A stretch of DNA of 64,000 nucleotides from Haloarcula sp. DT43. GTDB lineage: Archaea > Halobacteriota > Halobacteria > Halobacteriales > Haloarculaceae. The DNA is taken from NCBI RefSeq assembly GCF_037078405.1, contig NZ_JAYMGZ010000005.1:1-64000 (forward strand), written 5' to 3'. Each line of letters begins with the position of its first letter. The first letter of the stretch is position 1. The notes under the pieces are model-generated. The model did not search any database, had not been told where the DNA came from, and saw nothing but the letters and a program-made list of their open reading frames with translations. A program made the position numbers and the translations under genes. This document shows, piece by piece, positions 1 through 64,000 of the stretch.

Positions 1-1
1 C

Positions 2-97
2 GCACGAACAGAAGTGTTCCTCGCGCTGTGTCTCCGACTCGTCATTGCCATCACCAACTACGAGCGAGGAAACGAACCGGGCTGTGAGAAACTATGA
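2..97 (+). pseudogene. C-terminal end of an unidentified protein (possibly a transposase)
   Basis: An open frame enters from the left edge and stops at TGA 95-97, giving about 31 residues that include VFLALCLRLVIAITNYERGN. The hydrophobic stretch followed by NYERGNEPG reminds me of C-terminal ends of haloarchaeal transposases, but I cannot prove it. It lies about 100 bases before an IS605-type element, so it may belong to older insertion debris or to an intact gene outside the window. Confidence 0.3.
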
Positions 98-304
98 GAT
101 GGATTCTATGACACGCTCTAGCGGGCAAAGTGACGCGAGAATCGCCCTCACCTAGCCTCTCGAAACCGTGGTCGCGGAAGCTATCTTGAATCAGCGAGAG
201 AACCCCGCCGTTCACGGCGGGCGTGAATCGCGTAAGCCCGGTGCCACCGTCCACGCGGGTCTACCTGACCGAATACCCACCGGCACAAGAATTATGCAAC
301 TTGG

Positions 305-721
305 GTGTATGGTTTTTGGCAAGGCCAAATAGAGTACCACCTGCAATCCGGGTCGCACACGGTCTACGCGCTCCAATATCACTTTGTGACCGTCACGAAG
401 TACCGAGCCGACATTCTCACCGATGAGCGGCTGGAGCGCGTAGCCGAAGTCGCCCACGAGATTGCAGAGGACTTCGAGGCCGACATTCAGAACGTGGACG
501 GTGGTACCGACCACGTTCACATCCTGTTCACGACCAAACCCACCACAAACCTCACGAAGTTCATCAACTCCCTGAAGGGCGTCACCTCGCGCCGGATTCG
601 GAAGGAGTACCCCGAGGTGAAAGACCGCCTCGAAGATGCCTTCTGGCAACCGGGGTACTTCCTCACCACGACCGGGCAGGTCAGCATCGACGTGTTGATG
701 GACTACGTTGAAAACCAGTAG
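305..721 (+). CDS. tnpA: IS200/IS605 family HUH transposase TnpA
   Basis: This 138-residue protein is a Y1-type single-strand transposase, close to the usual 130-150 residues. The HUH metal-binding motif is visible as H70-V-H72 within GTDHVHILF. The catalytic tyrosine is most likely Y134 in the C-terminal MDYVENQ, the usual position on the last helix. The N-terminal SGSHTVYALQYHFVTVTKYR is also typical. The ATG at 305 gives a normal length. The stop lies one base before the tnpB ATG, so the two genes are probably co-transcribed. No damage is visible and it may be active. Confidence 0.92.
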   Translation: MYGFWQGQIEYHLQSGSHTVYALQYHFVTVTKYRADILTDERLERVAEVAHEIAEDFEADIQNVDGGTDHVHILFTTKPTTNLTKFINSLKGVTSRRIRKEYPEVKDRLEDAFWQPGYFLTTTGQVSIDVLMDYVENQ

Positions 722-722
722 C

Positions 723-1976
723 ATGACCACCACGACTACGAAAACGCTGGAGGCCACGCTCGCCCCACCGACAGCCCACAAAGAGCGCAAACTGTGTGAC
801 TTGCTCGACACCTACCGGGCAGGACTCCACGAAGCGTTCGACGCCGGGTGCAAGACGATGACCGCCACCAGCGACGTGGTGACGCCCTACGACCTGCCGT
901 ATCAGGCGAAGGCAGCCCTGTGTAACTACGTCCCGCAACTGCACGGCACCTACGACGCTCAGGAGTTAGACGACGACCATCCGATTCGACTCACCAACCA
1001 AGCCGCCGAGTTCGACCACTCGCCGGAGCGAGACTACGAGTTTACGTGGTGGGTGCCACAGCCGGGTCGTGGGACGAACTTCTGGATTCCGCTTCGCATC
1101 AATCCCGCCCAAGAGGAACTGTGGCACGACCTCGTTGACGGTGAGGCGTCGGCAGGGCAACTTCGCCTGCAACGCCACCGCACGTCGTGGACACTCCACG
1201 TCACCGTCGAGTACCCGGTCGAAGAACCTGACTACGACGCGACAGACGACGTGACACCAGTCGGCTTCGATATTGGCGAAGCACACCTGCTCGCGGGCTG
1301 TGCCTGCGAGCAGGGCACTCCGACTGACCCACTACTCATCAACGGCGGTCAAGCGCGACACCTCCGCAAAGAGATGTTCACGACGCTCTGCCGCCTGCAA
1401 GAGCGTGACGCCGCCCAGTGGCGGATTGACGAGCGATTTGACCACTACCAGAACGCGCTCACGGACATTATCGAGAAGGCCAGCCGGGAAGCCGTCGAGT
1501 ACGCCCGTCGCTTCGAGAAGCCGGTTATCGTCCTCGAAGATTTGGCCTACATCCGCGAGTCGCTGGACTACGGCGAGTGGATGAACCGACGCCTCCACGC
1601 ATGGGCGTTCGCTCGCGTTCAACAGCGCATCGAGGACAAAGCACGAGAGACTGGTATCCCGGTCAGATACGTCCGACCGGACTACACGAGTCAGACGTGC
1701 CACGAGTGCGGTCACATCGGGTATCGGAATGGCGACGAGTTCCGATGCCAAAACGAGGAGTGTTGGGTCACGGAGTATCACGCAGACATTAACGCGGCGG
1801 TCAACATCGCTGACCGCCACGACCCGTGGGGTGAGAGCCTGCCGCTGAAACCGGCGGGCGATGACATTTCACGGGATGGGAGCGCCTGTGACAGCGCCGC
1901 GACCCCCACCGAGCAGAGCCAACCTCGGCAGATGACGCTCGGAGAGGTCGGGTCGGAACCCTCTGCCGGTCGGTAG
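723..1976 (+). CDS. tnpB: IS605-type RNA-guided nuclease TnpB
   Basis: This 417-residue TnpB has a complete RuvC-like active site: D183 (VGFDIGEAH), E272 (VIVLEDLAYI) and D355 (YHADINAAVNIA). A zinc finger lies between the last two (C326, C329, C342, C347). The family uses a guide RNA made from the 3' end of the element to cut DNA and keep the insertion sequence in the population. ATG 723 is preferred over an in-frame TTG at 708 because it directly follows the tnpA stop. All catalytic residues are present, unlike the second TnpB at 14.9 kb, so this copy is probably functional. Confidence 0.92.
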   Translation: MTTTTTKTLEATLAPPTAHKERKLCDLLDTYRAGLHEAFDAGCKTMTATSDVVTPYDLPYQAKAALCNYVPQLHGTYDAQELDDDHPIRLTNQAAEFDHSPERDYEFTWWVPQPGRGTNFWIPLRINPAQEELWHDLVDGEASAGQLRLQRHRTSWTLHVTVEYPVEEPDYDATDDVTPVGFDIGEAHLLAGCACEQGTPTDPLLINGGQARHLRKEMFTTLCRLQERDAAQWRIDERFDHYQNALTDIIEKASREAVEYARRFEKPVIVLEDLAYIRESLDYGEWMNRRLHAWAFARVQQRIEDKARETGIPVRYVRPDYTSQTCHECGHIGYRNGDEFRCQNEECWVTEYHADINAAVNIADRHDPWGESLPLKPAGDDISRDGSACDSAATPTEQSQPRQMTLGEVGSEPSAGR

Positions 1977-2027
1977 CCGGTATTCCCATGCAGGGAAGCC
2001 GCGCCGTTCACGGCGCGGAGGATGTCA
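1880..2027 (+). ncRNA. Putative omega/re RNA at the IS right end
   Basis: TnpB elements produce a guide RNA from the 3' part of tnpB to the right end, with the guide reading into flanking DNA. Here the predicted RNA would end with the hairpin 1999-2018 and GGATGTCA, and the guide would begin around 2028 (ACGGGCCTGTTCAG). The limits are inferred from family knowledge; only the hairpin and the conserved terminal motif are seen directly. Confidence 0.35.
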
Positions 2028-2031
2028 CGGG

Positions 2032-2220
2032 CCTGTTCAGTACGAGGCACTGCGCGCGTATTGGCAGGGTGCGGTACTCCTGTTCCCGCTCGGCTTTGGT
2101 ATGTACCTGCTCGGTCAGGCTGTTGGATTCTTTCCCACTGGAAACGCAGATGTCATCGGACACCTCGTTGGACTCGTGTTGGGTGCTGGGTATGCAGTGG
2201 GCCGGGGGTGTGTACAATAA
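2032..2220 (+). pseudogene. Rhomboid-like C-terminal fragment cut by the IS
   Basis: Reading from CCT 2032 gives 62 residues ending at TAA 2218-2220. They contain two hydrophobic segments, the second being GNADVIGHLVGLVLGAGYAV. The G-H-x-x-G-L-x-x-G pattern matches the last catalytic-histidine transmembrane helix of rhomboid intramembrane proteases. There is no start codon and the frame begins at the right end of the insertion sequence. The N-terminal part is not found in the first 200 bases on the other side, so either a deletion accompanied the insertion or this was already a fragment. Confidence 0.5.
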
Positions 2221-2460
2221 GGACACTCGATATATTCCAGCGTGTCGTCCTTGGTATGCAGTCCTTCTGGCGGTAGAGGCGCAGACATTGGGTCACAGCA
2301 CTCGCTTCGACAGCCGACAGGCTGGGCCCTCTCAGTCACGAACCGCTCGCTCTCTCTGTCACTGAATGGACTGACTCTCCTCTACGGGTATGTCCCACAA
2401 AGTGAACTCGAACCGCAAGGGACCCTCAGATATTTTTGATTGTTGGTTGATCGATAATGC

Positions 2461-2607
2461 ATGAAAGTGACAAACAGAGTGAAAGAAGCGATTAAACAGA
2501 CCCGACTTGCCAAGCAGGAAGTGGACGACTCCACCGTGTCTAAGGAGCTTGAGCACGCTTTGGAAGCGCTAGAGGACGCGTTGGAGACACTCGAAGACGA
2601 CGATTGA
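2461..2607 (+). CDS. Small acidic helical protein (48 aa)
   Basis: The 48-residue protein starts MKVTNRVKEAIKQTRLAKQE and ends in ALEDALETLEDDD. It is almost entirely predicted helix with a strongly acidic tail, typical of small haloarchaeal proteins. A TATA-like ATATTTTT lies about 28 bases before the ATG, giving a plausible leaderless transcript. It lies in a stretch without other genes (2221-2633). No function can be assigned. Confidence 0.55.
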   Translation: MKVTNRVKEAIKQTRLAKQEVDDSTVSKELEHALEALEDALETLEDDD

Positions 2608-2633
2608 TATAACCGTTGTAGGCGGTGGTTACG

Positions 2634-3875
2634 CTACCCACCAGCCGAAGAGTCGTGGAATGACCGGCCGGATCGAAATTCGGTCAGTTCAGCGATCCGG
2701 TCTTCCAGTTCTTCAATTTCGGTGCGGAGTTCGTCAGCTTCGTCGCCCTCGGTCGCCGCAAGTCGGTCTTTCAGCCCCTGCAGGCGTGTTTCTTTCTCTT
2801 GTTCGGCCACATCGGCCTTGCGAACGTACTCGCTCGATTCGATGTCGTAGACATCGGACTCGGAAAGATCGGTCACGTCGAGTGCGTCGTCGACTTTGCT
2901 GGAGTCGACCGTCGTCAACCGTTCGCGTTCGATGCCAGCGGACTCGAACGCGTTTAACACTAACTCGTCATCTTTGAGCGACCGGTTCCGACGCGTGGTC
3001 CGCTGGACGGACCCAAACTGCCCAGAGACCGGCTGGTCGTGATGAAGTCGGTCAAGCAAGACGCTGCGAACGTCTTTCCGGAGGTCGTCTGCGTTGCGCT
3101 GCACGTCCGAGAGCAGGGTGTAGATGTTCACGAGTGCGGGCGTGTCGACAGCATCGAGCGAAGCTATGTCGTGGCGCTCAAGCGCGTCAATCAGCAATAG
3201 CGCGTCTGCATATACATCCAGGTCCGGTTCTTCGCGCCCGGTCTCGTCGGATTCCCCACTACGGCTTTGGGCTTCTACCAGCGGCGATCCCGTCGACTGA
3301 TCGCTTTCGGTCAGTGTTCCAGCTCGGTCGTCCACCTCGAAGCGCGGATGGAGAGATAACACAGTCGCGTACGGTTCCGCGTCCGGCGGCAAGCGGTCAA
3401 CGTCGAATTCGCCACGAGCGTCGCTCACACGCTGGTATAGCGTCTCAAATTGGTCTTTCTGGAGCGGAATCGTCTCGTCGTCGTCCCGATACTGAATCAG
3501 CACTCGATGTTCCTGTACATCCACGATGCTGAAGGCTTTACGCGATAGCGGGGTGACGAGGATTGCATCAGACTGCAGTGCTTCAATGTTCTCAAGTAGG
3601 TTGTTCCATGTCGGCCCAAAGGTCATGATCAAGGATATGTGGTGATCGGTGAAAACCATAGGGCAGAGCGGTTGAATCAGATGACTACCGCTTGGCGATA
3701 TGGAATGAAGACCAATCTTGACTTCTGAGAGACTCTCCTTCCCGAGTCGCGTGGCGTTGTATTTTTGTGTTCCAGGCAGAGTGAGGAGAGTCAGTCGCAG
3801 TTGCTCCAGCGTGCATGCTTGATACTGCGCTTGCTGGGATCGGCTCTTCTCGAGGAGAACCATGACACGAGACAT
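2634..3875 (-). CDS. Uncharacterised protein with C-terminal coiled coil (413 aa)
   Basis: I do not recognise the family. The N-terminal ~180 residues look globular and mixed alpha/beta. The middle is acidic and low in complexity (about residues 195-225). The C-terminal ~50 residues form a coiled coil rich in E, L and R (EADELRTEIEELEDRIAEL). The start is uncertain: the frame stays open to 4061, but the ATG at 3875 has a TATA-like TTTAGTTTCG about 30-36 bases upstream. With that start it overlaps the divergent gene at 3862 by 14 bases. The adjacent HNH gene suggests an accessory or plasmid module. Confidence 0.6.
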   Translation of the reverse strand: MSRVMVLLEKSRSQQAQYQACTLEQLRLTLLTLPGTQKYNATRLGKESLSEVKIGLHSISPSGSHLIQPLCPMVFTDHHISLIMTFGPTWNNLLENIEALQSDAILVTPLSRKAFSIVDVQEHRVLIQYRDDDETIPLQKDQFETLYQRVSDARGEFDVDRLPPDAEPYATVLSLHPRFEVDDRAGTLTESDQSTGSPLVEAQSRSGESDETGREEPDLDVYADALLLIDALERHDIASLDAVDTPALVNIYTLLSDVQRNADDLRKDVRSVLLDRLHHDQPVSGQFGSVQRTTRRNRSLKDDELVLNAFESAGIERERLTTVDSSKVDDALDVTDLSESDVYDIESSEYVRKADVAEQEKETRLQGLKDRLAATEGDEADELRTEIEELEDRIAELTEFRSGRSFHDSSAGG

Positions 3876-4128
3876 CGCATCACCGTTGAGTCGCACTGAT
3901 ACGAAACTAAAGACCGTTCTCGTTCTGTCTTTTGAGAAAACTACTGATAGCCAGGTTCGGCGTGTCCGATACCTTGCCTGTCGTGGGGAAGAAACGATGT
4001 GGCGGATCGAAGAGCGTCGTTGCGGTGCTGACTGGCAAATCATCGATACAGAACCCATCACGGACCTCCAGTCAAGCCTCTCCGATCAGGCTCCGAAGGC
4101 AGAGCGGCATACGGACGTAGGCGTATGA
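3862..4128 (+). CDS. Small conserved-looking protein upstream of HNH gene (88 aa)
   Basis: The 88-residue frame contains VRRVRYLACRGEETMWRIEE followed by an acidic WQIIDTEPITDLQ region, which reads like one small beta-rich domain. Its stop overlaps the ATG of the next gene by four bases (ATGA, 4125-4128), a clear sign of translational coupling. An internal ATG at 3997 is an alternative start that would avoid overlap with the divergent gene. Function unknown; the coupling links it to the HNH protein. Confidence 0.55.
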   Translation: MTRDIASPLSRTDTKLKTVLVLSFEKTTDSQVRRVRYLACRGEETMWRIEERRCGADWQIIDTEPITDLQSSLSDQAPKAERHTDVGV

Positions 4129-4991
4129 CCAGGCCTTCACCGACAGACGGTTTGGATGATCTCGTCGACAGGACTGCCCTGACGCATTCGGCTGAACAAC
4201 CGTATGGCGACCATGCACAGGTCTTGTCGCAAGTTGACGATCAATCCGCGCTGCTGGATGTGCCCGTCGCAATCTGTTGTCCGAACTGTGGCGAGGTAGT
4301 CACGCTGTACGAACGGGGCCTACCAAGCGATGTCCCGTACTTCGATACTGCATGCACACAATGTGACGTCGACTTACGGACGTGGTGTGCTGTTGGCGTT
4401 GACGCAGCCTATCTCCAGATTGTCGAACCCGAACCACTCACGACGATGGTTCAGCAATTCTGGGACGAGTGGCTCTGGAGTGGAATCACCAACAGCAAGG
4501 GTGAACCACGTACCGACGAGTATACCGAACGGTTCGCGACGAAAACTGTAGCTTTCGGGTGGGACTGGGAGGTTACCTGTCCACTGTGTCGACGCACACG
4601 TACTGATCTTGAACGTGACTCAGCACTCGTCGGCGGGAATCTAGACTATCACCACTGGTCGGACAACCCTGATCAAGGGGTCTGTCTCTGTCGCGAGTGC
4701 CACGATATCATCGGCTTCGACACCTATGATACAGAACTTGAGGAGCGAGCGGAATCATGGGGATTTGACTCTCGTCACGACCTGCAGGTCATTCGCCTTG
4801 CGCTTCGAGATGCTGCAGTAACCGGTCGGCCAGTTGGAACTCGATCTGCAACTGCTCTCGTCGATCGATATAATCTCCTGCACTCTCCCGAGTGCGTTCG
4901 CCAACTCCTCGGAAGTATCAGTACCGATGAGTCGCTCCGAGAACGGTTCCTTGATAAACGCATAGTGGCTGGTATCGAAGCAACCTGCTGA
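4125..4991 (+). CDS. HNH-type endonuclease domain protein with zinc ribbon (288 aa)
   Basis: An N-terminal zinc ribbon is formed by CPNCG (about residue 52) and CTQCD (about 76). The C-terminal half carries an HNH-like motif: CPLCRRTRTDLE, then LDYHHWSDNP, then CLCRECHDIIG. The paired cysteines and the HH-x(n)-CRECH order match zinc-structured HNH nucleases. The protein probably binds and cuts DNA, perhaps as a homing, restriction or phage-defence nuclease. It is coupled to the 88-residue gene upstream. ATG 4125 is supported by the overlap. The target is unknown. Confidence 0.65.
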   Translation: MTRPSPTDGLDDLVDRTALTHSAEQPYGDHAQVLSQVDDQSALLDVPVAICCPNCGEVVTLYERGLPSDVPYFDTACTQCDVDLRTWCAVGVDAAYLQIVEPEPLTTMVQQFWDEWLWSGITNSKGEPRTDEYTERFATKTVAFGWDWEVTCPLCRRTRTDLERDSALVGGNLDYHHWSDNPDQGVCLCRECHDIIGFDTYDTELEERAESWGFDSRHDLQVIRLALRDAAVTGRPVGTRSATALVDRYNLLHSPECVRQLLGSISTDESLRERFLDKRIVAGIEATC

Positions 4992-5411
4992 CGAGTAACA
5001 GATCAGACCGACACAATCGCGTTCCCAACTCACTAAGAGTGTAGCGACCAAGCGATGGAGATTAGACTCTTACCAGCAACGTTGCGTGAACCGCCGCGGG
5101 GTCAAGCCCCGAGGCACTCGGCCTGCCCCGCCTGTAGACCAGTGGCCACTGGCTGAGGAGGAATTGCGTCCCAAAATAGGTGGCATAGGACGGTAGTGTT
5201 GTGTGCATTCAATAGCGACTGGTTTGCTGGTAAATATGTACACACACCCGCTCTTTCTGCGAGATACTGCCACACTTGTGATGGCTACCGTGCTAATCAC
5301 CGCTTCATTTTCAGAGTATATCGCCTTCGAAACTGGAGTCGTCTGTCCAATCCGCCGAGTAACTAAAGTTGCTGGCTCTGGATGACAGTGTATAGTTGAT
5401 TGAGTAGAGCT
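4992..5411. other. Intergenic region with palindromes, possible IS remnant
   Basis: No convincing gene is present. A short hairpin CGGGG-TCAAG-CCCCG is seen near 5098-5112, and a perfect 12-base palindrome CAGTGGCCACTG lies at 5140-5151. The hairpin plus GC-rich context resembles subterminal structures of IS605-type ends, so this may be a decayed insertion end. A 60-residue hydrophobic frame at 5203-5385 has no supporting features. Confidence 0.3.
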
Positions 5412-5645
5412 ATGAAGCACACTGGCCAACCGCCTCTCCCAGATTGGATCCAAAGTGCCTATCAGACACTCGAGAGAGCGTATGGTTCAGACACCGACGA
5501 ACTTTCGAGGACTGACGCACATGAGTTCCTTCTGGCTGAAGCCGAGCATATTGAGGAGCACGCTGATGCAGTATATGCGGTTGATCGACTTCTTGACCGT
5601 GGCTGGCTCTACGAGGTCAATGGCCAACTTCGCAAAACCGAATAA
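5412..5645 (+). CDS. Small acidic helical protein, paralogue of the gene at 28.3 kb (77 aa)
   Basis: The protein contains LPDWIQSAYQTLERAYGSDT and ends AVDRLLDRGWLYEVNGQLRKTE. The gene at 28310-28543 encodes nearly the same protein (IREAYETLEAEYASGIDELS, then AIDRLLDRGWLYEVNDRLRKTE), showing a real conserved family. ATG 5412 is chosen over an in-frame TTG at 5400, by agreement with the paralogue. The C-terminal DRGWLYEV resembles the end of a winged-helix or a small adaptor. Function unknown. Confidence 0.7.
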   Translation: MKHTGQPPLPDWIQSAYQTLERAYGSDTDELSRTDAHEFLLAEAEHIEEHADAVYAVDRLLDRGWLYEVNGQLRKTE

Positions 5646-5732
5646 ACTGTACGTATCCACAGCGACGGTCTCTAACTCTGTATCACCTTTTTGTATTGTA
5701 ATGGTTGTGATACCCGATTTGTCCGGGAAACG

Positions 5733-5759
5733 GGGTTCCATGTACAAGGGGTGGAACCC
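5733..5759. repeat. Stem-loop GGGTTCCA / TGGAACCC
   Basis: Two perfect 8-base arms (5733-5740 and 5752-5759) enclose an 11-base loop in the gene-free stretch 5646-5920. It could be a transcription or RNA-stability hairpin for the gene ending at 5645, though it is 90 bases downstream of it. Nothing else is recognised in this gap. Confidence 0.35.
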
Positions 5760-5920
5760 GGAGCGTGTGACAAAGCCGAGTTCCATACTGTTTTCCGAAA
5801 GCTGGCAGTATAATAGCTACTAATTGAGTACCAGATTCTATCATCGATACAGTACGTCAGATAGACAACGGCAAACGGTAGATACGCCACCCACACAACT
5901 TCGCTACGACCGTCTTTGTC

Positions 5921-6139
5921 TCATTGCCCGTCGGTTGTGGGAGTCGTCGTTCCCTTCATTGCAACTGTTCGCGGCGTTGGACAGTCACACTCTGTTCTAA
6001 GTAGTGCCTTGTGTCCAGGTGCGGTCTGTAAGAGTGCTTCTAAGTCGTCTGTATACACGCCCCGCTCGGTCTCAACGGTCAATACAACCTGTTCGCCACA
6101 CCGCCGACACGCGCGTCCGAGTGGGATCGCTTCTCCCAT
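5921..6139 (-). CDS. Small zinc-ribbon-like protein (72 aa)
   Basis: The protein begins MGEAIPLGRACRRCGEQVVL and has a second cysteine pair in RTECDCP near residue 53, consistent with one zinc ribbon. The middle part (VETERGVYTDDLEALLQT) is acidic and helical. No other frame is convincing here. The gene stands alone between a repeat-rich gap and the inverted repeat at 6227. Function unknown. Confidence 0.5.
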   Translation of the reverse strand: MGEAIPLGRACRRCGEQVVLTVETERGVYTDDLEALLQTAPGHKALLRTECDCPTPRTVAMKGTTTPTTDGQ

Positions 6140-6226
6140 ATTGTTTCTTTTGGGCGATGGAACCTAGAATGTATCGCCACCGGAGTGAAACTGAAACTGT
6201 CGGGTTGTCCGTGCTCACGCAGGCGG

Positions 6227-6267
6227 TTAACCAACAGCCTCACGAGTACTGGTCGATTGTTGGTTAA
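6227..6267. repeat. Inverted repeat site A: TTAACCAACA - 21 nt - TGTTGGTTAA
   Basis: Perfect 10-base arms at 6227-6236 and 6258-6267 surround a 21-base spacer. This is one of five copies (others at 14209, 16695, 18887 and 25492) with the same arms, the same spacer length (21 or 22) and unrelated spacer sequences. That pattern points to a protein-binding or recombination site. This copy lies in a gene-free stretch (6140-6454). Confidence 0.75.
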
Positions 6268-6454
6268 TGTATGTAAACTATAAGTAAGTGACAATACATA
6301 CAAGACCGTGCTTTCAGACAGTATTTCTATGCAGACGTCTCTCGGGTGGTCACACCAATCTCCAGCCCAGACTTCGACTACCGAGAGGAAGCCAAGCCAC
6401 AGTTCCTGACTGACACTGACGCGCCGCTGAGAGACTCACAGTAGCCCCAAACCA

Positions 6455-6547
6455 ATGCAAGTTGACTCGTACAAGAAGGCGTGGGAAGTGCTCGCCTTCG
6501 CCGACGAACACTCGAACAGCGAACTTAAACAAGTCCGGCTCTGTTGA
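6455..6547 (+). pseudogene. Truncated small reading frame ended by a repeat
   Basis: The frame starts MQVDSYKKAWEVLAFADEHS and would continue NSELKQ, but runs into the dispersed sequence GGCTCTGTTGAAATCC at 6537 and stops there. The coding quality drops exactly at the repeat, suggesting that an insertion cut off the rest of the gene. A second short frame with residues such as SSPDFDYREEAK precedes it (about 6350-6444). Identity unknown. Confidence 0.35.
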
Positions 6548-6608
6548 AATCCTCAGCCACTGATAGTTTGCTGAGGCCGTGGTGAATACAGCGCGCGTAT
6601 CGGTCACC
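6537..6608. repeat. Dispersed repeats: GGCTCTGTTGAAATCCT and inverted GCGC...TGTATTCA unit
   Basis: GGCTCTGTTGAAATCCT (6537-6553) recurs at 56485 and 56993. Just downstream, on the minus strand, TGACCGATACGCGCGCTG then TATTCACCACGG (complement of about 6578-6607) matches the first module of the dispersed intergenic repeat found at 25.9-38 kb. It is the only copy outside that region. The gap up to 6769 holds no gene that I can support. Confidence 0.55.
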
Positions 6609-6769
6609 AGCGGGTAGCCGAAAACGAGCCGAATGAATCGTTCGATAGAGTCTGTTTTACTCAATCTACGCTGCCTCAGCCGGGTGTACGAATGTGTATT
6701 GTTCGTCGTCTTCGTCTTCTCGATGGAGCGATTTTGTACTGAGCGAGAATGGGGAGCGGTTGATCGACG

Positions 6770-7159
6770 CTATTCGAGTACTGGTTCGAGTGTGGGGTCG
6801 GCACCGAGAACCGTAGACAATGTCGACTGCACCCGATCGAGTTGCTCGGTTGGTTCCACGAACTGTCGCTCTGGATCATACGTTATGAGTCCCCCCGAGG
6901 CCAACTTCGGGAGGTGGACGTGATGGAGTGAGAGGCGAACATCGGTTAGTACGTCCTTAGACGCCTCTGGAATTGTCGTATGGTGATTGTACTTGAGGAC
7001 GGCCTCGGTAAGGTCGTCGATCGTGACAGACCGCCGGTCTTCAACGAGCGTCCCGAGGACGATCCGCCGGTACCGATGCTGACATAGGTTGAGTACCGAG
7101 TCGAAGGTGAGAGACCCCTTATTCGTCATATTCACATACAGACGACCGACGACAATCAT
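6770..7159 (-). CDS. Winged-helix (DUF7344-like) protein (129 aa)
   Basis: The protein has a compact DNA-binding-like domain (about residues 15-110). The core is LTFDSVLNLCQHRYRRIVLG, then TIDDLTEAVLKYNH, then LSLHHVHLPKLASGGLITYD, then acidic helices. The HxHLPKLxxxGLIxYD pattern is typical of haloarchaeal winged-helix domains often found near sensory or bacterio-opsin-type regulators. An ATG at 7129 is an alternative start. The promoter region carries a perfect tandem repeat (7164-7197). The regulator at 7216 lies just upstream on the same strand. It is probably a local transcription factor. Confidence 0.7.
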   Translation of the reverse strand: MIVVGRLYVNMTNKGSLTFDSVLNLCQHRYRRIVLGTLVEDRRSVTIDDLTEAVLKYNHHTTIPEASKDVLTDVRLSLHHVHLPKLASGGLITYDPERQFVEPTEQLDRVQSTLSTVLGADPTLEPVLE

Positions 7160-7163
7160 CTTG

Positions 7164-7197
7164 CCTTTTTCATATACAACCCTTTTTCATACACAAC
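7164..7197 (-). promoter_or_regulatory. Tandem 17-base repeat containing TATA-like boxes
   Basis: CCTTTTTCATATACAAC (7164-7180) and CCTTTTTCATACACAAC (7181-7197) are adjacent direct copies with one mismatch. On the minus strand each contains a TGTATG/TATATG element at a suitable distance upstream of the winged-helix gene. They may be duplicated promoter boxes or operator half-sites. Confidence 0.45.
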
Positions 7198-7215
7198 CCG
7201 GGCTTACATACCCAC

Positions 7216-7872
7216 TCAGGGTTGGACTGTAAGGGCTGAGAGTGTGCTCCCGAGGACGTGTTTGATTCCCCCACGGAGACGGGAGCCGACGGCCTGCTGT
7301 GAGATGCCGAGTTCCTCGCCGAGGGCTTCCAACGTGACCTGGCGGGGCGACTCGTAGTACCCACGTTGGTAGGCAAGCACCAGCGCCTCTAGCTGGGTGT
7401 CAGTGAGGTCGGCTTCGGTTGCCGTCTCAACCGGCGTGAGTGCGTGCAGTGCCGTCATCGTTATCGGGATGTCCAGCTCTCGACAGCGTCGTTGAAACTC
7501 AACGAGGTCACGTCGGTCATCACAGCGAACCTCGAATGTCCACCATTGGCTTGTCCCGATGGCCTCGATCAGTGTAACACCTGTCTCCGCCAGTACGGTT
7601 AGCACGCCTTCGTAGTCTAGCGGCCACTCGACGCGTAACAAGTACTCGTCATCGACAGAGTCGACGAGCCGAATGCTCTTCACGCCCAGGTGCTCGGTGA
7701 ACGCGCTCTCGATGTCGGTGACTTCGGTTCCCCGCACCCAGAAGTAGGGAATCACCACGCCCTCTGTGGGGATGAGTCGCTCCAGTTCGACCCTCACGTT
7801 CGGCAGTTGGTCGAACACTGTCCCCAAGGGGAACTGGTCTGACGGAACCGTGAACCTCGCCTCAGTAGCCAT
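7216..7872 (-). CDS. Bacterio-opsin activator-type HTH regulator (218 aa)
   Basis: The C-terminal ~55 residues (LTDTQLEALVLAYQRGYYES, then TLEALGEELGISQQAVGSRL) are a clear Bat-type HTH_10 domain. The first ~150 residues form the usual ligand- or partner-sensing half of this family (FTEHLGVKSIRLVDSVDDEY, then a WTFEVRCDDRRDLVEFQ strand-helix). Such proteins regulate small local gene sets in haloarchaea. The start ATG is the first in the frame. The regulated gene is not evident; the neighbouring winged-helix gene downstream is a candidate. Confidence 0.88.
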   Translation of the reverse strand: MATEARFTVPSDQFPLGTVFDQLPNVRVELERLIPTEGVVIPYFWVRGTEVTDIESAFTEHLGVKSIRLVDSVDDEYLLRVEWPLDYEGVLTVLAETGVTLIEAIGTSQWWTFEVRCDDRRDLVEFQRRCRELDIPITMTALHALTPVETATEADLTDTQLEALVLAYQRGYYESPRQVTLEALGEELGISQQAVGSRLRGGIKHVLGSTLSALTVQP

Positions 7873-7969
7873 TGTTCATACCGTTTGCGTCCAGCTTGTA
7901 AAGGTCTGCCGCGGATTGCACCGTGCTTACGACGCCACACACAATACCGGCTGATTCAGTCGAATCAAC

Positions 7970-9547
7970 GTGGAACCAACATACAACCGGTGCTGCATCC
8001 AGCCTCTATATTCAGCAAGCCACTCCTGTCAATTTCAGAGGGTTTCAACAGAGCTACAAGTCCTTGATCGAGGCTTCAAAGAGTACGCCGAAGGGGGCGG
8101 CGAAGAAGACCTCATCGAAGACGTCGACACAATTTGCGAGTGGGCATTCGACTCCACAATTCGAACCAAACGATTCGATGAACCCAAGCTCAAAGTCCCA
8201 GGCGTCCTTGCAGTCTTGAGCACACTGGCCAGTTGCGCTATCCGCAAACACGAATATCTCGAAAATGCTCCCCCTGAAAAAATCCAGCTGATTCAGCATG
8301 TTCAGTACATGCATACGAATTTATTAATGACGATGATGGGGCAATTTGATCCAGACTGGTTCCTTCATATTGGTGATAGACTATACGAAAAAGAGTTGGA
8401 CCAGGCGCGACCTCACCCCGCCTGTGGAGCCACTGCAATTGTCTTGCACGAAGATGCCGACCCCGAGTTCGACAAGTTCTTCGAGATTCCAATGGTCGCC
8501 GCAACCGAGCGCTGCAAGGCCCGCTTCCATGGGGGGAGTTGGGGCGGGCGGTATGGGCCCGAAGACAACGAAGCCGTCGGTGAAACGCACTATCATATTC
8601 GTGATAATAACATCTACGTCCTCATCGAACACGCCGAAGCCCTCCTCTGGGAGCGACAAAGTGAGGCGTTCAATGCACTCATCGAGTTCGGGTGGGAAGC
8701 CATCCACGAAGACGAAATCCAGACTGTCTTCAACGAGAGTGAGATCATCAAACCGGAGATTGAAGACTTGTTGAAACACGGAGATAAAGACCAACTCTGG
8801 ACCGACTGGGACCCCCAAGAAAATCTGCTTCGACTCGTCCGAAATGCGGCCAAACAGGTCGACGACCTGGACCCAACCGAGTACAATCAGGCCGGGGACT
8901 ACTTCGATGCCATAGATAATTACGAGGCCGATGGGTTTGGAGAAAGCAGCGCAAAAACCAAGATAAAGAACACAAAATCCCTGGCAGTAAAACTAACATC
9001 TATCTCTGAGTCTGAAGATTTCCCCTCCGTGGATATCAAACGCCACGACCGGGGTCGTGCAGATTATACAGTCGGGTCAGGGGGTGGGAGTGGCAAAGAA
9101 ATCACCCTCGAATCGCTGGATGATATCTTCGAATTACCGTGTTTCAAAAACATGGTTGAGGCATTAAAATTAGAGAATAGTGGGCCGGTGAGAAAGGACC
9201 TGTATAACTTTGTTCGAATGGTGTATTGGCTGGAAGGATATCACGATTTACCGGAGCAAAAACGAGAAGATGCGGTGGTTGATGACATCCACGATCTCTT
9301 TGAAAGTAAGTGGGACTGGTACGACCGCGAGACCACCGATTATCAGGCTCGTTATGAATTGCGGAACGGCGATATCAATGGGAACACCCCGTTGCCGATG
9401 CACTGCGACAACCCCGATATGCAATCTCACTGCATCGGGAAGCATGCTTGTCCCTACTCGATCTACGGGAGCCTTCCCTTCCCCCAAGAGATGTACGACC
9501 AGCTCGAAGACAATGAACGGGGCGGGCAGCAGCGATTGTTTGATTGA
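7970..9547 (+). CDS. Protein with a primase large subunit-like iron-sulphur C-terminal domain (525 aa)
   Basis: The last ~140 residues follow the plan of the PriL C-terminal domain. A first cysteine lies in FELPCFKNMVEAL (C391), followed by an RKDLYNFVRMVYWL helix, a TTDYQARYELRNG strand, and three more cysteines (C479, C488, C494), the last in KHACPYSIYG, reminiscent of HGCPF in PriL. In primases these bind a 4Fe-4S cluster. The first 380 residues match nothing I know and show no catalytic primase motif. The GTG start at 7970 is uncertain; the first ~25 residues look non-conserved. Position beside the iteron-like cluster at 9.8 kb suggests a role in replication of a mobile replicon. Confidence 0.5.
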   Translation: MEPTYNRCCIQPLYSASHSCQFQRVSTELQVLDRGFKEYAEGGGEEDLIEDVDTICEWAFDSTIRTKRFDEPKLKVPGVLAVLSTLASCAIRKHEYLENAPPEKIQLIQHVQYMHTNLLMTMMGQFDPDWFLHIGDRLYEKELDQARPHPACGATAIVLHEDADPEFDKFFEIPMVAATERCKARFHGGSWGGRYGPEDNEAVGETHYHIRDNNIYVLIEHAEALLWERQSEAFNALIEFGWEAIHEDEIQTVFNESEIIKPEIEDLLKHGDKDQLWTDWDPQENLLRLVRNAAKQVDDLDPTEYNQAGDYFDAIDNYEADGFGESSAKTKIKNTKSLAVKLTSISESEDFPSVDIKRHDRGRADYTVGSGGGSGKEITLESLDDIFELPCFKNMVEALKLENSGPVRKDLYNFVRMVYWLEGYHDLPEQKREDAVVDDIHDLFESKWDWYDRETTDYQARYELRNGDINGNTPLPMHCDNPDMQSHCIGKHACPYSIYGSLPFPQEMYDQLEDNERGGQQRLFD

Positions 9548-9618
9548 GGATTAGCGGATTAATTTTTGAATAGGGGGGACTAATATTATATTTGCCGGTT
9601 GTCCAGAGCACCAGGGTT

Positions 9619-9777
9619 TCAGGATTTGTTTGAATGCAGTGTGAGAAAATAGATTAGATTTATTATAAATTGGAGTCCACCTGTTTCTAAAGAAAGTTCT
9701 GGCAACTCAATCCCCATACTCCGGATAAACTGCCTTTTTGCTATATCGGTCACTTCCTCGACCCCTTCTCGGACCAT
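9619..9777 (-). CDS. Possible small protein with hydrophobic C-terminus (52 aa)
   Basis: From ATG 9777 the frame reads MVREGVEEVTDIAKRQFIRS and ends with a hydrophobic GLQFIINLIYFLTL. The frame extends further upstream through the TGTACACTCTT repeats, but that part is low in coding quality. If real, the repeat cluster would be its upstream control region. Support is weak. Confidence 0.25.
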   Translation of the reverse strand: MVREGVEEVTDIAKRQFIRSMGIELPELSLETGGLQFIINLIYFLTLHSNKS

Positions 9778-9796
9778 CAAAGTACCGTATTCGGCC

Positions 9797-10210
9797 GTGT
9801 ACACTCTTCTATGGTGTGATGAACCCCATTTGTCCCGTTTCTTGCTAATTAGACAATAGAAGCGATTGACACTAATTCTAAAACGCTGAAATTCGCACGT
9901 GTACACTCTTCTGAGGCATGTACACTCTTTTCGCCTCAAATTTGTCATGGTGGCCAGTATATTGGACTGGCCAAATTCCTGAATCCTCGTTTTTTGTACG
10001 TGTACACTCTTCTGAGGCATGTACACTCTTTTTGCCGGTCACAATAGCCATGCTGAGACCGCTCTAATGCCCAATTTCTCGGTATAGAGGTATAATACGT
10101 CCATAATTCCTTCGTGGGAGAACCGGCAAAACGTGGTACACACTCTTTTACCGGATTAGAGCGGATTATAGGCCCTATAAAATCCTTAAAAGAATGTACA
10201 CTCTGTGTAT
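9797..10210. repeat. Iteron-like cluster of TGTACACTCTT repeats
   Basis: Seven copies of a TGTACACTCT-type motif lie in about 410 bases: 9797, 9899, 9917, 10000, 10018, 10135 (as GTACACACTC) and 10194. Two 33-base blocks (9899-9931 and 10000-10032) are identical. Each is GTGTACACTCTTCT, then GAGGC, then ATGTACACTCTTTT, with starts 101 bases apart. All copies have the same orientation. Regularly oriented repeats in a gene-poor, AT-richer region next to a primase-related gene resemble plasmid iterons. A multi-site operator is the alternative. Confidence 0.65.
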
Positions 10211-11241
10211 TCCTAGCCGATTTGTCCAAAGAAAGAGGGGGGAATACGGGAATACGGAGGTGAAGCCGGGCACCGCCGGCAGCGGGCTTCAAACGAGCGC
10301 GGATCTGGTGGCCCCCCAGGGGTGGCGATATATCAGGAAGATAAGATAGAATGAAGCCGGTGGGCAGTCGGAGAGAGGGGACCCGCACATGGCCCACAAG
10401 AGAGTCTCGATGGTGGGCCAACCCAGACGGCCGGTAGGTGGGATGAGACAACGTCGACGACACTGGGTGGACGCAGAGATCGGTGATGGTGGAACGACAG
10501 TGAGTCGAGACAGTGACATGGGTGGAGACAAGGGAGGTGGTGACAGGAGTGACAGACTACCAGTGGGGATAGTGGGAGGTCCATGGGGACAAGCGTGGGT
10601 TTGGCAATGGTTCGCGACGTGTGGTTTTTCTCACGATTCTGATACAGGCGAAACGTAGCTCGCAGCCGACGAAAGCCCCTCGGGTGAAGCCGGGGGAACG
10701 CCCCTCGATGAACGACCACTGTCGCCCCCTGGAGACACGCCGTGCCCGGGAGGGTGTTCGTGACTGCGATGACGGTGGCCCAGACCTCGAAAGCCCTCGT
10801 TCGCTCGACCGACCATTCCGGGGCCCACGCTGCGCTCCTCACTCGCAAGCTCGTTGCGGTGCTTGCGGGGCCCGGGACGGACCGAGCGACCTCGCCCTTT
10901 CAGTCCAGCCCAGGCGGACCGCACCCGCTACCGCACCCGCTACCGCAACGGCACTGCAACCGCGACAGCACCACCACCGCGACAGCACTGCAACCGCCAC
11001 CGCGACGGCGACCACAACAGCACCGCAACAGCACCCGCTACTCCCACCGCAACCAGCTCTGTAGTGCAAGCCTACGATATGTAGATGAAAAACAAGAAAA
11101 ACGCAAAAAAGTTTGAGCCGGCAGAAACAGAACCCGGACTGAAAATATATACGAAACCTGATGCGTGACCGGTCAAGCAAGTCGCGCTGATTCTGCAAGA
11201 CGGGTTATACACAGCCCTCACTCAACTGAAGGGTTCAACCG
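10211..11241. other. Gene-poor region with strong purine/pyrimidine asymmetry
   Basis: No convincing gene is present. About 10389-10570 is purine-rich on the plus strand (many GTGGA, GACAGTGA and GGTGG tracts), while 10915-11045 is almost G-free and C-rich (repeated ACCGCA, CAGCAC and ACCGC units). Long open frames across it are low-complexity artefacts. The reversal of strand composition within 400 bases, next to the iteron-like cluster, resembles compositional asymmetry seen around some plasmid origins. Confidence 0.45.
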
Positions 11242-11322
11242 ATGACCAGAACAGAATCAGCAGGCAGTCGCACCGGAAGTCAAACTGGACAGTCGCGATA
11301 TTCAGCAGAGTCGCTGGAGTAG
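11242..11322 (+). CDS. Tiny hydrophilic peptide (26 aa)
   Basis: The frame MTRTESAGSRTGSQTGQSRY ends in SAESLE. It starts a chain of short genes whose stops and starts touch or overlap, and stands 6 bases before the next one. It has no recognisable fold, and confidence rests only on its place in the chain. Confidence 0.25.
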   Translation: MTRTESAGSRTGSQTGQSRYSAESLE

Positions 11323-11328
11323 ACACAT

Positions 11329-11424
11329 ATGAGAAGTAACCTGTTCAAATACGTGATTGTCGCTTGCATCGGCCTCATCTGGATAACCTGGACCGGCGCG
11401 GTCCTCGGGGGACTACTGGCATGA
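11329..11424 (+). CDS. Single-span membrane peptide (31 aa)
   Basis: MRSNLFKYVIVACIGLIWIT continues WTGAVLGGLLA, giving one transmembrane helix and almost nothing else. Its TGA overlaps the ATG of the following gene (ATGA), which supports expression. Function unknown; small membrane peptides of this type are common in plasmid gene clusters. Confidence 0.5.
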   Translation: MRSNLFKYVIVACIGLIWITWTGAVLGGLLA

Positions 11425-11513
11425 GTGACCAAATCGTCGCTGGCATCACGGCCTTCTACGACTCGCTTCTCACGGGAGTGCAGGAACTCATCTGTGGAGG
11501 GACCCTCGCATGA
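11421..11513 (+). CDS. Small peptide coupled to its neighbours (30 aa)
   Basis: MSDQIVAGITAFYDSLLTGV is followed by QELICGGTLA. It is amphipathic and overlaps by four bases (ATGA) with both the preceding membrane peptide and the following 78-residue gene. The double coupling is the main evidence that it is translated. Confidence 0.5.
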   Translation: MSDQIVAGITAFYDSLLTGVQELICGGTLA

Positions 11514-11746
11514 CGCACCCATCGCCACTGCACACGCTTCGGGGCTACGTCGAGGTCGTCCACTCCCCAACCGGAGAACTGGGAGTCGGGGGCTACTCCA
11601 CCACCAACGTCGACGAGCTCAAGCAGCGAAGCACCGGGGTCGTTACCAACATGAAGCGAGTCCGCGATATTGCACGTCGCTTCCACAACTGGGACGTGCC
11701 GAGCGAAGCCGACCTCCGCCGCGAAGCAATGCGAGGTGGCCGGTGA
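11510..11746 (+). CDS. Small plasmid-type protein (78 aa)
   Basis: The product has a beta-rich N-terminus (GYVEVVHSPTGELGVGGYST) and a helical, basic C-terminus (VVTNMKRVRDIARRFHNWDV). It overlaps the 30-residue gene upstream by ATGA and the following gene by one base (TGATG). No family is recognised. The basic helical half could bind nucleic acid. Confidence 0.6.
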   Translation: MTHPSPLHTLRGYVEVVHSPTGELGVGGYSTTNVDELKQRSTGVVTNMKRVRDIARRFHNWDVPSEADLRREAMRGGR

Positions 11747-11901
11747 TGGCTGGCCGTCCGGAGCGGTGTCTGCGCGACGACTGCGATGCCGAGGTCACCG
11801 ACATCTCGCTGGGGACCTCCTCGAGGGTCGGCAGTCGGTCGCGACCAGAGCCGGTCGCCGACTGCAGTGCCGGGCACTCGAAACCAGTGGGGGCAAACTG
11901 A
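11746..11901 (+). CDS. Small CLRDDC-motif protein (51 aa)
   Basis: The N-terminus MAGRPERCLRDDCDAEVTDI resembles the first residues of the next gene (MVREAPTSCLRDDCEASEES), including the shared CLRDDC(D/E)A. This suggests either partial duplication or a common N-terminal zinc- or partner-binding motif. The rest is low in complexity. It is coupled to the gene upstream, and the next ATG lies two bases after its stop. Confidence 0.45.
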   Translation: MAGRPERCLRDDCDAEVTDISLGTSSRVGSRSRPEPVADCSAGHSKPVGAN

Positions 11902-11903
11902 CG

Positions 11904-12753
11904 ATGGTTCGAGAAGCCCCGACCAGTTGTCTGCGCGACGACTGCGAAGCCAGCGAAGAGTCCCAGGAGTGGCTCGACGTCCAGAGTCGCTTCCACGACT
12001 ACACCTACCGGAATACGCTCCTCAAAGCGGCAGTGTCCCGAGGCGAGCCGGGTTGCGGGCTACCGGACGTGGCAGGAGAAGTTCGATCGCCACGTCACGG
12101 AGGGCGAGTCGGCCATCTGGATCTGGGCGCCGATTATCACGAAGCAGTGCCCGGAGTGCGAGAACTCGCCGAACTACCACGAGGACAGTGACTGTGAGTA
12201 CGACGAGACGCCGCCCGAGGAGTGGTCCGAGGGTCTGGTCGGGTTCAAGCCCGCGCCGGTGTTCGATGTCTCCCAGACCGAGGGCGAGCCGCTTCCCGAC
12301 CTGGACACGGAAGCGACCGGCGACGCCGGCGACCTCGTCGACCAGTTGACTGCCGCCGGTGACGACCTTGGCGTGACGGTGCGGATCGTTCCAGCCGAGG
12401 AGTGGACGCACGGTGAGGCGAAGGGGATCTGCGAGCAGCTGAGTCTCGTCGATGTCCAACCGCTCGTCGAGGTGCGTGATCGGGCGAACGAGGCCGACCT
12501 CGCGCGGACGCTGATTCACGAGTATGCACACGCCCTGCTCCACTTCGATGTCGACGACGACACCGAGCGGGCGAAACGTGAAGTCGAGGCCGAAGCCGTC
12601 GCGTACGTCGTCGGGCGCTACTGTGGGTTAGATACCAGCGGGTCGGCGTTCTACCTCGCTGCGTGGGAGTCGGACGATCCTGAGGTCGTTCGCGAGCGCC
12701 TCGGCCGGATTAGTCGAACGGCAGAAGAACTCATCGACGTTCTGGAGGACTAG
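11904..12753 (+). pseudogene. ArdC/ImmA-like (HEYAH) protease-type gene with a frameshift
   Basis: The first ~40 codons (SQEWLDVQSRFHDYTYRNTL) match the N-terminal single-strand-DNA-binding region of ArdC-like antirestriction proteins. Continuation of the homology (VAGYRTWQEKFDRHVTEGES, then an AIWIWAPI strand, then a CPEC zinc pair) lies in another frame from about 12028. The C-terminal half has the metalloprotease motif TLIHEYAHALLHFD (HExxH), as in ImmA/IrrE-type proteins. A two-base loss around 12020-12026 explains the break: CTCCTCAAAGCGG where CTCCTCATCAAGCGG is expected. An intact gene would encode about 283 residues. It is the last gene of the overlapping chain. A sequencing error cannot be excluded. 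Confidence 0.7.
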
Positions 12754-12772
12754 ACCTATTTGTTAGTTGAGA

Positions 12773-14071
12773 TTATTTCAGCAGCCCAGACAGGAAGGAA
12801 GAAGAGCCGCCAAGGACCCGATCCAGCCGCCAGGTAAACAGTCCACGTGCAGCTGAAACAAGGAGGACAGTTCCAATAACCCAGAGCAATACGCTTCCGA
12901 GAACATAGCTTCCAATCAAGATACCGACTTGGCCAATCGCTACGGCTCCAAGGAGTCGTTTTTTCTCTCGTTCGTATATTTCTGAGAGCTTGTTGAACTC
13001 ATCCAAATCCTCTGGTAAGGAGAAGCCCTTGTTAGCCCCCCGTTTCCAGACAGTCGGGGCCATTGATACGCCCACCAAACCTTCTGGACCACTAGAGACG
13101 GTGAGATTTTGCAGATCTATAGTCCATTCAGTATCACATTCCGTACATCGAAGCAACGTGTAAGAATGGTTGGTTACCTCAATAGAACGCCGGATAACGG
13201 TCGTCTCTCCGGTGCAGACTGGACAGCTGTCCGGGGTAATCGGTGTTATAGAGGTCGTGTTTGAGTCGATTCGATCCAATTCACTTGCTATCTCCCCGTA
13301 GAGTCGATTAATCAGCGCCTCCGACTTCTCCGTATAATCCTCAAGTGCGGCATCGAGATCATCTGCGAGTAGTTTTAAATCTACTAGCGTGGCACGAAGA
13401 TCCTCATCCTTTGGGCCAGCGGAGAGGTTCTCAAGGGTAGCGCGATACTCTTCGACCACTACTTGTAGTTCTACGCCAGCCTTCTGGAAATCATTATATC
13501 TGGAGATCGTACTCTTCGAGTCGGTCCACGAAATCTCCTCATCAAATGTACTAAGTTCAGAATACAGGCTCTGAAGATGGTCATCAAGTTCAGTAACCGT
13601 TTCGTCTATCTTCCGCGAGAGTCGATCGGATTCTTTGTCCGCGGGCAGTGACTGAGCAGTCTCAAAGAGCTCGTTCAATTCCTCGATGGCCTCAATAACC
13701 CCGTTCACTAATTCATAGGTATTCGCTATCTGATTCCCACACGATATCTCATCGGCGACTGAATAGGGGAATCTGCTCTCGTTCAGGGGGAATTGTAGCT
13801 GTGCTTGAGACGAGGTCTCGGAGGGGCGAGCGCTATCGGCTGTCGGAGCCACAGAATTCCCGTGAATAGCATCGTGACAATCTTTACAGAGGGTTTTCAG
13901 ATTGCTCGTGTTATGGGTTCCACCCTTACTCTTTGGGACAATATGGTGGGCATGAAGCTCTGCATCGCCACGAGGACCACCGACTGCACCGCAGTTCTGA
14001 CAGGTAAAATCATCTCTGCGGTAAACCTCTTTACGGCGTGATCCCCAATCGCTGGGATACCCCTCACTCAT
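12773..14071 (-). CDS. HNH endonuclease fused to coiled coil, zinc ribbon and membrane anchor (432 aa)
   Basis: An N-terminal HNH nuclease domain is clear (RRKEVYRRDDFTCQNCG, then AELHAHHIVPKSKGGTHNTS, then NLKTLCKDCHDAIHG; about residues 9-75). A long charged helical region with coiled-coil character follows (about 110-260), then a zinc ribbon (CPVC and CTEC), then two adjacent hydrophobic segments near the C-terminus (GAVAIGQVGILIGSYVLG, VLLWVIGTVLLVSA). A membrane-attached nuclease of this kind suggests defence or entry exclusion rather than restriction in the cytosol. ATG 14071 is preferred; the frame stays open to 14164. A degenerate half-copy of the TTGTTGGTTAA arm follows the stop, and a full copy lies upstream at 14209. 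Confidence 0.7.
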   Translation of the reverse strand: MSEGYPSDWGSRRKEVYRRDDFTCQNCGAVGGPRGDAELHAHHIVPKSKGGTHNTSNLKTLCKDCHDAIHGNSVAPTADSARPSETSSQAQLQFPLNESRFPYSVADEISCGNQIANTYELVNGVIEAIEELNELFETAQSLPADKESDRLSRKIDETVTELDDHLQSLYSELSTFDEEISWTDSKSTISRYNDFQKAGVELQVVVEEYRATLENLSAGPKDEDLRATLVDLKLLADDLDAALEDYTEKSEALINRLYGEIASELDRIDSNTTSITPITPDSCPVCTGETTVIRRSIEVTNHSYTLLRCTECDTEWTIDLQNLTVSSGPEGLVGVSMAPTVWKRGANKGFSLPEDLDEFNKLSEIYEREKKRLLGAVAIGQVGILIGSYVLGSVLLWVIGTVLLVSAARGLFTWRLDRVLGGSSSFLSGLLK

Positions 14072-14208
14072 TACCAAATAAATCTTAGACGTAGCGAATA
14101 GTGGTTTTGGTGTGGTATTGGCCAAGACTCGCCACCTTCTGAGTTGAGGATGTTTGATTGCCACTGATGTCAGAGGGTCCCAGAAGTATGTATTGGGGGA
14201 ATGTCGTG

Positions 14209-14250
14209 TTAACCAACAAATAGCGGACCCTCAGTCGTATCGTTGGTTAA
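14209..14250. repeat. Inverted repeat site B: TTAACCAACA - 22 nt - CGTTGGTTAA
   Basis: Arms lie at 14209-14218 and 14241-14250 with a 22-base spacer; one mismatch breaks perfect symmetry (C for T). It lies between the divergent HNH gene and the gene starting at 14300, at a boundary between gene blocks. Confidence 0.75.
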
Positions 14251-14299
14251 CTTTTTCTGCGCCCGCCGAGGGGCGGAGGCGCGTTCTGACCTCCGTCGA

Positions 14300-14728
14300 A
14301 TGATGACTGAACCCGATCTCACGACGGTCTTCGAGGAAGCCGAGCACGTTGCCGAGCAGCATGACCAGATCGCACGTACGACAGACAACCAAGCCCACGA
14401 GTACCTCCGATACGCCGTTCTTCGGGTGCTCGAAGGCGAGGCGGACCACCTCCCAACAGACTGGACCCCAATCGACGGCGTGACCGTCGGCTACGGGAGC
14501 GACGACGCGATGTTCGATAGCTGGGGCTCCAGCGAAGACTGGTGGGAAACTGTCCCGCCCCAGGAGGCGTGTACCCGCTTCCGGGTGTTCTTCCCGGACG
14601 ACCACCAGACGGTCCCCCGCGACATCGTCGACGTGATGGCCGCGCTCGGTGCCTGGCGAGTGTGGACCGGGAGCGCAGCGGCGTGCGGCTCCTACGACCA
14701 TCGAGAGCGCCGCGAGGTCCACCTTTGA
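14300..14728 (+). CDS. Uncharacterised acidic protein, possibly shortened by the IS (142 aa)
   Basis: The protein starts MMTEPDLTTVFEEAEHVAEQ and contains several tryptophans (WTPIDGVTVGYG, SSEDWWETVPP) and a C-terminal VPRDIVDVMAALGAWRVWTG. No family is recognised. The frame ends about 10 bases before the left-end hairpin of the TnpB-only element, so the last residues may not be original. Two adjacent ATG codons (14300, 14303) are possible starts. Confidence 0.6.
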   Translation: MMTEPDLTTVFEEAEHVAEQHDQIARTTDNQAHEYLRYAVLRVLEGEADHLPTDWTPIDGVTVGYGSDDAMFDSWGSSEDWWETVPPQEACTRFRVFFPDDHQTVPRDIVDVMAALGAWRVWTGSAAACGSYDHRERREVHL

Positions 14729-14730
14729 CA

Positions 14731-16288
<1,558 letters not shown>

Positions 16289-16310
16289 TCTGTGGCCGGA
16301 AGGCCATCCG

Positions 16311-16688
16311 GTGGAGGAAGTACTTCACGAGCGGCTCAGTGGCCCTGCAGAAACCGTCGCTCCCGACGGTGGCCGAACGGGCGACGTTCGCGACCGACTG
16401 GTCGTCGACGAGAACGCACAGTCGAAGGACGATCTCGAGCCCCGCACGAAGCGTGCCGTCGCCGAAGCGATGGACGTCTCACTCCTCTCGAAAGGTTGCC
16501 GCTACGAGGTACAGTCCGCGTCCGGCAACAGGTACGAAGTCGACGTCATCGACGAATCGTGTACCTGTCCGGACTGGCAGCAGCGCTCACCCGAAGGTGG
16601 CTGCAAGCACCTGCGTCGCGTCGATCACGAAATCAAGCGAGGCCGAGTCCCGCGACCGGATGGTCGTCTCCCGGCTAACGCGGACTGA
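16311..16688 (+). CDS. SWIM zinc-finger protein (125 aa)
   Basis: The C-terminal half has a SWIM motif: CTCPDWQQRSPEGGCKHLRR (C-x-C-x(n)-C-x-H), preceded by a beta-hairpin (YEVQSASGNRYEVDVIDE). SWIM fingers bind DNA or proteins and are frequent in recombination and plasmid-borne proteins. The N-terminal ~40 residues start with GTG shortly after the right end of the TnpB-only element, so the original start may have been lost and this one improvised. Inverted repeat site C follows directly after the stop. Confidence 0.7.
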   Translation: MEEVLHERLSGPAETVAPDGGRTGDVRDRLVVDENAQSKDDLEPRTKRAVAEAMDVSLLSKGCRYEVQSASGNRYEVDVIDESCTCPDWQQRSPEGGCKHLRRVDHEIKRGRVPRPDGRLPANAD

Positions 16689-16694
16689 TCTTGA

Positions 16695-16735
16695 TTAACC
16701 AACTGACCGGCCTATTCAATTCTGTCGTTGGTTAA
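16695..16735. repeat. Inverted repeat site C: TTAACCAACT - 21 nt - CGTTGGTTAA
   Basis: Arms lie at 16695-16704 and 16726-16735 with a 21-base spacer. This copy lies between the 3' ends of two convergent genes (16688 and 16761). That makes a simple promoter-operator role unlikely for it and is an important clue about the function of the family. Confidence 0.75.
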
Positions 16736-16760
16736 GAATGAGTCGCGATCTCACCCGCCG

Positions 16761-17309
16761 TCACGGGAGTTCTTCTGTCACGTCAGCGAGTTCCTCCTCG
16801 GTCTGCCAGCGATACAGGCGTCCCTCTCGATCGAACAGCTCGAAGATGCCGTCCTGCATCCAGCCGAAATGGTGCTCTTCGTCCTCGTACACCCGCTTGA
16901 GAACGTGGCTTTTCGCGAAGAACTCCGTCGTGCCGACGAGCAGCCCCTGCTCGACGAGGAAGTCACTCGGCTCCTTCTCGGCGACACCGACGAGATAGGT
17001 CACGATGTCGGCGATCAGGCAGAATTTCTGGATGCTGTTGTCCCACTCCCCGCGGATATCGACCATCCGGAAGGCGTAGGCGTCCTGCCGGCGGTTGAGC
17101 CGGTCGACAACGAGGTTCAGCCGGCGAATCGGCTCCCGGTCGTAGTTCCCGAGCACGAAGTACGAGCGTTCGTTTTCGTAAACGGGGGTCAGTTCGCTCA
17201 GGGCGTGAAGAATCTCCTCGTTGTCGGCCAGCGAGATCTCCTCGTCGTCGAGTTGATCCTTCGCACTCGTGAGGACCTCCTCGGGGACGGGCGGCTCCTC
17301 GTCGGACAT
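16761..17309 (-). CDS. Uncharacterised alpha/beta protein, intact copy of the 58.9 kb fragment (182 aa)
   Basis: A predicted Rossmann-like order is visible: a strand SYFVLGNYD (about residue 48), a helix with RLNLVVDRLNRR, a strand FRMVDIRGEWDNS, a helix KFCLIADIVTYLVGV, then EPSDFLVEQGLL. The spacing of DIR and of SDFLxExG resembles nucleoside-deoxyribosyltransferase or TIR-like proteins, but this is only an impression. A truncated duplicate including the upstream region lies at 58908-59068. It shares a control region carrying TTTAC repeats with the divergent regulator at 17438, which suggests a regulated pair. Confidence 0.6.
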   Translation of the reverse strand: MSDEEPPVPEEVLTSAKDQLDDEEISLADNEEILHALSELTPVYENERSYFVLGNYDREPIRRLNLVVDRLNRRQDAYAFRMVDIRGEWDNSIQKFCLIADIVTYLVGVAEKEPSDFLVEQGLLVGTTEFFAKSHVLKRVYEDEEHHFGWMQDGIFELFDREGRLYRWQTEEELADVTEELP

Positions 17310-17340
17310 ACTCGACTCCTCTCAGCGTTGTGCGATATGG

Positions 17341-17406
17341 TTTACGGAGTAAATCACCTACTCAATCGGTCGTGGTTTACTCCAGAGTGATTTACTCAAG
17401 GGTAAA
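17341..17406. promoter_or_regulatory. Operator region with TTTAC...GTAAA repeats
   Basis: The 128-base divergent gap contains TTTAC-GGA-GTAAA (17341-17353), TTTACTC (17377-17383) and TTTACTC-AA-GGGTAAA (17391-17406). These imperfect palindromes lie where promoters of both genes are expected. They are good candidates for binding sites of the winged-helix regulator encoded by the right-hand gene. Confidence 0.55.
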
Positions 17407-17437
17407 CTACTTGCCGCCAGGCCGTGTATCGTCTCGT

Positions 17438-17851
17438 ATGAGCACCGACCTGGGAACTGCTGAGGGGATGGAATCTCGTGAACTCGTCCACTTCGTCACT
17501 CAGCAGACGCGGTTCGCGCTGATCAACAACATCCTCCAGCACCCCGAGCAGCTCCCCTCGATGTACGAACTCGAGGAGCTCAATCCCAGCGTGAGCGATG
17601 CCACCGTCTACAAGCACATCCAGAATCTCATCGACGCCGGTATCGTCAAGGAGGTTGCTCTGGATGACGACCAGCGCCGGCAGGGCTACCCCTGGAAGTT
17701 CTACGGCCTCACGTCGGAGGGGCGGGAGTTCCTAGAGGAGCACAACTTGCTCGCCGCAGAGGAGACCCTCCAGCAGATCTACGACACCATCTCAGACAAG
17801 CCCGAAAAGATGGTCAAGTACGAGAAGGCTCCCCGTCCCGAAGAAGCGTAA
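17438..17851 (+). CDS. Winged-helix transcriptional regulator (137 aa)
   Basis: The product has a helix-turn-helix of the ArsR/PadR-like winged type. TRFALINNILQHPEQLPSMY is followed by LNPSVSDATVYKHIQNLIDA, a recognition helix, then a wing (GIVKEVALDDDQRRQGYPWK) and a long C-terminal helix. ATG 17438 starts the recognisable domain; the upstream in-frame region covers the operator and is non-coding. It probably controls itself and the divergent gene at 16761 through the TTTAC repeats. Confidence 0.82.
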   Translation: MSTDLGTAEGMESRELVHFVTQQTRFALINNILQHPEQLPSMYELEELNPSVSDATVYKHIQNLIDAGIVKEVALDDDQRRQGYPWKFYGLTSEGREFLEEHNLLAAEETLQQIYDTISDKPEKMVKYEKAPRPEEA

Positions 17852-17882
17852 CTCCCGAAATTCGTTCCAAATTAGCAGTCGA

Positions 17883-18803
17883 TCACTGTTCGATTTCGTA
17901 GTCAGCAGCCAGCTCCTGGAACTCGTCCCACGCCGGGAGCCGGGCATCGTCGACCTCGCCGTGCGTCTCGAGGTAACGAAGCAAGGCGTCGATTTCGTCT
18001 TCGAGGCCATACTTCGCCGCCTGCTCTCGGAGATCCGCCTCGTCGACGTCGACGTGGCTGAGGAGAAGGAGACAGTACGAGCGGTGGCGGCTTCCGTCGT
18101 CGATCAACAGCGTGTGACAACACAACTCCGCCGGCGAGACTACGTCGAGGTCCTCGGAGTAGACGTAGTAGCGGTGGCCGGTAAGCAGGAACTGGAGGTC
18201 GAAGGCTGCGAATCGAGCGAGGCCGGTTTCGTGGAACGCCTCCACGTTGATCTCCGTCTCGGCCTGCGCGAGGAATTCGTCGTAGTCCTCCCAGAGAATC
18301 GTGCCCTTCGGGGCGACGGCTTCGAGGCGTTGGCGATGCAGATGGTGTGCGAGTTCACGGGCGAACTCGTGGAGGCGGTCGAAGTCGGCGTTGAACTCGT
18401 AGCGGCCATCGGCTGTCCCCACGAGCCCACGGTCGCGAAACCGCTTGAGGATACGGTTGACCGTGTTGCGGTAGTTGTCGCTCCGGTCGGCGATCTCGGA
18501 GACGGTTCGCGGCTGATCGAGGTAGTACAGCACCTCGAGTGCCTTCCCGGTCAGCAGTTCGGGGAACTCGATGTGGGAGTGCTGGCGGACGAGGTCTCGA
18601 TAGAGTTCGACGGCGCGAGCATCCGACGGGACGACTCGTTTTCGCCGGCCATCGCGTTCCGTGTAGACGAGCCCCTTCTCGACGCGGTCGGCGACGGCAC
18701 GAGAGAGGTAACTCTCGCTGTGGTCGAGCTTCGCCGCGAGCTCGGAGATCGTGTCGCCGCGGTCGACCGTGGCGAGGACCTCGAGTTCGATGCGCCGGAG
18801 CAC
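17883..18803 (-). CDS. Regulator with two tandem winged-helix domains (306 aa)
   Basis: The first winged helix covers about residues 1-60 (ISELAAKLDHSESYLSRAVA, then EKGLVYTERDGRRKRV). The second covers about 85-145 (TVSEIADRSDNYRNTVNRIL, then KRFRDRGLVGTADGRYEFN). The C-terminal ~150 residues form an acidic domain of unknown type (LQFLLTGHRYYVYSEDLDVV, PAELCCHTLLIDDGSR). It could be a transcriptional regulator or the DNA-binding partner of a toxin-like system. The start is GTG 18803, with a TATATA box 29 bases upstream (leaderless); no ATG fits the frame. It converges with the gene ending at 17851. Confidence 0.7.
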   Translation of the reverse strand: MLRRIELEVLATVDRGDTISELAAKLDHSESYLSRAVADRVEKGLVYTERDGRRKRVVPSDARAVELYRDLVRQHSHIEFPELLTGKALEVLYYLDQPRTVSEIADRSDNYRNTVNRILKRFRDRGLVGTADGRYEFNADFDRLHEFARELAHHLHRQRLEAVAPKGTILWEDYDEFLAQAETEINVEAFHETGLARFAAFDLQFLLTGHRYYVYSEDLDVVSPAELCCHTLLIDDGSRHRSYCLLLLSHVDVDEADLREQAAKYGLEDEIDALLRYLETHGEVDDARLPAWDEFQELAADYEIEQ

Positions 18804-18886
18804 GGTGTAACATAGTACGAAACTTGTATATAAAGAAGTTTCGAGTAGTGTTACAGTCAGCAGGCACGAGAGTCGTCTCCATCGTC

Positions 18887-18927
18887 TTAACCAACAAAAC
18901 TATGGATTCGTGGGACGTGTTGGTTAA
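18887..18927. repeat. Inverted repeat site D: TTAACCAACA - 21 nt - TGTTGGTTAA
   Basis: Perfect arms lie at 18887-18896 and 18918-18927. The right arm ends 14 bases before the ATG at 18942, so this copy covers the likely promoter of that gene. It also lies upstream of the divergent regulator starting at 18803. Confidence 0.75.
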
Positions 18928-18941
18928 CACGAGAGCAGCCG

Positions 18942-19265
18942 ATGTCCTACGAACCCCCGACCCCACCGGCGAACCTCCCGACGGAAATCGTCAACACGCT
19001 CAACGAGTCGGACCCGGAGCAGCTCCAAGACGTTGCTTCGTACGCTGAAGCGCTCGCCGAGCACAAGGAACGAGAGGCCCGTCTCGAGGAGTCGGCAGAT
19101 CAAGAAGAGGTCAAAGAACGACCAGACGATCTTCCGGACGACGTCCCGGCCAAAGCAACGATCACGATCAAGGAAATCAACGACAATCGCTACTACTACT
19201 GGCAGTGGCGGGAGGGAGAGAAGATTCGTTCTCAGTACAAGGGTCCGGTCAACCCGGACGAGTAA
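18942..19265 (+). CDS. Small DUF6788-like protein (107 aa)
   Basis: The N-terminus is acidic and helical (SDPEQLQDVASYAEALAEHK). The C-terminal ~40 residues (ATITIKEINDNRYYYWQWRE, then GEKIRSQYKGPV) match the small aromatic-rich motif of DUF6788-type proteins found on many haloarchaeal plasmids. Function unknown; frequent occurrence near recombination and replication genes suggests a nucleic-acid role. It stands just before the replication origin. Confidence 0.7.
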   Translation: MSYEPPTPPANLPTEIVNTLNESDPEQLQDVASYAEALAEHKEREARLEESADQEEVKERPDDLPDDVPAKATITIKEINDNRYYYWQWREGEKIRSQYKGPVNPDE

Positions 19266-19284
19266 AACTCGATGATGGAGGATA

Positions 19285-19845
19285 CCCACCCCACGTTTCC
19301 GTCGTAACTGGATGTTGGTGGAGGGGGTGACGCTGATTTCGAAGGGACCACACCCCCCGCGTTTCCGTCGTTTCTCCACGACGGCGTAGGGAGAGGCTAC
19401 GATAGTGCTATACAGCCACTAATTCTGTTGACCTAGAATCAATCTAGAGATGAACTAACTTCTGCAACACATAGATTAAAGTGGTATAGCTGAGAAACGC
19501 TCATTAAGTGTGCTTCGGTCAAAGAGGGGCGAAGTACTTCGCCCCCTCAGCTGAAACAATCCTTTCCAGCTGATTCTGTAGACGGCCAGTATTGGACGGC
19601 TAGACCGCTCTCGTCTTTGGTATCTCGTCGTGGACGTCCTCTTCGAGTCCCCTCCCCACCTGTTCGGTGATTACGACGGAAACGTGGGGTGTGTGGGTTT
19701 GGGGTTCGACAACAACGCGCCGCTTCCGTCTACGAGTTTCCTCTCTCACGTCGGAAACGCGGCTATATTGTCAGCAATCCAATTCCACCGAATGACGGCA
19801 TTTTCCCGCTGATATCGGACAAGGAACGTCGGAAACGTGGGGTGG
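19285..19845. other. Replication origin: ORB boxes around an AT-rich unwinding region
   Basis: Boxes of the type ACGACGGAAACGTGGGGT lie at 19285-19305 and 19351-19371 (minus orientation) and at 19673-19693, 19748-19762 (partial) and 19826-19845 (plus orientation). Their G-tails point outwards from a 300-base stretch (about 19372-19672) that includes AT-rich DNA near 19400-19510. Inverted G-tailed boxes beside an orc1 gene are the hallmark of haloarchaeal origins. Four more boxes lie after the orc1 gene. No gene is seen in 19266-19894. Confidence 0.88.
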
Positions 19846-19894
19846 CGTTCTCCACTAGATTTATACTCCCCCCGCTCACACCGTGTGATATTCA

Positions 19895-21127
19895 ATGACG
19901 CCCGACTCTTCACCCAGTTCTGTCGACGATCCACTCTTTGAATCCGGGCATCGTATCTTCGCGAACAAGGATCTCCTGAAAATCGGTCACGTGCCGGAGG
20001 CTGACCGGATCGTCGGTCGCGACGAGGAAATCTCGAAGCTCGCGAAACGTCTCAACGGTGCTGTCCACGGGTACTCCCCGGAAAACGTGATGATCTACGG
20101 GAAAACTGGGACCGGTAAATCTCTCGTTTCAAAACACGTCTGCCAACGAGCTCAGAATGCCGCTCAGGATGGCGTCGAGATTGGAACCGCGTATATCGAC
20201 TGTGCTGAAGACAACACGGAGACTCAAGCAATCTCCTCACTGGCCGCGAAGCTGAACGATGAATCTTCGACTGGAATCTCCGTCCCACATACCGGCCTCA
20301 GTACGTCGAAATACTACAAACTCCTCTGGAAGACGCTCGACACTCAATTCGATTCTGTGATCATCATCCTCGACGAGATCGATCTGATGAACGACGACAG
20401 CGTGTTGATGAAACTCTCGCGCGCTGAGGAGGCGGGAAAAATCGACTGTAGCGTCGGTGTCATCGCGATCAGCAACAAGATCCAGTACGTCGACAACGTG
20501 AACGAGCGCGTGAAAAGCAGCTTCCAGCACAAGGAGCTGTTCTTCAAGCCATACGACGCCAACCAGCTTCGGGAGATCATGTTCAACCGTGAGGACGCCT
20601 TCCAGGACGGCGTCCTTTCCGAGGATGTGATTCCGCTCTCGGCGGCCTTCGCCGCGCAGGAACACGGCGATGCTCGGAAGGCAATCGACATTCTTCGCCA
20701 CGCCGGCGAGGTCGCCTACGAGGCCGGAGCAGAGCAGGTGACGGAGGAACACGTCCGCCAGGCACAGCAGCACGCCGAAAAGGACCGGTTCAGAGAACTC
20801 GTGAACGGCGCACCCACGCAGGCGAAGGCGGCGTTGCTGGCGCTCACAGAACTGAGTGTCAACAGCAACGACGATGCGTTCCTCACGAGCCGGGTGTACG
20901 ACCAGTACGAACGCATCTGCAACCATCTCGATATGGATATCCTCTCCGTCCGTCGGTTCCGCGACATCCTGAAAGAGCAGGCTTTCCTCGGGGTTGCCGA
21001 AATCGAGAAGATCAACAAGGGAAGTGCGGGCGGGATCCACCTCCAGAACCGACTCATCGAAGATCCCCAGGTCGTCCGCGAAACGATCCTTGAGGACAGC
21101 CGGATGCAGGACTGGACTCGCGAGTAG
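19895..21127 (+). CDS. orc1: Orc1/Cdc6 replication initiator (410 aa)
   Basis: An AAA+ ATPase with Walker A at about residues 69-76 (YGKTGTGKSL), Walker B (VIIILDEIDLM, near 152) and a C-terminal winged-helix region. Full length is normal for haloarchaeal Orc1/Cdc6. It should bind the flanking ORB boxes and load the replicative helicase. A TATA-like TTTATACT lies about 30 bases before ATG 19895. ORB boxes occur on both sides of the gene, so initiator and origin form a self-contained unit. It is clearly different from the second copy at 27.1 kb. Confidence 0.93.
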   Translation: MTPDSSPSSVDDPLFESGHRIFANKDLLKIGHVPEADRIVGRDEEISKLAKRLNGAVHGYSPENVMIYGKTGTGKSLVSKHVCQRAQNAAQDGVEIGTAYIDCAEDNTETQAISSLAAKLNDESSTGISVPHTGLSTSKYYKLLWKTLDTQFDSVIIILDEIDLMNDDSVLMKLSRAEEAGKIDCSVGVIAISNKIQYVDNVNERVKSSFQHKELFFKPYDANQLREIMFNREDAFQDGVLSEDVIPLSAAFAAQEHGDARKAIDILRHAGEVAYEAGAEQVTEEHVRQAQQHAEKDRFRELVNGAPTQAKAALLALTELSVNSNDDAFLTSRVYDQYERICNHLDMDILSVRRFRDILKEQAFLGVAEIEKINKGSAGGIHLQNRLIEDPQVVRETILEDSRMQDWTRE

Positions 21128-21154
21128 TGACCCCCTACTACTGAGTGGGTGCGG

Positions 21155-21262
21155 ACGACGGAAATCCGGGGTGGGGCGTGAGGAAACGACGGAAACGAGG
21201 GGGGTCGAAAATTACGTCGGAAACGTGGGGTTGGATCGAAACGACGGAAACCAGGGGTGGGG
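21155..21262 (+). repeat. Four ORB boxes downstream of orc1
   Basis: Four plus-oriented boxes are visible: 21155-21176 (ACGACGGAAATCCGGGG), 21186-21204, 21214-21234 (ACGTCGGAAACGTGGGG) and 21241-21262. Spacing is about 27-31 bases, near three helical turns. They fill the gap between orc1 and the convergent polymerase gene and probably bind the same initiator. Confidence 0.82.
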
Positions 21263-21266
21263 TCCA

Positions 21267-23435
21267 CTACGACAGTTCGTTGGTGGCTCCGAACGAGCTC
21301 AAAACGGCGTCCCTCTCACCGGAGAGCTCCCGGCGAATGTCGGATCGGTCCCATCCGAGCGGTGAAAGCACGCTCTCGACTGCTCTGACCAGCAGCGTTT
21401 CGTAGTACGAGGCGTCGTAGGTCTCGCTCGCTTCGTGGGCGAGGGCGACCCGATCTCGCGACGATTTCTCGTCGTCGACGACCACGTACTCGATATCTTG
21501 TCCCGGGTGGATTGCCAGATCTTGGTCGCGAGCCCGTTTCAAGGCGGCCACGTTCTGAGTATTCTGTGAGTAGCTTTCCAGGGGCTTGGAGACACGGTTC
21601 CGCTCGACGAGCCGCTCTACTGCTACGTTGCCCGCCTGTAGTTCGCCGATTGCTCGTTCGAGACGTCCGAGTACTGCGTCCGGTGACCGCGTGGCATTGA
21701 GCCGGTCGAGACAATCCCGCTGGACATCCTCAATGAACGGCGGGGTTGAGCGTTGCCGGGCTTCGATACCTCTGATCTTGAAGTCGTCGTCGCCGTCGAC
21801 CTTCCCGAAGTACTTCGTCAGCGCGCCGGCGTCGCTCTCGCGCTGCGGCACGAACGCCACCCAGTCGTAGTGGGCTTCGTGTTCGAGCCGAATCTGGACA
21901 CGTTCCGTGATCTCCGTCGCGAGCGTCTCGAGGTCCTCGCGGTCATCGTCGTCGACGTCGGGGTCCGGCGTCACCCAGATGGAGTCGACGATGCCGTGGA
22001 CGACGCGCCAGCCGCCAGCTTCCAGTCGCTGTTTCGCCGTCAGCAGAATCTCGCGAGCAAACGCGTTGATCGCCTCGTGGCACTCGATCCGGCCGAATTT
22101 CGCATTACTGAACCCTTGATACCCGAAGCAGGCGACGAGAATCCACTTCAGCGCTCCCGACCGCCCCTCGAGCTCCGCCAGTCGGTCCTCGTCGGGATCG
22201 TCCCGTTCCTTCTCGCGACGGATGGCCGCCTTGATCTCGTCGCGAGCGTCGATGATCGGCTGCAGCACGTCGACGAGGTAGCCCCGGTCGTCACAGATCG
22301 AGTACCCGAGGCCGGGGACGTCGTCGCGGTCGCTGTGGCAGTCACACCGGATAACGTCCGGCGAGACGTTCCGGGTACAGATGATGTTCGGATACAACGA
22401 GGAGAAGTCGAGTTCGTGGACGTTCTCGTGGAGGTCGACCTCGGGCGCGAAAATGAAGCCGCCGCGGTCGGCGTCGTGGAGCGTTCCCATCGGCTTGTAG
22501 AACTCGTGACGCCAGGAGTTCCACGGGACGAGGACGCCGCGGTCGTGGGCCTCGCAGATTTGGATCGCCGTGAGCACGTTCCCGATCGACGCCCACGCGA
22601 GTTCCTGGACGGGCTTTTTCGAGCGCGACACGAGGTCGAGAACGCCGTCGAGGTTCGTCTCCCCGTAGAAGAACGTGTTCGACTCGTCGATGATCGCCCG
22701 CCCGGGGACGTTGTACCGCGCTGGCGAATGCCCGACCTGCCCGTAGCTCGTGTACGTCGATTCGCCGGCGAGTTGCTGGTAGTCGACCTCGGGCCACCGA
22801 CTCAGCGAGAAGTCGTCCACGCCGGCGTCTGTCGCCATCTCGTACAGCGTCGGAATAATCCCGCCCGTCGAGCAGACCAGGATATCCGGGTCGTGGTTTT
22901 CGAGCGCTGCTTGCACGGCACTCAGGAGCTCTATCGGTGAGCCAGTAACTGTGTCACCGGCCACCGTTAACTCCCCATAGACGTCGTTGCTCGTTTCGGT
23001 CACCGGAACGCTGAGTTGGAGCGGCGACAGTTCCGTCGCCGGCGTTGGGCTGATATCGTTTTCCAGACAGTAGCGGAACTCTCGCGAGAAGTCGACGTTA
23101 AAACAGGCGAGGTCCCCGACTGGATACGACGATAGCTGCCGTGCTTGACGTGCGAGCGACGTGACACGGTCGATGTGGCCGACGTCGACGGCGAGAACGG
23201 GTTCGTCGTCGCGACGAAAGCCGGGTCGTTGGGTGACGACTTCGGTCCTCACGACATCCGGGTGCCGCTCGTACTGTGTCCGAAGTTCCGCAAGGTCTAG
23301 GTCGTCCTCAGGAGACCGTGTCGCTACGTAGAATCGCGGCGTGTAGTCGTTGTGCTCGGTCCGTAGGGCGCCATCAGCCGTGGCTTCCCACTCTAATACA
23401 CGACCATCGTCCAAGAAATCGATTGTAAACGGCAT
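21267..23435 (-). CDS. polB: Family B DNA polymerase of plasmid type (722 aa)
   Basis: Polymerase motifs are present: motif A DFSSLYPNII (residues 343-352), motif B ALKWILVACFGYQGFSNAKF, and motif C as GIVDSIWVTPD, a variant of YxDTDS. The 3'-5' exonuclease region looks inactive: where DPDxxxGYNxxxFD is expected it reads DPDILVCSTGGIIPTLYEMA, and the first exonuclease motif is also eroded. A separate exonuclease gene lies 8 bases upstream in the same operon and may supply proofreading. ATG 23435 is the first that matches a natural N-terminus (MPFTIDFLDDGRVLEWE). It is the last gene of a four-gene replication operon beside the origin. Confidence 0.92.
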   Translation of the reverse strand: MPFTIDFLDDGRVLEWEATADGALRTEHNDYTPRFYVATRSPEDDLDLAELRTQYERHPDVVRTEVVTQRPGFRRDDEPVLAVDVGHIDRVTSLARQARQLSSYPVGDLACFNVDFSREFRYCLENDISPTPATELSPLQLSVPVTETSNDVYGELTVAGDTVTGSPIELLSAVQAALENHDPDILVCSTGGIIPTLYEMATDAGVDDFSLSRWPEVDYQQLAGESTYTSYGQVGHSPARYNVPGRAIIDESNTFFYGETNLDGVLDLVSRSKKPVQELAWASIGNVLTAIQICEAHDRGVLVPWNSWRHEFYKPMGTLHDADRGGFIFAPEVDLHENVHELDFSSLYPNIICTRNVSPDVIRCDCHSDRDDVPGLGYSICDDRGYLVDVLQPIIDARDEIKAAIRREKERDDPDEDRLAELEGRSGALKWILVACFGYQGFSNAKFGRIECHEAINAFAREILLTAKQRLEAGGWRVVHGIVDSIWVTPDPDVDDDDREDLETLATEITERVQIRLEHEAHYDWVAFVPQRESDAGALTKYFGKVDGDDDFKIRGIEARQRSTPPFIEDVQRDCLDRLNATRSPDAVLGRLERAIGELQAGNVAVERLVERNRVSKPLESYSQNTQNVAALKRARDQDLAIHPGQDIEYVVVDDEKSSRDRVALAHEASETYDASYYETLLVRAVESVLSPLGWDRSDIRRELSGERDAVLSSFGATNELS

Positions 23436-23443
23436 CGTTGGGG

Positions 23444-24094
23444 TTAGTTGACTACCGGATCCAGTGATTTCATCGAGAAGTCTGATTTCGAACAGTACCG
23501 CTCTGCCAGTTCCATCAGCGCTCGAGTCCGGCGAATATCCGCAACATTGTGCAAAACCAGTGGTTCGAAATTTCCGTTTTCCCAGGCGGTGACCGCTGCT
23601 GCACTGTCGGTGAACGGATCCACGTCGCCGAGACCAGCCCCGATGAGTTCCTCGTAGACGCCGTCCAGCGTATCCGCTGTCGTGTTGAACCGTGATTCGA
23701 AGACATCCAGTACTTCGACGTACGGAAGGTCGGCGAATGGCCACCCGAGATTGTGGGCGGTCAGCCGCGTTCGGAGGAAGGGCAGGTCGAAGCCACCGTT
23801 CCAGGTGTCGCCGTTGTACGCGACTAGTTTGACCTCCTGATCGGCGAGCGTTGAGCCGACAAATTCCGTCATCGCTTCGAGAAGCGCCGCCTCGCTATCG
23901 TGAAGTGAGAGTGTTATCGGCGTCTCCAGTTCCTCATTGAGGCGCTGTTCGAGCTTGGGCGGGGACGTCCGTCCGCCGGTATTGAGAAACACGCGAGAGC
24001 TAATTGCTGCATCGAATCCGACGACAGTCAGCTGGTCTGTCGTTGCGAACCCCGTCGTCTCGATGTCGAACGCGACAGTCTTGAGGTCCGTCAT
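23444..24094 (-). CDS. DEDD-type 3'-5' exonuclease (216 aa)
   Basis: An RNase H-like exonuclease fold: motif I FDIETTGFAT (D9, E11), motif II VAYNGDTWNGGFDLPFLRTR, and motif III HNVADIRRT. These are the catalytic positions missing from the neighbouring PolB. The length equals an exonuclease domain alone. The start overlaps the end of the upstream 100-residue gene by four bases, and the stop is 8 bases before the polymerase ATG, so the genes are tightly co-expressed. It probably acts as the proofreading or DNA-processing partner of the polymerase. Confidence 0.85.
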   Translation of the reverse strand: MTDLKTVAFDIETTGFATTDQLTVVGFDAAISSRVFLNTGGRTSPPKLEQRLNEELETPITLSLHDSEAALLEAMTEFVGSTLADQEVKLVAYNGDTWNGGFDLPFLRTRLTAHNLGWPFADLPYVEVLDVFESRFNTTADTLDGVYEELIGAGLGDVDPFTDSAAAVTAWENGNFEPLVLHNVADIRRTRALMELAERYCSKSDFSMKSLDPVVN

Positions 24095-24393
24095 CGGTCG
24101 GTTTCCTCGCGCTGCTGTCGGTCTCGCTGCGTTTCCAGGGTCGCTTCCAGCTCCTCGATTCGCTCCTCGTGGGTATCGAGTCTGGCCTCCTGTTCGAGAT
24201 CGATGCTAAACAGTGCAGGTACGAGCGGATTCTGGTGGTTCAACAGGCCACTCGCGTCGGCATGCTCGCGAGCGTACTCGAACAGCTGGTCGAAGTGCGG
24301 TTGGTCGCGACGGCGGAGTGCCCGCCGAAAATCGGCCCAGCGCTCTTCAATGGCTCGCAGGGCATCACGATACGTTGGATTCGTGCGCCCCAT
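24091..24393 (-). CDS. Small coiled-coil protein of the replication operon (100 aa)
   Basis: MGRTNPTYRDALRAIEERWA starts a helical domain. The C-terminal third (EEARLDTHEERIEELEATLE-like region) is a coiled coil. It may link polymerase and exonuclease or oligomerise. ATG 24393 lies two bases after the upstream gene, and the stop overlaps the exonuclease start. No family is recognised. Confidence 0.7.
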   Translation of the reverse strand: MGRTNPTYRDALRAIEERWADFRRALRRRDQPHFDQLFEYAREHADASGLLNHQNPLVPALFSIDLEQEARLDTHEERIEELEATLETQRDRQQREETDR

Positions 24394-24395
24394 TG

Positions 24396-25337
24396 CTATT
24401 GCCCCCCGGCGCCGGCAGCGGTCCACGCGTCAAGCAGGGGATTGCCCGCGACTGTGACAGTCTCTCCCTCCGTTGTGACGGCCGTACCGACGCCGTCGGA
24501 GGTCGTTTGGGGTGAGGTGGTCGTCGGTTCCACCTCGACTTGCGTTGCGCGGGCTTCGATTACCTGCCGCCAATACGCGAACGTCGTCTGATAGTACGCG
24601 CCGTCGTCGACAGGGTAGACGAGCGTTTCGAAGTCATCGCCCACGAATCGTGGTCCCATCCGAGTTTGCTTGCACTTCAGATGATGGTCGGCGGCCGTCG
24701 CGACCGGCGCCGTGAATTCGTCGCACTCGCACCGAGTGACGAGGACGGGAATATCGTAGCCATCGGCGTATGTCGCTAACCGAGCGAGTGTCCGTGCCTG
24801 GAGGGTCTGGGCGTGCTGGTCGCTGAGGGTATCGTCGGCGCGATACTGGGCGTCGACCGCTGGTGCAACGATGAGCGAGGGCGTATGCGGCGACGAGTCG
24901 TCTTCCTGCCTGGATGGCTGATGGCTACTTGACTGGGTTGGTTCGGTCGATTGCTGGATGAACTGGTTCACAGCTGTTGAGAGCTCGTCGACGGCGCCGT
25001 AGTGCTGGTAGGCTGTGAAGCCACGGGCGACGTGGATGCGGTCTAGCAGCCGCTGACTCGGGGCTATCTGTGCGAGCTTGGTCGTGGTCGCATGCCCGTT
25101 GGCGTCAACCCAGAAGGCGGGGCCATCGTGCATGAGGAGATGATCGAGGACGAGCGACTGCAAAATCGGAACACCCCGACTGCCGTCGACGTCCAGCAAC
25201 GTGATACCGTCGTCAAGAGACGGAAGCAAGATGTCGTCCGTTGCTGGGTTGGCCTGGTCAGCAATAGACTGATTGCGATCAGCGCCACGGGTAGGCTGAT
25301 CGACCGCCAATCGATTCGATGGTGAGTGGTCTGGCAT
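24396..25337 (-). CDS. RecA/RadA-like protein with degenerate ATP site (313 aa)
   Basis: First gene of the replication operon. The order of elements is RecA-like: a strand-loop at GITLLDVDGSRGVPILQSLV in the Walker A position but without the GKT signature, a helix, a strand AFWVDANGHATTTKLAQIAP, a second strand SLIVAPAVDAQYR at the Walker B position, and PVLVTRCECDEFTAPV. A cysteine pair and a histidine (CECDEF, HHLKCK) may bind metal. It resembles RadB- or KaiC-type paralogues that assist recombination or polymerase loading. ATG 25337 is preferred over TTG 25343. Assignment is by pattern only. Confidence 0.5.
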   Translation of the reverse strand: MPDHSPSNRLAVDQPTRGADRNQSIADQANPATDDILLPSLDDGITLLDVDGSRGVPILQSLVLDHLLMHDGPAFWVDANGHATTTKLAQIAPSQRLLDRIHVARGFTAYQHYGAVDELSTAVNQFIQQSTEPTQSSSHQPSRQEDDSSPHTPSLIVAPAVDAQYRADDTLSDQHAQTLQARTLARLATYADGYDIPVLVTRCECDEFTAPVATAADHHLKCKQTRMGPRFVGDDFETLVYPVDDGAYYQTTFAYWRQVIEARATQVEVEPTTTSPQTTSDGVGTAVTTEGETVTVAGNPLLDAWTAAGAGGQ

Positions 25338-25491
25338 ACTCAACTAAATGTTCACAGTTCCGATAAGGCACGGCGTGTCACTTCCACGTTTCAGGGAATC
25401 CTTTGTATCAGTCTGTACCTCCCTGTCATGTCCGGGTTTTCGATTCTTCAGCCCGTTTCCGCGAATCTCTCCGGAATGGTCTGGCAGGCTG

Positions 25492-25533
25492 TTAACCAAC
25501 AAACACAGCCGAAGCAGTCCGCCTGTTGGTTAA
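25492..25533. repeat. Inverted repeat site E: TTAACCAACA - 22 nt - TGTTGGTTAA
   Basis: Perfect arms lie at 25492-25501 and 25524-25533, about 155 bases upstream of the first gene of the replication operon. The gene-free stretch 25338-25683 contains nothing else that I recognise. Confidence 0.75.
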
Positions 25534-25683
25534 TAACACGGGCTTCTGAGTACTCTGATAAAACAACATTCAGACTACTGATATTGTCACCAGTTATCGT
25601 GCAAGACTTAGAGGGTGCATCTCTCACAGACTCCTCGTTTATTCCGTCTTACTGACGTCGAAATAAGTGCTCAGTAACCGTGC

Positions 25684-25869
25684 TTACCGTTCACGATACC
25701 ATTCGAACACGTGTATACTGATTCCGAGAGCGAGGCCGCCAAACGTCAGCATCCCAGCCACCGTTGAGGTGAAGCTACTACCGACGGAGAGTTGCCACCC
25801 AATGACGATAGCGGTCAGAAATAGGCTCAAAGCCCAATCAGTTGATTTGAGAGACGTGTATGATTCCAT
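25684..25869 (-). CDS. Small two-span membrane protein (61 aa)
   Basis: Two hydrophobic helices (WALSLFLTAIVIGWQLSV and VAGMLTFGGLALGISIHVF) are separated by a short loop, with a basic end FEWYRER. Composition and the clean start (MESYTSLKST) favour this minus-strand frame over the overlapping plus-strand one. Function unknown. Confidence 0.55.
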   Translation of the reverse strand: MESYTSLKSTDWALSLFLTAIVIGWQLSVGSSFTSTVAGMLTFGGLALGISIHVFEWYRER

Positions 25870-25966
25870 CGTTCCTAATTGCGTAGTTGATGTTATGCCG
25901 TCAAGTCCGTTAGGTTCATTGTCTGTACGTGGCGATACGCTCTGACCGTATTGAGTGACGAACCGA

Positions 25967-26061
25967 TGACCGATACGCGCCCTGTATTCAGCAACGCCGT
26001 TTCAACTTACTCAGAGCCTGTCAGTAACGGTTTGACCGATACAGAGGGTGTAGTCAGCATG
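25967..26061 (+). repeat. Two-module intergenic repeat, copy 1
   Basis: Module 1 is TGACCGATACGCGCCCTG followed by TATTCAGCA (25967-25993). Module 2 is CTGTCAGTAACGGTTTGACC followed by GATACAGAGGGTG and GTCAGCA (about 26018-26061). The same arrangement recurs at 31977, 33739, 36710 and 37891, always outside genes. Confidence 0.7.
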
Positions 26062-26093
26062 ACTCTATCGTCAATAAGATAGGTGGTTTCCAC

Positions 26094-26519
26094 CTATTTC
26101 CCACCCAGCACATTGGTTGTGTTATATTCGATAGAAATTTGATACGCTAGCTTTCTTTCACCTTCATTTGCAAACTCGTCACCCATAGCTTCTGGCGGAT
26201 TATTAAGAGTTTTTATCCGTTCGATATCTATTATATTATATTCATCTTTACGATGAGTGGTAAGAACGTCAAAACCCTTGAAATCAATCGGTCGCTGGAA
26301 AGTAAACGGATTCCTCGCTCGCCTTTGTATTTCCTGAAATAGCCCATCTTCACCAGAGCTAGTCTTTCCTACATAATAGTACGGATCTTCGTGGTCTTCA
26401 CGCTCAAATTCCAGCACGTAAAGATAATGTTCGTATCCTGCCTCAAAACCAGGATATTTTTTCAACTGCTCTCTCAATGCAGCCTTCGAACGAACCCAAT
26501 CGGGCAGCCTCTCGCCCAT
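26094..26519 (-). CDS. GIY-YIG-like nuclease domain protein (141 aa)
   Basis: The central motif YLYVLEFERED, then PYYYVGKTSSGEDGLFQEIQ and RRARN, has the layout of a GIY-YIG nuclease (strand, loop, YVGKT, helix with basic residues), although the Y-L-Y/Y-Y-V form is divergent. The gene is AT-rich compared with its surroundings, which suggests recent acquisition. It shares a promoter region with the divergent gene at 26567, so the two may form a functional pair such as a defence or toxin-antitoxin unit. Catalysis is unproven. Confidence 0.5.
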   Translation of the reverse strand: MGERLPDWVRSKAALREQLKKYPGFEAGYEHYLYVLEFEREDHEDPYYYVGKTSSGEDGLFQEIQRRARNPFTFQRPIDFKGFDVLTTHRKDEYNIIDIERIKTLNNPPEAMGDEFANEGERKLAYQISIEYNTTNVLGGK

Positions 26520-26537
26520 ACTTTATCTGTGAGGTCA

Positions 26538-26552
26538 ATCAAAATATATATG
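26538..26552. promoter_or_regulatory. Shared TATA region between two divergent AT-rich genes
   Basis: CAAAATATATATG lies about 26 bases before ATG 26567 on the plus strand and about 30 bases before ATG 26519 on the minus strand. One symmetrical TATA element could drive both genes as leaderless transcripts. Confidence 0.5.
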
Positions 26553-26566
26553 TGGGTAGTTGTCTC

Positions 26567-26950
26567 ATGACAAGAAATATATCAGAGGTTGAAAATAATG
26601 CACAGAAAATCAATCAACTATATAGTCTTAGAGAAATGGCAACAATGTATCACGATGTCATATCTACGATTTTTGGAAAGGATGTCCGATCTCCGGATAT
26701 CGATGGTGCGATCAGATCACAAACAAAAGACTTTCTAGCGGAATCAATAGCTTTAGTTCGAAATGAGGATGCTGAGAAAATTTCAATATACCTTCAAAAA
26801 AGCAAAGATGAACTTCGAGAAGAGTTGCATTCTGCACTAAGAGAGTATGGTATTGAACAACCGGAAGTGACTACCAATATCGGACCTACAGTCCCTCATC
26901 TTTTGGCAATTGCTTATTATGAATATGATTCAGTAAATTCGCCTGTATGA
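26567..26950 (+). CDS. Uncharacterised helical protein divergent from GIY-YIG gene (127 aa)
   Basis: The protein is largely helical (QLYSLREMATMYHDVISTIF, then FLAESIALVRNEDAEKISIY), with no motif that I recognise. It is AT-rich like its divergent neighbour. ATG 26567 fits a TATA box 26 bases upstream; the longer upstream frame overlaps the neighbour and is unlikely. It may be a partner or inhibitor of the nuclease-like protein. Confidence 0.55.
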   Translation: MTRNISEVENNAQKINQLYSLREMATMYHDVISTIFGKDVRSPDIDGAIRSQTKDFLAESIALVRNEDAEKISIYLQKSKDELREELHSALREYGIEQPEVTTNIGPTVPHLLAIAYYEYDSVNSPV

Positions 26951-26980
26951 CTGAGAGATATGCGCTGTGTATTCATCACG
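26948..26980 (+). repeat. Single-module intergenic repeat copy
   Basis: GAGATATGCGCTGTGTATTC then ATCACG resembles module 1 of the dispersed family (GATATGCGCTGTGTATTCAG). The second module is absent or too diverged to see. It lies between the gene ending at 26950 and the second orc1. Confidence 0.45.
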
Positions 26981-27068
26981 AAGCGTTCTGTTAGTCTGCA
27001 TAGAGGACTGCTTCACTGAATTCGGCAAGAGCCACGACAGAATATCCCATCGAATCGTTGTTCAACCC

Positions 27069-28097
27069 TCACTTCGTCGGTGAACTAATCGACTCGGTGG
27101 CTAACGAATACTGTCGATCACGGCTCGTACCTTCGGCTACCAGCAGGTTGTACTGAACCATCTTCGACAAATAGGTTCGGACAGTCCGTTTCGTTCGGGG
27201 GTCATCGACGGCATCGCCGTAGCGGTCGTGAATCTTGCTGGGCCCTATTGGTCCGTGTTCGCGTACGATATCGTAGACGGCTTGCTGGTGGGGTGTGAGT
27301 GAATCGAGACTCGTCTGTCTGATTTCTGCGCGAGCATCGTCCGCTGCGTCTCGCAACATCTCATCGGTAATGGTCTCGCGGTCTTCTCTGTCGGCTGTAC
27401 TGGCTGCGATACGGAGAATCCCTATCGCGAGGCGGGCGTCGCCGGCGGCGGCGTCGGCGATGTGGTACAGCTGGTTGTCGGTGATAACATCCTTGTCGAG
27501 GCCCCATCTCGCGCGGGCGCTCAGGATGTCGTAGAGCTGCTCGTTGTGGTATTTGTCCATCCGGACGTGTTCGCTGGAGCGGAGTCGGCTTACGAGCCGG
27601 TCGTCGACGCGGCTGAACAGTTCCTCTTCCTTGTTAGCAATACAGACCAGCGCGAACTGCTCCAAACTGTGTAGGTCGTAGAGGATGCCCGGGTCTTCCA
27701 GTTGATCGACTTCGTCGAGAATGATTACCGTTCGCGGTCCGTCGTACTGTTGGAGTCTGTCGACGAGTTCGTCGTGGGGGGTGGACTGTCGGTGGATATC
27801 GATCGTCTGGTCAAGCTCGTCGAGAATCTGGTAGAGCGTTCGGAAGCGAGTGTAGTTGCGCCAGCAGTTGACGTAGGTTGTTTCGACATCCAGCACCTCC
27901 TCGCGGAGCCGTTCGGTGACGAACTTCGAGATGCACGTCTTTCCGGCGCCACTGGGGCCGGTGACGATGGCAGTGTCGGCGGGTTCGCCGCTCGTGATGG
28001 GTTCCAGAACGCTAGAGAGGTGGTTCACTTCGGCGTCGCGATGCTCTATTTCCTTCGGAATGAACCCCGCCCGAAGTACACGAGCATCGCGAATCAT
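27069..28097 (-). CDS. orc1: Second Orc1/Cdc6-like initiator (342 aa)
   Basis: An AAA+ ATPase with Walker A at residues 47-54 (GPSGAGKT), Walker B TVIILDEVDQLED, a sensor region (FALVCIANKEEEL) and a C-terminal winged helix (VYDIVREHGPIGPSKIHDRY, then RTVRTYLSKMVQYNLLVAEG). It is about 70 residues shorter than the copy at 19.9 kb and not closely similar to it. It has no G-tailed ORB boxes nearby, but the upstream gap has GTTTCCGGAAA-type palindromes. It may control a different origin or have become a regulator. Confidence 0.9.
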   Translation of the reverse strand: MIRDARVLRAGFIPKEIEHRDAEVNHLSSVLEPITSGEPADTAIVTGPSGAGKTCISKFVTERLREEVLDVETTYVNCWRNYTRFRTLYQILDELDQTIDIHRQSTPHDELVDRLQQYDGPRTVIILDEVDQLEDPGILYDLHSLEQFALVCIANKEEELFSRVDDRLVSRLRSSEHVRMDKYHNEQLYDILSARARWGLDKDVITDNQLYHIADAAAGDARLAIGILRIAASTADREDRETITDEMLRDAADDARAEIRQTSLDSLTPHQQAVYDIVREHGPIGPSKIHDRYGDAVDDPRTKRTVRTYLSKMVQYNLLVAEGTSRDRQYSLATESISSPTK

Positions 28098-28270
28098 TTG
28101 ATATCATCAGACCTGTTTTCCGTCGAAGCGTAAAAGGATAGCTGGGCCGTTTCCGGAAAGCGCTCAATTTACTGTTCCTCGCACCCGTTTCCCGGCCGTA
28201 GTCTATCGATATTTCCTTCGTGAACAGCGACGTTTCCGGAAACTTCCGGAATTGGTCCCATTCCCGGATA
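28098..28270. promoter_or_regulatory. TTTCCGGAAA palindromes upstream of second orc1
   Basis: GTTTCCGGAAAGC occurs near 28149-28161 and ACGTTTCCGGAAACTTCC near 28228-28245, with a related CGTTTCCCGG between them. These could be binding sites of the initiator encoded just downstream. They share the TTTCC core with ORB boxes but lack the G-tail. Confidence 0.4.
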
Positions 28271-28309
28271 ACCGATTACGTTTGCGAGCCTGTGCTGGGA
28301 TTTCCAAAG

Positions 28310-28543
28310 TCACTCGGTTTTTCGAAGTCGATCGTTGACTTCGTAGAGCCACCCACGGTCAAGCAAGCGGTCGATGGCATACACAGCATCGGCCTCCTCT
28401 TCGATATTCCCGTCTTCTGCAAGAAGGATCTCCTCGGCGTCGGTGCGGGAGAGTTCGTCAATCCCAGACGCGTACTCGGCTTCGAGCGTTTCATACGCTT
28501 CCCTGATCCACGTGGGGAGGTCGGGTTCGTCTATATGTCTCAT
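28310..28543 (-). CDS. Small acidic helical protein, paralogue of the 5.4 kb gene (77 aa)
   Basis: MRHIDEPDLPTWIREAYETL begins the protein and AIDRLLDRGWLYEVNDRLRK nearly ends it. Identity with the product of 5412-5645 is high along the whole length. The ATG at 28543 matches the start chosen for the paralogue. It may be co-transcribed with the zinc-ribbon gene whose stop lies 25 bases upstream. Function unknown. Confidence 0.72.
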   Translation of the reverse strand: MRHIDEPDLPTWIREAYETLEAEYASGIDELSRTDAEEILLAEDGNIEEEADAVYAIDRLLDRGWLYEVNDRLRKTE

Positions 28544-28568
28544 CCTCGGCAACCTGTTTCCCTATCGT

Positions 28569-28712
28569 CTAGAGGTGATAGGTGGCTATTTCTTCGGCTT
28601 GGCAAGTCGGACAGTGATTGCGCTTCGTCTGGAGCGTCCGCCCGCAGTGGCGACACTCGTACCATGAGTCAGGACCAGTCTCGGAGAGGACTGCTCGCAG
28701 ACGCCCAAGCAT
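28569..28712 (-). CDS. Small zinc-ribbon protein (47 aa)
   Basis: MLGRLRAVLSETGPDSWYEC continues RHCGRTLQTKRNHCPTC, giving two CxxC-type pairs (CRHC, CPTC) of one zinc ribbon, followed by a short acidic tail. Such tiny zinc proteins are common in haloarchaea. It lies directly upstream of the paralogue gene on the same strand and diverges from the TRAM gene. Confidence 0.65.
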   Translation of the reverse strand: MLGRLRAVLSETGPDSWYECRHCGRTLQTKRNHCPTCQAEEIATYHL

Positions 28713-29255
28713 GTGTTGCCCTATGAGACCGATTCAGAAATAGCTGGGCTCCAACTGTGTCTGACAAAGTCTGCATACCTCGTTAAGCAAACCATAGAAT
28801 CAAGTGTACCCACTGGGGAACACTTACAGAAGTTTCTAATGGAGATTCCGACTGAACTACGCACTCTTTTCTCAGCTGAGATTGACCAGCACGAGGGTAG
28901 CTTTGTTATCGAGATCCCACAGCAAGAGGTTGATATTGGCGCTATCCAACGCAACGAAACCTATCGGGTAGCGATACTCCCCAGAATGGGCAGTGAAGAG
29001 AGTACTGACCATAGCGATGTCGTTTCAGGTGGGAGCCTTGACAATCCGGGCCCGCCTGTTGAAGAGGGTGAACGGCGAACAGTGGAAATAGAACATCTTG
29101 GCGACCAAGGTGACGGTATCACGCGCGTCGAGCGTGGATTCGTTGTCATTGTGAGTGCTGCCTCTCCGGGCGAAGAAGTCACCGTCGAAATCACACATGT
29201 TCAAGAGAATGTAGCGTTCGCCGACGTAGTGGACCGTCCGGACCAATCCGAGTAA
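28713..29255 (+). CDS. TRAM-domain protein (180 aa, start uncertain)
   Basis: The C-terminal ~60 residues (VEIEHLGDQGDGITRVERGF, then VVIVSAASPGEEVTVEITHV) form a TRAM RNA-binding domain, common in small haloarchaeal RNA chaperone-like proteins. The N-terminal ~110 residues are not recognised. GTG 28713 is used because no ATG is in frame before residue 43 (28842). A later start cannot be excluded. Confidence 0.7.
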   Translation: MLPYETDSEIAGLQLCLTKSAYLVKQTIESSVPTGEHLQKFLMEIPTELRTLFSAEIDQHEGSFVIEIPQQEVDIGAIQRNETYRVAILPRMGSEESTDHSDVVSGGSLDNPGPPVEEGERRTVEIEHLGDQGDGITRVERGFVVIVSAASPGEEVTVEITHVQENVAFADVVDRPDQSE

Positions 29256-29355
29256 TCGGTATCGGGAATCCAGGTTTTGTGAAATACTCTAATCAAAAGC
29301 GTTGACGACTCTTTGGGCTGATTCTAATCCCGGCAATAATATCTGCCAAGTTGTC

Positions 29356-30462
29356 TTACTGCGCTTCTTCGACCAGTGTTTCGAGTTCTGTTAGCCGCGG
29401 CATTTCTGTGATGCCGCTGAACAAGACGAGTACTGACAACTTGGACTGATCTGGTGTCGGCATATCACCACTCCGTATCTCAGGTGACTGCAGTTCGTCT
29501 GCGAGCCACCGCTGGCCATCGGTAACCGCATCTCGGAGTAACCACGCGGGTGGCCCGGCAAACACGGTCAGGGCACTATCGGCCGAGTCCAGCGTACATT
29601 CGGCCGTCAGTTTATCACGCACCGCACGGCGAAGTGTTGTCTCGACGGCATCGTATGCTTCAATTTCATCAATATCGTCAGATTCATCGGCGAAAAACCG
29701 GCTTCGGAGTCGGTCGATGACGTTGCTTTCACCGGTGCCTTCGTCGGTTCCCAGTTCCTGACTGGCGTAGCCAAGCGTTGCGAAACGCGAGTCCGAGAGG
29801 GTATTAATTATTTCGCTGGCGTCGACGACACTCTGGCCGACAGACTTGGACTCTGTCGCCTCACCTGCCGCAAAGAGTGTCCCGAGTCGAGTCACAAGCG
29901 TCCCATTCAGCGATTCGGCAGCTTCATCAACAGTCTGCCCGCTGGTGAGCCAGGCTTCATTATCGAACAAAATTTGTCCATCGACAGTTGCTTCGAGCGT
30001 CTTAAGTGCTCGCATCGCGTCCACAGCTTCTTTTTCATCCCACCCGGCAGGCAAGACTGACACACAGTAGATTGGAATCGTGTAGATCTCCGCGAGTGCG
30101 TCAGCAATTTGGGCTGTGGCCCCACCACCTGTCCCGCCCGCCAGCCCAGTGACGAGGATAATTGCGTCGATATCGCTGGTTACCAGTGGGTCTATCGCCC
30201 GGCGAACTTCGCGCCGTTCGTCTTCGATAGCGGCGATAGCGCTCGTGCGATCGCGGTCGGTCCCATCCCCATCTGTTTCGAGGAGTCCGAAGCTATGGCG
30301 CTGGTCACCCGGGAGAGTGTTGAGTCGATTGAGCGCTTGGGTGTCCGTGTCGACTGCACAGGCCGTGCCGAGATACGCCGTCTCGCGACGTTCATAGTCT
30401 CGCCACAGCCGATCGACAATCCGGCCCCCAGCACCACCGATTCCAATTGCCGCAACTCGCAT
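29356..30462 (-). CDS. Tubulin/FtsZ superfamily GTPase (CetZ/FtsZ-like, 368 aa)
   Basis: The N-terminal GTP-binding fold is clear: AIGIGGAGGRIVDRL at residue 5, and the tubulin signature as TGLAGGTGGGATAQI (A108-A115), a variant of GGGTGSG. Length fits CetZ/FtsZ proteins. The first ~50 residues and the altered signature place it away from canonical FtsZ. CetZ-like proteins in haloarchaea shape cells or assist motility. ATG 30462 has a TATA-like TTATTAATATC about 25-30 bases upstream. No cell-division neighbours are present. Confidence 0.8.
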   Translation of the reverse strand: MRVAAIGIGGAGGRIVDRLWRDYERRETAYLGTACAVDTDTQALNRLNTLPGDQRHSFGLLETDGDGTDRDRTSAIAAIEDERREVRRAIDPLVTSDIDAIILVTGLAGGTGGGATAQIADALAEIYTIPIYCVSVLPAGWDEKEAVDAMRALKTLEATVDGQILFDNEAWLTSGQTVDEAAESLNGTLVTRLGTLFAAGEATESKSVGQSVVDASEIINTLSDSRFATLGYASQELGTDEGTGESNVIDRLRSRFFADESDDIDEIEAYDAVETTLRRAVRDKLTAECTLDSADSALTVFAGPPAWLLRDAVTDGQRWLADELQSPEIRSGDMPTPDQSKLSVLVLFSGITEMPRLTELETLVEEAQ

Positions 30463-30996
30463 ACTCTACATCGGGTGCCGACTGATATTAATAATCCGAC
30501 ATCAGTTCACTTACACGCGTTCAGTCGGTATTACGGCGATAATCACGACCAACTTCCTGGAGAGAGCTGATACCGGGAATCATCGTGAGACCGGAAATCG
30601 AACAGGAAGATATGGAGTCAACAAACCGTTCTCACAGCGGTGAGTTCAGGACTGGTTGGACGAACCAACTGCTCAGTATATCTACTTACTGACAGCGTGT
30701 CATAGAACCGTTCTCAAGTCTCGATACGGTCAACTGTGAATGCTCAGTACAGATGCGAATGGACTACTTTAGATCTTTCCAAATTTCGATGACTCAGAGG
30801 GGGGCGTGCTGAAAACACAGCGCGTATGTGGAGCGGGGGTCGGAAGCAAAGTCCACACAAACCACACTACCGGTGGGACAGCCGCTCACCCCATCGACGG
30901 AACGGCCAGTCTCACCACCGAGCCACCGTTTCAGCGACCCACTGATTGCAACGGGGCCACCCAAATCGCTTTGTAGCCTCTGAGTGAGCAGTCGGT
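30463..30996. other. Intergenic region with one inverted repeat-family copy
   Basis: No gene is seen. On the minus strand, CATACGCGCTGTGTTTTCAG with CACG (complement of about 30805-30832) resembles module 1 of the dispersed repeat family. The rest contains the promoter of the GTPase gene (next to 30462) and unassigned sequence. Confidence 0.4.
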
Positions 30997-31833
30997 GTGG
31001 TCGATAACGAGCCTGGCGAACGTCGCACTGACGCCACGAATCCGGATCGAACAGTCGAGGAGATCGACAGCTTCAGTGATCATCCGGTGTTGTTTGGCCT
31101 CATCACCGGTGGCTACGTGCTCGGGCTCGTCGGCGGCCTCATCGCTGCGTGGGCCGTTCCGTACCTGCTCGGCTACCAACTCGACTGGACGCGACAAGCG
31201 ACCGGGGTGTTCGCCGCCGACGGAGCGGTAGTTCGGAGTCTCTTCCGGGTTGCGTTTACCTCGTTTCCGATCGTGTTTGCGGTGTGTACCGTTGCAGTTG
31301 ACCTCATCGCTCTCCGGTCGCTGACCGACCGCTCGATACCGAACAGCCGCGGACTGGCCGCTTGGACGCTTCTCGCGGTGTTCGGACTCGGGACCATGCT
31401 ATCGGTTATAAACCCGATTTTGCCGCCCTATGGGCTCGTGCAACTGCTCTCAGCCCCTGTCTTCGGGTTTGTTGCGGTTGTCATAGTCACCATCGCCGGT
31501 GCCGTTGCTGGCGTGGCAGGACGCTCGATACCGGTGGATCTCGCTCGTGGGCGGATGTCGTTCGTTGCTGCTGGTAAGCGAGCAGTAGCCGAGTTCCGAG
31601 CTAGACCGATCGCGGTACTGGGATCGAGTCGGCCCATCGTTGTCGGATGGGGAGTCGGAAGTGGGCTGCTATTCGTCGGCATTGGGTTCCTCGGCCTTGC
31701 GCTCGGAATCCCATTCATCGGAATTCTGTTGTTGCCAGTCGTCCCCGTGATATTGGGGATCGCTGCTATCGCCTTCGCTGGCGGTCACCTTCGCTATCGA
31801 CTCATTACCGTCTCGAACGCCGGCCACGGATGA
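30997..31833 (+). CDS. Multi-span membrane protein (278 aa)
   Basis: About six to seven hydrophobic segments follow a charged N-terminal ~30 residues. Examples are VLFGLITGGYVLGLVGGLIA, FTSFPIVFAVCTVAVDLI and FIGILLLPVVPVILGIAAIA. The start is GTG (MVDNEPGERR). No transport or enzyme motif is visible and I do not recognise the family. Confidence 0.65.
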   Translation: MVDNEPGERRTDATNPDRTVEEIDSFSDHPVLFGLITGGYVLGLVGGLIAAWAVPYLLGYQLDWTRQATGVFAADGAVVRSLFRVAFTSFPIVFAVCTVAVDLIALRSLTDRSIPNSRGLAAWTLLAVFGLGTMLSVINPILPPYGLVQLLSAPVFGFVAVVIVTIAGAVAGVAGRSIPVDLARGRMSFVAAGKRAVAEFRARPIAVLGSSRPIVVGWGVGSGLLFVGIGFLGLALGIPFIGILLLPVVPVILGIAAIAFAGGHLRYRLITVSNAGHG

Positions 31834-31976
31834 GGGTCGTGATGGCTGCTGCCGACGTCACGTTCTGTCTCTCACACAGCGCTACTGACATACTGTGGTG
31901 ATTTTGGCGTCTAGCACTACTACGTGAGTCTCCTGTACTGAATAATTGAGTGTCTCACTTTTTGCTGAAAGCCCGA

Positions 31977-32180
31977 TGACCGATATGCGCCCTGTATGCA
32001 GCACGGTCGTAGAAACCTCACCAGTCCCTGTCAGAAGTGTCGTGCGAGATACAGAGCGTGAGTCGGCCACGAGTGAACCAGTTGCCCCGAGTGATAGGGA
32101 CAGCGAACTGCCGTGTCATATCGAGTCCGAAGCTACCCAGGTCCTGTCAGAATCCGCATGCTGAATACAGGGCGTGATTC
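31977..32180 (+). repeat. Two-module intergenic repeats, one direct and one inverted copy
   Basis: Module 1 is TGACCGATATGCGCCCTG followed by TATGCAGCACGG (31977-32006). Module 2 is CCTGTCAGAAGTGTCGTGCG followed by AGATACAGAGCGTG (about 32026-32060). A second unit in inverse orientation (complement TCACGCCCTGTATTCAGCA) lies at about 32157-32180. The gap 31834-32370 holds no gene that I can support. Confidence 0.65.
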
Positions 32181-32370
32181 GCGCACTCCAACGAACCCAG
32201 GACGGGAGAGTAGGCCAGTCTCAATTGGTATCAAACAGCGCCAGACAAAGCCGTCCTGACCGTCAGAATAGGCTGGATTTTATTCCTAACCTTGAGTATT
32301 GTATCTTCTCTCAATATCCACCTTCCGACTCTCCTATGGTTTTAATCCGTATGATTGACGATTTCTTATT

Positions 32371-33561
32371 ATGGAATATCAAGAGGGATGGGAAGATCTA
32401 TTCCCCAAACGATACGGTCACTTTCTAACACTTCATCACAACGATCTAGAAAAAGCCTCATTTGAGGATTATCCTCCATTTGACAAAACTCCTGATCAGA
32501 CTAGAAGTACGCCGTTCCAAGCAGGTCCTGGCGTCGGTTTTCTAAATTTAGGTGAAGGTCTGGAACTCCCTTTAGAAGCACAGCGGGTACTCCCACGTTA
32601 TCTTTTATCAATGACTTTGATGACTGATTGGAATGTCGTTGACTCTGGACATTACGAATATTGGAGAGTGACTGGTGCAGCCGCCAGCCTCTATTCGGAC
32701 TTAATGGATTCTCGACGGGAATCCTTAGAACTCCATGGAGATAACGCCGAATGTTCTGAAAGCCAGATAGCAAAATCATTCGGTTGGTGTATGAAGCAAC
32801 TAGTATATACATCCGATCTACAAGACTTGATGGTATTGATTCAGATTGGTTTACTAGGGGAGAGACAGAGAGGAAACCCGCCTCTTGATATCGATCGTAC
32901 TATTCACAAAATCATTACTCATTCTTTCCAAATTGCTAATAGATATGGTTTTCCAGTATTGGAGGCTCTCGCTGATCGAATTAATGACGGAAATCACCGG
33001 ACATTCCAACCCAGAATCAAAAATTGGTTTCAAGACTCTCCTAATGCCAGTACTCGGAAGACACTTCTCGAATTCCATCGACTTGAAGATGTTAACCCGG
33101 AGTACGAGACTCCAAATCACGATCTCGAGGATTTGGAAGATCTTGAGGCTCCTTTGGGCGTGACCGAAGAGAGCCTCACAGAATTTCTAAGTCGGTTCGA
33201 TGAATTGACAGAACCTGAAGAAATTGAGAATCCTGAAGGAGAATTAAATCCAAACAATGGGCTAGTTCGAGAATTAAAAGAACACCGCAATCCTTCTCAG
33301 CATGGGTATGGGGATTATCGAGGAGAGACAATTCACGGGGTCTACAGAGTACCGGCTGTTACAGTAATCACTCTCTCGTGCTTAGCGTTCTGGGATGCGA
33401 TAACGGTTGATCAGTACCAAGAGCTTCGTGAACTCCTTGGATTGGAAGGAAAGCATTACCCGGATTTCCAGAAAGAGACTCGGCTTATGAAGTGGACGCC
33501 CGAGGACTTCTATCCTAAAGAGGTGCTGTCTGAATTAGATGAATATCATCCAGACGATTGA
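32371..33561 (+). CDS. Low-GC protein with a C-terminal HEPN-like RNase motif (396 aa)
   Basis: The gene is markedly AT-richer than its neighbours. Near the C-terminus, LVRELKEHRNPSQHGYGDY contains R306-N-P-S-Q-H311, the R-x4-H pattern with a polar residue after R that marks HEPN ribonucleases. It lies in a helix-turn setting and is followed by a hydrophobic helix (AVTVITLSCLAFWDAI). The N-terminal ~250 residues are not recognised. HEPN proteins of this size often act in abortive infection or toxin systems. A TTTTAAT box about 30 bases before ATG 32371 suggests a leaderless single-gene unit. Both gene flanks carry copies of the dispersed repeat. Confidence 0.55.
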   Translation: MEYQEGWEDLFPKRYGHFLTLHHNDLEKASFEDYPPFDKTPDQTRSTPFQAGPGVGFLNLGEGLELPLEAQRVLPRYLLSMTLMTDWNVVDSGHYEYWRVTGAAASLYSDLMDSRRESLELHGDNAECSESQIAKSFGWCMKQLVYTSDLQDLMVLIQIGLLGERQRGNPPLDIDRTIHKIITHSFQIANRYGFPVLEALADRINDGNHRTFQPRIKNWFQDSPNASTRKTLLEFHRLEDVNPEYETPNHDLEDLEDLEAPLGVTEESLTEFLSRFDELTEPEEIENPEGELNPNNGLVRELKEHRNPSQHGYGDYRGETIHGVYRVPAVTVITLSCLAFWDAITVDQYQELRELLGLEGKHYPDFQKETRLMKWTPEDFYPKEVLSELDEYHPDD

Positions 33562-33934
33562 ACGCTCCTTTGTGGGTTAGTCTTCTTCACTACGCCAAAT
33601 TACTATACCGACTAAACAAATTGCCATTACTACCGCAAAGATGTAGACAGAAGCATTTATAATGAGGTCAACTATGAATCAAGTAATATTAGAGAGTGTA
33701 TTTTGAATATTGGCTGGTAGACAATATCCGGATACGTGTGACTGATATGCGCTGTGTATGCAGCAGTGCCTTCTCGAACTACACAGAGTGTGTCAGTACC
33801 GTCGTGACCGATACAGAGGATAGATACAGTATATCTCCGTCGTTTCTTCTAGCCTATTTCTGCGGAATTACCCGAACAGTAGATTTGCGTATCTATGGCC
33901 TCCGTGGACGCTGATAGAGACCGACCAATAGCTG
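33562..33934. repeat. Intergenic region containing a two-module repeat (33739-33829)
   Basis: Module 1 is TGACTGATATGCGCTGTG followed by TATGCAGCAGTG (33739-33768). Module 2 is GTGTCAGTACCGTCGTGACC followed by GATACAGAGGATAG (about 33789-33823). Further left, a start-less minus-strand frame encodes one hydrophobic helix (SVYIFAVVMAICLVGIVIWR), perhaps the remnant of a small membrane protein. Confidence 0.6.
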
Positions 33935-34336
33935 CTACTCAGTAGTGAGAGCAGGATATGCCACTTCCCAGAGATGATCGTCAGGGTCAGCAAAATACCC
34001 TGAATATCCGCCCCAAAAGGTGTCCTGGGCCGGTTTAACAATACGACCACCTGCTGCTTCGGCTTCCGCAAGCACTGTATCCACTTCCGCTTCACTTGAC
34101 ACGTTGTGTGCTAATGTCACTCCGGAAAATCCGCTTCCGTCGTCGGGGACGTTGGCATCTTCGGCGAGTTTCTCCCTGGGATAGACCGAAAGCCACGTTC
34201 CCTCAAGTGTGAAAAAGGCGACGTCACTGTTGGCGTCACGGTCTTGCATTGGGAAGTTGAGTCCGTCTCGATAGAACGTAATGGACTCGTCGATGTCTTC
34301 AACGCCAATCGTAACGAGCGTGATTTTCGGATCCAT
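33935..34336 (-). CDS. VOC/glyoxalase family protein (133 aa)
   Basis: A typical vicinal-oxygen-chelate fold: LVTIGVEDIDESITFYRDGL at the start, FFTLEGTWLSVYPREKL in the middle, and GGYSGYFADPDDHLWEVAYP at the end. The last motif is the hallmark of bleomycin-resistance/glyoxalase-like proteins and carries metal-binding candidates (H, E). Its substrate cannot be inferred. ATG 34336 is chosen over ATG codons slightly upstream because MDPKITLVTIG is a natural start. Confidence 0.82.
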   Translation of the reverse strand: MDPKITLVTIGVEDIDESITFYRDGLNFPMQDRDANSDVAFFTLEGTWLSVYPREKLAEDANVPDDGSGFSGVTLAHNVSSEAEVDTVLAEAEAAGGRIVKPAQDTFWGGYSGYFADPDDHLWEVAYPALTTE

Positions 34337-34417
34337 AGCTGTAGAACTCAGCATCAACTGTTAATTGTGTCCTCTATACTGACCGATTCGAGTCGGTGGA
34401 ATTGTGTTCCGAACCGA

Positions 34418-34485
34418 TGGCCGATATGCGCTGTGTATTCAGCAAGACTGTTGAAACCTATCACTTATTGAGGGTTTCAACAAGG
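34418..34485 (+). repeat. Module 1 repeat followed by a TGTTGAAACC hairpin
   Basis: TGGCCGATATGCGCTGTG followed by TATTCAGCAAG (34418-34446) is module 1 of the dispersed family. Instead of module 2 there is TGTTGAAACC, a 14-base loop and GGTTTCAACA (about 34450-34483), a perfect 10-base stem. Its arm resembles the GGCTCTGTTGAAATCC repeats. It also lies at the 3' end of the P450 gene and might act as a terminator. Confidence 0.5.
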
Positions 34486-34498
34486 CCAGTTTACTGTA

Positions 34499-35860
34499 TC
34501 ACTCTCGGACAGTTGGTTTGACGATGATTGGATCCTCGGCTTTTGTCGTCACCGACGGCTTGAGAGTTAGTTCCCTGTTCGACAGCAACTCGAATCGGTA
34601 CCGCTGTGCTATCGTTGCTACGACAAGCGTCGCCTCCAACATCGCAAAACGCTCACCGACACACCGGCGCGGACCGCCACCGAAGGGGAAATGAGCGAAC
34701 TGGGGGAGCTCTGCCTCGAAAGCGGATGACCACCTGTCTGGAACGAAGGCCTTTGGGTCCTCGAAGAAGCGCGGATCGCGGTGGACCACAATCTGATTCA
34801 TTGCGACAGTCGATCCTGCGGGGATGGTGTACCCCCCTATCTCGTCATCCTCGATTGGTTCCCGGAGGATACCGAACACGGGTGGATAGAGCCGCAGCGA
34901 CTCTTTGAGCACCTTTCGGGTATACGACAGCTTCGGAACGTCACTCAACGTCGGTCGGTCCTCGCCGAGCACCTCGTCCACCTCCGCGTACAGAGTCTCA
35001 AACACTGTCGGATGAGTGGCGAGAAGGTACCACGTGAAGGTAAGGGCGACTGCTGTCGTTTCATGGCCAGCGAACAGTAGCGTCATTGCCTCATCGCGGA
35101 GCTGTGACGTGTCCAGCTCTTGATTGCTGTCCGACCCGGCTCGGAGTAATGCGGACACGACGTCGTCGCTTGGGTCGGTCCGCCGTTGGGCAATGATCTC
35201 GTAGATGAACTCGTCTAACCGGTCGAGAGCTCGTTGGTACCGGCGATTCCGAGGGGTAGGGACCCAGGGTGGAAACGAGACGGGTCTGGCGGTTCGCTTC
35301 CGGAACTCGTCGGTGACTGCTTGGAAGTCCTGCCGAATCTGTGGCGCATCGGTCCGAATATCGATGTCGAACAGCGCGGCAGCCACAATCTCAAGCGTGA
35401 GTTCTGTCATGTCGGCCCCGATGTCCCGTGGCTCGCCCGGCGTCCAGGTCTCCAGGAGTCGGTCCGTCACCCTCGTCATCATCTCCGCGTAGCCAGCGAT
35501 ACGGTCGGGGTCGAACGCTGGCTCGACGAGGTGGCGCTGTCGTCGCCAGTCATCCCCCTCGTTCAGCAGCAGTCCCTTGCCGAGGAATTCCCCAAACTGG
35601 CGTGTGAGAAAAGACCCCTTCGTGTAATTCGTGTTGTTGTCGATGAGCACGTGGCGGATCTGGTCTGGATGGTTCAGCTGATAGAACGGCTGCCCAAGCA
35701 CCTCAATGGCGACTACATCACCATAATCACGGCGACAGGACTGGAGAAAGTCGAAGGTGTGACGACCAAAGTCGAGGGTGTTTCCCAGTAGTGGCAGTCC
35801 GCTGGGGCCGGGCGGTGGTTGCCGGGGCAATTCAGCGTTTTCCATAGGAGATAAAGACAT
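34499..35860 (-). CDS. Cytochrome P450 (453 aa)
   Basis: All key motifs are present: I-helix AGHETT (proton delivery), K-helix ExxR in LKESLRLYPP, the PERF-like PDRWS, and the haem-binding loop FPFGGGPRRCVGERF with the thiolate cysteine at C400. Full length for a soluble P450. It is a monooxygenase of unknown substrate, similar in motif form to the CYP102/174-like class of haloarchaeal and bacterial P450s. No ferredoxin or reductase gene is adjacent. ATG 35860 or 35845 may be the start. Confidence 0.93.
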   Translation of the reverse strand: MSLSPMENAELPRQPPPGPSGLPLLGNTLDFGRHTFDFLQSCRRDYGDVVAIEVLGQPFYQLNHPDQIRHVLIDNNTNYTKGSFLTRQFGEFLGKGLLLNEGDDWRRQRHLVEPAFDPDRIAGYAEMMTRVTDRLLETWTPGEPRDIGADMTELTLEIVAAALFDIDIRTDAPQIRQDFQAVTDEFRKRTARPVSFPPWVPTPRNRRYQRALDRLDEFIYEIIAQRRTDPSDDVVSALLRAGSDSNQELDTSQLRDEAMTLLFAGHETTAVALTFTWYLLATHPTVFETLYAEVDEVLGEDRPTLSDVPKLSYTRKVLKESLRLYPPVFGILREPIEDDEIGGYTIPAGSTVAMNQIVVHRDPRFFEDPKAFVPDRWSSAFEAELPQFAHFPFGGGPRRCVGERFAMLEATLVVATIAQRYRFELLSNRELTLKPSVTTKAEDPIIVKPTVRE

Positions 35861-36064
35861 TCAGATTACATAAATGGGTATGCGTACTTGATCAGTATAA
35901 CCGTCGCGCGGGACTCATTTCCGACTGCCGAAACCTGTTCATTCATACCCGTACTCAAAGAGTATGAGTGTGTAGACCTCCACGTTTAAGATGGCAACTC
36001 GTTTACGTTAACATATGTCGAAACGGATGTCACCAAAAGGTCGTCCGCGTGGAGTGTGGTGAGA

Positions 36065-36661
36065 ATGGCACCTGATAGGGACGAACAGGCCCAGACGAGA
36101 CACTCTGAGACGGCAGGAATTGGGCGCTGGCAGCGTGCGAGTATCCTGAGCGAGATCGTCGGTGGAGCCCTTGTGGGGTTGTCAGGACTAGCACTGTTCT
36201 CCGTGCTGAATGAGCGGGAGTTCGAGATTCTCACGCCATTTGCCGTGACCGGCTTCTTCCTGCTCGTCTTCGGGCTGTGGGCCTATTACAAGCGTGAGCA
36301 TAACTGGTTCGGCCGTCTTGCGAAACCGGCTTTCTGGGCTATGGCTGTCGGCACTGTCGTTACAGCTATCTCGCTTCCGATAGCCGAATATGGGCCCGGC
36401 GTCGCGTTTATCGGCTTTCTGCTCGGCCTACTGGTGGCGATGCTCGGTGCACTCGGATTCGGGGTTGCGATGATCCGGGCCGATGTCACCCCACGGAGCG
36501 CTGCCTGGCTCCTCATACTGGCTCTTCCAGTGGGGGTGCCGCTCACGATCGCGTTCACCACCTACGTGATGGGCGAAGGCGCTGATCCCTGGGGCGGACC
36601 CATGGCCTTCTACGGGTTTGCGTGGGTCCTCTTGGGCTCTCATCTTCGTAGAGGGAAATGA
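36065..36661 (+). CDS. Membrane protein with about six spans (198 aa)
   Basis: After a hydrophilic ~25 residues there are about six hydrophobic helices (ILSEIVGGALVGLSGLALFS, FAVTGFFLLVFGLWAYY, PAFWAMAVGTVVTAISLPIA, VAFIGFLLGLLVAMLGALGF, AAWLLILALPVGVPLTIAFT). ATG 36065 is preferred to the GTG at 36056. No family is recognised. It diverges from the P450 gene. Confidence 0.7.
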   Translation: MAPDRDEQAQTRHSETAGIGRWQRASILSEIVGGALVGLSGLALFSVLNEREFEILTPFAVTGFFLLVFGLWAYYKREHNWFGRLAKPAFWAMAVGTVVTAISLPIAEYGPGVAFIGFLLGLLVAMLGALGFGVAMIRADVTPRSAAWLLILALPVGVPLTIAFTTYVMGEGADPWGGPMAFYGFAWVLLGSHLRRGK

Positions 36662-36709
36662 ACACCGACACTCTCGGAGTTCTATACGGTAGACGGAGAG
36701 CCCAACTCC

Positions 36710-36805
36710 TGACCGACTCGCGCTCTGTATGCAGCAGCGTCTTTTCGATCTACCCTGGGTCTGTCAGTAACGGTGTGACCGATACAGAGCCTGTATGCAG
36801 CACGG
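36710..36805 (+). repeat. Two-module intergenic repeat, copy at 36.7 kb
   Basis: Module 1 is TGACCGACTCGCGCTCTG followed by TATGCAGCAGCG (36710-36739). Module 2 is CTGTCAGTAACGGTGTGACC followed by GATACAGAGCCTG and TATGCAGCACGG (36761-36805). Here both modules end in the same TATGCAGCA, which shows that they are related to each other. Confidence 0.7.
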
Positions 36806-36951
36806 AGACAACAACTGTTACACCGAATAATAGGTCTGAATTATTCATGAAGCCTGCGCATTGACCACCGAGTTGACTTCTCAAGCGGGTGTGGAGACTG
36901 TCCTCGGCCTCTCGATGGCTGGCGGTGCGGTCTCGGTCGTAATCGAGAACG

Positions 36952-37818
36952 TCACTCCCAAAGCGACTCGAACGTCCGATAGGAGAGCCATGACAGATCC
37001 CGGGCCGAGAGGTACTCAACGGCTTCCGGCCAGGAGAGACACTCTCGATAGGATGCGCAGTTGTCCAGCCAGGGATAATCCGAGCCGAGCATGAGCCGCT
37101 CGGGTCCGAACCACGCTAGGAGTTTCCGGACGAACATCCCGGCTGTCTCGTAGGGCCAATCGTCTCCCGACGCCCTCGGAACCGAGCTTACTTTCACGTA
37201 GACGTTCTCGTGCTCTGCCAGCGTCTCGATATCGGCCCAGGGCGCTTCGTCAGACTCCATTCCCTCGTCAGGCCAGCCCATATGTTCGAGGACGAACGTG
37301 ACATGGGGATTGGCCGCTGCGAGCGTGGCGAGCATTGAGTACTGTCCGGGTTTCGCAAGGACAAACACGGCTGCATCCTGCGTGGCGATCTCGTCGTACA
37401 GCGGGTCAAGCGCATCGTCGGCGATCCAGTCCGTCTGTCGATCCATCTGACCGGGCGTCTCCCCGTACTCAAAGGCAGCATGGAACCGAATACCGAGCAT
37501 CCGTTCGTGACCGGTCACGCGGCGAACAGCCTGTCGGAGGTCGGGTTCGTCTTGGAAGTATTCCATAACGCCGACGCCCCACAGACGCTCAGGATGGGCT
37601 TCGATCGCCCGGAGTGTGTACTCGTTGGCTCGTTCGTCGCGGCCGTAGATCGTCGTCGGCTGCAACACTCCTTCGTCGACTTCAGCCGCATCCATATCGG
37701 CAACAAGGTCAGTGTGGGAATACGGGCCAGACCACTCTGGCGGGAGGTTGGCACCGTACCAAGGCAAGTCGGCGGTATCGGGCCCCCAAACGTGAGTATG
37801 TGTATCAACCAGTCGCAT
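36952..37818 (-). CDS. Amidohydrolase-type TIM-barrel metal hydrolase (288 aa)
   Basis: The N-terminus MRLVDTHTHVWGPD carries the HxH metal motif. Later elements are GIRFHAAFEYGE, HVTFVLEHMGWPDEG (metal histidine) and the C-terminal RLMLGSDYPWLDN (catalytic aspartate). This is the layout of the amidohydrolase-2 family, which acts as decarboxylases or lactone hydrolases. ATG 37818 gives the standard start; the longer upstream frame crosses a repeat. Substrate unknown. Confidence 0.88.
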   Translation of the reverse strand: MRLVDTHTHVWGPDTADLPWYGANLPPEWSGPYSHTDLVADMDAAEVDEGVLQPTTIYGRDERANEYTLRAIEAHPERLWGVGVMEYFQDEPDLRQAVRRVTGHERMLGIRFHAAFEYGETPGQMDRQTDWIADDALDPLYDEIATQDAAVFVLAKPGQYSMLATLAAANPHVTFVLEHMGWPDEGMESDEAPWADIETLAEHENVYVKVSSVPRASGDDWPYETAGMFVRKLLAWFGPERLMLGSDYPWLDNCASYRECLSWPEAVEYLSARDLSWLSYRTFESLWE

Positions 37819-37890
37819 ACGACCGCAGTGAGCGGTCAGCTTTGTATAGTTGTGGTAAGGTATCATTGCACGGTTAGAAGGAGTCTGCAA

Positions 37891-37981
37891 GATACAACGC
37901 GTGTATCTTGCAGCATTTTCCAGAGTTGCCGGCCAACTTTCAGTATTGGTATGACCGATACAGAGGGTGGCTTCAGCACGG
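37891..37981 (+). repeat. Two-module intergenic repeat, copy at 37.9 kb
   Basis: Module 1 is diverged (GATACAACGCGTGTATCTTG followed by CAGCA, 37891-37915). Module 2 is well kept: CTTTCAGTATTGGTATGACC followed by GATACAGAGGGTGG and CTTCAGCACGG (37937-37981). It lies upstream of the amidohydrolase gene. Confidence 0.65.
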
Positions 37982-38083
37982 TCGGCGACAATTCGGCCTG
38001 GTCGGTCAGCACGAATTCCCGGATCAACAGGACCACATAACGCGACGCGACCGCGTAGACCCACGGACCGGCGTTCCCGGTGA

Positions 38084-38197
38084 CTATCCTGATAGCCCCA
38101 GAGCCACTCGTCGGGGAAGTTCGTCGGCGTGGTTGACCATCAGCTCGGGGAGCGGCCGGATCTCCTCGAACCGGGGCCCCTTCAGGATCACCGCCAC
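38084..38197 (-). CDS. Possible small protein or gene remnant (37 aa)
   Basis: From GTG 38197 the frame reads VAVILKGPRFEEIRPLPELM and then VNHADELPRRVALGLSG. Codon use is normal for the genome and the sequence is acidic and protein-like. It follows the PHP gene on the same strand after a perfect hairpin. It could be a tiny gene or the C-terminal remnant of a larger one. Confidence 0.35.
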   Translation of the reverse strand: MAVILKGPRFEEIRPLPELMVNHADELPRRVALGLSG

Positions 38198-38213
38198 TAC
38201 TGTCTGCCGTATC

Positions 38214-38231
38214 CACTCGACAGGTCGAGTG
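38214..38231 (-). terminator. Perfect hairpin CACTCGAC-AG-GTCGAGTG after the PHP gene
   Basis: Two 8-base arms with a 2-base centre lie 5 bases beyond the stop of the PHP gene on its transcribed side. It is a plausible transcription end or RNA-stabilising structure. No T-run follows, so the role is tentative. Confidence 0.35.
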
Positions 38232-38235
38232 CGGA

Positions 38236-38901
38236 TTAATCCTCGTGTGAGGACGTATGCCCCTTTATCTCGTGGATGTACGAATAGACTGTTCCGAGAG
38301 CTCTGAGTAGTGGTCCATCGCGGAAGACGGGTTCGACCCGTCCGTCTCGAATGGCTGCCGCGACTGTCTCCGGCGTCAGTCGGTCCACGTCGATGCGCGT
38401 CGAGATACGGCCAGCCTCGAACGGGAGGTGTGCATCGCTTCCGCCGACCATCGGAAGGTCTCGTTCCCGAGCGATCGTTTCGATCCGACGACGATACTCG
38501 GGGTGTTTCCCGTTGACTTCGATCGCGTCGAAATCTGCGTCACACGTCCGGAGGGTGCTGTTGCGAAACGGATGGGCAATGATCGCGGCACAATCGTGGG
38601 CGTGTGCTAGCTCTACAGCAGCCTGTGGGGAGAGTTTCCCCCGCTCGGTTCTGGTGGGTGGATCCGGTCCGACAACGAGCAGATGGCCCCGTGTCGTCGA
38701 TATCTCGATCCCGGGGAGGCAGGCATCACTGACGATCGTATCCGGACGGTAGAAGTCGTGGTTGGTGACAGCGATACCATCGAGTCCCCGGAACGCTGCC
38801 ATTCGGAGCGTCGCCAGCACCCCGTACGGATCGTACCCCGCCGCGACCTCTGGCTTCCAGTGGAAGAACCGACTGTGGGTGTGGAGGTCGCAGTCGAACA
38901 T
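38236..38901 (-). CDS. PHP-domain phosphoesterase (221 aa)
   Basis: MFDCDLHTHSRFF carries the HxH motif of PHP metal phosphoesterases, followed by DGIAVTNHDF, PGIEISTTRGHLLVVG, AIIAHPFRNS and MVGGSDAHLPFEAG. These are the expected metal ligands in order. The family hydrolyses phosphoesters of nucleotides or small molecules such as histidinol phosphate. ATG 38901 is the natural start. No pathway neighbours are seen. Confidence 0.88.
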   Translation of the reverse strand: MFDCDLHTHSRFFHWKPEVAAGYDPYGVLATLRMAAFRGLDGIAVTNHDFYRPDTIVSDACLPGIEISTTRGHLLVVGPDPPTRTERGKLSPQAAVELAHAHDCAAIIAHPFRNSTLRTCDADFDAIEVNGKHPEYRRRIETIARERDLPMVGGSDAHLPFEAGRISTRIDVDRLTPETVAAAIRDGRVEPVFRDGPLLRALGTVYSYIHEIKGHTSSHED

Positions 38902-38984
38902 AGCCTTTCTACGGGCAGCGATAGTTAAATCCCCGGACATCACCCACCCGTACAGTTTTCAGTAGCGATGTAGAGTATGTAGCA

Positions 38985-39905
38985 ATGGGTCCGACCCGGG
39001 TCGTCGTCAGGAATCCCAACAGCGGCGATGGCAAACGAACAAAGCGTGCGAAAACGATCGCGACCAACCGGGGCTGGGACGTACTCGACAGTCAGGGCGG
39101 TGAGCATACCATCGAACTGGCGGCCCAGGCCGCACGACGGGCCGACACGGTCGTCGCCTGTGGCGGTGACGGGACGCTCAACAAGACGGTCCAGGGTGTC
39201 CAGAACGCCGGCCTGCTCGACGACGTGTCGCTGGGCGTCCTCCCGGCAGGGACTGGCAACGACTTCGCCGACAACGTCGGTATCCGGGGGATCGACCACG
39301 CCTTCGAGGTCATCGAATCCGGCGAGTGCCGACGGCTCGATCTCGGTACGGCCAACGAGAGGCCGTTCCTGAACTCCTGTGTCGGGGGCCTGACCGCCGA
39401 GTCGAGTGCGAAGACGTCCCGCCCGCTCAAGCGACGACTGGGCGTCCTCGCGTATGTCCTGACGACGCTGTCTATGGCGCGCGAATTCGAACCGCTCTCC
39501 CTGTGGGTGTCCGTGGGTCCGGATCGTGACCCGGCGTGGGTTGGCGAGGCACTGATGTTACTCGTCGGGAACGGTCGACGGTTCCCCGGCGAACAGATGC
39601 GACAGGCCAACATGGAGGACGGGATGGTCAACGCCGTCATCATCGAGGACGCGCCAGCCATCGACTATCTCTCGAAAGGCGCAGCCGACAGACTCCTCCG
39701 TCGGCGAGCCAGCCACCTCACACGGCTCAAGGCCTCTCACCTCCACGTCACGCACGATGGCGACCCCGTTCAGTTCAGCCTCGACGGTGAGATGATCGAA
39801 ACGAACGAACTGACGATCGACAGTATTCCGAGCGCGATGCAGTTCTTCGTCGGCGACGACTACGATCCTGATCCGGAAGAATGGGGCAAACCCGTCCAGC
39901 AGTGA
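38985..39905 (+). CDS. Diacylglycerol kinase-type lipid kinase (306 aa)
   Basis: The catalytic-domain motif VVACGGDGTLNKTVQGV lies near residue 57, followed by VLPAGTGNDFADN, both diagnostic of the DAGK/YegS family. The C-terminal beta-sandwich region is also normal (VQFSLDGEMIETNELTI). It is expected to phosphorylate a lipid or polyisoprenoid diol at the membrane. A GAGTATGTA element precedes ATG 38985 at short distance, consistent with a leaderless start. The length is normal. Confidence 0.92.
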   Translation: MGPTRVVVRNPNSGDGKRTKRAKTIATNRGWDVLDSQGGEHTIELAAQAARRADTVVACGGDGTLNKTVQGVQNAGLLDDVSLGVLPAGTGNDFADNVGIRGIDHAFEVIESGECRRLDLGTANERPFLNSCVGGLTAESSAKTSRPLKRRLGVLAYVLTTLSMAREFEPLSLWVSVGPDRDPAWVGEALMLLVGNGRRFPGEQMRQANMEDGMVNAVIIEDAPAIDYLSKGAADRLLRRRASHLTRLKASHLHVTHDGDPVQFSLDGEMIETNELTIDSIPSAMQFFVGDDYDPDPEEWGKPVQQ

Positions 39906-40059
39906 CCTCGTTTCGAACGTGAATTCCACAAGCCGTTCCGTGTTATCGCCTTCGGCCATCTAGCCCTGGCTCTCGGACCGTGAGGCAACAAACGGAGTCT
40001 CGGTCGACGATACCCAGCAACAGGGGTCTGCCCAGATTCGAGGGTGCCCTACTCGCCTG

Positions 40060-40473
40060 TCAGAGCGTGTCATCGATTCGCTCGGTCGTCGTCTCGTTCA
40101 CGAAGTATGTTGCTTCGTATGGGCGACCGTCGGCGATCCCTGTCGGTTCGCCGGACCCGTCATCGCCGAAGGTCCAGTAGAACCCCACACTTACCACGAC
40201 CTCGTACCCGTCGTTCCGTTCACGCACCGAGACGACGCCTGCGCCGACTACGATTTCCTGTATCGTTTCCGTCTCTTCGTCGACGATTACGTTGTGACGG
40301 TACACCTCCTCGTATGCGGCGACGTACGGCCCAGCAGTCTGTTCGTCCAGCGTCGGTGGTCGATCCGGATACGCTTTCTTGCCGACCGACTCACCCGTCC
40401 CGAAACCACCGAGACACCCGCCGAGGCAGACGAGCACGGCGACCGTAAGAGCTGGGAGTGTGCGCGAGGCCAT
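40060..40473 (-). CDS. Small lipoprotein (137 aa)
   Basis: A signal peptide with lipobox-like end (ALTVAVLVCLGGCLGGFG) is followed by a hydrophilic domain with beta-strand character (GYEVVVSVGFYWTFGDDG). The lipid-anchored cysteine is probably C20. Its ATG stands two bases after the stop of the next lipoprotein gene, so the two form an operon. Function unknown, probably on the outer cell surface. Confidence 0.72.
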   Translation of the reverse strand: MASRTLPALTVAVLVCLGGCLGGFGTGESVGKKAYPDRPPTLDEQTAGPYVAAYEEVYRHNVIVDEETETIQEIVVGAGVVSVRERNDGYEVVVSVGFYWTFGDDGSGEPTGIADGRPYEATYFVNETTTERIDDTL

Positions 40474-40475
40474 TC

Positions 40476-41063
40476 TCACTCCAGTAGTATCGTGAATCCC
40501 CACAGTGCGGACGCTTCCGACTCTGCGTCGGGCGAGACAATCGAGACAGTGGTTTCGAAGCGGTACTCGCCGACCGGGAGGCACCCGTCCACGTCGGGCG
40601 TCGCGTAGAGGTCGACGAGGCGACTCCGTGAACTGCCAGCCTCGATTTCGACCGTCTGGTATTCCTCGGAAACCGGGACCCCCTCTGTGAGCCGCCAGCA
40701 GTCTGGTTCTGCGGGGTACTCACGGTCGTTTTCACCTGGGAGGAGCACGAGTGAGCCGGAGTCGTCAGTGACGTACTCGAAGTGAACGGCTCGTCCTTCG
40801 CCAACTCGCACCGGGTCGTCGCTGGTATTAGTGAGGGTCGTCCGGAGCCGTGGTGGATACTCGGGCGTGGCCGCCTCTCGGACGATCTCCATCGCGGGTC
40901 GAACGGGGAGGTCTGGCTCGTCGTCGGTCGAGACGACGGTGACGCCAGGCCCGCCCGTTCCCGACGGCCGGGTACCGCCAGACTCGCCACTCAAACACCC
41001 GGAGTGGAGACCCACCAGCGCGAGTCCGACTCCACTGAGCCAATGACGTCGTGTCGGGGCCAT
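40476..41063 (-). CDS. Tat-exported lipoprotein (195 aa)
   Basis: The N-terminus MAPTRRHWLSGVGLALVGLH has a twin-arginine motif and ends in a lipobox (HSGCLSG). The mature part looks like an immunoglobulin-like beta-sandwich (RLRTTLTNTSDDPVRVGEG, then QTVEIEAGSSRSRLVDLYAT). ATG 41063 is chosen because it gives a proper Tat signal. It is first in a two-gene lipoprotein operon. Function unknown. Confidence 0.75.
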   Translation of the reverse strand: MAPTRRHWLSGVGLALVGLHSGCLSGESGGTRPSGTGGPGVTVVSTDDEPDLPVRPAMEIVREAATPEYPPRLRTTLTNTSDDPVRVGEGRAVHFEYVTDDSGSLVLLPGENDREYPAEPDCWRLTEGVPVSEEYQTVEIEAGSSRSRLVDLYATPDVDGCLPVGEYRFETTVSIVSPDAESEASALWGFTILLE

Positions 41064-41218
41064 AATCGCTATAGAACCGACAGGGTTGTAATATTGTCTA
41101 TTAAAGTTAATTATCATTCCGATATAATAAGTGCTGGACGGTCCGGACGATTGCCCGCCAGAAGTCGATCGAACACACGAACCAGTCAGCGGTTGGTGTA
41201 CCGCGTGTATCCGCGCTC

Positions 41219-42637
41219 TCAGTCGCGTTCGATCGCAGTGTGGATCTTGAGGACGTTCGAGGTTCCAGTCCCCGCCTCGTCGTTTCGAGGGCCAGAGAGA
41301 ACGATGATCCGGTCACCCTGCGAGACGACATCGGTATCGAGTGCCGACCCGACAGCGATATAGATTACTTCGTCGGTACTGGTCGCTGTGGCGGTCGGTG
41401 GACCAGTAACGATGCCACCAGAGAGCGCGAGGCGACGACAGACGGACCGAGAGGGTGTCGCTGCGATAACCGGAATCGACGGACGGAACTTCGCCACTCG
41501 AACTGCTGTCTTCCCCGATGCAGTCGCGACGACGAGCGCGGCTGCATCGGTATCGTGTCCGAGAAGCCCCGCCGAGTGTGCGAGGGCGTCTGACTGTGAC
41601 CCGGGAGCGGGGACGTGCTGTTTGCGGCTGTCGTCGTAATCAGTCGTCTCTTCGACGCGTCGGATGATCCGGTCCATCGTCTCGACGACGCGGACCGGAT
41701 GGTCACCCACTGCCGTCTCACCAGATAGCATCACGGCGTCAGTCCCATCCAGGACAGCGTTGGCAACATCGGAGGCTTCTGCACGCGTCGGGCGGCGGGC
41801 CCGAATCATCGATTCGAGCATCTCCGTGGCGGTGATGACTGGCGTCCCTGTCTCCCGGCACAGTCGGATGATGTGTTTCTGGACGACTGGCACCGACTCC
41901 AGTGGAATCTCGACCCCTAGGTCACCCCGAGCGACCATGATTCCCGAGGCAGTATCGACGATGTCCGTCAGATTCCGAACTGCGACCCCGCGCTCGATTT
42001 TTGCGACGAGCGGAATCGTCGCACCACGGTCGGCTAACGCACGCTCGATCGTCCGGATAGAGTCTCCGTCCCGGACGAAACTCGCCGCGACGAAATCGAC
42101 GCCGTTCTCTGCCGCGATTGTCAGTTCACGCTGGTCACGATCCGTGATCGTCGGTAGGCCGAGTTCGATGCCCGGGACGATCACACCTTTCCGGCCACGA
42201 AGCTCTGCGCTGTTCTTGACCCTGGCTGTCACAACGTCACCGTCGACAGCCGTGACTGTCGTCTCGATCCGCCCATCGTCGAGGAGTATCCTGTCACCGG
42301 GTTCGACGGCCGTAAGGTCGTGTGAGAGACCGATTCGCTGGGCTGTCGTCGTCGTCCCCTCGACGTACTCGACCGTCGACCCTGCCGCCAGTGTGACTGT
42401 CCCGTCCATGGCCGCAGTCCGGACTTTGGGACCGGCGATATCGTGGAGGATCGCTATCGGCCTGTCGAGCGACTGCTCGACAGTCCGGATCGTCTCGATC
42501 AAATTCCGTCGGTCCTCGGGCGAACCGTGACTCGAATTCAACCGGGCGACCGACATCCCCGCCTCGGCGAGTCGTCGAATTGATTCCCGTGTGTCAGACG
42601 CTGGCCCGATCGTACAGACGATCTTCGTATTTCTCAT
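41219..42637 (-). CDS. pyk: Pyruvate kinase (472 aa)
   Basis: Clear family motifs: MRNTKIVCTIGPASDTRESI at the start, VARLNSSHGSPEDRR, the metal-binding GIMVARGDLGVEIPLE, and ITATEMLESMIRARRPTRAE with DVANAVLDGTDAVMLSGETA. Length is normal. It catalyses the last ATP-forming step of glycolysis. The substrate loop reads LNSSHG where most bacteria have LNFSHG, within haloarchaeal variation. The flanking genes are unrelated and it appears to be a single-gene unit. Confidence 0.95.
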   Translation of the reverse strand: MRNTKIVCTIGPASDTRESIRRLAEAGMSVARLNSSHGSPEDRRNLIETIRTVEQSLDRPIAILHDIAGPKVRTAAMDGTVTLAAGSTVEYVEGTTTTAQRIGLSHDLTAVEPGDRILLDDGRIETTVTAVDGDVVTARVKNSAELRGRKGVIVPGIELGLPTITDRDQRELTIAAENGVDFVAASFVRDGDSIRTIERALADRGATIPLVAKIERGVAVRNLTDIVDTASGIMVARGDLGVEIPLESVPVVQKHIIRLCRETGTPVITATEMLESMIRARRPTRAEASDVANAVLDGTDAVMLSGETAVGDHPVRVVETMDRIIRRVEETTDYDDSRKQHVPAPGSQSDALAHSAGLLGHDTDAAALVVATASGKTAVRVAKFRPSIPVIAATPSRSVCRRLALSGGIVTGPPTATATSTDEVIYIAVGSALDTDVVSQGDRIIVLSGPRNDEAGTGTSNVLKIHTAIERD

Positions 42638-42908
42638 CGGTGTTCACGTCACTCCGGCTATCCCATCGCGGGGGGAATCGTCGCTGTTCATACAGAGACC
42701 ACTCGGGGGATCAACAATAGGCTTGGTAACGGTCTAACCTCGGTGACACCTCTCGGAAGGTTGAGTGGGATAGCTTCGGGCCGATATGGTGTGCGTGGTA
42801 ATTCGATATTACGTACAGATGTCAGCAACGTCAATAATCACCCCGAACTACAGCGGTAAGCCACGACTACACTTATCTACAGCCAGGATGAGAGGGACGG
42901 TAACGGAA

Positions 42909-45900
42909 TGTCTCTCATCGACCCGGTTCGTCTGAAACTCCAGGTCAGAGGATGCTCCTCGAGCACGCGCCCAGCTTCAACCCCACGAGGGTTCGTCTGA
43001 AACCGGCTCTTGCCAACTGGCGATGGTGGGTGGATAGGGCTTCAACCCCACGAGGGTTCGTCTGAAACGAATGTTGAGGATGTCCGCCGGCGGCGTCTCT
43101 CCGCTTCAACCCCACGAGGGTTCGTCTGAAACCGTCAGTCGGGCGTCTCGCCGCTGCCCTGCACGTCGCTTCAACCCCACGAGGGTTCGTCTGAAACTTG
43201 CATAATTACCATTTCTCGACCAGGTCAGCGACCAGCTTCAACCCCACGAGGGTTCGTCTGAAACTAGCCGTTGCATACGTGTCTAAACTATACGATGTCC
43301 GAGCTTCAACCCCACGAGGGTTCGTCTGAAACTCCTGAATGTCGAGCGTGACCTGCGCGTTGTGGTCGCTTCAACCCCACGAGGGTTCGTCTGAAACCAA
43401 CTTTGAGGGGTGGATATATTGCGATACCAAAGTGCTTCAACCCCACGAGGGTTCGTCTGAAACCAGCACTGAAAGACAGCTCCGACTGGAACCACGCGAT
43501 GCTTCAACCCCACGAGGGTTCGTCTGAAACCGGTATCGCATCGCTGGTGAACGAGCATCTACGCGGCTTCAACCCCACGAGGGTTCGTCTGAAACAGGAC
43601 CTCCACGTCGGTATCTTGGTCCGGCCGTGGGCTTCAACCCCACGAGGGTTCGTCTGAAACCTATCGCCACAAGTTGATGGACCTTCGCTTGTTTGCTTCA
43701 ACCCCACGAGGGTTCGTCTGAAACGGGCGACGACCAAGAACTTACCCGCGGCTATCAAGGTGCTTCAACCCCACGAGGGTTCGTCTGAAACTGGTCGTTG
43801 ATTCGCCGTTCAAAGTCGATGATAACCGGCTTCAACCCCACGAGGGTTCGTCTGAAACCTGGAGGACGAGGTCGACGCCGCCAGAGACGAAAAGCTTCAA
43901 CCCCACGAGGGTTCGTCTGAAACCTGGAGGACGAGGTCGACGCCGCCAGAGACGAAAAGCTTCAACCCCACGAGGGTTCGTCTGAAACCACGCTGCAAGA
44001 GGCAGCAGCAGCGGCGAAAAGCGCTTCAACCCCACGAGGGTTCGTCTGAAACACACTTACGGCGGCGCGGCCATCGGATCGATAGCCGCTTCAACCCCAC
44101 GAGGGTTCGTCTGAAACTCTCTCATCGTAACGGTGTTGAGCCCTGCGACTCGGTGGCTTCAACCCCACGAGGGTTCGTCTGAAACTTGGACCTCCCGGAA
44201 CCCGAGGACGACGAGGTGGGCGCTTCAACCCCACGAGGGTTCGTCTGAAACGAGTTCTTCGCCGGCCGTGACCGTCTCGCTGACGGGCTTCAACCCCACG
44301 AGGGTTCGTCTGAAACTCGGCCGACCGTCCGCTCGACGGAGAGGCCCGCCGTCGGCTTCAACCCCACGAGGGTTCGTCTGAAACCTCGCCTTGGAGGCCC
44401 TTCGGGTTGCCGTAGGACAGGCTTCAACCCCACGAGGGTTCGTCTGAAACGGTATTCGTCCTTGCTCGCGCCGGGCTTCATGACGGGGCTTCAACCCCAC
44501 GAGGGTTCGTCTGAAACGCGTCGGAATCGGGCCGCTCGCCACCGAATGGCAGCCGCTTCAACCCCACGAGGGTTCGTCTGAAACTCGCGTTGAGTCCTGC
44601 CATCCTACTGCGCCCCCTCGCTTCAACCCCACGAGGGTTCGTCTGAAACGACCTCGGGGATGTACTCGTCGGCGGCCGTGCCGCCGGCTTCAACCCCACG
44701 AGGGTTCGTCTGAAACGCGGCCTCTGCGGGAGCTGTAAACAAGCCGTGAGACAGCTTCAACCCCACGAGGGTTCGTCTGAAACCGGCGCGGGATAAGCGC
44801 TCGGCCTTGTCCGCGTCCGCTTCAACCCCACGAGGGTTCGTCTGAAACCATATCTCAGTGGACCTCGGCGTCGAGATGAGCGCCAAGCTTCAACCCCACG
44901 AGGGTTCGTCTGAAACCGGAGGTCGTACACGTCGGCGGTAATGTCTGGGTTGCTTCAACCCCACGAGGGTTCGTCTGAAACTCGAGCGCCAGATTCAGGA
45001 CGTGGGTCGCCGCGTCGAGCTTCAACCCCACGAGGGTTCGTCTGAAACCGTTAGTGATGGACGCCACGGGAAAAACAGCAAGCGCTTCAACCCCACGAGG
45101 GTTCGTCTGAAACGTCCACTTCGATAGCCGTACTGACCTCGTTCTTGCCGCTTCAACCCCACGAGGGTTCGTCTGAAACGACATCGGCCCTGGAGACGAC
45201 GTGGGTGTTCCCCCTGCTTCAACCCCACGAGGGTTCGTCTGAAACCGGCCTCGCCGGCGACCTCGAACACCGGCGGGCCCAGGCTTCAACCCCACGAGGG
45301 TTCGTCTGAAACGCCCACACTCTCGGTCGCTGGTCAGCCCGGTGATTGCTTCAACCCCACGAGGGTTCGTCTGAAACCGACCTTATCCTCGAAGCGGAAC
45401 AGGAGTATCAAGAGCTTCAACCCCACGAGGGTTCGTCTGAAACGCCCAGTTTGCGATAAGGCCCTCGTCACAGACGACGCTTCAACCCCACGAGGGTTCG
45501 TCTGAAACGTTTCGCGTCGGGATGATGGGCCGGCGCTTCGGCAAGCTTCAACCCCACGAGGGTTCGTCTGAAACAAATATTTCTTGGTCATGCTCGACAT
45601 TCATTGACGGCTTCAACCCCACGAGGGTTCGTCTGAAACTGTCAACAATCAGATGTGACGAGTCGGTGGTACGCACTGCTTCAACCCCACGAGGGTTCGT
45701 CTGAAACTGCGTTCGCGTTCAAGCAACTCGGGGCTCGGCAGACGCTTCAACCCCACGAGGGTTCGTCTGAAACGCGAGGTCCGTCTCTTCGTCGGTGTCC
45801 TCGTCCGGTCGCTTCAACCCCACGAGGGTTCGTCTGAAACGTTCCGCGATAGCGTCAAGCGATACGAGCATGACGTGCTTCAACCCCACGAGGGTTCGTC

Positions 45901-47014
45901 TGAAACCTGGAGGACGACGCCGATAGTGTCGGAGGCTCGGACGCTTCAACCCCACGAGGGTTCGTCTGAAACCCTCGCTTGACGTTAAGACCCAGCCAGT
46001 GCGAGCAGCTTCAACCCCACGAGGGTTCGTCTGAAACCGTAGCGGATCGGGTCTGTCGGACTGACGTTATCCGGGCTTCAACCCCACGAGGGTTCGTCTG
46101 AAACCGTTCCGCGATAGCGTCAAACGCTACGAGCATGACGTGCTTCAACCCCACGAGGGTTCGTCTGAAACTCGGGGAATTGTCTGATTATCGTCTCTAT
46201 GTTGCTGCTTCAACCCCACGAGGGTTCGTCTGAAACTTCCACATTTTCCACGAGATAGACGCGACGAACGCCGGCTTCAACCCCACGAGGGTTCGTCTGA
46301 AACACGGTAACGACGGGGCAAACCTTCGGCGGGGAGCGCTTCAACCCCACGAGGGTTCGTCTGAAACGTGAACTGTGTCCCACTTTCGGCCCCGAGGCCA
46401 GCGCTTCAACCCCACGAGGGTTCGTCTGAAACGCGACGGACTGGTGGGACCCGGACGGTGGCGGGCTTCAACCCCACGAGGGTTCGTCTGAAACCCGTTG
46501 GTTCGATAAGGTAGTCGCCATCTTGGTCGGTGCTTCAACCCCACGAGGGTTCGTCTGAAACTCTTCTTTATCTGTGTCGGTGGGGTCGTATCCAGATGGC
46601 TTCAACCCCACGAGGGTTCGTCTGAAACATTGTAAAGTAGCCGCGAGGGCGTAAGGCCCGTTCGGCTTCAACCCCACGAGGGTTCGTCTGAAACGCACGT
46701 GGACCGACGGCGACCCGCCGCCAGATCGGGCTTCAACCCCACGAGGGTTCGTCTGAAACAAGAGAAGGCCGAGCGGCAGTGGCAGGGCACGACGGCTTCA
46801 ACCCCACGAGGGTTCGTCTGAAACGTGTTCGGTCCGGTGTCGACGGCGTTACCCTGGGCTTCAACCCCACGAGGGTTCGTCTGAAACTCCAGCGTAAAGT
46901 CGTCTTGGCCCAGTTGGTCCTTGCTTCAACCCCACGAGGGTTCGTCTGAAACACGTGACTGGGTCACGGTCGTTGGACACCGTCGCTTCAACCCCACGAG
47001 GGTTCGTCTGAAAC
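42909..47014 (-). CRISPR. Type I-B CRISPR array, about 62 full repeats plus one degenerate
   Basis: Full 30-base repeats run from 42974 to 47014 with spacers of about 32-39 bases. In the transcribed (minus) orientation the repeat starts GTTTCAGACGAACCC and ends TCGTGGGGTTGAAGC. At the far left only the last 14 bases of a repeat remain (42925-42938), the usual decay at the leader-distal end, so the leader is on the right beside cas2. Two consecutive spacers are identical (43859-43893 and 43924-43958). Two others (45841-45876 and 46105-46141) differ at two positions only. Counts were made by eye and could be off by one. Confidence 0.97.
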
Positions 47015-47119
47015 CATGCCCGATATACGGGCCATAAGGCTGCTAACGGCGGGTCACAGTAAAGACCTTCCGTCGACCATCAATAGGGTGCTTCCCCCCG
47101 GGGGGTCGACGGAAACCGA
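47015..47119 (-). promoter_or_regulatory. CRISPR leader with an internal inverted repeat
   Basis: About 105 bases lie between cas2 and the first repeat. They contain TTCCGTCGACC (47068-47078) and GGTCGACGGAA (47104-47114), a perfect 11-base inverted repeat around CCCCCCGGGGGG (47094-47105). The hairpin may end the cas transcript or mark the integration region. The array promoter should lie here but no clear TATA box is seen. Confidence 0.6.
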
Positions 47120-47380
47120 CTATAGAAACCGCTGATCCTCAGTTGGATCGTCGCCGTAGACTGTCCGGTTGAGCAGTGTATCAGAAGACAGCTCGTAGAT
47201 GATTGCCGATTCACCTGGTTTCAGCAAATCATCAATCTCGTTTTTGAGCTTGGAGAGATCTCCCTCAGAGATTTCGCCTTCAAGAACTGAGTTCTGTACG
47301 TGAGTCAGATATCGACGACCAATTTTGAGCGCTTTCTGTGTTCGATCCGCTTCCAAATCGTATACCATCACCACGTACAT
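47120..47380 (-). CDS. cas2: CRISPR adaptation protein Cas2 (86 aa)
   Basis: MYVVMVYDLEADRTQKALKI shows the first strand and the conserved aspartate (D8) of Cas2, with a ferredoxin-like fold, and the length is typical. It works with Cas1 as the spacer-integration complex. It is the last gene of the cas operon; its start is one base after the cas1 stop. Confidence 0.95.
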   Translation of the reverse strand: MYVVMVYDLEADRTQKALKIGRRYLTHVQNSVLEGEISEGDLSKLKNEIDDLLKPGESAIIYELSSDTLLNRTVYGDDPTEDQRFL

Positions 47381-47381
47381 T

Positions 47382-48377
47382 TTACCACCACCGTTGGAAC
47401 GAGTCGTATGCTTCTCCGGTGAGGAGATGCTTTTTCAGTTTGTATGCTTCCAGCCGCATCAGGTACTGATAACTAACTTTTCGGTTGAGCGTCGGGTGTT
47501 CAACAGTACGTTCAAGCATTTCTTCGAACGCCTTCGTGTACGTTTTCCGACCAGCTTCGTTCAACAGACAGGAGCCGAGCTCGGTCTCGAAATCACTTTC
47601 AGAAATTTGATTCCGATTCACTAACCGGAATAGTACCCGGTCAGCGAGCACAGGTTTGAATAAGTCAGCGATATCAAGAGATAGCGAGTACCGCCGCTCA
47701 CCGGGCTCGTGTAGGTAGCTAATCGTCGGGTCGAGTGCAGTGGCTCGAATTGCTGAGACGCAGTTGGCGTAGACCAGCGAGTTGCCGAACGAAATGAGGC
47801 TATTAATCTCATTCGGTGGTGGGTTGTATTCCCGTTGGGTGAGTTGGAACTCGCTCGGAAGAATTTGGTTGAAGCTGCGGTAGTAGGCCTTTTTTGCGGT
47901 CGCCTCGATACCCATCAGTTCGTCAATCGGGAGACTCTCGTCAACGCGTGCTGCTGCGGCTTCCAAGTCCTCAATTACACTGTCGAGATCGTGATCTCGG
48001 CCGTTGTAGTAGACCACATTGGTTCGCATATTGTGGATACTCCCCTTCACAATCGCGGCGGCCAGTTGTCGTCGATGTTGACTGTCCTCATATGCTCGAA
48101 CTTGGTTGACTACAGTTTTCCCAGAAGTTTGGCCACGTTTCGGCATCACCGAGCCAGCGTAGTAATCCTCCCAGCCGAAGACGTGTAGCGCGACCGTTCG
48201 ATCGTTGAGGAACGACATCAGTCGCGTGTTAAAATCGATCTGGCCGTGTAAGAAGAATGCCTCAGCGTTCTCGATTGGAATATATTGCTTGTCCCCATCA
48301 TCGTCAGGAACAAGTCTGAGCGTGTCGTCACTGCGTTCGAGTCGACCGTCGGAAAAGACGTGGTAGTTCCTATCCAT
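47382..48377 (-). CDS. cas1: CRISPR integrase Cas1 (331 aa)
   Basis: The active-site triad can be followed in order: E in PPPNEINSLISFGNSLVY, H in ISYLHEPGERR, and D in SLDIADLFKP. MDRNYHVFSDGRLERSDDTL is the usual N-terminus for type I-B Cas1, so ATG 48377 is preferred over upstream codons. Cas1 cuts and joins new spacers at the leader end of the array, which lies directly downstream. Confidence 0.96.
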   Translation of the reverse strand: MDRNYHVFSDGRLERSDDTLRLVPDDDGDKQYIPIENAEAFFLHGQIDFNTRLMSFLNDRTVALHVFGWEDYYAGSVMPKRGQTSGKTVVNQVRAYEDSQHRRQLAAAIVKGSIHNMRTNVVYYNGRDHDLDSVIEDLEAAAARVDESLPIDELMGIEATAKKAYYRSFNQILPSEFQLTQREYNPPPNEINSLISFGNSLVYANCVSAIRATALDPTISYLHEPGERRYSLSLDIADLFKPVLADRVLFRLVNRNQISESDFETELGSCLLNEAGRKTYTKAFEEMLERTVEHPTLNRKVSYQYLMRLEAYKLKKHLLTGEAYDSFQRWW

Positions 48378-48379
48378 TG

Positions 48380-48928
48380 TTAACACCAACAGAAGTCGTG
48401 GTACGCACAGGAGTCACAGAACGGTTTCTCCTCGGCCGGCGGTGGCGAAGACTGACTGACGATATCGTGGATTCCGCGGATCGCAGTTTCGACTTTTTCG
48501 CTCCGCTCCGTGGTAAGTTCGACCGGCTCTCGCTTTCGTTCCCGTGGATGAGCTAAGACTCCGTCCCGCTGAATATCGGCCACACGGTCAAGATACCATA
48601 GGTAGTACGACAACTGCATCTCGGCCGGTTCAGTCAATGTCGAGGACGGTTTGACCTCAACGACACGGCCGTCGTCAAGCAGATCCAGTGAGATCATTCC
48701 GAGATGGAGGTTCTCGCGTTTGTCGCTGTAGGCTGTCTCGTCAACACGGGTGCCACGGACGACGGTCGCGTTCTCACGGTCAATTTCGAGGTTCCGGCTT
48801 TCGAACCAGAGTTCTCGTTTGCACACGTAGTAGTACTGCACCATCACGCCGGTCACGCGGAACGGCTCGTTGACTGGCTCACCGCGGGCCGTGGCCAGGA
48901 GCCGGTCAACAGGATCAGCGACCGTCAA
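48380..48928 (-). CDS. cas4: CRISPR-associated exonuclease Cas4 (182 aa)
   Basis: It has the RecB-like nuclease core (DDGRVVEVKPSSTLTEPAEM, then QLSYYLWYL) and iron-sulphur cysteines: one near the start in YYVCKRELWF and three at the end in PFCDSCAYHDFCWC. Cas4 trims prespacers and sets their PAM orientation. It overlaps cas3 by four bases and stands two bases before cas1. Confidence 0.95.
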   Translation of the reverse strand: MTVADPVDRLLATARGEPVNEPFRVTGVMVQYYYVCKRELWFESRNLEIDRENATVVRGTRVDETAYSDKRENLHLGMISLDLLDDGRVVEVKPSSTLTEPAEMQLSYYLWYLDRVADIQRDGVLAHPRERKREPVELTTERSEKVETAIRGIHDIVSQSSPPPAEEKPFCDSCAYHDFCWC

Positions 48929-51642
48929 AAGAATCGATCCTCCACACCGTATTCGCTCGGTTGCACGCCATATTCTGGGTCGAATATTGAATTCGATGCA
49001 GGGAGAATCCGTTCTGGGTCGTGCCGCTTCTCCTCTTCATCGAGTAACGGCTCCAGACTAAGGATACCGCTCGCTGCATCCGTATTTGCTCTTGGGACCG
49101 GAATCGAAACTCGAATCGATGCCAATTCATCCCGTTTTGAATCTACCTTATCGAACTTCCGTTCTTTCATAAGTGATTCAATGGCCGTTGCGGAGTCGTG
49201 TTCCTCCTTAGTCCGACACACGTATACCTCAACGGACTGCCGACGTTCGATGAGTGATGCTTCGCGCAGTGTCTTCCCGTCTGCCTGCTCGAATGCAGTC
49301 ACGAGATCATTGCTCTCGGAGACGCTGTGAACACGTTCTCCAACAGTATCATGGTAGCGTTCGATAGCATCCTTTGCCAGAACCTCGTCAGCAAACGCGG
49401 TTCCGTGTTCGTCCCGTACGGTTTCGAGAACGGATCGAGTGTGCATCAGGAGATCAGTCTCCCCTCGGTTTCGGTTCGGTGCGTACACCGCGGTTGATGG
49501 AGGTGTGTTGCCTTCGCCGGGAGGTTCGAGCTGCCAGACAGTGGTAACACCAGTTTCCGGTGCGCGTTCGTAGGAGCGGTTACACCGACCCGCCGCCTGT
49601 ACTATCGAATCTAGGGGGGCGAAGTCGCGGTAGACAGTGTCGAAGCTGATGTCGACCCCAGCTTCAACGAGTTGTGTCGAGATGAGTGCGAATAGAATAT
49701 CCATCCCGGCGAGGTCGTTCGCAACAGCAAGGAGAAACTGCCTGTCGCACGGGCGCACACGCGTTGTCAAGTGTAGATATGCTGCTGTCTCTTTTGTTCG
49801 AAGCTCCTCGACAACAGCGCGAACGAGCCGCCCGCGCTCAATACTCGGTCGTGGCTTGCCGTCGTACTCCTTTGTCGCTGACAGCCCACCGATTTCGTCT
49901 TCATCAAGCTGCTCTTCATACAATTCAGAGACAGTGACCGGATCAGTCTTGGATTCTGAGATACTATCCACAAATTCTCTCGTAAGCGTTCGAGTGCTTT
50001 CTATCGTGTTGCAGATCGCTAACGTCGTATCTCCGCTTACGATGGTTTCTGCGAGCAGGTTTGCTCCATCTGGGTGGGATAATCGATCCTCGTTTTCGGT
50101 GACTAGTGCTGTCGGATGGAGTTGATACTGTACTCTCGATGGTGGGTCACCAGTGAAAGCGGATTGTTCGATCTCGAGCAATTGTTCAGATGGAATAAGT
50201 TCGAACGAACCCTCAACGAGAGAGGGTTGGGTAGCGGTCATAAGCAACACCTGCGCATCGAACTGCTCAGTCAGCATATTGATGAGCTTCCGAACGATGG
50301 GCCACCAGTGCTGTGGGATCGCCTGTGGCTCATCGATAATAACAGTGCTACCCTGAAGCGCGGACAGTTTGAGCGACTGTCCGTTTCGTGGGCCAGCGAG
50401 ACTCTCAAACAACTGTACAAAGGTCGTTAGCGTCAGCCCGGTTCGCCAACTCTCTGCCAGTAGCACCTCGTGTGAAGCGTGTTCGTCCGTTTCGTCTTCC
50501 TCTTCGTTTTCGGTATCGGTTCTTGTTTCTGCGAGGTGGTGATGTACCGTCAGCAGATTACCGGATGTATCTGTCTCGAAAACTTCCTGTAGGGTTCCCG
50601 ATGTCTGGTCGATGATCGACGTAAACGGAAGTGCATACACGAGTCGTCCATCGTGGTCATCACAGAGTGTAAGGCCCGCAAGCAGGCCAGCGAATGTTTT
50701 TCCGTACCCTGTTGGAAGCGTTAACGTGGCCACCGATTGATTGCTTTCAAGAAATTCGTGTGTCTGTGCCGGGATCTCGTCTTGGACCTCGGTTCTGACC
50801 TCGTTTAGCTGATTTTCAATATCGTTTTGCGGTTCTCCTCCAAGCTCATTTAGATGTGTTTCAAGTTTATCGAGTGACGGATACTTACCCCATAGTCGGT
50901 TATCATCGGAGCCGATTCCTGCAGCATCCGTCTTATCTGCAAACGTTAGCGCGCCAAACAGGATCAAATGCGTTGTGTATATTGACTCATTGAACCGGGT
51001 ACCTTTCACTTCCAGTTCCCCAGCGAACCCCCCTTTCTTACCTGCATCTTCCACGATATCTGTAAGAATGGGTGAGTCAGAGACGTATCCGATTTTTTCT
51101 AGAAAATCGTTCCAAGCACCTTCACCGACTGCTTCCCTGAACAGATCACGGGCGAACGTCTCGGCATGTTCTTCGATTGTTTTGGCTTGCTCAATTGCCT
51201 GAATGGTTTGATTGCTCCCCACAGGATCGATTCGAGGTTCATCGAACGTCTTTCGGATATAGCTCGCTGCATCCGGGACATCGCCGTGGTGTTTAGCAAC
51301 GGCGAGCATTCCGGCTAACCGAGTTTCTCGCTCATATCCGTTCTGTTCAAGAAAGAAGTAGGCAACCAAACTACCGAGTCTTGCATGGTGTTTTGGAGGG
51401 TCATAGAACTCATCTCGGATGTATCGTTGAAATGCCGGTGTAGCCTTCGCAAAATCGTGAGCTAGACCGAGAAGCCGAGCTTTATTACTGAGTGGACTCT
51501 CAGTCTGTGATCGTGAGTTCTCGGACACAGCAGCAGCTCGGTCACTTACTCCAGTCAAGTGATCCCAGAGCGGTTTTTGTTCACGATTCGTCTCCGACGG
51601 ATGGGAAATGATTTCCTGCCCCGAGTCAAGCGTCCACGTCAT
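48925..51642 (-). CDS. cas3: CRISPR nuclease-helicase Cas3 (905 aa)
   Basis: An N-terminal HD nuclease (LLGLAHDFAKATPAF, later AVAKHHGDVPD) is joined to a superfamily 2 helicase. The helicase has Walker A LPTGYGKTFAGLL, the DExx box as IIDEPQAIPQ, motif III LLMTATQP and motif VI QAAGRCNRS. Single-gene HD plus helicase arrangement and length are normal for type I-B. It degrades target DNA after Cascade binding. Overlaps of four bases with cas5 and cas4 show tight coupling. Confidence 0.96.
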   Translation of the reverse strand: MTWTLDSGQEIISHPSETNREQKPLWDHLTGVSDRAAAVSENSRSQTESPLSNKARLLGLAHDFAKATPAFQRYIRDEFYDPPKHHARLGSLVAYFFLEQNGYERETRLAGMLAVAKHHGDVPDAASYIRKTFDEPRIDPVGSNQTIQAIEQAKTIEEHAETFARDLFREAVGEGAWNDFLEKIGYVSDSPILTDIVEDAGKKGGFAGELEVKGTRFNESIYTTHLILFGALTFADKTDAAGIGSDDNRLWGKYPSLDKLETHLNELGGEPQNDIENQLNEVRTEVQDEIPAQTHEFLESNQSVATLTLPTGYGKTFAGLLAGLTLCDDHDGRLVYALPFTSIIDQTSGTLQEVFETDTSGNLLTVHHHLAETRTDTENEEEDETDEHASHEVLLAESWRTGLTLTTFVQLFESLAGPRNGQSLKLSALQGSTVIIDEPQAIPQHWWPIVRKLINMLTEQFDAQVLLMTATQPSLVEGSFELIPSEQLLEIEQSAFTGDPPSRVQYQLHPTALVTENEDRLSHPDGANLLAETIVSGDTTLAICNTIESTRTLTREFVDSISESKTDPVTVSELYEEQLDEDEIGGLSATKEYDGKPRPSIERGRLVRAVVEELRTKETAAYLHLTTRVRPCDRQFLLAVANDLAGMDILFALISTQLVEAGVDISFDTVYRDFAPLDSIVQAAGRCNRSYERAPETGVTTVWQLEPPGEGNTPPSTAVYAPNRNRGETDLLMHTRSVLETVRDEHGTAFADEVLAKDAIERYHDTVGERVHSVSESNDLVTAFEQADGKTLREASLIERRQSVEVYVCRTKEEHDSATAIESLMKERKFDKVDSKRDELASIRVSIPVPRANTDAASGILSLEPLLDEEEKRHDPERILPASNSIFDPEYGVQPSEYGVEDRFF

Positions 51643-52469
51643 CTGAACACCACAGTTCGATTGTCAACGCTTGCCGTCGTTGTATCTGAAACGGTGAGTG
51701 AATTTCCATCCGGACTATACGTATAGGTCAGGTAGCTCGTCGTTCGCCGTCCCGAGAATTCTCCGGACGCTGTTGTCCGTTCCATGAACGCCGGTGATCG
51801 TTCCGTTCCATAGTTGACGTTTGGTTCCGGTATCACGCCATCAGGGTCTGGAACCGCAGAATCGACAGCGTGTGGTTCAGATTGTGCTACCGCTGTTACC
51901 TCGTATTCGCCGAGGTATTCGATGTCAGCCAAGTATTCGGAGAGACCAAGCGACGGCGTGTAGTATGCCTTTCCTTCCGCGAGATATTCTCGAAGTTCGT
52001 CGTACCGTTCGCCATCAGCAAGCCAAAGATCGATTCGATACTCGGGCTCAACGAGGACTTCGTAATTCGTTCGCTGTCTATCCTCTGTCGGATCTGGATA
52101 GTAGACACTGACTTTTCCGTATGTATTGACTCCTTTCAGCCCTTCTTGTGATGTAGTGAGGTTGTTTACTGGGAGATTTATTGTCCGCAGTTCGCTCACC
52201 GGCTCAATAGCCATCGCAGATGACTCGGGGCCGAACAGGTCGTAATACTGGTTACGCCCGATACCCAAAACTGCGGCCAAGAGCCCAGCGACGGTTGTTC
52301 TTGGGATTATTCGGTACGTGGTTTTCACTGTGTTCCCCTCAACGCGGCGGAAATGCCCCCACGGCCCGGATAGCCGAAACGACAGGCACCGATCTGGAAG
52401 AGAACGGGAAGTTGCCTCAGTGTCTTGGCTCGTACTCTCGTCGATGTGGTCGTCCAGTTCTGATTGCAT
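51639..52469 (-). CDS. cas5: Cascade subunit Cas5 (276 aa)
   Basis: A RAMP-type protein: CLSFRLSGPWGHFRRVEGNT forms the first strand and helix, then TTYRIIPRTTVAGLLAAVLG is the conserved Cas5 segment. It caps the crRNA 5' handle in Cascade. It overlaps cas3 by four bases and follows cas7 after 14 bases. The first ~25 residues are acidic and variable. Confidence 0.94.
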   Translation of the reverse strand: MQSELDDHIDESTSQDTEATSRSLPDRCLSFRLSGPWGHFRRVEGNTVKTTYRIIPRTTVAGLLAAVLGIGRNQYYDLFGPESSAMAIEPVSELRTINLPVNNLTTSQEGLKGVNTYGKVSVYYPDPTEDRQRTNYEVLVEPEYRIDLWLADGERYDELREYLAEGKAYYTPSLGLSEYLADIEYLGEYEVTAVAQSEPHAVDSAVPDPDGVIPEPNVNYGTERSPAFMERTTASGEFSGRRTTSYLTYTYSPDGNSLTVSDTTTASVDNRTVVFR

Positions 52470-52483
52470 CCCTGTATGATCCG

Positions 52484-53503
52484 TTAGTGATCGTAGACAT
52501 CGATTTCGTGGACTGATTCGAAGCGATCTTCGAGCGCACTAACGAATCCGTCGTCAAGTGTCTCGCCTTCAAGTGCTATGTCTAGCGCATCGTCAGCAAC
52601 GACATGCACGGTCTGAATGCGATCCTCATGGGAATTGAGACGGGAGACGAGGTCCGTCGCATCGACTGTTACGTCTTGGACTGTCCGGTAGGAGCGGGCG
52701 TCTTCGTCGTCGCCGACAACATCGAGTTCGTGCGTGAGGCCACCAATATGGAAACTGTCAGTGTCGTACTCGACACGAACGTAGAGCCGTGGCTCCTGTC
52801 CGACCTTACTACGGGTGATTGTTTGGTTTTTGATCGCACGCCAACAGGTTGAATCCAGTCGCTCAATATCCTCTGTTTTGAGGTTGGTATCCTCTGCGCC
52901 GTGTTCATCAACCAATCCATGGAACCCGATCAGGCCGTATTTGATCCGGTGATCATCCAGATCGAATCCGCCCTGTTCTTTTTCGTCGTCGGTTCCGATA
53001 ACACTAGTGAGGCTATTGTACTCCTCGTTTACCTCGACAGGGTGGAGCGTCTTTCCGGGTGAGAACTGGACCGGACCCGTAAGATGATCAGGCAGATGCG
53101 TTTCCAGGGCTTCTATAAGTTCATCAGCATCGGTGTCAATGCTGAACGTTGCACCGAACAATCGAGCGTCGATTGCATTGTCGAGGAATCTGTCGAAGCC
53201 ATCGAATCCCTCGTCTTCGATTTCCTCAACGGTCGTCACACCAAACGTATCTTTGAGTAACTCCTCTCGCTCTTTGGCGTATTCTCCGCGTTCGCTCGTA
53301 ATGTAGACACCCTCACCGTCTGCCTCAAACTGATCGCGGAGGTAGCGTTTCAGCCGAACGTCAGTGACGATTGCCTCGTTGGTTACAGGATCGATTCGCG
53401 GTCTGTTCGCTCCACTGAGCGGATTACCGTTTGGGTTCGCATCAACGGCATCGTACAGGAAGACGATTTCCGAACGGTTCTCGACGATATTATCGTTACT
53501 CAT
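52484..53503 (-). CDS. cas7: Cascade backbone subunit Cas7 (339 aa)
   Basis: SEIVFLYDAVDANPNGNPLS near the start and the NRPRIDPVTNEAIVTDVRLK segment are diagnostic of Cas7/Csh2 in type I-B. Several copies coat the crRNA guide. ATG 53503 is chosen because the upstream 40 codons belong to the end of cas8b in another frame; the genes overlap by eight bases. Confidence 0.95.
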   Translation of the reverse strand: MSNDNIVENRSEIVFLYDAVDANPNGNPLSGANRPRIDPVTNEAIVTDVRLKRYLRDQFEADGEGVYITSERGEYAKEREELLKDTFGVTTVEEIEDEGFDGFDRFLDNAIDARLFGATFSIDTDADELIEALETHLPDHLTGPVQFSPGKTLHPVEVNEEYNSLTSVIGTDDEKEQGGFDLDDHRIKYGLIGFHGLVDEHGAEDTNLKTEDIERLDSTCWRAIKNQTITRSKVGQEPRLYVRVEYDTDSFHIGGLTHELDVVGDDEDARSYRTVQDVTVDATDLVSRLNSHEDRIQTVHVVADDALDIALEGETLDDGFVSALEDRFESVHEIDVYDH

Positions 53504-55532
53504 TGTTAGTCTCCGAAGTGCTGGAATCGTTTTGTCCGTAGGCGATGCCCATCGCGTAGTGGAAGCGAAGATCTTGCGTCGATAGCTCCCAGTCGGTTGG
53601 TTCGGCTGTTTCAAGGCCGTCACACACAGTATCCATTAATTCTCCGTACATCGTCCCTGCATATTCATCAGAATAGACGATGTTGCTATCAACAACCTCC
53701 GTCGCAATTCGCCTGATATTGTGTTTGGTGAGGTTGTCTATCGGATACTGTTTGACCGCCGTCATGCTCTTACCTTCTCTACTTTGGTACCGGGAAATGC
53801 GGCCGACAAGTGCGCCGAGAGCAAATACTCCCTCCCTCGTTTTATCGCTCAATGCTGGGTGGTCTTCGATGAACTGCTCGAACTGTTCTTGACGATTATT
53901 TGCCGTCGTCTGTGATGTCTGATCGCTCATGTGTTGTGGCTGTGTTACGAGTCGCTCATCATCTGCGGTGAGCAAGTCACACGCTCTAAGCGCATTAAGC
54001 TGCACGTACTGCTGTGCGAGAGTCGCTATCGGGAACGGATATTGGCTGTCCGGATCGAATCGGTCTACCAACTTTGCGACGTACTCTTCAAGTAACTCCT
54101 CAACGCGAAGCTGTTTTCCACTGGCAATCGTCGCCGTCCCTCGGAATCGGAAATCGTCACTACTTGGATCATCGGCGTCATCACCGAGACAAGTCTCTCC
54201 AAGATATGCGACACTGGAGATAACATTTGAGAGAGGTTCCGGTTCCGTAATACTGAGCAGAGGGAACTTCTCGCGTTTCGGGAATATTTCTTTTTTCTCA
54301 ACCCATCGGCTATTTTGTACAGTCCGGTGTTGCTGGGTTATTTCTTCAATGATGTGAATTGATGCTGTTGGGGTCGCCGCAAGAACCCGCCACCGATCTT
54401 TTTGATATTTGTTAACAATGATGAGCGAGAACCGGATCGTATCTAGTCTATCAAGCTTCTTGAGCCGACGATACTTGTTTCCGACAGGAGATTCTTCATC
54501 GTCCGCCTCAACTTGTTCGCTCAGTAGTTCATATACTGCTCTTGCGCTGTCCGCGTCAATCTTCCCCGTCGGATACGGGAGATAGAACGCTGACGTCCCG
54601 GGAGCTGGGATAGCACACGCATCAAGGAACGTGTCCGCGTTCTGTGCCCGAATCGCCGCATCACGACCGAGGCCTTGCGTCTGCCACGACTGATCAGCAT
54701 TGAGAGCGGGGAACTTCTCCATCTGTTTTGAGAGATAGTGCTTCATCGGGTCGTCAACGACACCGTAGACCGTTTCGTCAGTGTCGAAAACGAAGCACGT
54801 CCCGTCGCCGGAGGCGTCTTCGGCTTCGTTTTTCGCTCGAAATTTACCCGTCTTGCGAGCCGCCATTGCTTCTTGAAGAACTTCGATTTCACCGGGATAA
54901 TGCCACATTTCGTCGGGCTGGAACTGCGCCGTTGTGGTCAACACATCATCGTCGAATGCAATAGCGACTGTATGGAGGAGTTGTCCTTCTTTGGAAACGA
55001 GTGACTCGACTTCCTCTCGAATTTTTGTTTCGACTGAATCATCTTCTCCCAACTCCGCTAACGTCTCAATTAGCCAGCCGTCATCGTGTTCTGATGCCGC
55101 TTCGATTACAGCATCTTCTGTAGGCCAGCGCTCCAATCGCTCGAAAGCATGGTCGCTATGCTTTTCCGGTCCGTTGGTCTGTCCAGACTGATGAGTGATG
55201 CTGTGATCAACGCCCATCGCAGCACTGAATTTTGAATGGGCTACACGTGACACCAGATCCTCAGGGAACATTTCGAGCCTGACTGGTGGGTCTCCGAGTG
55301 TTGCTTTTTCACCTCTGAGATCGACACGAACGACAACTAGTGTCTCGTTTCCAATCTGATCGGCAGCAGCGTCCGGAGTCAGGTATGCGCCATATGGCCC
55401 CGTCAATCCTCGACCGAGCGTATACAGGGCCCCGTAGAGCACCTCGATGTCACGGAGCGATGCGACCGGACGACGTGGAATCGTCGATTCAATCGTTTTG
55501 TCAGCCACGTCCTCAAGGGCTTCCGTGTTCAT
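53496..55532 (-). CDS. cas8b: Cascade large subunit Cas8b (678 aa)
   Basis: Position between cas6 and cas7, length, and sequence character identify the Csh1/Cas8b family. Typical parts are LRDIEVLYGALYTLGRGLTG, DADDPSSDDFRFRGTATIAS and RIATEVVDSNIVYSDEYAGT. A region with CFVFDTDETVYGVVDD is also typical. The protein recognises the PAM and helps recruit Cas3. Its ATG overlaps the last base of cas6. Confidence 0.9.
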   Translation of the reverse strand: MNTEALEDVADKTIESTIPRRPVASLRDIEVLYGALYTLGRGLTGPYGAYLTPDAAADQIGNETLVVVRVDLRGEKATLGDPPVRLEMFPEDLVSRVAHSKFSAAMGVDHSITHQSGQTNGPEKHSDHAFERLERWPTEDAVIEAASEHDDGWLIETLAELGEDDSVETKIREEVESLVSKEGQLLHTVAIAFDDDVLTTTAQFQPDEMWHYPGEIEVLQEAMAARKTGKFRAKNEAEDASGDGTCFVFDTDETVYGVVDDPMKHYLSKQMEKFPALNADQSWQTQGLGRDAAIRAQNADTFLDACAIPAPGTSAFYLPYPTGKIDADSARAVYELLSEQVEADDEESPVGNKYRRLKKLDRLDTIRFSLIIVNKYQKDRWRVLAATPTASIHIIEEITQQHRTVQNSRWVEKKEIFPKREKFPLLSITEPEPLSNVISSVAYLGETCLGDDADDPSSDDFRFRGTATIASGKQLRVEELLEEYVAKLVDRFDPDSQYPFPIATLAQQYVQLNALRACDLLTADDERLVTQPQHMSDQTSQTTANNRQEQFEQFIEDHPALSDKTREGVFALGALVGRISRYQSREGKSMTAVKQYPIDNLTKHNIRRIATEVVDSNIVYSDEYAGTMYGELMDTVCDGLETAEPTDWELSTQDLRFHYAMGIAYGQNDSSTSETNNE

Positions 55533-56305
55533 CAGTTTGCCTCCTTGAGATTCACAAATCCGAGCCCCAGCGAGTTCCGTTCACCGAGCCCACAATCCAA
55601 CGCGAGGTTCAAGTGTCGACGGTGATGATCGTCCCGAACCGTGTACTCGAACTGCCATTTGCTCAGGACGTAGGTCATCTCTTGGCCCTCAGTGACAGTC
55701 ACTGGGATGGCGAACGTCTTGAGTAGTTCGTAGCCGTCGAACAGGTCGCCGTCGACATCGCTCGGCCCCGGTAAGTAGTCGTGGGCGAAGCGGTCATGTT
55801 TCTGATCGAGGTTGTCCTCCAACTGCCTCCGGAGCGGCTCCATCGAATGTTCCGGCCGCCAGAAGACGGCGGTGTCGCCGCCGGGATGGTCGATACCGTA
55901 CTCGTCGCATCGCCACGGTGGAATCCGAACCAGTAGACCAGTTCCGGTTTCAATTGTCCCGCGCGTGCCCGGCTCGCCGACATCGGGCGACAGCGACGTG
56001 ACATCGTCAACGCGAAACGGCATTTCGCCGATGTTCAGTTCCGGTTCCTCCAGCAAGTCAGCAGCGACGTGTGCCAGTAACTCCTCCTCTGGCGAGGCGA
56101 CCAATAGCTTCCGGTCATCACCTGCCTCCATATCGTGGGGAGGGAACGGGTTGGAGTAGGCGAACCCCGGCGGCTGGCCGTCGTCATGGCGTTGATCGTA
56201 CTTGGTATCGTCAAGCGCGTCCCAGAGCCGGCCACGGAGCTTGTGGTGATAATCGTTCTGATAAGCTGCATCCGTGCGTGCCGACAAATGAGCCATTACA
56301 CGCAC
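55532..56305 (-). CDS. cas6: crRNA-processing endonuclease Cas6 (257 aa)
   Basis: It has a ferredoxin-like N-terminal half with the YHHKLRGRLWDAL motif and the C-terminal glycine-rich loop CGLGERNSLGLGFVNL that defines Cas6. It cuts the repeat RNA to make mature crRNAs. GTG 56305 is favoured because it completes the first beta-strand (MRVMAHLSARTDAAY); ATG 56296 is the alternative. It is the first gene of the operon, with an AT-rich promoter region upstream. Confidence 0.93.
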   Translation of the reverse strand: MRVMAHLSARTDAAYQNDYHHKLRGRLWDALDDTKYDQRHDDGQPPGFAYSNPFPPHDMEAGDDRKLLVASPEEELLAHVAADLLEEPELNIGEMPFRVDDVTSLSPDVGEPGTRGTIETGTGLLVRIPPWRCDEYGIDHPGGDTAVFWRPEHSMEPLRRQLEDNLDQKHDRFAHDYLPGPSDVDGDLFDGYELLKTFAIPVTVTEGQEMTYVLSKWQFEYTVRDDHHRRHLNLALDCGLGERNSLGLGFVNLKEAN

Positions 56306-56607
56306 TCGGATGACTCACCGTTACCAATCATACAATCTGTAATATATATTGGCACAATAAAAAAACACAGGTGGTATTGAAAAATATTATACACCAATAA
56401 TATCAATTTGAGAGAAGATAGCTCTATTGGTCGTGATTACCGCCGCATGCTCCACCGACCAGACTGACGGTCAGTACAAATAGCGGCTCTGTTGAAATCC
56501 TATTGTTTCGATAGCTTTCCCGATGAATCTGCCGTTAGATAGGACTGCGTATCTCCCAACGTTCTCGTACCCGCTATTGAATTAAGAAACCGCGCTACGG
56601 ATCACCG
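56306..56607 (-). promoter_or_regulatory. AT-rich region with the cas operon promoter and one dispersed repeat
   Basis: On the minus strand CCAATATATATTACAG lies about 30-40 bases before the cas6 start and is the best TATA candidate. The stretch 56330-56415 is very AT-rich. Toward the right the GGCTCTGTTGAAATCC repeat (56485-56553) begins. No gene is seen. Confidence 0.55.
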
Positions 56608-57060
56608 TTAGGCGAGGGAAGTATTTCGTCTATTGTGTACTTGGGAAAGCAAACCGATGACTCCACCAAGAACGAAGACGCCCGCAAGGAGAGTCCACTC
56701 TCCATCAAGATATTGCAGGACACCAATTGCGATGAGGGCCCCGTAGAAGATTGGTTGGTAGAGTGGATGATCTCGGACGCCTTCAACCGTTGCTGAGAGC
56801 ACTAATGGAACAACGATAATCCAGATGAGCACCGAGAATATATTTGGCTGACCAAGATAAACGAACTCAAGGTACGTAGCAATCGCTACAATCGCCAGCA
56901 TAACCAACAACGCTTTCGGACGGATTCGTTCTCGAAAAGTGGAGGAGGACATTATGCTACTTGCTTCCATATTCTGGTCAATATACTTATGTGGCTCTGT
57001 TGAAATCCTATTGGTTCGACACGCCTCCCTGAAACAGCCGTTCGGTAGGACTGCGTATTT
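56485..57060 (+). repeat. Pair of MITE-like repeats flanking a membrane gene
   Basis: Two related ~70-base units lie at 56485-56553 and 56993-57060. Both start GGCTCTGTTGAAATCCTA then TTG, continue TTCGA, and end near TAGGACTGCGTAT. They are direct, about 440 bases apart, and enclose the small membrane-protein gene. A single partial copy occurs at 6537. They look like ends of the same kind of insertion element or a miniature derivative. Confidence 0.6.
56608..56970 (-). CDS. Small membrane protein between repeats (120 aa)
   Basis: Four hydrophobic helices can be read (ALLVMLAIVAIATYLEFVY, IFSVLIWIIVVPLVLSATV, PIFYGALIAIGVLQYLD, WTLLAGVFVLGGVIGLLSQV). The start may be ATG 56970 or 56952 (MSSSTFRERI), the latter fitting a GTATATTG box better. 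No family is recognised. The flanking direct repeats raise the possibility that it was mobilised with them. Confidence 0.65.
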   Translation of the reverse strand: MEASSIMSSSTFRERIRPKALLVMLAIVAIATYLEFVYLGQPNIFSVLIWIIVVPLVLSATVEGVRDHPLYQPIFYGALIAIGVLQYLDGEWTLLAGVFVLGGVIGLLSQVHNRRNTSLA

Positions 57061-57245
57061 ATTGATTCACAGGTCTACTATCCGGTGACCTGTTCAAGGA
57101 TGCGACGGTCGATTCTCCAAGCTACTCCTGCACTTAGTACAGCCATAGCTGCTCCGAGTGTGGCGAGCGGAGCGTATCCGCTCAGTGCAAGTGGAACTCC
57201 GAGACCGAGGAGACCATACTGAATCGCCATTCGTTTGTTCCCATT

Positions 57246-58185
57246 AGGCTCTGGTGAATCGCTGTACGGCGTCGGCTTCGACCGTCAGAACTAGGAAGGT
57301 GAAGCGGGAAACCGCAGATGGTTCATGTCTAAGATTTCCCGCTTCACTAGCAAAGCGGTCCAGTTAGCTAAAAATGCTGTTGGAGACCGAGGCGAAGTCG
57401 CCGCCCCCGAAGGGGGTGGCGGCTTCGCCGAGTATGCGGTGCTGTCGCTGCACTGTCTGCGGGTTTACTTGGAGAAATCCTACCGAGAATCACTTGATTT
57501 GCTGAGCGAGATGCCACATATTCTTGGGGAGATCGGCCTCGAGGCGGCCGATCTCCCACATCACTCGACGCTAGTGAAGTGGTTTGACAGGATCAAGACA
57601 GCACTCTGGCGAGTGCTGCTGCGCCTCTCGGCGCAGTTGCACGACCCGAGCGGACACGCTGCTATCGACGCGACGTTCTTCGACCGCGAAAACGCTAGCA
57701 ATCACTACTGCCGGCGGACGAATTACCGGGTGCAGACGCTCAAAACAACCGCTCTCGTGGACACAGAAAGCCACGCGATTCTGGACGTTCACTGTACGAC
57801 TGAGAAAACGCACGACACACAGCTCGGCTGGCAGGTCGCCCGCCGCAACGCGGGCGACCTTGCCAGCCTCGCCGCCGACAAGGGCTACGATTGGATGGAG
57901 TTACGCGAAAAACTCCGCGAAGAAGGCGTGAGACCACTGATAAAGCATCGTGAGTTCCGGCCCATCGATCCGCGCGTTATGCGCGTGATCGATGGGCCTC
58001 GCTACCGGCAACGAGCGCTGTGTGAGACCGTCTTCTCGACGATCAAGCGCACGCTCGGCGACGCCGTGCGTGCGCGAACTTGGTATGGCGAGTTTCGAGA
58101 ACTCGTGTTGATGTGTGCAGTTTACAACATCAAGCAGGCTGTGAAACCGTGAAATCAAGCACCGTCTGGCGATTCACCACGGCCC
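57246..58185 (+). mobile_element. IS5-family insertion sequence
   Basis: Terminal inverted repeats frame the transposase gene: AGGCTCTGGTGAATCGC at the left (57246) and, on the complementary strand, GGGCCGTGGTGAATCGCC at the right (ending at 58185). They share about 12 of the first 15 positions. The total of about 940 bases and a single DDE transposase gene agree with IS5-type elements. No target duplication is evident. The region 57061-57245 before it holds no gene that I can support. Confidence 0.75.
57325..58152 (+). CDS. IS5-family DDE transposase (275 aa)
   Basis: The catalytic triad is intact: D in HAAIDATFFDRENAS, D in LAADKGYDWMELREKL, and E in RALCETVFSTIKRTLGDAV. The N-terminal part (GFAEYAVLSLHCLRVYLEKS) is the helical DNA-binding half. 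Length is typical. The gene fills the insertion sequence and shows no damage, so the element may be mobile. Confidence 0.92.
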   Translation: MSKISRFTSKAVQLAKNAVGDRGEVAAPEGGGGFAEYAVLSLHCLRVYLEKSYRESLDLLSEMPHILGEIGLEAADLPHHSTLVKWFDRIKTALWRVLLRLSAQLHDPSGHAAIDATFFDRENASNHYCRRTNYRVQTLKTTALVDTESHAILDVHCTTEKTHDTQLGWQVARRNAGDLASLAADKGYDWMELREKLREEGVRPLIKHREFRPIDPRVMRVIDGPRYRQRALCETVFSTIKRTLGDAVRARTWYGEFRELVLMCAVYNIKQAVKP

Positions 58186-58243
58186 ATCCAACAGCTACCA
58201 GCCCTGTCACTTCCGCTAGTCGCGCTAATTGCACGTACTGACT

Positions 58244-58573
58244 CTATGACTTCGACATCGTGGCGTTGCACGTAGATAGCGCGGACCGTCCGGACCGCAC
58301 GCCATGGAACCACTCACCACGTGGCGGAGAGGTGCCATAGAAGTATGGTCTATGTTGACCAGAATGGTGAGCGGTCAAGCAGTTGCTACAGTGCTGTTTC
58401 CAGTGAAAGACATAGAGCCAGCGACAGATGGTTGTCGAGGGCTCTCTTGTGAGTTCGCTGGGTTCGTAATCGACCCAAGCGTCGTCGCTGGAATCGTATT
58501 CATTGGAGTGGGAGTACTGGTAGGACTGGGACATGTGCGTTCCGCAAGTGAAGCATGTCAGTGTGAACGCCAT
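58244..58573 (-). CDS. Possible zinc-finger protein (109 aa)
   Basis: The first part has cysteine pairs TCFTCGTHMS and, about 50 residues later, HCSNCLT, with acidic and tryptophan-containing sequence between (DDAWVDYEPSELTREP). This reads as a zinc-ribbon domain. The C-terminal ~40 residues are basic and look non-conserved, so the end may have been altered by rearrangement. The overlapping plus-strand frame is judged weaker. Confidence 0.4.
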   Translation of the reverse strand: MAFTLTCFTCGTHMSQSYQYSHSNEYDSSDDAWVDYEPSELTREPSTTICRWLYVFHWKQHCSNCLTAHHSGQHRPYFYGTSPPRGEWFHGVRSGRSALSTCNATMSKS

Positions 58574-58907
58574 CGGGTTCTGAACGAATGCGACGCATTC
58601 AAAGAGTTTGCGGACCGCGTAGCGGCACTCAATCCTGTCTCTGTGGTGTCAGCAATCGCAACAGCAGGTGGATCGTCTACTAAACACCACCAGACAATAC
58701 GCTCGGGAAACGCGACGGACAGCACGCTGCGGCGGGTGGTATTGATATACAAGGAGACGGTGATGTCGGTGCCACACTACGAGGCGGGCTATGACGAGAC
58801 GGTTCCCGAAAGCATGGCGGCCGAGCTGAGCCCGGATACAGCGGCATCGCTGGCAACGAACTCTAGAACATCGTCTTGGTATGCATCACGACGTCGCTCG
58901 AGAAACC

Positions 58908-59068
58908 ATATCGCACAACGCTGAGAGGAGTCAAGCTTGTCCGACGAGGAGCCGTCGGTCCCTGAAGAGGTTCTTACCAGTGCGAAGGACCAACTCGATG
59001 GCGAAGAGTTCTCGGTGGTCGACAAGCTCGTCGATCCACTGTTCGATGTATGTGTAATTAGCCGGTGA
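58908..59068 (+). pseudogene. Truncated copy of the 16.8-17.3 kb gene with its upstream region
   Basis: The sequence from CATATCGCACAACGCTGAGA (58909) is almost identical to the complement of the DNA just upstream of and inside the gene at 17309. It includes the leader GAGGAGTC and codons for SDEEPSVPEEVLTSAKDQLD. The start ATG has become TTG (58938), and similarity ends after about 35 codons, at a stop at 59068. It is a non-functional duplicate. The following 59069-59312 is AT-rich and shows nothing recognisable. Confidence 0.75.
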
Positions 59069-59312
59069 AAGGGTATAGAATATCCGTAGATAGATCTGTA
59101 TAGGGAAATAGAGCTGTAAGAAAATCTCGGAAAGGGTGGTATCGACAATAAATCTCTTCGGAATGAATACATAGGTTTAGAGAGGGGCGAAATTAGTATG
59201 AGATCTACGATTGATATGATGAGTACGGTAGATAGGTTAACATATTTCGATGCCAGGCACAATTATCGGATAGAATTGTCCTTAAACTGGACTGATTTGT
59301 GATCGAAGTCGA

Positions 59313-60082
59313 TTGTCTGCCGGTAGGACTTGCCAAGCTCGTACCGGACCGCAAGGAGAGCAAGCCTCACTCATTCGGCTGACTACCGCCGGTATCCACG
59401 TGGCAGTCGGGGAGACGCTCGCCACTAGGATGATCCCAGAGAAACTGATCGCGCTCCCCTTTCAATTCGTGTTCGTCGCCCTCGTCGGGGCCGGACTTGA
59501 CGAAGAGTGGGCTGCGCGGATTCGCTCTCCCGCGGTTACAGGATCGGGTATGATGCCGTGGTGGCCAATCTCGTGTTGGGCGTTCTCTGGCCGTGCTGGC
59601 ACTATCCGCTGTTTTTCGTCGGCAGCGATATTTTCGCTCAGTCTCCGTTCGAACTGTACCTCTTCGAAACGACAGCCATCTCGTTTGTGCTGGGCTGGAT
59701 CTACAGTAGCACCGGCGGCAGTCTCCTATTCGCCGTCCTCGCACATACCGCACAGAACCTCACCACGAGCACAGTAGAGAACCTCGTATTCAACCCGTTT
59801 CTGGGAGCGCTCTCTTCGTTACAAGACGAACTCATCGAAGCCGGGGTGTGGACCGATGTCGAGTGTGGGGCTGGTCAGCAACTCCGGGACTGTCACCGGG
59901 TCGCCGGCTTGGCTGTGCTCTATCGCCGCGCGACTTGGCGAGGTCGTCTGTTAACTCTTCGCGCCGGGGCGTCGAGATACCGAGCTACCTCCCGGTCACC
60001 TCCCGTTTTTGCCACCGATCGACGCTGGTGGTGGTCAAATCTGACAACTCTCTTCCGACAATACCGGAATATCACGATCTAG
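59313..60082 (+). pseudogene. CPBP-family intramembrane protease gene with two frameshifts
   Basis: The family motif is split over three frames: GAGLDEEWAAR (59493-59522, supplying the EE), then RGFALPRLQDR in another frame, then YDAVVANLVLGVLWPCWHYP with the catalytic HYPLFF region and a later LLFAVLAHTAQNLTTST. One base is missing near 59516 and one G is extra near 59547. With these corrected, a continuous CPBP (CaaX protease-like) core appears. The limits of the original gene are uncertain, and sequencing error is possible but two events make decay likely. Confidence 0.65.
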
Positions 60083-60491
60083 ATGGAGCGGGGACAGTGG
60101 AGCTATTCTCTACCCCGTCGGTTTCGGCGGATCAGCGGAATTTCGTCCGACGCACGCAGATAGTAATAGTGGTACACTTGTTATTCTAACTGGCCGCCTC
60201 GTTAGTTCCCAGTTGGAAGGTTGCTCCCTTTCCGTGTGGTCTCGACAGACAAATATCCGGTATTACCGGACCAAATTCTTGCCTCGGCAGTGGATTGATT
60301 ACAAATCAGAGCTCTGGTATCGGTTTCACAGGTCGGTATTGACGACAAATTGGCCGAAGTCCGAGACACACCGGACCAGGGACACCGACGCGATTCGGAT
60401 GAGAATTTTCCGGTGATAGCGGACAAGATCCAACGTACGTTGGATTGGCTGGGACCGCAGGAGTATTGGACGTGGCTCGTCCAGTGTGGGT
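60083..60491. promoter_or_regulatory. Intergenic region with an 18-base perfect palindrome (60428-60445)
   Basis: ATCCAACGTACGTTGGAT reads the same on both strands and lies about 47 bases before ATG 60492. It is a strong candidate operator for the sugar-transport locus that follows. The rest of the stretch contains no gene. Confidence 0.5.
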
Positions 60492-61202
60492 ATGACATAC
60501 GCCAGCGCAGTCGTCCGCAGTGCGCGGTTGACGGTCCGCAATCCGTTCGCCGTCCTGCTGGTGAGCGTCGGTGTGACGGTCTCATTGCTTCCATTCGTCA
60601 CCGGAATTCTGGTGGCCGGTGGGGCGGGTGCCCTGATCGGGCTCTGGACGTCGTCGTTCCTGCTAGGGTTCGTCTGGGCGGCCGGTGCCCGATTGATGAC
60701 GGTCATCCTCGAGCGGGAGGTGTCGCTCGGGACGGATTATTTCTGGGCAGGCTTGCGCGAGGCCAAGTACGTCGGGCCGGTGGTGGGTATCGGGACGTTT
60801 CTTGCCTCGGCGCTCGCGATAACGCTACTCTCGATTCCCGGAGGTGACGTTCTAACGCTCAGTCTCGGACTCGTCGGCGTCTACGTGCTGATCGGCTGGT
60901 TCGTCCTCGTGACGTACGCACTGACGCTCTGGGCGGCCCTCGAGAATCCGCGGGAAGTCCGTTCGGCGTTTGGCGATGCTATCACGTTGATCCTTGAGGA
61001 ACCGGTGGCGGCCGGCTGGCTCGTCGTCCAGTCGGCCGGATGGACGCTCCTGGCGATCCCGTTGATCATTGCGCCAGTCCTCGTCCTGCCAGGGTTCGTC
61101 CAGCTTGTCGGCACCGAAATCGTCAGGATCGCCGCAACTGAGAGTGAGGGACACGAGCCCATCGGCTCGTCGGACGATACCAGCGGGGAGGAGACCACAT
61201 GA
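60492..61202 (+). CDS. YesL/DUF624-like membrane protein (236 aa)
   Basis: Six hydrophobic helices are evident (NPFAVLLVSVGVTVSLLPFV, GALIGLWTSSFLLGFVWAAG, FLASALAITLLSIPGG, VYVLIGWFVLVTYALTLWAA, VVQSAGWTLLAIPLIIAPVL), with an acidic C-terminal tail. The layout and the place beside a solute-binding protein match DUF624 proteins that accompany carbohydrate ABC transporters. ATG 60492 is used rather than GTG 60486. It is convergent with a second protein of the same type. Confidence 0.68.
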   Translation: MTYASAVVRSARLTVRNPFAVLLVSVGVTVSLLPFVTGILVAGGAGALIGLWTSSFLLGFVWAAGARLMTVILEREVSLGTDYFWAGLREAKYVGPVVGIGTFLASALAITLLSIPGGDVLTLSLGLVGVYVLIGWFVLVTYALTLWAALENPREVRSAFGDAITLILEEPVAAGWLVVQSAGWTLLAIPLIIAPVLVLPGFVQLVGTEIVRIAATESEGHEPIGSSDDTSGEETT

Positions 61203-61207
61203 ATGGA

Positions 61208-61861
61208 TCAGCCTGCGGAGTGATCAGCGTCCACGCCTAGTGTGACGTGGGCAGCCAGTAGACAGAGCGTCCCCGGCAGGAACAGTCCGATCGTGATAAC
61301 TGTCACGCCCGCGAGCAGAACGAACAAGAACGAGGCGGTGAGGAAGACTGCGGCCGCACGCGGTGCGTCGAGCAGTCGGGCGAGGCCAGTCCGGAGTGAG
61401 GCGCTGAGCGGCTGGCCAGCGCCCAGTTCGGGCACCGAGAACGCGACGAGCAGGTACCACTCGATCGGAAAGGTCACTGCGATTCCGACGGCAAACGCCC
61501 CATACGCTGGCGGTATCACCGAGACGAGTACGAGGCTCCCGGTGGTGATCAGAAACGTGAGCCCACCGAGGGCGAGCCCGGTCATCGGTGTGCCCAGCGT
61601 GGCGCGGATCGGCGGAAGAACGGCGATCGGTACGCCTCGTTCCGCGACGGTCGTCGCAAACCGGAACCCGGCAATCAGTGTGATACCAAGCAGGAGGCAA
61701 CTCGTCCACAGACCACCCAGAACCGCGGGAACCGTCCCAACGGTAGTCGTTGCGGCCAGCGGTAACATCGACAGCGAGACCAGCAGGCTCACAACGACGG
61801 TTCCGACCAGGTTCCGATAGCCGTTTCGGAGCGTCGAGCGGAGGCTCTCGACGACGGTCAT
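61208..61861 (-). CDS. Second YesL/DUF624-like membrane protein (217 aa)
   Basis: Similar layout to the previous gene: STLRNGYRNLVGTVVVSLLV, GGLWTSCLLLGITLIAGFRF, SVIPPAYGAFAVGIAVTFPI and LTASFLFVLLAGVTVITIGL. The shared GGLWTSxxLLGxxxxAGxR segment suggests that the two are diverged paralogues. Its start faces the solute-binding protein gene, so it diverges from the transporter and lies convergent to its paralogue. Confidence 0.68.
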   Translation of the reverse strand: MTVVESLRSTLRNGYRNLVGTVVVSLLVSLSMLPLAATTTVGTVPAVLGGLWTSCLLLGITLIAGFRFATTVAERGVPIAVLPPIRATLGTPMTGLALGGLTFLITTGSLVLVSVIPPAYGAFAVGIAVTFPIEWYLLVAFSVPELGAGQPLSASLRTGLARLLDAPRAAAVFLTASFLFVLLAGVTVITIGLFLPGTLCLLAAHVTLGVDADHSAG

Positions 61862-61993
61862 CTCGCGGTCACCCCCTCGAGCCGATTCGGGGTCGTCCCG
61901 TCATTCATAGCCGATACTCACCGGCCGCGGACTTGAGAGCGGCGGTTCGCCCGTCCGTAACAGACTATCAAACGAGTACTGGACTTATGCAAA

Positions 61994-62004
61994 CGTTTAT
62001 ATTC
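61994..62004 (+). promoter_or_regulatory. TATA-like box of the solute-binding protein gene
   Basis: GTTTATATTCG lies about 25-35 bases before ATG 62028, the right distance for a leaderless haloarchaeal transcript. Directly upstream the sequence GAGTACT overlaps a possible regulator site. Confidence 0.5.
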
Positions 62005-62027
62005 GTTAATTACGTTCACCGATTTGT

Positions 62028-63668
62028 ATGACAGATAGTGACGAAAGCCGTTCCACAGAGCCGAACGTTCGTTCAAAGCGCCATGTGACGCGACGGAATT
62101 GGCTCCAGATGGCCACCGCGACTGGCGTCGCTGCTCTTGCCGGCTGTTCCGGCGGCGGTGGCGACGGCGGTGGCGGTGGCGATGGTGAGAACGGAACGAC
62201 GAACGGCGACTCGGATCAAGTAACCACCATCGAGTACTGGCGGTGGCCCCACTCGACGGACCCCTCGAACGCGGGCGAAGACGAAATCGTCCAAGCCTTC
62301 AACGAAGGACCGGGTGCAGAGAAGGGGATCCGGGTCGAGCAGGTAACGAATCCGTACGGCGACCACGGGCAGGCTGTCCGGACGGCGATCGGGTCGGACG
62401 ACGCACCGGACGTCGCGTGGACGTTCACCCGTCAGTACTACGACCCAGTCGGGAAGGACCGGTCGACGATTGAGGAAGAGTCGCCGTTCTCCTACATCGA
62501 CAACTACGTCGACGAGGATATCTTGGGGCAGTTCTACGAGCCCTACATGGAACTCCAGCGGTCGTACTTCGGAGGTGTCATCGGTCTTCCGTTTATTTCG
62601 GGCGTTCGACCGGGCCTGATGTACGTCAACGTCGACGCCTGGAACGAAGCGGGGCTCGGTGACCTCCCCGAGGGCAGCTGGAGCTGGGAAGAGTACCTCA
62701 ACGCCGCAGAGCAGATGGATGGGACGGAAGTCAACGGAAGTACCGTCAACGGCGTCGGCCTCGGCCTCTCGGACGCCGCGTCGAACCAGGAGTGGGACAA
62801 CTTTTGGGGCACGATGTCGCGGACGGCCGGGAGCCTGATCGGGAACGGTTACCAGAACCAGGACAGCCAGACCGTGCTGACGACCGCGTCCGATCCCGAA
62901 GTCGAAGCGTGGAACGCGCTCTACGGGACTCCGATCGAGAACGGCTGGACGAACAACCCCGGCGCGTACGAGTGGATCGAGATGCAGGACCCCTTCATGT
63001 CGGGCCAGATCGGCCTCCTCAGCCACGCGACTTACTCCCGGGTCCAGTTCTCCAGCGAGGCCGAAATCGAGTGGGACACTATTCCATACCCGACCAAGAA
63101 CGGCGCAGAGAACTACGGTGTGTACGAGCCCCACACCGGCGTCGCGCTCATCCTCCACACGACGTTCAAGGAGGAGGTGGGTGCGAACCCCGAGGCGGCT
63201 GCCGAGTTCATCAAGTACCGCAATAACGCCCAGAACCAGTACAACTGGTTCAACACGTCGTCCCAGACCGTTCCGAACCGCGAGGCGTACCAGCTGATGC
63301 AGGACGAGGGCGTCTCCGACTTCGTCGAGCAGTCCAACGGGCTGGACGTCCAGAGGCGTGTCCACCAGAGCATGCAGGACTGGGCATCCATGCAGGAGGC
63401 GATACTGAATCGCTACCCTGACATCGCGACGAACGCGGCCGGCAATCCGATTACGACCACTCCCACGAACATCGCCAGTGGACGCGTCCACGATACTATG
63501 GGCGGCGCACTGCAGCGACTGGCTCAGAGCAACAATAACGATCCGCAGGGACAGCTCACCCAAGCAGAAGAGCAGTGGGCACAGTACATCCAGCAGTCCG
63601 AGGACAACACGGTCGACGAGTCCAGTGTCGGGTACAACGCACCCGAACCGCAGGCTGGCCCGCTGTAA
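62028..63668 (+). CDS. ABC transporter solute-binding lipoprotein, sugar type (546 aa)
   Basis: The Tat signal VTRRNWLQMATATGVAALAG ends at a lipobox cysteine (AGC) and is followed by a glycine/aspartate-rich linker. The mature protein has the extracellular binding-protein fold for carbohydrates (TIEYWRWPHSTDPSN, RSYFGGVIGLPFISGVRPGL, DPFMSGQIGLLSHATYSRVQ, EAAAEFIKYRNNAQNQYNWF). It captures a sugar outside the cell and delivers it to the permease encoded next. The ligand cannot be read from sequence. Confidence 0.9.
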   Translation: MTDSDESRSTEPNVRSKRHVTRRNWLQMATATGVAALAGCSGGGGDGGGGGDGENGTTNGDSDQVTTIEYWRWPHSTDPSNAGEDEIVQAFNEGPGAEKGIRVEQVTNPYGDHGQAVRTAIGSDDAPDVAWTFTRQYYDPVGKDRSTIEEESPFSYIDNYVDEDILGQFYEPYMELQRSYFGGVIGLPFISGVRPGLMYVNVDAWNEAGLGDLPEGSWSWEEYLNAAEQMDGTEVNGSTVNGVGLGLSDAASNQEWDNFWGTMSRTAGSLIGNGYQNQDSQTVLTTASDPEVEAWNALYGTPIENGWTNNPGAYEWIEMQDPFMSGQIGLLSHATYSRVQFSSEAEIEWDTIPYPTKNGAENYGVYEPHTGVALILHTTFKEEVGANPEAAAEFIKYRNNAQNQYNWFNTSSQTVPNREAYQLMQDEGVSDFVEQSNGLDVQRRVHQSMQDWASMQEAILNRYPDIATNAAGNPITTTPTNIASGRVHDTMGGALQRLAQSNNNDPQGQLTQAEEQWAQYIQQSEDNTVDESSVGYNAPEPQAGPL

Positions 63669-63756
63669 TCCACCGTATCACGATTCACACGACGCTCACC
63701 GCGCGCTGATCCACCAGAAGCAAAACAACTTTCATGTACAACGCTGAACATCGATT

Positions 63757-64000
63757 ATGGCCTCTGAAACAGAAGAACAGTCGATAGAGCTACCCGAGGA
63801 CAAGTCGTCCGGGGCCCGCTCCCTCTTCGATAACCTGTCGCTACAGCGTCAGGAAACGATCGAGGGATGGTTATTCGTGGCCCCGAAGGTCGCTATCATC
63901 CTCTTCGTGCTCGGCTTCCCGCTCGCCTTCGGGATCTACTTGAGCTTCACCAGTTCGAGCCTGCTCAACCTCCCTGGCGAGTTCGTCGGGCTTGAGAACT
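63757..64000 (+). CDS. ABC sugar transporter permease, N-terminal part
   Basis: MASETEEQSIELPEDKSSGA begins a hydrophilic N-terminus, followed by a first transmembrane helix (LFVAPKVAIILFVLGFPLAF, then GIYLSFTSSSLL) with the W-L-F-V-A-P and YLSFT pattern of MalF-type permeases. The gene runs off the right edge. It lies 88 bases after the binding-protein gene and surely belongs to the same transporter. Confidence 0.85.
   Translation, partial: MASETEEQSIELPEDKSSGARSLFDNLSLQRQETIEGWLFVAPKVAIILFVLGFPLAFGIYLSFTSSSLLNLPGEFVGLEN

Follow-up and report, generated by a model that had tools for sequence, protein, structure and literature searches.

The window, that is, the whole stretch of 64,000 nucleotides of Haloarcula DNA analysed here, carries a CRISPR array next to a complete type I-B gene set. 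The eight cas genes were identified above curated cut-offs and lie contiguously at 47120-56305 on the minus strand in the order cas6-8b-7-5-3-4-1-2. The features of the locus are as follows.

42974..47014, minus strand: CRISPR array of 62 identical 30-nt repeats (GTTTCAGACGAACCCTCGTGGGGTTGAAGC on the minus strand) and 61 spacers, by exact parsing
43859..43958, minus strand: spacers 14 (43859-43893) and 15 (43924-43958) with the repeat between them, an exact tandem duplicate serving as the contrast case of true duplication
45841..45876, crRNA strand minus: spacer 44, 36 nt, GTTCCGCGATAGCGTCAAGCGATACGAGCATGACGT, AAG-CGA haplotype, 18th from the leader, older
46105..46141, crRNA strand minus: spacer 48, 37 nt, CGTTCCGCGATAGCGTCAAACGCTACGAGCATGACGT, AAA-CGC haplotype, 14th from the leader, younger
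47015..47119, minus strand: leader region between cas2 and the first repeat, where new spacers would be inserted (polarity inferred)
47120..47380, minus strand: cas2, open reading frame with Pfam PF09827 (CRISPR_Cas2)
47382..48389, minus strand: cas1 (type I-B Cas1b), TIGR03641 above cut-off
48380..48928, minus strand: cas4, TIGR00372 above cut-off
48925..51642, minus strand: cas3 (helicase and HD nuclease), TIGR01587 and TIGR01596 above cut-off
51639..52469, minus strand: cas5b, TIGR02592 above cut-off
52484..53623, minus strand: cas7 / csh2, TIGR02590 above cut-off
53496..55532, minus strand: cas8b / csh1, TIGR02591 above cut-off, and PF09484
55532..56305, minus strand: cas6, TIGR01877 above cut-off

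As the repeat orientation and the cas operon both point to the minus strand, the crRNA was assigned to this strand and the leader to 47015-47119. It follows from this position of the leader that the high-coordinate end shared by spacers 44 and 48 should be their PAM end. By the same layout of the locus, spacers at high coordinates would be the younger ones and spacer 48, being closer to the leader, would be younger than spacer 44. The 396-base stretch comprising the last repeat, the leader, and cas2 is 86-97% conserved in four congeners, and no spacers are common to the window array and the arrays of these congeners, as expected for a locus with rapid spacer turnover. The gap between cas2 and the array also contains a degenerate repeat-like element (47087-47116) that agrees with the repeat at 21 of 30 bases, against 18 at best for 20 shuffles, and lies inside a strong hairpin; it may serve as a terminator or leader motif, or be a relic of the CreA kind. 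An IS5-family transposase gene (57325-58152) is located about 1 kb past cas6.

Among the 61 spacers, only the pair 44/48 and the exact neighbours 14/15 reached the similarity cut-off. Spacers 44 and 48 differ by two substitutions (AAGCGA versus AAACGC) at positions 15 and 18, counted from their common PAM end, and a likeness this close over 36 nt is far more than chance would produce. The earlier note had described the two spacers as identical except for these six bases; both substitutions are real, but the note passed over one additional C that spacer 48 has at its low-coordinate, PAM-distal end. As the note had also read them, both spacers translate to FRDSVKRYEHDV in its frame, with the changes at third codon positions. 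For two random changes, the odds that both are silent are about 3%, synonymous changes being 18 of the 108 possible single ones. The offset between the PAM ends of the two spacers is 0, three other spacers lie between them, and the neighbours of spacer 44 are unlike those of spacer 48.

The search for the protospacer led to a viral gene. Spacer 48 gave a single significant match in 50,697 phage records, namely the tail-tube gene of HRTV-29 (M1M40_gp62), with 37 of 37 bases covered, 89% identity, and an E value of 2e-5. Position by position, spacer 44 agrees with HRTV-29 at 34 of 36 bases (two mismatches, 30064-30099) and spacer 48 at 33 of 37 (four mismatches, 30063-30099), the PAM being TTC in both cases, and the additional C of spacer 48 is the viral base at that site. 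The protospacer is codon-aligned with the tail-tube gene, which encodes FRDTVKRYEHNV against the spacer peptide FRDSVKRYEHDV; the matched site is thus neither in non-coding DNA nor in another reading frame, and the note's proposal of a conserved viral or plasmid gene read in this frame holds for a virus. Next to the shared end, the three bases of the coding strand read GAA, which makes them TTC on the strand of the crRNA. This is the PAM of 91 of the 97 acquisitions in the type I-B system of Haloarcula hispanica (PMC3936756), so the common boundary is indeed on the PAM side, as had been supposed. The same TTC stands on the 5' side of the protospacer (crRNA strand) in HRTV-29 and in the contigs L006, L007, L008, L010, and L015.

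Both haplotypes of the spacers are present in viral relatives. AAG-CGA was seen in HRTV-29 and the contigs L007 and L009, and AAA-CGC in L010, HFTV1, and L021. In the relatives as a whole, the two codons read AAG-CGA, AAG-CGG, or AAA-CGC, and AAA is invariably paired with CGC (HFTV1, HRTV-4, and IMG/VR contigs). The Asp codon was missing from the first set of relatives and is present in two viral contigs with VKRYEHDV. Both spacers contain AGC (Ser) and GAC (Asp), two codons that never occur together in any virus compared. For this reason, we consider the two source variants to be close relatives of each other; it should be noted that a duplication would give the same likeness.

The exact protospacer was not found in IMG/VR, in the phage or plasmid collections, or in 392 genomes of the order, the best match being 34 of 36 bases. 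As neither spacer matched exactly, the virus recorded in the array, in two source variants, would be a distinct and unsampled relative of the known Haloferuviridae. The note had offered the peptide for searching: relaxed patterns in IMG/VR recovered the tail-tube family together with the VKRYEHDV member, and back-translation of the exact peptide gave no match in IMG/VR. In the plasmid collection, the spacer gave chance matches only and the tail-tube protein gave none. No family was named for the tail-tube protein by Pfam and PHROGs.

Spacers 44 and 48 are not the only ones directed against this viral family. With at most nine mismatches allowed, 12 of the 61 spacers match Haloferuviridae; reversed spacers gave 0 matches, five sets of shuffled spacers 0-1, and three other haloviruses 0. 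This is the highest count of the 66 loci surveyed. Together with spacer 29, which is clear at the protein level only, the matching spacers make up at least a fifth of the array, and since detection is limited to conserved genes, their real share may exceed this. TTC was present at the best match for six of the 12 matching spacers. The targets include the terminase, portal, capsid stabiliser, baseplate hub, tail tube and the gene following it, as well as a methyltransferase, and the spacers outside the pair 44/48 are listed here.

43725..43761, minus strand: spacer 12, baseplate hub gene of HFTV1, 6 mismatches, PAM TTC in L010
44186..44221, minus strand: spacer 19, portal gene (HRTV-29), 6 mismatches, PAM CTC
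44252..44286, minus strand: spacer 20, capsid-stabilising gene (HRTV-29), 6 mismatches, PAM TTG
44317..44354, minus strand: spacer 21, gene after the tape measure (HFTV1 gp41), 7 mismatches
44385..44420, minus strand: spacer 22, terminase large subunit, 5 mismatches to HRTV-4, and 6 to HFTV1, there with PAM TTC
44849..44886, minus strand: spacer 29, terminase at the protein level only (HISVDLGVEMSA / HVSVDLGVEMSA), score 57 versus a maximum of 50 in both controls
44917..44951, minus strand: spacer 30, DNA methyltransferase (HFTV1 gp60), 9 mismatches
44982..45018, minus strand: spacer 31, Haloferuviridae-like contigs L021, L013, and L012, 4-6 mismatches, PAM TTC in all three
45114..45149, minus strand: spacer 33, terminase (HFTV1 658-693), 9 mismatches, identical peptide GKNEVSTAIEVD, PAM TTC
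45378..45413, minus strand: spacer 37, HFTV1 gp36 (gene after the tail tube), 9 mismatches
45509..45544, minus strand: spacer 39, N-terminus of the terminase, 6-7 mismatches, identical peptide FRVGMMGRRFG, PAM TTC

Spacers 39 and 33 address adjoining terminase sites on opposite strands (HFTV1 627-662 and 658-693), and both sites have a TTC PAM. The second array of the host (L053, G000:C5:88000-100000, at 4249-5917) has a different repeat, GTTACAGACGGACCCTTGGGCGGTTGAAGC, in 26 copies, and four of its 25 spacers match Haloferuviridae-like contigs, L012 best. A solitary CRISPR repeat, GTTTCAGACGAACCCATGTGGGATTGAAGC, was also seen outside the arrays (G000:C8:30538-30567, about 5539-5568 of L023) on a contig of 50.7 kb that carries 36-bp direct repeats as well; possibly, it is a remnant or a crRNA-like gene.

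Pairs of similar spacers were then compared in a survey of 67 haloarchaeal arrays with 3,051 spacers from 66 loci, namely the window, five further regions (one for the host's second array and four from congeners), and 60 regions taken from the surroundings of Cas1 relatives within the order. Forty pairs in adjacent positions or consecutive blocks were grouped as duplicates; they are exact and of equal length, with 0 changes in 1,429 aligned bases, a grouping that itself requires exactness, and the sole adjacent pair departing from it (L111 11/12) has four changes and unequal length. Blocks of two to four repeat-spacer units, duplicated exactly, were seen in L080 (spacers 41-49), L102 (25-30), L105 (17-24), and L106 (7-12). 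The other near-identical pairs on the same strand number 30, of which 27, in 16 loci, keep the PAM-side end and three have it shifted. These 27 pairs are not 27 independent events, as several lie in one cluster (L092, L107). Twenty of them are of unequal length at the distal end, three are equal in length with changes, and four are identical; one of the identical pairs (L066 42/44) belongs to a tandem triplet and is therefore in truth a duplication. The pair 44/48 falls in the PAM-anchored group and not among the duplicates. Exactly two changes were found in this pair and in pairs from L051 and L052, where both are silent in one codon phase, and also in L107 14/26, where they are not. Between genomes, the cut-off was reached by three pairs of common spacers, including one pair without any difference over 37 nt.

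From these results, we conclude that the type I-B system, very probably, took up the same protospacer on two separate occasions, from two variants of a single Haloferuviridae-like tailed virus. The earlier note had suggested two separate acquisitions from gene variants at one PAM, and the protospacer, its PAM, the contrast with true duplicates, and the viral haplotypes all support this suggestion. Three other explanations were weighed against it.

The best placed of them is that viral escape from the first spacer directly provoked the uptake of the second, which we regard as improbable. Of the 34 substitutions in re-sampled pairs that show any, 12 fall in the eight PAM-proximal positions, and this is the direction expected of escape; however, the excess falls short of significance (two-sided p = 0.10), and the pairs do not count as independent. 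The changes between spacers 44 and 48, at positions 15 and 18, lie outside the PAM-proximal seed. Guides of type I systems are generally unpaired at multiples of six, and position 18 is one of these. Escape from spacer 44 is therefore an unlikely cause of the second uptake.

That one of the two spacers arose as a duplicate of the other inside the array and later gained two point mutations and one inserted base is very unlikely. Array duplications do occur in the window array, spacers 14/15 being an example, and in its relatives; moreover, spacers 44 and 48 have 34 of 36 bases in common, including the two codons unseen together in known viruses. The surveyed duplicates, however, are exact neighbours or blocks of equal length, whereas spacers 44 and 48 are separated, PAM-anchored, and unequal in length, and the spacers flanking them do not match. 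At the 95% upper bound of the divergence of duplicates, two changes in 36 nt have a p of about 0.003, and their both being silent is a further 0.03. Mutation after duplication would also have had to recreate a viral haplotype by two synonymous changes and to add the viral base. The duplication with mutation that the note had named as its counter-case is thus disfavoured.

A plasmid or provirus gene as the source instead of a free virus has very little probability: the exact source is absent from the collections searched, Haloferuviridae can include temperate members (PMC8651126), and one genome of the order has two distant tail-tube relatives, but the plasmid collection, 146 family genomes, and the host genome yielded no such relative; the host genome holds no copy of the protospacer outside the array, and no proviruses were found by the peptide pattern in genome contigs.

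The mechanism behind two acquisitions from two viral variants is ordinary. Cas1-Cas2, with Cas4, would set the PAM-side end at the same TTC, and the distal end would be free to shift by a single base, giving one spacer of 36 and one of 37 nt. As the two differences between the source variants would lie at third codon positions, the encoded peptide is the same for both spacers. Infection on two occasions, each time by a different variant and the later time giving spacer 48, would account for the order in the array. The second uptake was probably primed by older spacers, spacer 44 and several others against Haloferuviridae among them, since these would partly match the newcomer and adaptation in H. 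hispanica strictly needs priming by a partly matching spacer (PMC3936756). The mismatches of spacer 44 to the newer variant, at positions 15 and 18, are outside the PAM-proximal 8-10 nt. Repeated encounters are to be expected, as 12 of 61 spacers match Haloferuviridae. An acquisition hotspot is not needed: with uniform sampling, about 0.06-0.2 coincident pairs are expected for 12-16 spacers and about 850-1,550 TTC sites.

It seems reasonably likely that haloarchaeal type I-B arrays routinely re-sample one protospacer as viruses drift, and that this Haloarcula strain has repeatedly fought an unsampled lineage of Haloferuviridae, which widens the host range of the family. If so, such arrays hold ordered pairs of one viral site within one cell lineage. 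Spacers 44 and 48 form a clean natural record of repeated infection, in which a single host lineage encountered first one variant of a viral gene and then another. The comparison also suggests a rule: re-acquisition leaves pairs that are PAM-anchored with a free distal end and silent changes, and duplication leaves exact neighbours of equal length. The pair supplies concrete protospacers for finding the missing virus, namely GTTCCGCGATAGCGTCAARCGMTACGAGCATGACGT followed by GAA.

Li et al. (NAR, 2017) reportedly described variation of spacer size at the PAM-distal end in the I-B system of H. hispanica, which would explain how one protospacer can yield spacers of 36 and of 37 nt while the PAM end stays fixed. 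The closest known system is that same type I-B system, alike in genus, subtype, TTC PAM, leader-end insertion, and primed adaptation; there, however, spacers were acquired in culture from one virus (HHPV-2) and plasmids (PMC3936756), whereas here one site was sampled from virus variants in a natural array. The Legionella type I-C system, too, is known to have taken up one protospacer independently more than once, in that case by priming with laboratory plasmids carrying one target sequence, without sequence variants (PMC5071653). On the viral side, HRTV-29, HRTV-4, and HFTV1 (PMC8651126, PMC12418951) bear the protospacer in their tail-tube gene, and their other genes match ten or more further spacers of the array. 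The Haloferuviridae isolates infect Halorubrum and Haloferax (PMC12418951), whereas the unsampled relative recorded here met a Haloarcula host; the spacers thus point to a host range of this family that extends past the hosts of the isolates to Haloarcula.
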